Virus record (IMG/VR): IMGVR_UViG_3300009074_000052
Span: 1 to 20,358 of that record
From: a virus
DNA: 20,358 nucleotides
Strand: one strand, 5' to 3'
In this document: one piece after another, positions 1 to 20,358 of the stretch
Numbering within the stretch: position 1 is the first letter of the stretch
How the letters are laid out: each line of letters begins with the position of its first letter
Program-made: the position numbers and the translations under genes
The notes under the pieces: model-generated
What the model saw: the letters and a program-made list of their open reading frames with translations, nothing else
The model's database searches: none
What the model was told of the DNA's origin: nothing

Positions 1-298
1 CCATAATCTTCTTGGCAAGCGCACCCTTAATACCAGCACGGTCGTTCTTACCCTCAGCCGAGGCAATTTCGCGTTGATGTTTGATCCACTCTTTCACGCT
101 AGACATGTGGAGCGGATCATCAGTCGGGAGGTCAAGAACATTTTGGTGGATGTTCTTATAGGTTGGTGGGTTCTCAAGCATACGCTTTTCGCGAGCTTTA
201 GCCAGACGCTCTACGGCAGCTGCCTTTTGCTCAGCTGACATTGGTTTACGTGGTTTACGGATCTTCTTGCGGACGTAACTTTCAGGTTCTTTAGCCAT
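1..298 (-). CDS. Conserved basic phage protein, C-terminus cut by window edge
   Basis: The reading frame opens with ATG at 298 and stays open to base 1, giving at least 99 residues; the stop lies outside the window. The N-terminus is very basic (MAKEPESYVRKKIRKPRKP), followed by an Ala/Lys-rich probable helix and a segment with the words NPPTYKNIHQNV and DDPLHMSSVKEW. A GAGTGAGA stretch sits about 8-14 bases before the ATG, and a strong promoter (-35 at 351-356, -10 at 328-333) lies just upstream, so this is the first gene of its own transcript. Proteins with this style of N-terminus are recalled from marine T4-like phages as unknowns. The charge suggests nucleic-acid binding, but that is inference only. 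Confidence 0.8.
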   Translation of the reverse strand, partial: MAKEPESYVRKKIRKPRKPMSAEQKAAAVERLAKAREKRMLENPPTYKNIHQNVLDLPTDDPLHMSSVKEWIKHQREIASAEGKNDRAGIKGALAKKIM

Positions 299-327
299 AA
301 TCTTAATCTCACTCAATTTGAACAACA

Positions 328-356
328 AGTATACTATAGTCTATGTAGGATGTCAA
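328..356 (-). promoter_or_regulatory. Sigma70-like promoter, TTGACA-N17-TATACT
   Basis: Read on the minus strand, TTGACA (351-356) is separated by exactly 17 bases from TATACT (328-333). The -35 matches consensus at 6/6 and the -10 at 5/6. The predicted start near 321 lies about 23 bases before the ATG at 298, leaving a leader with room for a ribosome site. It drives the gene that runs off the left edge. Confidence 0.85.
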
Positions 357-368
357 CCTTTTTTTGAT

Positions 369-674
369 CTATCTGCCGATATGGGTTAAATCAGAGTTGG
401 GCACGACCATGTATCCACCTTTATTGTATGCTATTGATACGGTGTAATTCTTTGATACTTCGCGCTTGTATGAATCGTCGACTTGAACGTTAGACGATGG
501 GGGAGTGAGTGGAGCAGACATATAATCATTCTGCTCCTCTCTTCGGTATGGCACTGCCTTAACTGGCATCTCTCTGAATGCGGGCTTATACTTCTTTGTT
601 GTATTTAATGCCTTTGTTTTACGCTTACGTCCAGACATATCATATCTCAATGATCCAGCAGTCGTACCTTTCAT
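369..674 (-). CDS. Conserved small phage protein, unknown function
   Basis: A 101-residue protein starting at ATG 674, with GAGAGAA about 6-8 bases upstream and only three bases after the stop of the glycosyltransferase gene. A second Met at residue 13 (MSGRKRKTKALN) could be the true start. The N-terminus is basic, the middle is Pro-rich (SAPLTPPSSN), and the C-terminal part (residues about 75-101, with YTVSIAYNKGGYMVVP) looks like a compact beta-rich unit. I recall similar proteins in pelagic T4-like phages with no assigned function. No catalytic motif, membrane segment or signal peptide is visible. It is the last gene before the promoter at 328-356. Confidence 0.75.
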   Translation of the reverse strand: MKGTTAGSLRYDMSGRKRKTKALNTTKKYKPAFREMPVKAVPYRREEQNDYMSAPLTPPSSNVQVDDSYKREVSKNYTVSIAYNKGGYMVVPNSDLTHIGR

Positions 675-677
675 AAT

Positions 678-1679
678 TTATTCTCTCAGTAGCTTACTAA
701 ACAGTTGGAGCCATTCACTCTCTCTGTAACTCCAATTATAAAAATTGTCAATATATACTTTAGCCATTTCCAACTTACTTTGCTGTCCAGCAGAGCGATG
801 GCTGTGTATGGCATTGACCAATGTCTCAATGAATTCATGCGCATGGCTATTGGGATCTTCATGATACTGGTACATTGTCGCAAACCCAGCAGTCGTTTCT
901 GGTAATGCTGCATGATTAGGACAAACAATCTCGCATCCAGCACTCATAGCTTCTATAGCAGCAATACATGAAGTCTCTTGCCAAATGTTAGGATATGCAA
1001 AGATATGTGCTTGTTTTAGAGCTTCACGCACAACATCATTAGGCTGATAACCATGATACGTCATATTTGGATGAGAGTCAACCTTTTCAAACACACCTTT
1101 ATATGGGATATCTCTATCTGCCCAACCATAAGCATTGAATGACGAATACACATCAAGGTGTAATTCCACCTGATCTTTAAAGTGATTACATATCCACTCA
1201 AAGCAAGGAACAAGAATCTCAAGACCGCGATGAGGAGTTGTGTGATAGATTAGGTTGATTCGCTCGGTTGGCTTTGGTTCGGTCAACACGATTGGATCGA
1301 TAGCATTGTGGATAACATGCGTTTCTTTATAGCGAAGAGCATGTTGATAGTGGAATGATTGCATCTGGTGATTGCTCACAAATACAATTTTATCAAACTT
1401 ATTCCTGCTGCTCGGCTTACTTAGATGGGCAGCTTCTGGATCATCACAAGTGTCATGCAGAAGAAGAATGTTCTTTTTAGAAAGATCGATACTATCTTCA
1501 CGAACTCTAGAATGGATCACATTGATCTTATCATCAAGCCCATTCCTTTCTAAGATATCAGTTATCCGTTCAGCCATCATTTCCGTGCCGCCTTTAGCGT
1601 CAGCATATGTGCCGTCAGCTTGGGGTTTCGGAAACGAGACATCAACCATTTCTTCTTCTGCAATGACATCAAGGCTCAT
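678..1679 (-). CDS. GT4-type (GT-B fold) glycosyltransferase
   Basis: A 333-residue glycosyltransferase with the GT-B layout. The N-terminal domain contains a KGGTE loop (residues 29-33), typical of the Gly-rich acceptor loop of GT4 enzymes. The C-terminal donor-binding domain carries PNIWQETSCIAAIEAM, giving the E-x7-E signature at E235 and E243, followed by GCEIVCPNHAALPE. The word IYHTTPHRGLE (about 144-154) corresponds to the interdomain strand with a basic patch near the phosphate. The family transfers a sugar from a nucleotide-sugar to an acceptor; the acceptor here is unknown (phage DNA, virion protein or host surface glycan). Its ATG overlaps the stop of the upstream gene as TAATG at 1679. 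Length is near normal for the family. It is one of four glycosyltransferase-like genes in the window. Confidence 0.85.
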   Translation of the reverse strand: MSLDVIAEEEMVDVSFPKPQADGTYADAKGGTEMMAERITDILERNGLDDKINVIHSRVREDSIDLSKKNILLLHDTCDDPEAAHLSKPSSRNKFDKIVFVSNHQMQSFHYQHALRYKETHVIHNAIDPIVLTEPKPTERINLIYHTTPHRGLEILVPCFEWICNHFKDQVELHLDVYSSFNAYGWADRDIPYKGVFEKVDSHPNMTYHGYQPNDVVREALKQAHIFAYPNIWQETSCIAAIEAMSAGCEIVCPNHAALPETTAGFATMYQYHEDPNSHAHEFIETLVNAIHSHRSAGQQSKLEMAKVYIDNFYNWSYRESEWLQLFSKLLRE

Positions 1680-1960
1680 TATGCTTCAACTTCCGAGTCA
1701 ACATGAGCAATAGATTTAATTTTATCCATACGGAAAGATCGCCAGCCATTAGCATTAACGTCCCAAACAGACAAAGAAGTTTCCGCAGCTTTCTTAGTGT
1801 CACCATCAACTTTAGAAGCAACAGCAGCTGGAAGAATGTCACGTTTAAGAGTACATGTCATAACACGCTCGTCACCGTTCAGTTTGTCGAATGTAACTTG
1901 TAGTACATTCGCGACAAGAAGATCGCGCAATTCGTCACGACTAAATTGATTATAAACCAT
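1679..1960 (-). CDS. DUF2693-like small protein (SH3-type beta-barrel)
   Basis: A 93-residue protein. An ATG at 1972 is in frame, but the ATG at 1960 (MVYNQFSRDEL) is preceded by GAGG at six bases and is the better start. The pattern of an N-terminal helix (RDELRDLLVAN), then VLQVTFDKLNGDERVMTCTL, a variable middle, and a C-terminal LSVWDVNANGWRSFRMDKI matches the small proteins of T4-like phages that I recall as DUF2693 or 'SH3 beta-barrel fold-containing protein'. These resemble WYL-type ligand-binding barrels, but their role in phage is unknown. It is translationally coupled through a TAATG overlap to the GT4 glycosyltransferase gene downstream. Confidence 0.75.
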   Translation of the reverse strand: MVYNQFSRDELRDLLVANVLQVTFDKLNGDERVMTCTLKRDILPAAVASKVDGDTKKAAETSLSVWDVNANGWRSFRMDKIKSIAHVDSEVEA

Positions 1961-1986
1961 ACAATACCTCATAAAATATCACCGAA

Positions 1987-2076
1987 TTAAATAACAAAAG
2001 AAGTGGTTCTTCGATCACGTGTCACAGAGCTTTTGGCTCTATCGTGATCCTCGTTGAGACTTCCCCATTGCCTCAT
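1987..2076 (-). CDS. Possible 29-residue protein in a structured gap
   Basis: An ATG at 2076, four bases after the stop of the membrane-protein gene, opens a 29-codon frame ending with TAA at 1987. The peptide is strongly charged (starts MRQWGSLNEDHDRAK, with a basic TRDRR segment near the end). Tight spacing and coding-like composition favour a gene. Against it, there is no visible Shine-Dalgarno sequence and the same bases form a hairpin (2013-2049). Without it, 1961-2080 would be one of the two longest gaps in an otherwise packed genome. Confidence 0.4.
   Translation of the reverse strand: MRQWGSLNEDHDRAKSSVTRDRRTTSFVI
2013..2049 (-). other. Interrupted hairpin between two genes
   Basis: GATCACG (2013-2019) pairs with CGTGATC (2043-2049), and inside them AGAGC (2026-2030) pairs with GCTCT (2036-2040) around a five-base loop. 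The internal loop is asymmetric (six bases against two). No T-run follows on either strand, so it is not a canonical intrinsic terminator. It may be an RNA processing or stability element, or a chance fold inside the 29-codon frame. Confidence 0.4.
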
Positions 2077-2080
2077 ATAT

Positions 2081-2248
2081 TTACGCTTTGTCTCGTTTCA
2101 ACCATTGGTCTACTTCGCAACCGATAAGTGTAACACTTACCACTATTTGTACAGGATCAAACATCACAATACCAGCGACCAGCCCAACAAGACCGATCGT
2201 TAAACCAAAGCCGATAGCGGCACGTGTCTTCATAAATTTACTAAACAT
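2081..2248 (-). CDS. Small membrane protein, two hydrophobic segments
   Basis: A 55-residue protein starting at ATG 2248 (MFSKFMKTRAAIG). GGAG lies six bases before this ATG and only three before a second in-frame ATG at 2251, so 2248 is preferred; a longer in-frame extension upstream overlaps another small gene and is unlikely to be translated. Two hydrophobic stretches, about residues 11-30 and 33-44, are separated by a DP turn, and the C-terminus is charged (DQWLKRDKA). This predicts a helical hairpin in the inner membrane. The function is unknown. The start overlaps the last eight bases of the 45-residue gene upstream, so the two are probably co-translated. Confidence 0.65.
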   Translation of the reverse strand: MFSKFMKTRAAIGFGLTIGLVGLVAGIVMFDPVQIVVSVTLIGCEVDQWLKRDKA

Positions 2249-2378
2249 CATTATCTCCAACAAGTCTTCTACATTCTTCGAATCTTCGCATTGACGTTCT
2301 AACGCCATAAAGGTCGTCTTGATTATCAACCGCAAACGCCAACCAAAATAACAACCAGATCCGAGCAATCAATAACAT
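2241..2378 (-). CDS. 45-residue membrane-anchored peptide, predicted leaderless
   Basis: ATG at 2378 opens a 45-codon frame ending with TAG at 2241. The N-terminus is a hydrophobic anchor or signal-like helix (MLLIARIWLLFWLAFAV), followed by a charged tail with MRRFEECRRL. The ATG lies exactly six bases after a consensus TATAAT (2385-2390), so the first base of the codon is the expected transcription start and there is no room for a ribosome-binding site. The stop overlaps the next start as ATGTTTAG. Function unknown. That a promoter, start codon and coupled stop all agree is the main support for a gene this small. Confidence 0.6.
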   Translation of the reverse strand: MLLIARIWLLFWLAFAVDNQDDLYGVRTSMRRFEECRRLVGDNDV

Positions 2379-2384
2379 GAGTTT

Positions 2385-2413
2385 ATTATACTACATTGCT
2401 CAATATAAGTCAA
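2385..2413 (-). promoter_or_regulatory. Sigma70-like promoter, TTGACT-N17-TATAAT
   Basis: On the minus strand TTGACT (2408-2413) directly follows the TAG stop of the GroES-like gene and is 17 bases from a perfect TATAAT (2385-2390). The ATG of the 45-residue gene begins six bases after the -10, predicting a leaderless transcript that continues through the small membrane protein, the DUF2693-like gene and the GT4 gene. Confidence 0.85.
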
Positions 2414-2677
2414 CTACAATACAACTTTAATATTCTCAGCAGGAACGATATTTAGTTTCTTTCCCTCTACAGTAATGGGAATACTATTAGCCCAACTCAG
2501 GTATACGACATCACCGACTACCACGTCTTCGACGCTATCGGCTACAGCCAATACAGTTGCTGGCTTAGATGATTGATCATCGTCAGGTGTCCCAGTTAGG
2601 ATAATGCCGCCCATCGTTGTTGTTTCTTTTTCTTCCGCTTCCAGCATGACTAACACGCTATCATTTAACATCTTCAT
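2414..2677 (-). CDS. GroES-like co-chaperonin
   Basis: An 87-residue protein with the layout of the GroES (Cpn10) fold: an N-terminal strand (MLNDSVLVMLEAEEKE), a mobile-loop-like region with TTTMGGIIL (about 19-28) that should contact GroEL, then PATVLAVADSVEDVVVGDVVYL (39-60) and a C-terminal LNIVPAENIKVVL. It is slightly shorter than the usual 95-97 residues of GroES. Phages of the T4 group encode their own co-chaperonins (T4 gp31) to let host GroEL fold the major capsid protein, which is the likely role; no GroEL is seen in the window. ATG 2677 has AAGGTG about nine bases upstream. The gene follows a tRNA and a 34-residue gene, from the promoter at 2891-2919. Confidence 0.88.
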   Translation of the reverse strand: MKMLNDSVLVMLEAEEKETTTMGGIILTGTPDDDQSSKPATVLAVADSVEDVVVGDVVYLSWANSIPITVEGKKLNIVPAENIKVVL

Positions 2678-2680
2678 CTA

Positions 2681-2785
2681 TTATTCACCTTGTTTTAAAC
2701 GTTCAATTATTTCAATTAAATCATCCATAGCTTCCATATCGCTCTGGGATTCAGTATCAATTTCTAGCTCAATTTTTATTTTCAT
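2681..2785 (-). CDS. 34-residue acidic protein, unknown
   Basis: ATG at 2785 opens a 34-codon frame ending with TAA at 2681, three bases before the GroES-like start. The peptide begins MKIKIELEIDTE and ends in a likely amphipathic helix (MDDLIEIIERLKQGE). This alternation of a beta strand and an acidic helix is typical of small T4-like phage proteins of unknown role. The gene's 3' end carries the AAGGTG that serves as ribosome site for the GroES-like gene, suggesting coupled translation. It lies 15 bases after the tRNA gene, so the same transcript probably carries all three. Confidence 0.65.
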   Translation of the reverse strand: MKIKIELEIDTESQSDMEAMDDLIEIIERLKQGE

Positions 2786-2800
2786 CTGTCACACTTTATC

Positions 2801-2876
<76 letters not shown>

Positions 2877-2890
2877 ATTGTTAAGTTGTT

Positions 2891-2919
2891 ATTATACTAC
2901 ACATTTGGGTGAAAGGCAA
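2891..2919 (-). promoter_or_regulatory. Sigma70-like promoter, TTGCCT-N17-TATAAT
   Basis: On the minus strand TTGCCT (2914-2919) is 17 bases from a perfect TATAAT (2891-2896). The predicted start near 2884 lies about eight bases before the first base of tRNA-Thr, with the 34-residue gene and the GroES-like gene downstream. Confidence 0.82.
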
Positions 2920-2942
2920 GCGTTATTTGGGTAATAGTTGGC

Positions 2943-3095
2943 TTACCATTGGTGGATCACGCCTGCTATGATAACAAAGCATGTAATAAAGTTTACAAGG
3001 ACAATCACCGTTCTTATGGACGCTACAAGATCAGCTTCGCTTTTACTGCCGACTTTCTCGCCCAGTGACTTAGCCCATAATCGCCACCAACGCAT
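2943..3095 (-). CDS. 50-residue single-pass membrane protein
   Basis: ATG at 3095 opens a 50-codon frame ending with TAA at 2943. It starts MRWWRLWAKSLGEKVG, continues with a charged stretch (SKSEADLVASIRT), and has one hydrophobic segment (about residues 29-46: TVIVLVNFITCFVIIAGV). I recall very similar small proteins with the same MRW-x-RLWAK start in marine T4-like phages, always without function. The start overlaps the stop of the previous gene as TAATG, showing coupled translation. It is the last gene before the tRNA promoter. The pairing with another one-pass protein hints at a small membrane complex. Confidence 0.8.
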   Translation of the reverse strand: MRWWRLWAKSLGEKVGSKSEADLVASIRTVIVLVNFITCFVIIAGVIHQW

Positions 3096-3232
3096 TAGTC
3101 CTTGCCTCTACGACGATCAATGCCAATGTCTGTTACCACAATCAAATATAACACACCAACGATAACACTTGTGACCATAAGACCAATCATCGCATAACTT
3201 AATGTATTTCCTAACATGTTTAATATATCCAT
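3095..3232 (-). CDS. 45-residue single-pass membrane protein
   Basis: ATG at 3232 opens a 45-codon frame ending with TAA at 3095. AGAGGA lies seven bases before the ATG, a good ribosome site, and the upstream stop is only two bases away. The peptide starts MDILNMLGNTLSYAMIG, has one hydrophobic segment at about residues 14-35, and ends with DRRRGKD, a positive tail that would favour a cytoplasmic C-terminus. Function unknown. It is coupled to the 50-residue membrane protein through TAATG. Confidence 0.75.
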   Translation of the reverse strand: MDILNMLGNTLSYAMIGLMVTSVIVGVLYLIVVTDIGIDRRRGKD

Positions 3233-3234
3233 GA

Positions 3235-3870
3235 CTATTCCTCTATTGCCATTATCATACTAGTTTTATCAACGCCATTGCTTATAAACTCTTGCCCCAA
3301 CCACTGTATCTCATCATGAAGTTCTAGAGCCATATGCTCTATGGTCTCAATACCAGTCCTCTCACGCTCATGAGCATACCAAGCCAACACATTAGATACC
3401 TCATGTATTTTATTGTCGATATAAAGCGCATTAGTGTTCGGGTTTGTTGAGTCTCCAGAGACAGCTAACAAAGAATCAGGCAGGACAATAGTATTCATCA
3501 CAATTGAGTCGATGTTAAGAACTAACACCTTTCCAGCATTAGCCAATACAACTGGCAAATTTTTGTGTTTTGAATTTCTATATTCTTTGACACGGTCATC
3601 ATCAGTCATACCATTAGTGTCTAGTTCTTCAAATGTACATGTAAACTTCTCTTCCACATCATCCATGAGAAAGGAAACTCTTTCATATACCATCGGAGAA
3701 GGATTCACTATATGTACATGGCAAGGCATTCCACCACTACCAGTAACCGACCTGACGAATGCTTCGCCATGTTTCATGAAGTACAGACTATCGCAGGCAG
3801 CAAATACTACTGGGTTGCATTGCACTATTCCATCAAGATTTTCTTCATCTATAACTATTGTGTCACTCAT
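3235..3870 (-). CDS. GT-A-like protein, possible glycosyltransferase
   Basis: A 211-residue protein whose layout resembles small GT-A glycosyltransferases: an early strand and helix (VVFAACDSLYFMKHGEAFVRSV, residues 21-42), then HVHIVNPSPMVYERV, and a central strand ending in an acidic residue (VLVLNIDSIVMN, with D121). In active GT-A enzymes this place holds a DxD metal site; here it reads D-S-I, so catalysis is uncertain. It may be a degenerate or non-classical member, or a binding partner of the next enzyme. It overlaps the upstream GT8-like gene by ATGA at 3867-3870, so the pair is translated together. Confidence 0.55.
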   Translation of the reverse strand: MSDTIVIDEENLDGIVQCNPVVFAACDSLYFMKHGEAFVRSVTGSGGMPCHVHIVNPSPMVYERVSFLMDDVEEKFTCTFEELDTNGMTDDDRVKEYRNSKHKNLPVVLANAGKVLVLNIDSIVMNTIVLPDSLLAVSGDSTNPNTNALYIDNKIHEVSNVLAWYAHERERTGIETIEHMALELHDEIQWLGQEFISNGVDKTSMIMAIEE

Positions 3871-4589
3871 TGTCCGATAATCCCATATTGTATACCACGA
3901 TCAACCGCATAATCTTCAACACGATATCCTTCATTTTCAGCTTCATCCACTTTATCCCAAAACAACTCAACCAGCTCGTGTTTAGGATGGTCAACAGTTT
4001 CGCCAGTAAACCATTTCGGCTTCCATGGCTGGGTTGGCATATGAGTGTAATGTATTTGTTTGAATGGCTCGACATCACCGTCATGGCTATTCCATGCAGG
4101 GTCTAAAGTGCCGATGGGTATCTCTTGTTGTACAAAGTTTATGAACCTGTGGTGTGCTCTTGGATCGACTTTCCATTGAGCTGACGGCTTTTGACCTTTA
4201 AACTTAGAGCAATCAAATAAGATAACACAGAACTCTTTACCGCCAAACCGTTTGCCGTCTCGGGCAAGCATTACATTGTCACCCATATCCATATCAAACA
4301 ACTCACCAATGTCATGGAAGTTTAACATATCAACATCAGTGTATATTGCTCGTCCTTCAAAGTTACAGTATTCGGGGATAGCCCAGCGGAATCCTGAGAA
4401 TGGAGTAGACCAATTCTGATCAGCAAAGCCATGCCAGAAAGAATTAGGATCATCTGTTTTACGCATCCAAACAATTTCAATACTACGAAAGGAATTGTTC
4501 CTCAACGTATACTCATACGCCATCTCAATCAATGCGTCTTCACCATTAGATGACGTACCAATAAACAACTTCACAGGATCTTTATTCAT
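3867..4589 (-). CDS. GT8-like (GT-A fold) glycosyltransferase
   Basis: A 240-residue protein with the signs of a retaining GT-A enzyme. FIGTSSNGEDALIEMAYEYTL forms the first strand and helix, RWAIPEYCNFEGRAIYTDVDM leads into a DxD metal-binding motif (D85-V86-D87), and a late His-containing segment (KQIHYTHMPTQPW) matches the position of the C-terminal metal/diphosphate-binding His of GT8. Use of a nucleotide-sugar donor is family knowledge; the acceptor cannot be told. ATG 4589 has GAGG six bases upstream. The end overlaps the next GT-A-like gene by four bases. Confidence 0.75.
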   Translation of the reverse strand: MNKDPVKLFIGTSSNGEDALIEMAYEYTLRNNSFRSIEIVWMRKTDDPNSFWHGFADQNWSTPFSGFRWAIPEYCNFEGRAIYTDVDMLNFHDIGELFDMDMGDNVMLARDGKRFGGKEFCVILFDCSKFKGQKPSAQWKVDPRAHHRFINFVQQEIPIGTLDPAWNSHDGDVEPFKQIHYTHMPTQPWKPKWFTGETVDHPKHELVELFWDKVDEAENEGYRVEDYAVDRGIQYGIIGQ

Positions 4590-4607
4590 AATAACCTCAT
4601 TATATAT

Positions 4608-5057
4608 TTAAGACTTGAACTCTTCTTTCAACTTACTCACATGCTTACTATGTATCTTACAGCCGATGAACTCGTTATAATACTCGTCCCGCAAAAGAAC
4701 ATCTTTCCCAAACTGTTCCTTTGCCTCGTAGTATGTACACTCACCCTTTGTTCTTGCTAGGTGTAGTATCTCACGTTTGAATGGTGTGCCATTCTCAACT
4801 AACAGCTTAACCGACTCACTGGATCCATAATAATCTTTCCAGTCAGACGGAACTTTAGTCTTAACCCTGCGCTTGCGAGTCTTGGTTACTGGCAGAGTCT
4901 TTGGCTTCCAGAAAAACTTCTTACCAACATACATCTTGCCAGTTTCCAATTCAGTCAGGCGATAACAAAAGCCGACCCATTCCTTTAACTCTTCTTCGGA
5001 TGGGTCGTATGGTCTGCCTTTATATATCCAAGGGTTTACATAATTATTCGTCTTCAA
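4608..5057 (-). CDS. GIY-YIG-like nuclease-family protein, TTG start
   Basis: A 149-residue protein. WVGFCYRLTELETGKMYVGKKFF (residues 27-49) resembles the GIY-YIG core, with the second motif as Y-V-G at 43-45, and YYGSSESVKLLVENG (76-90) plus KGECTYYEAKEQF (104-116) follow, as in small phage proteins often labelled GIY-YIG or Seg/Hef-like. The basic insert KTRKRRVKTK (59-68) would suit DNA binding. An in-frame TAG lies two codons before the TTG at 5057 and no Met occurs before the motif, so initiation must be at TTG (or an ATT). It overlaps the zinc-ribbon gene by 14 bases. It may be a free-standing homing-type nuclease or a domesticated DNA-processing protein. Confidence 0.65.
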   Translation of the reverse strand: MKTNNYVNPWIYKGRPYDPSEEELKEWVGFCYRLTELETGKMYVGKKFFWKPKTLPVTKTRKRRVKTKVPSDWKDYYGSSESVKLLVENGTPFKREILHLARTKGECTYYEAKEQFGKDVLLRDEYYNEFIGCKIHSKHVSKLKEEFKS

Positions 5058-5235
5058 AATCTAACTCGTCAAGCGCATCAAACTCAATAACGTCACTGAG
5101 ATCAACTTCTGCTCCACAATAGGGGCAATATAGCGGTGGGTCTGTAATGTCATCCTGATTAAGGAGAATAACCTGATATTCACTGCTACATTCTTCACAA
5201 CATAACGTTGTTACTTCCTTTACTTCTTCTTCCAT
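5044..5235 (-). CDS. Small zinc-ribbon protein
   Basis: A 63-residue acidic protein. There are two adjacent ATGs at 5238 and 5235; GAGG stands one and four bases away from them, so 5235 is slightly favoured. Counting from 5238, Cys13/Cys14/Cys17 (CCEEC) and Cys38/Cys41 (YCPYCGAE) form two CxxC knuckles, the pattern of a zinc ribbon. The C-terminus is an acidic tail (DELDFEDE) that could mimic DNA or bind a basic partner. It follows the glutaredoxin-NrdB gene by six bases. No enzymatic role can be inferred; small zinc-ribbon proteins are common beside ribonucleotide reductase genes in marine T4-like phages. Confidence 0.75.
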   Translation of the reverse strand: MEEEVKEVTTLCCEECSSEYQVILLNQDDITDPPLYCPYCGAEVDLSDVIEFDALDELDFEDE

Positions 5236-5244
5236 CATTCCTCT

Positions 5245-6444
5245 CTACGATGCGTATGCATCATCCCACGTTCCTGTAAGACCAGCAACTTCATATTCTG
5301 TCACACGGTTCTCAAAGAAGTTCGTGTGGTCTGCACCATTCAATACCCACTCCAACCATGGGAGCGGATTCTCTTTTACTCTGAAGTTTGTTCGTAAACC
5401 TAACTGAAGCAATCTTCTGTCTGTTATATAGCGGATATACTGTTTTACTTCTGCAGCGTCTAAGCCTTCAACCTCGCCCATCTTGTAAGCCAGATCAATA
5501 AACTTATCTTCTAGCTTCACAGCTTGTCGTGCTATCTCATATATATCTTTCTTAAAATCTTCGTCTACGATACGTGGATGCTCAGCGCAGAATGCTTTGA
5601 ATAGCTTAGAGTTACCCTCAACGTGAATCGACTCATCACGGATAGACCATTCTACAACCTTGCCCATGCCTTTCATCTTACCATAACGCTGGAAGTTTAG
5701 TAGCATTACAAACGATGCAAATAACGCAACACCCTCGTTGAACACAGACTTAGCAAGCGACAATCCGAGACCACGCATAGTAGTAACATCATTCTCGGTC
5801 ATAAAGTCGATCTTATCAGCCATCTCTGAATACTCAAGAAAGGCATGATACTCGCTGTCAGGCAGACCAAGTGTTTCGTTCAGTAGAGCATATGCTCTTT
5901 GGTGGATACCCTCACGAGCAGCAAACGATCCAAGCATATTACGCACTTCATTGTTCTTAAATTTAGGAACAAAGTTATCGTAGTAATTCTGACCAACCGC
6001 AACGTCTGACTGAGTAAACAAGCGCAGTACATTGGTGATGTAATCTTTCTCTACCTGTGTAACCTTACCCATCTTCCAATCAGTAACGTCTTCAGAGAGA
6101 TCAATCTCGTCTTCGATCCAGTGAGCCTTTTCGTGACGTGTAGTAATATCTACAGCCCAAGGATAATGGAATGGTTTGTACGTTTCAGAGAACTCAAGCA
6201 GACCGCCAGCTTTCTTAACTAGCGTGTCAGCAATCTTCATAAGATCGTCATATGTTCCAATGTGCTTATCATCAATAAAGATCTGCGGTACAGATCGTGC
6301 GTTCGGCAGTTTCTGGTAGAACGCCAAACGTTGTTCTTGATCATCTAGCTTGACCTCACGGACAACATATCCATGAGTCTCAAACCAATACTTTGCCTTT
6401 ACACAAAATGGGCAATTACTTTTACTGTAAATTAATACGTCCAA
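5245..6444 (-). CDS. nrdB: Glutaredoxin fused to ribonucleotide reductase beta subunit
   Basis: A 399-residue fusion. Residues 1-75 are a glutaredoxin with the active site CPFC (11-14) and the SVPQIF cis-Pro loop (51-56). The rest is a class Ia NrdB: by spacing to E. coli the metal ligands are D147, E178, H181, E237, E271 and H274, and Y185 is the radical tyrosine (REGIHQRAY). NrdB supplies the radical to NrdA for making deoxynucleotides; the fused glutaredoxin can re-reduce NrdA's C-terminal cysteines. Initiation must be at TTG 6444: an in-frame TAG lies four codons upstream, and AGGAGAG precedes the TTG with a six-base gap after GGAG. The C-terminal tail (GLTGTWDDAYAS) is likely the NrdA-binding peptide. 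The gene follows nrdA by 37 bases. Confidence 0.95.
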   Translation of the reverse strand: MDVLIYSKSNCPFCVKAKYWFETHGYVVREVKLDDQEQRLAFYQKLPNARSVPQIFIDDKHIGTYDDLMKIADTLVKKAGGLLEFSETYKPFHYPWAVDITTRHEKAHWIEDEIDLSEDVTDWKMGKVTQVEKDYITNVLRLFTQSDVAVGQNYYDNFVPKFKNNEVRNMLGSFAAREGIHQRAYALLNETLGLPDSEYHAFLEYSEMADKIDFMTENDVTTMRGLGLSLAKSVFNEGVALFASFVMLLNFQRYGKMKGMGKVVEWSIRDESIHVEGNSKLFKAFCAEHPRIVDEDFKKDIYEIARQAVKLEDKFIDLAYKMGEVEGLDAAEVKQYIRYITDRRLLQLGLRTNFRVKENPLPWLEWVLNGADHTNFFENRVTEYEVAGLTGTWDDAYAS

Positions 6445-6481
6445 TTCTCTCTCCTAGAATATGTATATTTCATTTGACTCA

Positions 6482-8272
6482 TCACCCTTCGCATGCAAGG
6501 CAAGAATCCTGACTATCATCGTCTTGTGTAGCAACATCACTGAATTCAGCAAGCCTATCACGAGCGACTTTAGTCGTAACGTTCTCAGCTTTGTTAGATG
6601 TTTCTGTTCTTAGATAGTATAACCCTTTTGTGCCGTAAAGCCAAGCATTATAATGTACTTTATGTAGGTAATCTTTGGTAGCTCCTGACGGGAAGAAGAT
6701 ATTCAATGACTGACCTTGACACAGATACTTTTGACGATCACCAGCTTGCATAACAATCATATCTTGATCCAACTCAATGGCTGTCTTGAATACGCCTTTG
6801 ATGTGGTCAGATAAGAAGTCTAGGTGCTGTACTGAACCGCCGCCAGTGATGATCGAAGACCAAACCTCATCAGTATTCATACCAAGCAACTCTAATTCTT
6901 CCTGCAAGTATTTGTTCTTAGTCAGGTGTGAACCAGCACGTGTGCGAGAAGTAAATGCGTTTGCTTTCCATGGCTCAATAGAAGGTGATGTTCCGCCAAT
7001 CAATGAACTGTTTGCATTGGGGGCGATAGCTAACATGTGTGCATTACGCTTTCCAGTGCCTGCCATATCTGGCGCTTCACCACGCTCGGATGCGAGTATT
7101 GATGTCTCTACTTCTGCCCACTGCTTGATGTTTTTAAAGATCTCTATGTTTGTTGACACTGCTTCTTCAGATTCAAATTCAATACGGTGTTTCTGGAGGT
7201 ATGCGTGATAGCCCATCGCTCCAAGACCCAAAGACCTTTCCCGCATAGCAGAGTATTTCGCTCTGTGGATTTCGTCCCCTGCGTGGTCGATAAAGTACTG
7301 CAGGACGTTGTCAAGGAAACGAATAAGATCAGCAACAACAGTTGAATCTTTCCATTCATCATACTTCTCCAAGTTCAGTGAAGATAGGCAGCAAACAGCA
7401 CTACGCTCTTCGTTTGTTACTAGGTGTATTTCATTACACAGGTTAGAACCTTTGATAGTAAGACCCATATCTTTCTGTGATTGAGGCAATGCTTTGTTAG
7501 CAGTGTCAATGAAGTTTAGATATGGTTCGCCTGTACGATAGCGAGTCTCTAAAATTAGTTCCCACAACTTACGCGCACGCATAGTATCACGCACTTCTTC
7601 TTTGTTTGGATCCTTTAGTTCCCACACATCATCATGAGCAACTGCACGCATAAACTTATCAGATAAATTCACAGCGTGATGTAGGTTCAGACATTTACGG
7701 TTCACATCACCAGTCGGGATACGCATGTTAATGAACTCTACGATATCAGGATGAGAGATGTCCATATAGGAAGCGTATGAGCCTTTGCGGGTCTTTCCTT
7801 GACGATACGCAGTCATATCACTATCTACAGTGTGTAAAAATGGCATTGGACCTGGAGCAACGTCTGATACAGATCGAACATCTGACCAATGTCCACCAAC
7901 ACCACCACCCTTTACTGATAACCATCGCAACTCTGCGCTGTGATCAATTAATCCTTCTAGAGTATCAGGGACGTATGTTAGGAAACACGAGATAGGTAAT
8001 GACTTAACCTTTTCACCCTTGAGCGGAGCATTAGAAAGAATTGGTGATGAGAACATAAACCAACCGTTCGATGCAGCGTCATAGATTCTTTGCGCAAGTT
8101 TCTTATCTCCTGCCGAGAATGCTACTGCAGCACGAGCAAACGCTTCTTGCGGCGTGCTTTCGTCATCTCTGCAATAATAATCTTTTAGAAGTTTGACAGC
8201 TTGCTCTGTCATTGTTTTGTCTTTGCTGGGATCAATTTTCACACCCAAATGCTGACGAGGAAGCCCAAACAT
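6482..8272 (-). CDS. nrdA: Ribonucleoside-diphosphate reductase, alpha subunit
   Basis: A 596-residue class I reductase, starting at ATG 8272 with AAGGA six bases upstream. The catalytic set is complete: C96 (ISCF) and C294 (SAVCC) as the redox pair, N277, C279 and E281 in NLCNE for substrate chemistry, Y552-Y553 (LYYLR) for radical transfer, and C591/C594 in the tail SCLACEG that passes electrons. KGGGVGG and PNANSS loops are also present. E. coli NrdA has about 761 residues; the N-terminal ATP-cone (about 95 residues) that mediates dATP shut-off is absent. C295 sits next to C294, where E. coli has Thr. Together with the Grx-NrdB fusion it makes dNDPs for phage replication. Confidence 0.96.
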   Translation of the reverse strand: MFGLPRQHLGVKIDPSKDKTMTEQAVKLLKDYYCRDDESTPQEAFARAAVAFSAGDKKLAQRIYDAASNGWFMFSSPILSNAPLKGEKVKSLPISCFLTYVPDTLEGLIDHSAELRWLSVKGGGVGGHWSDVRSVSDVAPGPMPFLHTVDSDMTAYRQGKTRKGSYASYMDISHPDIVEFINMRIPTGDVNRKCLNLHHAVNLSDKFMRAVAHDDVWELKDPNKEEVRDTMRARKLWELILETRYRTGEPYLNFIDTANKALPQSQKDMGLTIKGSNLCNEIHLVTNEERSAVCCLSSLNLEKYDEWKDSTVVADLIRFLDNVLQYFIDHAGDEIHRAKYSAMRERSLGLGAMGYHAYLQKHRIEFESEEAVSTNIEIFKNIKQWAEVETSILASERGEAPDMAGTGKRNAHMLAIAPNANSSLIGGTSPSIEPWKANAFTSRTRAGSHLTKNKYLQEELELLGMNTDEVWSSIITGGGSVQHLDFLSDHIKGVFKTAIELDQDMIVMQAGDRQKYLCQGQSLNIFFPSGATKDYLHKVHYNAWLYGTKGLYYLRTETSNKAENVTTKVARDRLAEFSDVATQDDDSQDSCLACEG

Positions 8273-8283
8273 ATTATATCCTT

Positions 8284-8964
8284 TTATTCTTGTTCTTGTA
8301 GTAATGAATTTGCCATGGGGAATATCTCAGCAATAGCGCATGCGCACTCACGAGCAATTTCCATGTGTTCTTTTTGTGTACCGTTAGCAGCACGCAGATT
8401 AATATAATGAATCCAACTTCTCAAAGTGCCATTCATATATAGTCGAGTTTTAGTAAGTCCCTCTGGGAGTACTGCTCTCGCCTGCTCTTTCGCGATGCCC
8501 GCTTTTATTGCCCAGTCATATGCTCTCTGAGATGCAGCGATAACGGTTTTCTGAGCAGCAACCCAATCGCGCCTTAATGACTCATCATTAGTGTCAACAC
8601 TGTTCTGACGGTTCTTATCATCCTGTAGTCGCGCTTCACGCAGAACATAAGGATATCCCATTTCATCAGGCGTAGCATAACGCTGGCTGAATTCTTGGAA
8701 AGAGAAAGAACGATGACGCACAATCTGATGTGCAATATCTCTTGTCGTGTCGATCATCATACACGCACTGACCATCTCTAAAGGAGACCAATGTTGGTGT
8801 TTGATTAGATACTTTACCAACTTCTCTGAAGTCTCATTGTTGAACTGATTGGCAGGATTAGAAACCCTCGCACAGTACGCGATCATTTCTAATAAATCAG
8901 GATTCTCATTCTCACCAAATAAACCATCCACTGCTGCCGAATACGACACTAATTTTACATGCAT
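8284..8964 (-). CDS. thyX: Flavin-dependent thymidylate synthase
   Basis: A 226-residue ThyX that methylates dUMP to dTMP using methylene-tetrahydrofolate, FAD and NADPH. The signature RHRx7S is exact: R83-H84-R85 then S93 (RHRSFSFQEFSQR). HWSPLEM (58-64) matches the folate/FAD-binding helix, and ARAVLPEGLTKTRLYMNG with R182-S183 (LRSWIHY) matches the C-terminal dUMP-binding part. The ATG at 8964 directly abuts the TAA of the primase gene, with GGAG about ten bases before. The gene ends 11 bases before nrdA, forming a thymidylate and deoxynucleotide supply unit. ThyX instead of T4-type Td is common in marine phages. Confidence 0.96.
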   Translation of the reverse strand: MHVKLVSYSAAVDGLFGENENPDLLEMIAYCARVSNPANQFNNETSEKLVKYLIKHQHWSPLEMVSACMMIDTTRDIAHQIVRHRSFSFQEFSQRYATPDEMGYPYVLREARLQDDKNRQNSVDTNDESLRRDWVAAQKTVIAASQRAYDWAIKAGIAKEQARAVLPEGLTKTRLYMNGTLRSWIHYINLRAANGTQKEHMEIARECACAIAEIFPMANSLLQEQE

Positions 8965-9993
8965 TTAAATCTTTCTCCACTCACTCAGTTTAGCCTTCGC
9001 GGACAATCCTTTGAAGGTGTTATTACTTATAATACTTTGAATCTCATCGACACACTTACCAGACAGTATCATGTCATTAATGTCTTTTTCTTTCACACTA
9101 TTTGGGAACAACGCAATCGAATGATTCTCAAGTATCGTCTTTTCAATACGTCTTACTATTTCCTTGCTTCTTGGTTCATTATCATACACAAAGACATACT
9201 CAGCTGCAGCATTAATGCCACTCACATCAGCTCCAGCCATCGCAATTGCGTTATCAACGAACATACTATCAATTGGTCCTTCAACAACATAGACTGGCTT
9301 GCGGTAGTCTACAGTATCTAGCCCAAATATCTTCGGCGCATCAGGATCAATCATTATGGTTACATACTTCAGATCGGACTTGCCTATTGCTCTGCCCTGA
9401 AACCCAATCAAGTTGTCATTCTTATCTATAAAAGGAATGATGATTCTTGGCTCATCTTTAGTGATGTTGGGAACCTTATCTTTCACACAAGCATTAACGA
9501 ACTCGTAGAATTTAGGAGCATAAAAAAGTTTGTAGTGGCACTTAGTAGGGATAGCACGACTTAAAATATATTGTTTGGCTCGGTGTGTTGGAGGCAGTTG
9601 AGAGACCTTTTTCAGCTTACCCAGCGGTGTTTTGAGATAGTTCGCTTTCTTCTTGAAGTGGAACTCTGTCTTAGTTTTCTTTGGCAGGGGAGTAGTATTA
9701 GCTGCTCTGTGACCACCCCCATCCTTGAATTTCTCCATAGTATATTCTTTATAGAGATGAGGACTGACGTGTTTTATAAGGTTGCTGACGCTTGCGCCCA
9801 TGCCGCAGTTATGACACTTAAATATATAGGAACTCTCTTTAACAAACACATAACCACGCGCCTTGTTCAGATTCGTTTGAGAATCCATACAATAAGGGCA
9901 TCGAAAATTGTATAGTGTGTCGTTCTTCCGCTTGAATTGCTCTAGCTGAGAAGAGAGAAGATGAAGGTATTTTGATTCAATATAATTACTCAT
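8965..9993 (-). CDS. 61: DNA primase, T4 gp61-like
   Basis: A 342-residue primase that would make RNA primers for lagging-strand synthesis with the replicative helicase (T4 gp41 equivalent, not in the window). A zinc-binding domain shows C32-x2-C35 (RCPYC) and C60-x2-C63 (KCHNCG). The TOPRIM core has VEGPID (E238, D242), VYDNEP (D271, E273) and KDINDM (D304, D307) for metals. The ATG at 9993 is preferred over an in-frame TTG at 10020, because the TTG lies inside the promoter spacer. The -10 at 10000-10005 is six bases from this ATG, so the message is predicted to be leaderless. Length matches T4 gp61. Confidence 0.92.
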   Translation of the reverse strand: MSNYIESKYLHLLSSQLEQFKRKNDTLYNFRCPYCMDSQTNLNKARGYVFVKESSYIFKCHNCGMGASVSNLIKHVSPHLYKEYTMEKFKDGGGHRAANTTPLPKKTKTEFHFKKKANYLKTPLGKLKKVSQLPPTHRAKQYILSRAIPTKCHYKLFYAPKFYEFVNACVKDKVPNITKDEPRIIIPFIDKNDNLIGFQGRAIGKSDLKYVTIMIDPDAPKIFGLDTVDYRKPVYVVEGPIDSMFVDNAIAMAGADVSGINAAAEYVFVYDNEPRSKEIVRRIEKTILENHSIALFPNSVKEKDINDMILSGKCVDEIQSIISNNTFKGLSAKAKLSEWRKI

Positions 9994-9999
9994 GTACTC

Positions 10000-10028
10000 A
10001 TTATACAACAAAAAGCTCAATAAGACAA
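10000..10028 (-). promoter_or_regulatory. Sigma70-like promoter, TTGTCT-N17-TATAAT
   Basis: On the minus strand TTGTCT (10023-10028) is 17 bases from a perfect TATAAT (10000-10005). The primase ATG starts six bases after the -10, so the predicted start is the A of the ATG. It would drive primase, thyX, nrdA, nrdB and the genes behind them. Confidence 0.85.
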
Positions 10029-10035
10029 GGAGTTT

Positions 10036-10407
10036 TTACATATGATCTTTAATATATGGGAAGACTACTGTGATTAAGAATGCTAGTAAGCTGAAGCCGC
10101 CAGCTGCTTGCCATTTCCACTGTTCTAGCTTACCGACTCGGTTGGACATTTCACTAGCGTGGTCTCGCTGATCTTGCTTCAGCTCTTTGATCTCGGACAT
10201 AATCTCTTTGTGAGAGTTACCAAGACCTTTCTGTAATTCTTCGCGCAAACTTCCGATCCTTTTATGCAAGATGTCTTGTTGGTCTCTCGCTTCCTTTCTG
10301 CGCTCTTCGAGCAATGTAAATAAGTCCATGTCTAACCCGATCTTTGCCGATACAATCTCATCCGACTCGAGAATAATCTGTTCTGCTTTCTTTGCTCGTT
10401 GTCTCAT
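10036..10407 (-). CDS. Coiled-coil protein with C-terminal membrane anchor (XhlA/holin-like)
   Basis: A 123-residue protein from ATG 10407 (MRQRAKKAEQ); a GTG two codons earlier is also possible, and neither has a strong ribosome site. Residues about 30-95 are charged heptad-like sequence (LLEERRKEARDQQ..., KEIMSEIKELKQDQ), predicting a coiled coil. A single hydrophobic segment follows at about 101-117 (GGFSLLAFLITVVFPYI), with a very short tail. The layout and the LEQWKW junction resemble XhlA-type phage proteins that act with holins. It comes after the lipase and another small membrane-proximal protein, so a lysis role is plausible but not shown. An unrelated membrane-tethered scaffold is the alternative. 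Confidence 0.6.
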   Translation of the reverse strand: MRQRAKKAEQIILESDEIVSAKIGLDMDLFTLLEERRKEARDQQDILHKRIGSLREELQKGLGNSHKEIMSEIKELKQDQRDHASEMSNRVGKLEQWKWQAAGGFSLLAFLITVVFPYIKDHM

Positions 10408-10449
10408 AATCACTATCGCTTTGGTGAGTTTGTCTTTTATTTGTTTCTT

Positions 10450-10758
10450 CTATTTATTATCTTTAGAATGTTTGTCCGACTGTTTCCGCAAGTATTCGGC
10501 AATTTCTTTGGCTTGCATCGAATATAATGTTTCTAAGTCTTCTTCTAAAGCCTCTAAACGATCAGCTATTAGTGGGTATTGCTTACGAAACTTGGCGTCT
10601 TTTTTGGCGAGCGAAATATCATACTTAACAGCGAGATATTGCATAAAGGCATCAACATGCTTCTGGAACCAAATGCCCATAGTTGTGCCTTGAAACCAAT
10701 TATAAAATGAACTGCCGACAACAGATCCGAGAATAGACTTTAGTATAAACCAATACAT
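10450..10758 (-). CDS. Small membrane-associated phage protein, unknown
   Basis: ATG at 10758, one base after the lipase stop, gives a 102-residue protein (MYWFILKSILGSVVGSSFYNW). The first 27 residues are hydrophobic or amphipathic and could span or lie on the membrane; the rest is charged and helical (KKDAKFRKQYPLIADRLEALEEDLETL). I recall similar conserved proteins in pelagic T4-like phages. Inside the gene, ATG 10680 (residue 27, MGIWFQ) has its own AAGG seven bases upstream and lies downstream of an internal promoter (10742-10770). A 76-residue product lacking the membrane part could therefore be made. Position between the lipase and the XhlA-like gene suggests a lysis link; the role is unproven. 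Confidence 0.65.
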   Translation of the reverse strand: MYWFILKSILGSVVGSSFYNWFQGTTMGIWFQKHVDAFMQYLAVKYDISLAKKDAKFRKQYPLIADRLEALEEDLETLYSMQAKEIAEYLRKQSDKHSKDNK

Positions 10759-10770
10759 ATTATTTGTCAA
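10742..10770 (-). promoter_or_regulatory. Sigma70-like promoter inside a gene start, TTGACA-N17-TATACT
   Basis: On the minus strand TTGACA (10765-10770) is 17 bases from TATACT (10742-10747). The element straddles the lipase stop and the first codons of the next gene; its predicted start near 10735 lies inside that gene, upstream of the internal ATG at 10680. It would feed the XhlA-like gene and then the primase operon independently of virion-gene transcription. Confidence 0.75.
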
Positions 10771-11500
10771 CCTTTTCAATGTCGTTCAACGAGGCTTCAA
10801 CAGACAAAACAACATAGTTCTGCATGCCATGATCAGTAAGCGCATCAAAGAACTTACCTTGCTTCCATCCAGACCACGTACCACGGAAGAAGTCTTTCCA
10901 TCTCTGCCAATATGTAGGATTGCGCTCATATCCATATGCATTGAAGTAACGCTCGTCACCACAATGAGCATAACCAAGTATCTTTGGTGGAACCTTGGTA
11001 ACTATGTCATTGTTATTAACAAATCGTTGATGTGGACATTTAAGCTCTTGAACAAATCGCTTACCGCCAACACGTGGTGAACCGAAAGTAAACAAACACT
11101 CAGCTTCAATACGTGTCGCAGCGATTGTTGCCATTGCAGCACCGAGACTATGACCAGTGAGATAGATTGTTCTGGGTGTTTTTAACTTACTGTTTGCTTC
11201 TATCTCTTTTAAGCAATCAGCCCATAATTCATCGAGTTCATCCTGAAACCCTGAGTGTACCTTACCTCCAGCAAGAGCGGAATTCCTTGTCACTTTCAGA
11301 TCCGCAGCTATGTCATTCAGCTTTGTCGGTTCAGTACCCCGAAACGCGAACCACAATTCTTTTTTACTCTTAGCGACCAATACCTGTGCACCATTTCTGT
11401 CAATCAACTTGCCCTTATAGCCGTCGAGACTCTTCAATGCTTCTGCGTCAAGGTATGCTGACTGCGCAAGATACGCTGCAGCTTCTGTTTTATTGGTCAT
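10760..11500 (-). CDS. Class 3 lipase (alpha/beta hydrolase)
   Basis: A 246-residue Lipase_3-family protein. FAFRGTEP (51-58) supplies the oxyanion-hole strand, TGHSLGAAMA (115-124) is the nucleophile elbow with S118, D165 in NNNDIVTKVPP is the acid, and H224 in DHGMQNYV completes the triad. FGSPRVGGKRF (139-149) is also typical. The family hydrolyses acylglycerol or phospholipid esters. There is no signal peptide or membrane segment, so the enzyme would stay in the cytoplasm until the inner membrane is breached. It lies between the spanins/GT32 gene and small membrane proteins, suggesting a part in lysis or membrane remodelling; a virion-associated or host-lipid-scavenging enzyme is the alternative. 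AAAGGA stands 12 bases before ATG 11500. Confidence 0.9.
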   Translation of the reverse strand: MTNKTEAAAYLAQSAYLDAEALKSLDGYKGKLIDRNGAQVLVAKSKKELWFAFRGTEPTKLNDIAADLKVTRNSALAGGKVHSGFQDELDELWADCLKEIEANSKLKTPRTIYLTGHSLGAAMATIAATRIEAECLFTFGSPRVGGKRFVQELKCPHQRFVNNNDIVTKVPPKILGYAHCGDERYFNAYGYERNPTYWQRWKDFFRGTWSGWKQGKFFDALTDHGMQNYVVLSVEASLNDIEKVDK

Positions 11501-11508
11501 CTACTTAG

Positions 11509-12234
11509 TTATCCTTTATTTATTTTTATGTTCTTTATAAATTCAATGTAATCGAATGGTATATATTTATCTTCTTCAAAGAAGTGTACTGCGATAACGT
11601 TTTGGGCACCATCAACACCACTCTCTATAACGTGAGAAACATTATCGATTCCTCCGATCATATACTCTTCAAACAACTTAATATCATATTTGTCTTTATG
11701 TTTGACCATAATATGATACATCTCTTGGCAAAAATAGAGATAATGTTGATCCAATGTTTCGGGTGTCGTAGTATAAGCATTCACCAAAGCATCATAAATG
11801 ATTTCACTATTTGGCTTCGCACCTATAAACCCGTTAAATACTGTCGTACCTAGAAGAAAGTTCTCTCCATTAAGAGACACTTCAGCATTCACATTCATAT
11901 CCAAGTCACACACAGTGAATAGATGATCGTGTCCATCTATATCCAGCTCAGATAAATCCCCTGTTAGCATTAGATCAGAGTCGCAAAAGACCCCACCATT
12001 CAAATACAAGTAATAGTATCTAAACAGGTCAGATTTATGCGCACCTGTGAAACTATTAAAAACATCTACTATGTTCGGGAATTCTGGTAGTGGATTTTCG
12101 TCAAAATACTCCAGTATTCTTTCGTCGTCATACCAGTCTATCTTCCAACCACAACCATTTCGTTCAGCCCATCCAGCATTAACTTCATCAAGGAAAGGCT
12201 CTCTCGAAACTTGCAATAAAATCTTTGGTATCAT
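11509..12234 (-). CDS. GT32/OCH1-like glycosyltransferase
   Basis: A 241-residue protein of the 'DXD sugar-binding' family. It opens with IPKILLQVSREPF, has the basic/acidic cluster AHKSDLFRYYYLYLNGGVF (65-83) and a metal site D85-S86-D87 (CDSDLML), all characteristic of GT32 enzymes that transfer hexoses from nucleotide-sugars. A later HFFEEDKYIPFDY could be the C-terminal part of the active site. There is no membrane segment, unlike the eukaryotic Golgi members. It lies between the outer-membrane spanin gene and the lipase gene, an odd place for a sugar transferase, so the acceptor may be a virion or envelope component. GAGA precedes the ATG at about eight bases. Confidence 0.85.
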   Translation of the reverse strand: MIPKILLQVSREPFLDEVNAGWAERNGCGWKIDWYDDERILEYFDENPLPEFPNIVDVFNSFTGAHKSDLFRYYYLYLNGGVFCDSDLMLTGDLSELDIDGHDHLFTVCDLDMNVNAEVSLNGENFLLGTTVFNGFIGAKPNSEIIYDALVNAYTTTPETLDQHYLYFCQEMYHIMVKHKDKYDIKLFEEYMIGGIDNVSHVIESGVDGAQNVIAVHFFEEDKYIPFDYIEFIKNIKINKG

Positions 12235-12250
12235 AATATAATTCTCAATG

Positions 12251-12634
12251 TTATTGTGTCGGTTCTTCCTCTTTTGGCTTTACCGAATCTTCATAGTAAA
12301 TAATAATTTCTTTCTGTTGTAGTATATAGCGTCTTAGATCAGCAAGGTTTAAGCTGATGTTCTCATAGCCTCTAACAGAGATTGCCATGAATACTATGTC
12401 GCCATTATCCTTCTCAAACTTTCCAAGAAACTCTTCCATGTTTCTTTCAGTGACAACATACCAATCAACATCTGATAGATCTAATTGCTTTGGTCGTTCA
12501 ACAACAGGGATTATAGGTTGAATGATCTTTGTTACTGTTACAATCTTTTCTTCTGGTTGTCTGTTTAATAGACTACAACTGCTACTTAGCAGTATCAGAC
12601 TCAAGATCAGCAAATATCTTAGTTGTGCCATCAT
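12251..12634 (-). CDS. Outer-membrane lipoprotein spanin (Rz1-like)
   Basis: A 127-residue predicted lipoprotein starting at ATG 12634, or 12631, which has a better distance to GAGA. The N-terminus is a signal peptide ending at a lipobox-like SSSC with Cys20 (LRYLLILSLILLSSSC). The mature part starts with a Pro-containing linker (IIQPIIPVVERPKQLDL), then a compact domain (about 50-110) ending in an acidic, Pro-rich tail. The first 53 bases overlap the end of the inner-membrane spanin gene in another frame, the classic Rz/Rz1 arrangement. The o-spanin joins the i-spanin across the periplasm and fuses the outer and inner membranes in the last step of lysis. It is longer than lambda Rz1. Confidence 0.8.
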   Translation of the reverse strand: MMAQLRYLLILSLILLSSSCSLLNRQPEEKIVTVTKIIQPIIPVVERPKQLDLSDVDWYVVTERNMEEFLGKFEKDNGDIVFMAISVRGYENISLNLADLRRYILQQKEIIIYYEDSVKPKEEEPTQ

Positions 12635-12959
12635 TTATTCTCTTTTCAATTAATCCAGGTTTTCTCAAACTCAACAACGTCAGGTTGTGCTTCTTAAATT
12701 TCTGTAACAAACCATCAGAGTATGCTTCTGCTTTCTGAAGGTTTTTCATTAGGTCTTTGGTCAGAGCGGCTTGTACTTCTGCAGTTTCTTGCATAGTGTT
12801 TATTGTGGCTTGCTGCTCTTCAGCCGCAGCTTTCAATGTCGCGTTGTTCTCTGCGAGCTGTTGAATACGATCCTGAGTGTCATTGTAGTAGCTCTTGGCG
12901 GCATAACCAACACCACCAAGTATCACTATCAATGCGATACATGCATACAATTTAATCAT
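12582..12959 (-). CDS. Inner-membrane spanin (Rz-like)
   Basis: A 125-residue protein with an N-terminal membrane anchor (residues about 4-21, LYACIALIVILGGVGYAA) and a periplasmic coiled coil (about 27-62: RIQQLAENNATLKAAAEEQQ). The C-terminal region (KRINDGTTKIFADLESD) would meet the o-spanin. Size and layout match Rz of lambda. The 3' end overlaps the lipoprotein gene by 53 bases in a different frame, strongly supporting the assignment. ATG 12959 is three bases after the stop of the ParB-like protein, with GGAT just before. No endolysin gene is visible beside it. Confidence 0.82.
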   Translation of the reverse strand: MIKLYACIALIVILGGVGYAAKSYYNDTQDRIQQLAENNATLKAAAEEQQATINTMQETAEVQAALTKDLMKNLQKAEAYSDGLLQKFKKHNLTLLSLRKPGLIEKRINDGTTKIFADLESDTAK

Positions 12960-12962
12960 AAT

Positions 12963-13838
12963 TTATCCGTGTTTCTTAAAGGTAACTTTCGGAAACGCTA
13001 ATGTCGCTTTCAACACTTCGTCTTTAGAGGCGTTGAATTGTATAGCAACTATCTCATCAGCTTTTGTGGCTATAGCAGCCAACCAACGATGATTGCCATC
13101 AATAACATAGTTATCTTTACTGATAAGTATTGGCTTCTTGTTCTTGTCGTCTTTCTTAATAGAAGCGATAACACCTTTATCTGAAAATTGTGACTGTATA
13201 GCTTTTAGTTTTTTCGGGTTTGCGACAATTCTCTTACCAACTATGCCTTTGCGCTTCATATGTAGGATATATGCAGCATAGTCTTTCTGTTCAATCTGAG
13301 GCATTTTGTTTCGAGGAATATCACCACGAGTAGGGACAGTGACCTGCAACTCATTAACTTTCTGTAGAGTTGTGTTTGCTTTAGCGTATACTGATGTTGG
13401 ACGAGTGCCTCGAACTGGAGCTTTAGTCTCGAACAGTTTCTTGAAGTCCTTTCCAGCTTTAGCAGGAGTGTTTCGCTTTGCCATCTCAACCGCCAATTCA
13501 CGGTCAGGCGTCTTAAAATTCTTCTTACGCATTACTGTCTTGGCCACCAACTCCAACTCACCTCTTCGCAGATTCAATACGAATGGTACGTTGATGTCCG
13601 TTTGCATATCTTTCAATACAGCTTCAGCGTCTGGACCAAGTTTTGGTATAGCTTTGCCGTGTTTCTTAAATGTTTTCTTAAATAGACGTATCAGTTCGGC
13701 TGAAGTGATGTCTTTTTTATTGCGAGCATCGTTGGCGCGATCTAGAAAATGACGAGTGAACTCAACATCAATCCCCACTTTAGCGAAGACTCTATCGGCA
13801 TATTTTTCAACGGCATCTAAATCAGCTTGAGTTATCAT
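12963..13838 (-). CDS. Phage structural-type domain joined to a ParB-like domain
   Basis: A 291-residue protein. Residues about 20-115 (VEFTRHFLDRANDARN, then INVPFVLNLRRGELELVAKTVMRKK) match a domain I recall from large head-associated proteins of marine T4-like phages. Residues about 180-285 look like a ParB/sulfiredoxin fold, with PILISKDNYVIDGNHRWLAA (236-255) as the nucleotide/substrate-binding DGNHR motif. ParB-like folds bind or hydrolyse CTP, or act as nucleases or phosphotransferases; which applies here is unknown. The start overlaps the preceding virion gene as ATGA. The placement suggests a packaged protein that acts on entry, but this is inference. Confidence 0.7.
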   Translation of the reverse strand: MITQADLDAVEKYADRVFAKVGIDVEFTRHFLDRANDARNKKDITSAELIRLFKKTFKKHGKAIPKLGPDAEAVLKDMQTDINVPFVLNLRRGELELVAKTVMRKKNFKTPDRELAVEMAKRNTPAKAGKDFKKLFETKAPVRGTRPTSVYAKANTTLQKVNELQVTVPTRGDIPRNKMPQIEQKDYAAYILHMKRKGIVGKRIVANPKKLKAIQSQFSDKGVIASIKKDDKNKKPILISKDNYVIDGNHRWLAAIATKADEIVAIQFNASKDEVLKATLAFPKVTFKKHG

Positions 13839-14644
13839 GCGTTATCAACTAGTATAAGATCAAATGCCGCAGAAAGAACGCCATTAGCAGCGCCAATAGC
13901 CCGCACATCAATATCGGTCTTCTCGGTAAACTTAATCGGAGTAGCATACTCGATAGTGTGGTCACTTTGGAATAAGTACACCCCACCAACGACTCGGAAT
14001 GCGCCACCAAAAGGACGGGCAAACATAGCAATCTCTACTGCCTGATTCTTACTTGCTGTCATCTGTACAGTGTTTAGGAACCCAGTACTACCTGCAGGAA
14101 CAGTGTAAAATGCCTGTAGTGATTGTCCACGCTCTGCTTTAATCTCTGTGATAACAGTAGGTGTCGCATTCTTAACAACAATAGTGCCGACATTAGTGGC
14201 AGTACCAGACATAAATGCACGGTTGATTCTGTGCCAAGTCTTGGTGCCAGTTACAGGAGTTTCTCCAGTCAGGCAAATAGTTTCAGTCTGGAAGGCATAG
14301 TTAGTATCCAACCCTTCTAATGTAACATCAGTTGTGTCAGCATCGTCATCAGATACGACAGTAACGACACTAGCGTCAACGATAGCTGGCCAAGGATACA
14401 ACTGTTGGCCAACTGTTTCTCCTCCAGTCCAAATAGTTGACCAACCAGTACCGACAGTACCGTCAAGCGCACCAAACTTATGTACGGCAGTGTATCCTTC
14501 TAAATCACCATTTGCTAATGGGATATTCGATGCATTGCCAAATGTGTTGATGATATTACCGTTCTTATCAGCAAGCATATTTGCTTCAAAAATAGTAGTA
14601 CCATTGTCGAGATATTCTTGACTGTCTATTCTATATTGTGCCAT
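13835..14644 (-). CDS. Probable virion structural protein
   Basis: A 269-residue Thr/Val/Ala-rich protein of repeated beta strands, with no membrane segment and only one Cys. Segments such as GLDTNYAFQTETICLTGETP, TKTWHRINRAFMSGTATN and GSTGFLNTVQMTAS resemble marine T4-like phage structural proteins of capsid-fibre or appendage type that I recall, without a defined role. It sits among other virion-type genes and overlaps the ParB-like gene by ATGA. GGGAAAAAGAG before the ATG serves as ribosome site; a direct repeat ACTATAAGGGA occurs twice in the 30 bases upstream (around 14650-14675). Its exact place in the particle cannot be decided. Confidence 0.7.
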   Translation of the reverse strand: MAQYRIDSQEYLDNGTTIFEANMLADKNGNIINTFGNASNIPLANGDLEGYTAVHKFGALDGTVGTGWSTIWTGGETVGQQLYPWPAIVDASVVTVVSDDDADTTDVTLEGLDTNYAFQTETICLTGETPVTGTKTWHRINRAFMSGTATNVGTIVVKNATPTVITEIKAERGQSLQAFYTVPAGSTGFLNTVQMTASKNQAVEIAMFARPFGGAFRVVGGVYLFQSDHTIEYATPIKFTEKTDIDVRAIGAANGVLSAAFDLILVDNA

Positions 14645-14667
14645 GCTCTTTTTCCCTTATAGTTCCC

Positions 14668-15225
14668 TTATAGTCCAAATTTCTTCATGAAGTCTTTGCG
14701 TTCTTTGATCTTAACTCTCTTCGCTTTCTGCTCAAGATACCGCTTCAAAAACGCTTTCATATCTTTCTTACGAGCATCTGGCTTCTTGAAGTCCGCAACA
14801 TCATCGCCAGTACCAGCAACTGCAGCGCCAGTAGCATTGGCAGGAGCATCTTCAAATAGTGTATTGAAGTCCTTTTGCTCTGTTGTGCTTTCTTCTATCT
14901 TATCCATAGCTTCGTATAACCCTCGTACCATTTCTTCTTCGGAGAATTCAGTTTGTGTGTGGCTTTCTTTAATGAGGAACAAAGCAGCAGCATAGGAAGC
15001 AAACTTGGTTTTGCCTCCTGGAACTTTTTCTAGGAGTTTTTTAAGATTGAACACCATCCGATCATAATACCCATAAGCATTATTCTCTTCAGTAGTCTCA
15101 GGCGACTTTATCTTCTTGCCGCTCTTGTCTATAATCCCCAACTTAAATGCATCAGTCTTTTCAAAGGGCGTTGTCAGCCTTTTGATGAACTGGTACGCGA
15201 GGAGTAAATCTGTAATCTTGCCCAT
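14668..15225 (-). CDS. Conserved phage protein, probable virion component
   Basis: A 185-residue protein. The first about 100 residues form a conserved helical unit (LLAYQFIKRLTTPFEKTDAF, AYGYYDRMVFNLKKLLEKVPGGK, YAAALFLIKE) that I recall from pelagic T4-like phages. It is followed by an acidic, Ala/Gly-rich linker (about 125-147, DAPANATGAAVAGTGDD) and a very basic tail (KAKRVKIKERKDFMKK). A folded head with a basic tail suits a protein that touches packaged DNA or scaffold, but this is inference. Translation is coupled to the preceding gene through TAATG at 15225, with AGGA about eight bases before the ATG. Confidence 0.7.
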   Translation of the reverse strand: MGKITDLLLAYQFIKRLTTPFEKTDAFKLGIIDKSGKKIKSPETTEENNAYGYYDRMVFNLKKLLEKVPGGKTKFASYAAALFLIKESHTQTEFSEEEMVRGLYEAMDKIEESTTEQKDFNTLFEDAPANATGAAVAGTGDDVADFKKPDARKKDMKAFLKRYLEQKAKRVKIKERKDFMKKFGL

Positions 15226-15611
15226 TAAATCTTCCTAAGCGTTTCTACTATGTGTGCGTCTAACCCAATCTCACTATCTATGATTCTTTTACCTGCAACC
15301 AAACCAAGTTCAGTCGGGTAGTATTTCATCATGATCAAGAATGGCTTCAGGTAATGTAGATACCCTTCCAGCTTCAAGAATAACATTCTGGTAGCAGCTC
15401 TACTCTCAAACATGTTATAAATTACAACCATATGATTGATGATCAACCTTTCTTTAAGATCTCCTGATTGCTCATACTTTCTGAACAATCTTTTAATGTA
15501 GCGTATCCTCTTCAGGTCGTCATAAAACTCTAACAAATCCGTACAGTGGGGATTCGTATATGACTTCATAGCGAACATTTGGAAGTTATCTTCCGTCAAA
15601 TCGTCAAACAT
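15225..15611 (-). CDS. Conserved phage protein, unknown (helical)
   Basis: A 128-residue protein beginning MFDDLTEDNFQMFAMKSY, then EFYDDLKRIRYIKRLFRKYEQSGDL and RLIINHMVVIYNMF, a mostly helical pattern rich in Arg, Tyr and Phe. Very similar proteins with this MFDDLTE start recur in marine T4-like phages beside virion genes, always of unknown function. There is no membrane or catalytic motif. GGA lies seven bases before the ATG at 15611. It is coupled to the next gene by TAATG. Confidence 0.75.
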   Translation of the reverse strand: MFDDLTEDNFQMFAMKSYTNPHCTDLLEFYDDLKRIRYIKRLFRKYEQSGDLKERLIINHMVVIYNMFESRAATRMLFLKLEGYLHYLKPFLIMMKYYPTELGLVAGKRIIDSEIGLDAHIVETLRKI

Positions 15612-15628
15612 ATAATTCCATCAATTAA

Positions 15629-15949
15629 TTAAGTAATATCGCTCAGTGCCGCTCTCTTGATGACAGTCGCGCTTACAGCCACATATATATAGTCAGCATC
15701 AAACCAAATAGATCCAGCACCAACCGTTGGAGATGTTGTTGTTGGATTATTTGTGGATGGTGTCGAACTTGTTAGGCGTAAATTTTTACCCGCAACAATA
15801 GCTAAGTCAGACGGTACAGCACCAAAAAGGTTTTGTACCGTGACTTTCTTACTAGAGGGCGTAGATCCAGGATTATCAACAACCATAAAAAGGTCGTCGC
15901 TCGACACCGAAGTGGCAGCAGTAAGTGCTGTAACCTTTTTATCAGCCAT
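15629..15949 (-). CDS. Small virion-type protein (fibre-associated motif)
   Basis: A 106-residue Ser/Thr-rich protein. It starts MADKKVTALTAATSVSSDDLFMVVDNP, with KKVTVQNLFG at residues 34-43. This opening recurs at the N-terminus of many marine-phage tail-fibre and structural proteins. The C-terminal part (GSIWFDADYIYVAVSATVIKRAAL) resembles a small beta unit also seen at fibre ends. As a stand-alone protein it may be a short virion protein or a fibre connector. AAGGA precedes the ATG by about nine bases, and it starts 12 bases after the previous stop. Confidence 0.7.
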   Translation of the reverse strand: MADKKVTALTAATSVSSDDLFMVVDNPGSTPSSKKVTVQNLFGAVPSDLAIVAGKNLRLTSSTPSTNNPTTTSPTVGAGSIWFDADYIYVAVSATVIKRAALSDIT

Positions 15950-15961
15950 TATCTATAATCC

Positions 15962-16441
15962 TTATTCGCTATCAGGTAATTGAGTATCATCGGCAGCATC
16001 GCCAGAGATAGAACCCATAGCAACTAATGTTTCATACTGTACACGACCAGCACGACCACCAGTTCCAGGTGTACGCTTAACCCAACCAGCATGAGCAACG
16101 CTCTTACCTTCGCCAGTAATACCAACTTCTGTTTTATCAGCACCGTAGATAAAAGCAGCATCAATGTTTTCTGAATACACAGTATACAATGGCTTCTCAG
16201 ATACTTCGTATGCAGCAGCAGAAGATACTGCGATATCAGAACTGCCGTCAGCTTGACGTACAGTTGCGTTTGACGCATCGGCGATAGCAGTGAATACATA
16301 ATCGTTAGCACCAATACGCAAGAAGTCACCAACTTTATAGTCGGTTAAAACTGCGCTTGACGCACCAGTTACAGCTCCAGCATCAGTAACAGCACATGTG
16401 CCTACTGTGGTTTTGCTGTCTTTATTTCCCCATAAACTCAT
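15962..16441 (-). CDS. Conserved virion structural protein
   Basis: A 159-residue Ala/Thr/Gly-rich beta protein. The start MSLWGNKDSKT, the middle DYKVGDFLRIGANDYVFTAI and the highly regular end (AHAGWVKRTPGTGGRAGRV, then YETLVAMGSISGDA) match a small protein I recall as a virion structural component of marine T4-like phages. There is no membrane segment or enzyme motif. It has the clearest ribosome site in the block (AGGAGAAATAAG before ATG 16441) and follows a 97-base gap with a hairpin. The strong site and position suggest high late expression. Confidence 0.8.
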   Translation of the reverse strand: MSLWGNKDSKTTVGTCAVTDAGAVTGASSAVLTDYKVGDFLRIGANDYVFTAIADASNATVRQADGSSDIAVSSAAAYEVSEKPLYTVYSENIDAAFIYGADKTEVGITGEGKSVAHAGWVKRTPGTGGRAGRVQYETLVAMGSISGDAADDTQLPDSE

Positions 16442-16503
16442 CTTATTTCTCCTAAGATATATTTGTTATTACTTCTATTTAGTAGTTTTCATAATCAACT
16501 TGG

Positions 16504-16532
16504 TGGCAGCTACACCAATTTTATAGCTGCCA
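16504..16532 (-). other. 9-bp hairpin in the gap after the 955-residue gene
   Basis: A nine-pair stem (16504-16512 with 16524-16532; GGCAGCTA against TAGCTGCC plus one T-A pair) closes an 11-base loop. It begins seven bases after the stop of the large structural gene. No T-run follows on the minus strand, so it is not a standard intrinsic terminator. It may protect a 3' end, mark RNA processing, or separate expression of two virion genes. Confidence 0.6.
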
Positions 16533-16538
16533 TATTCT

Positions 16539-19406
16539 TTATAGTTCTCTGAACGCCAACTCTTTAGCTTTCAAGAACTTAACTGCGCTCTTAATGGCAG
16601 GCATAGGACTTCTCTCAGTACCGACTTTGGTATTGCGACCTGTCTTATACTTAACCTGAACACCATCATCAGTTGTCTGCATTGTAACAAGCAAGTTGTT
16701 ATTTTTAGGATCTTTCAACTCTACAGAGATGTTATCCTTTAATGCCAATACTAATGGAGCGATATCTTTATCTTTCAGTAATGTAAACTTCTCATCAAGC
16801 TCTTGTTGCTCAGCCAAACGATTAATGGTTGCTTCCATAACAGCTTCCCATCTAGAACCATACTTGCTCTTGAAGGTAGCTTCATTTAATCCACAGCTTT
16901 CTTTAAGTGCAGATCGTACTTGCTGAACCTTAGTTTCCATATCTCTGATTTCGCCTTCAATCTCTTTACGTTGACGACCTTTACTTTTCTGGATTAGGTC
17001 TTGTAATTGAGACTCAAACGAACTTAGTTTGCGTTTAAGATCAGCTGAACTCTTACCCTTATAAGGATTCTTCAAACCTTCGTCTAAAGATGGAGAAGTA
17101 TCAACCTCGTCAGCCTTTTTGTCTTTCTTCTTGTCATCCTTTTCTTTTGACTCATCTTTAGAAATAGCCTTAGAAATTGCCTTACGCTTCTTGTGTAAGA
17201 ACTTGTCTGAATCGTCTACATCACCATCGTTGTCGATGTCTTTGTCTTTACGATCTTTGAACTTCTTCTTAACAGCTTTAGGCTGAACTTTATCAAGACC
17301 TTCACCGTCATCAGACTTATCGTTGCTGTTATCTTCATTAATAGCTTCAACACCTTGCTCAACAACAACATTAGTATCGTCAGTAGAAACTTCGACAGTA
17401 TCGGCTTGTCCAGAAACAACAGCGTTTACAGCAGCAAGCAATGAGTCACTAGAACCATAATTGTCTTGCGTTCCGAAGACGTTTGCTTCTTCAAGTCCTT
17501 CCATTGCACCTTTAACTTTGAACATTTTGTATTCACCCTCTTTGTTTGTTTTATTTGCACGATCAAGATACTTCTTAGCCTTTGATGCATCATCAAACTT
17601 AGAGAACTTAGTTGTGTCGGCTTTACCTTTCTTATCGTAGTATTGAACTATGAAGTAATCTTCATTGAGTTCTACGCTCTCGACCTTAAATCCTTTTTTC
17701 TTCGCATCAGCGATACGCATTATAGCGTTTGCGCCAGATTTTGGATCAGGAAACTTGTTTGGATTTTTAGGTGCTTTACTGTAACCAATAATTTTATCGG
17801 TCTTTGGATTATTATTTCCACGAACATTTGCTTTAGCAATATGAACAAGATCGTTATCGCCAAATTTAGCTTCGTCTAGCTCAACAGACTCTTTGATCGC
17901 ACCTTCAAGAGAACGGAAGAACTTCAGCTTAACACCTTTGGTCTCAAACTTAGCATCTTCAATAGTACCCTCTGAAGACTCTTGGGTTAGATTATAGTAG
18001 ATTCCTTTGGCGATATTGACTTTCACAAGTGGAAAGATGTCACCAGCAATGCTAATCTTTGTGGCATATCTGAATACAGTTTCGCCAGACTTTACGTTAG
18101 AACCTTTGATGTACTTCTTATCACCAGAATCTAGAGCAAATAGTACCATTGGGTGTTTGCTATTGTTATCGCTCATTACAGCAACTTCTTTATAGCCTTT
18201 CTTACGACCGAATGTTAGTGCTTGATCTTCACCCCAATTAGGAGTCTTATCTGTGAACTGTTGGTATGCTTCGTCTAGTTGATCACCTTCTGCTTCAAAA
18301 GAGTTCAACAAATGCTGCTTTCTTTTTGCAAGAGCAAACGCTTTATTCATAACAGAAGCAGCTTGTGCGATAAATTTAGATGACTGCTTTTCTGCCTTTT
18401 CGCCAGCCTTAATTCCCATTTCTAACCCAATGATCAGTTGTTCAACTGAATCGATTAAAGTGGGATCATCGAACTTTTTCTTTTCGCCCTCAGCCTTTGC
18501 TTTTAGACCTTTCAATTTTTCTATGGCAGTGAGTAGTTCGCTATTAGGCATATCACCAGCTTTAAATCGAATCTGTTCATCAAGAGAGACTGATTCGTTT
18601 AAGAAGTCATCCGCTGACTTAGCGCCCAAGGCGACATTAGCTATCTTATCTAGCTTGGCAATATTAATTTTGTATTTGTTTAATATAGCGTCAATGATAT
18701 CTGAAGCATCGCCATCGCCTTGTCTATTCACAAGTTCAAACGCAATTTTAGTATCAGCAATATTGCCTGCAATATTCCAATCTTTCTTAACGGCTGCTAA
18801 GTCTTTATATTCTTTATGACCATCATCAGTGACTACGAAGTAAACTGTTTTCTTATTCTTACCTCTCGACTGAGCCGCTAATCGAGCAGGAGTCTTATCT
18901 TTCTTACTTGTTAGCTCATCACCATAAACACTACCGCCCAGCTTTTTAATTCTTTTTAGAGTGTCTTCTATTGATTCGCCTAACATTGCTTCGAATGCTT
19001 CATCAAGAGAGACTGATTCTTTCACTACTTTACCAGTCTTAAGGAATTTAAAGTCGACACCTAATTGCTTAGCAGCTTTAGTGATAGCTTCTCTGGCTGT
19101 TCTAGCCTTTACTACGATTGGCTGTCCACCACCAAGTTTTTTGCCATTCAGAGTCTGCTTAGGAATAGGAACAGAAAAGCTGCCCATTGCTTCTTCAAGA
19201 GCATCTTCATCTTCATCTTCATCTTCATCTTCAGGCTTCTCGTGAGTGTAGCCTTTAGCAGCAAGAGCTTTGTGCTCTGCTTCGCTATTAGCAACTTCTT
19301 TCTCGCCAGTTTCTGGGTCAAACATATCGTGTGGATACTTAGCAGCTTCTTCTGCTTCCTGAAGCTGCTTGAGCTGCATCACCTTTATTGTGTTCGCTAG
19401 GTTCAT
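16539..19406 (-). CDS. Large acidic repeat protein, candidate processed head-core polyprotein
   Basis: A 955-residue Lys/Glu/Asp-rich protein without membrane segments. Five copies of an eight-residue word ([KNV]ES[VC]xL[DN]E) lie at 129-136, 270-277, 505-512, 575-582 and 835-842. Each contains two sites of the (I/L/V)xE type used by the T4 prohead protease gp21, and further LxE-A/G sites occur at 17, 72, 379, 640 and 776. Between them lie different small domains, for example 583-640 (FIVQYYDKKGK...) and 873-955. Residues 723-734 (DIDNDGDVDDSD) form an EF-hand-like loop. A run of Glu-Asp dipeptides sits near residue 60. It is probably a scaffold or internal head protein cut during maturation. 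AAGGA precedes the ATG. Confidence 0.7.
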   Translation of the reverse strand: MNLANTIKVMQLKQLQEAEEAAKYPHDMFDPETGEKEVANSEAEHKALAAKGYTHEKPEDEDEDEDEDALEEAMGSFSVPIPKQTLNGKKLGGGQPIVVKARTAREAITKAAKQLGVDFKFLKTGKVVKESVSLDEAFEAMLGESIEDTLKRIKKLGGSVYGDELTSKKDKTPARLAAQSRGKNKKTVYFVVTDDGHKEYKDLAAVKKDWNIAGNIADTKIAFELVNRQGDGDASDIIDAILNKYKINIAKLDKIANVALGAKSADDFLNESVSLDEQIRFKAGDMPNSELLTAIEKLKGLKAKAEGEKKKFDDPTLIDSVEQLIIGLEMGIKAGEKAEKQSSKFIAQAASVMNKAFALAKRKQHLLNSFEAEGDQLDEAYQQFTDKTPNWGEDQALTFGRKKGYKEVAVMSDNNSKHPMVLFALDSGDKKYIKGSNVKSGETVFRYATKISIAGDIFPLVKVNIAKGIYYNLTQESSEGTIEDAKFETKGVKLKFFRSLEGAIKESVELDEAKFGDNDLVHIAKANVRGNNNPKTDKIIGYSKAPKNPNKFPDPKSGANAIMRIADAKKKGFKVESVELNEDYFIVQYYDKKGKADTTKFSKFDDASKAKKYLDRANKTNKEGEYKMFKVKGAMEGLEEANVFGTQDNYGSSDSLLAAVNAVVSGQADTVEVSTDDTNVVVEQGVEAINEDNSNDKSDDGEGLDKVQPKAVKKKFKDRKDKDIDNDGDVDDSDKFLHKKRKAISKAISKDESKEKDDKKKDKKADEVDTSPSLDEGLKNPYKGKSSADLKRKLSSFESQLQDLIQKSKGRQRKEIEGEIRDMETKVQQVRSALKESCGLNEATFKSKYGSRWEAVMEATINRLAEQQELDEKFTLLKDKDIAPLVLALKDNISVELKDPKNNNLLVTMQTTDDGVQVKYKTGRNTKVGTERSPMPAIKSAVKFLKAKELAFREL
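18576..18596 (-). repeat. 21-bp perfect direct repeat, copy A
   Basis: Identical over 21 bases to 18999-19019 (TTCATCAAGAGAGACTGATT plus one C on the plus strand). It codes for ESVSLDE in the large repeat protein. Exact DNA identity, not only similar amino acids, suggests recent duplication or gene conversion. Confidence 0.9.
18999..19019 (-). repeat. 21-bp perfect direct repeat, copy B
   Basis: Second copy of the 21-base repeat at 18576-18596, coding for the first ESVSLDE word (residues 130-136) of the large protein. The bases on both sides differ between copies. Confidence 0.9.
19203..19232 (-). repeat. Hexanucleotide tandem repeat (ATCTTC x5)
   Basis: Five exact tandem copies of ATCTTC on the plus strand encode alternating Glu-Asp residues (about 60-68) of the large head protein. 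Such a tract can change length by slippage without shifting the reading frame, because each unit is two codons. Confidence 0.9.
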
Positions 19407-19418
19407 TTCTTAGATTCC

Positions 19419-20358
19419 TTAGTTATCAACTTTTTCGCCAGCACGCCACTGGTAACATGACCAATACCCAGCTGTTGTTTTGTCTTTTTTGTTTTCGCAA
19501 TCGTGTCTTGATCTGAATGCTGCTCTTCGCTTTGGATCGTCTCGTTTGATTTCCATATTTGGATCACCAAACGTAACCTTAATCACATTGCCTTTGTCAT
19601 TCTTAACATACACGCCAAATTTCTTTTTCGATCCTGATGGTAGTCTGAAAGGATTATTTAAATCAACCTTTCTTCCTTTATACTCAGCAGCTTCAACCAC
19701 TAAATCTTCATACATGCCAGCGCAATCTTCTTGACACGGAGTGTCTTTTTTATACTTCTTGGTCAATGCATCAGTACCAAACTCACCAGCAGCTTCTTTA
19801 AGGTCTGTATACATATTCGCAAGAACACGCGGGTTAACACCACTATATTGTCGCGCCACAACACCAGCATAATAAACAACACCGTGCCTCATGGGGTCTT
19901 TACCAGCTTCTTTCTTCTTGCGGTCTACAACCTGCTTCAGAACACTCAATGCGGCTTGATACTTATTCTTTGAGATAGTCTTAGACTTCAGCTTGGCAAT
20001 TAGTTCTCCAGTAGGAACCTCATCCAACATCTCAACAGACTCGCTCACATTACCCTTGTGTTGTTTCCACAAGTCAGCATCGCCAGTAGTTCTTGTCTTA
20101 CCGCCAGTAATGAAAGAGTTTACACGAGCATATGCCCATTGCTGTTGGTTTGCTCCTGGACGATGTCCAGTCTTCCAAGCAGCCATGCCACGATTGTAAA
20201 CTTTCTTCAGGATACCAAGAGATATGCCAGACTTGTCTGACTTCTTCTTCAGCGCAGTGGCTGAGTCTTCGGTGATCTCAAAAGATTCTTCTTGGTTCTT
20301 AGCTTTAGTGTCTGAAGTGCGAGCGCGATCCATCATACGATCATGCTTCTTCTTATCA
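19419..20358 (-). CDS. Probable prohead-core or virion protein, N-terminus outside window
   Basis: The frame is open to base 20358 with no stop, so the ATG at 20336 is probably internal. Counting from that ATG, 305 residues are visible. Residues 33-94 (SGISLGILKKVYNRGMAAWK, then GHRPGANQQQWAYARVNSF) match a module I recall as DUF5824 in T4-like phages. After SESVEMLDE (98-106), a word shared with the next protein, comes a helical part. The C-terminal module (219-300: KFGVYVKNDKGNVIKVTFGDP, RSRHDC, YWSC; C280 and C294) recurs at the ends of phage prohead proteins. The gene order and the shared LDE word suggest a head-maturation protein. It ends 12 bases before the 955-residue gene. Confidence 0.7.
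   Translation of the reverse strand, partial: DKKKHDRMMDRARTSDTKAKNQEESFEITEDSATALKKKSDKSGISLGILKKVYNRGMAAWKTGHRPGANQQQWAYARVNSFITGGKTRTTGDADLWKQHKGNVSESVEMLDEVPTGELIAKLKSKTISKNKYQAALSVLKQVVDRKKKEAGKDPMRHGVVYYAGVVARQYSGVNPRVLANMYTDLKEAAGEFGTDALTKKYKKDTPCQEDCAGMYEDLVVEAAEYKGRKVDLNNPFRLPSGSKKKFGVYVKNDKGNVIKVTFGDPNMEIKRDDPKRRAAFRSRHDCENKKDKTTAGYWSCYQWRAGEKVDN

Follow-up and report, generated by a model that had tools for sequence, protein, structure and literature searches.

A gene for a 45-residue small membrane-type protein (pep45) is probably expressed as a leaderless mRNA from a host sigma-70-type promoter, overlapping a downstream gene (next57) that carries its own Shine-Dalgarno (SD) site, and it probably belongs to a recurrent class of genes arranged in this way. 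The window, i.e. the whole stretch of 20,358 nt that was analysed (table 1), is a piece of the genome of a marine T4-like phage, with markers such as a gp61-like primase, a GroES-like co-chaperonin and a tRNA-Thr; a ribonucleotide reductase and ThyX are also recognized from the sequence. The transcript made from the host sigma-70-type phage promoter is predicted to begin at, or 1-2 bases from, the pep45 ATG, and the mRNA would therefore be leaderless. Its 5'-terminal AUG would be bound directly by ribosomes, in an AUG-dependent manner and with no SD helix. As the same transcript would carry the overlapping next57 with its own GGAG, translation of pep45 may feed next57 by coupling. In marine T4-like phages, such a leaderless class would include the primase, together with further genes of DNA metabolism that show it in single relatives.

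Table 1. Coordinates of the features discussed, as positions in the window.
Feature	Position	Strand	Remarks
next57, small membrane-type gene downstream	2081..2248	-	start overlaps pep45 end
pep45, 45-residue small membrane-type protein, ATG start, no SD	2241..2378	-	homologues, purifying selection, aligned start
Discriminator AAACTC, 6 bases	2379..2384	-	transcript predicted to start with the A of the ATG (2378)
-10 element TATAAT	2385..2390	-	spacer to -35 of 17 bases
-35 element TTGACT	2408..2413	-	first base directly 3' of the GroES-like gene stop codon
GroES/gp31-like co-chaperonin, upstream gene	2414..2677	-	stop abuts -35
Sister promoter TTGCCT-N17-TATAAT before tRNA-Thr	2891..2919	-	same type of promoter in an ordinary, non-leaderless setting
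Small gene ending IHQW, window copy	3095-2943		
gp61-like DNA primase	8965..9993	-	phrog_47, E 8e-87
TTGTCT-N17-TATAAT-N6-ATG of primase	9991..10028	-	kept in relatives

On the minus strand, positions 2413-2376 read TTGACT-TATATTGAGCAATGTAG-TATAAT-AAACTC-ATG (ATG 2378-2376). This is exactly the TTGACT, 17-base spacer, perfect -10 and six bases to the ATG that an earlier sequence-only reading had reported; the 45-residue ORF (2378-2241) and the same geometry at the primase (10028-9991, TTGTCT-N17-TATAAT-GAGTAC-ATG) are likewise present as it described them. With a six-base discriminator, a sigma-70 polymerase normally starts at the A of the ATG. The promoter is predicted on the basis of its strong consensus (near-consensus overall, with a perfect TATAAT) and of the enrichment of this promoter type across a contig of the same species. 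A scan for an SD sequence ahead of the pep45 start (TATAATAAACTC-ATG) was negative, and the start codon at 2378 is ATG, as expected of a leaderless mRNA, leaderless translation in E. coli having a strong AUG preference (PMC9031893).

Comparison with other viruses shows that pep45, although a short ORF, is a real, conserved gene under purifying selection. The protein is identical in six further contigs of the same species, which are themselves nearly identical, and homologues were found in 22 other viral contigs by an alignment-based search. Third codon positions account for most of the differences among the homologues (317/136/744 at the first, second and third position, respectively), and the codon differences summed over pairs are 677 synonymous versus 264 non-synonymous. 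L273-L277, the closest homologues, have a start codon that overlaps the stop of the upstream gene and aligns with the ATG of the window (MMILAR / MLLIAR), and this makes 2378 the likely start. A true start further downstream (at the TTG of codon 3 or at a later codon, for example) would turn pep45 into an ordinary leadered gene, and the homology is strongest from residue 6 on; however, the aligned start of the L273-L277 homologues is fixed by the overlap with the upstream gene, and no SD precedes the early in-frame codons, so that a downstream start is hard to credit. No family in Pfam or PHROGs includes pep45 or its homologues, and no convincing relative was found in cultured phages (best E 0.9).

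In other relatives (L284, L286, L289 and L293) there is an overlap between the pep45 homologue and the end of a small gene whose product terminates in IHQW. Outside the species the homologues lie behind another gene with no promoter, and the six further contigs with the geometry all belong to the same species. Thus, pep45 is normally coupled to a neighbour, and in this species it has ended up behind a promoter at leaderless distance. The coupling in relatives, together with the co-direction of all neighbours and a GroES-like stop codon 35 nt upstream, would also fit translation of pep45 by re-initiation on transcripts reading through from the GroES-like gene, the promoter spacing being a coincidence. 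This is very unlikely, since the relatives have a start/stop overlap, whereas here the 35-nt gap lacks an SD and is filled by a near-consensus promoter, and since the full pattern would be expected practically never by chance.

Downstream, next57 has its own SD (GGAG 2258-2255, 6 nt before the ATG at 2248), and its relatives in L100 and L103 start at the equivalent codon. A short ORF at leaderless distance is therefore followed by an SD-bearing gene, which is the layout of a 5'-terminal AUG leader ORF, and the main alternative is that the promoter serves mainly next57 and later genes, the 5'-terminal AUG and the 45-codon ORF being a leader that tunes next57 by coupling. The overlap between the pep45 end and the next57 start is in keeping with it, as are the promoters directly before the next57 homologue in L105 and L140, which have an ordinary SD leader, and the regulation by upstream AUGs described for short leaderless ORFs of E. 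coli (PMC9031893). As predicted for pep45, the ptrB-type leader ORFs of E. coli have an AUG at the 5' end and are short, and a gene with an SD follows them (PMC9031893); unlike them, pep45 is a conserved protein that overlaps the next start. Its conservation in its own right, in phages with different neighbours, makes pep45 more than a leader, and a purely leader role is unlikely, but a leaderless pep45 could also act as a leader for next57, and both roles can coexist.

The full pattern TTGnnn-N17-TATAAT-N6-ATG has two occurrences in the window, whereas 100 dinucleotide shuffles gave none; stripped of its -35 the pattern is less remarkable, with two TATAAT-N6-ATG sites against 0.38 expected and at least two in 4 of 100 shuffles. 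The two cases in the window make, by themselves, a thin argument. The wider scan against a shuffled control proposed by the sequence-only reading was carried out on a same-species contig of 133,055 bases (the window's own record ends with the window) and on relatives, and it yielded further cases. When up to two mismatches were allowed in the -35, the contig contained 35 TTGnnn-N17-TATAAT promoters versus 1.4 expected from shuffles, 32 of them on one strand. Most have an ATG approximately 24-36 nt on, with a GAGA, GGAG or AGGAG site, and three lie 6-7 nt from an ATG with no SD (N6 twice, N7 once; none in 60 shuffles), namely those of the primase, pep45 and a 2OG-Fe(II) oxygenase. A promoter-like match in the window (10770-10742) falls within a conserved coding region and was discounted as a chance occurrence.

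In the related phages, the distance from the -10 to the ATG is two-humped over 241 non-redundant promoters, and it was two-humped again in a recount with 177. Among the 173 promoters with a 17-base spacer, 15 are at N6 and 8 at N7, followed by about one per position from N9 to N22 and then by a broad second hump. GTG and TTG starts show no peak at N6-7, the close class starting with ATG only. With the primase excluded, the enrichment is moderate, with 9 promoters at N6 and N7 together versus 1.43 per position (Poisson P=0.003). A scan of 50 related viral records for TTGnCn-N17-TATAAT-N6-7-ATG gave 42 matches (21 per position), versus 23 at N10-13 (5.75 per position, over twice as many positions), 5 of which share their site with an N6-7 match; these counts are not all independent, because the records partly overlap in content (G038/G039 and G027/G028, for example). 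Reversed-pattern controls were almost empty, and some N6-7 matches, lying before very short ORFs, may be due to chance. The earlier claim of a deliberate leaderless design and not chance is thus supported by class-wide evidence; since the pep45 geometry is not conserved beyond the species, the word deliberate rests on the promoter class and not on the pep45 locus.

The genes behind the close promoters include, as named from their own sequence, DnaJ-like, UV-endonuclease-like (in four different records) and DNA-polymerase-like genes and, as named by family search, T4 RNase H, QueE-like and methyltransferase genes. The DnaJ-like phage genes of L295 and L297 start 6 nt past TATAAT. For the UV-damage-endonuclease-like genes of the marine phage records L300, L301, L304 and L310, the distance from a TTGACA/TATAAT-type promoter is exactly 6 nt in every case, and this family would be a good second one for tests of leaderless starts.

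The primase is the clearest case. Over 53 protein clusters, the promoter distance scored by script was N6 in 19, N7 in 9 and N8 in 2; four mis-scored clusters were read by eye (L014 N6, L050 N6, L052 N7 and L076 N6), and about 34 of the 53 then have the N6-8 layout, all with ATG. The layout is kept over deep divergence, and the leadered primases of relatives include TTG and GTG starts. The T4-like cyanophages S-PM2, P-SSM4, S-H38, S-RIM12 and B23 also have a TTGACA-N17 promoter directly before gp61, but the primases of these cultured phages are leadered, with approximately 23-34 nt from the -10 to an ATG, TTG or GTG start, and no promoter was found before the primase in T4, Pseudomonas phage Milchi or Yersinia phage CAU_YEP3. 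The close layout therefore characterizes a large marine group, apparently uncultured.

In phages of Gram-negative bacteria, to our knowledge, a few repressor genes have provided most of what is known about leaderless initiation. Examples of leaderless phage mRNAs are lambda cI (PMC9031893) and PY54 cI and cro, the 5' ends of which were mapped by RACE (PMC4488713). In these, as predicted here from sequence, the promoter lies at so short a distance that transcription begins at the AUG; however, they are lysogeny regulators of temperate phages, whereas here a primase, a small membrane-type protein and an oxygenase of a T4-like phage are concerned. The literature searched gave no description of a recurrent use of leaderless mRNAs by T4-like phages, cyanophages included, which is weak evidence of absence, as most subscription journals lie outside it. 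If the preferred reading of pep45 as a leaderless gene of a recurrent class is true, the primase layout kept over large divergence and its reuse for a small membrane protein would make leaderless translation routine in abundant marine phages, and would explain why start-site callers that require an SD may miss such genes. The leaderless and leadered primases provide many natural pairs for testing what leaderless starts are for. A broader and rather doubtful proposal is that, in marine lytic T4-like phages, host-promoter genes of the leaderless class are centred on DNA replication and repair (the primase, plus polymerase-like, RNase H and UV-endonuclease-like genes in single relatives), so that each protein would come exclusively from its own promoter, with a preference for translation by infection-altered ribosomes.

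Other features of the window may be mentioned. A 955-residue ORF (16539-19406, minus strand) with acidic low-complexity segments has a partial match only to phage families without a known function (phrog_22379). In one ORF (5245-6444, minus strand), an N-terminal glutaredoxin-like domain with a CPFC motif appears to be fused to the small subunit of ribonucleotide reductase. At 2919-2681 (minus strand) the sister promoter is followed by the tRNA-Thr (TGT) and then by a 34-residue acidic peptide (2785-2681), while in the relative L140 (1272-1312), and similarly in L105, a promoter stands at N8 directly before the acidic-peptide homologue with no tRNA, as would result from the insertion of the tRNA gene downstream of a near-leaderless promoter.
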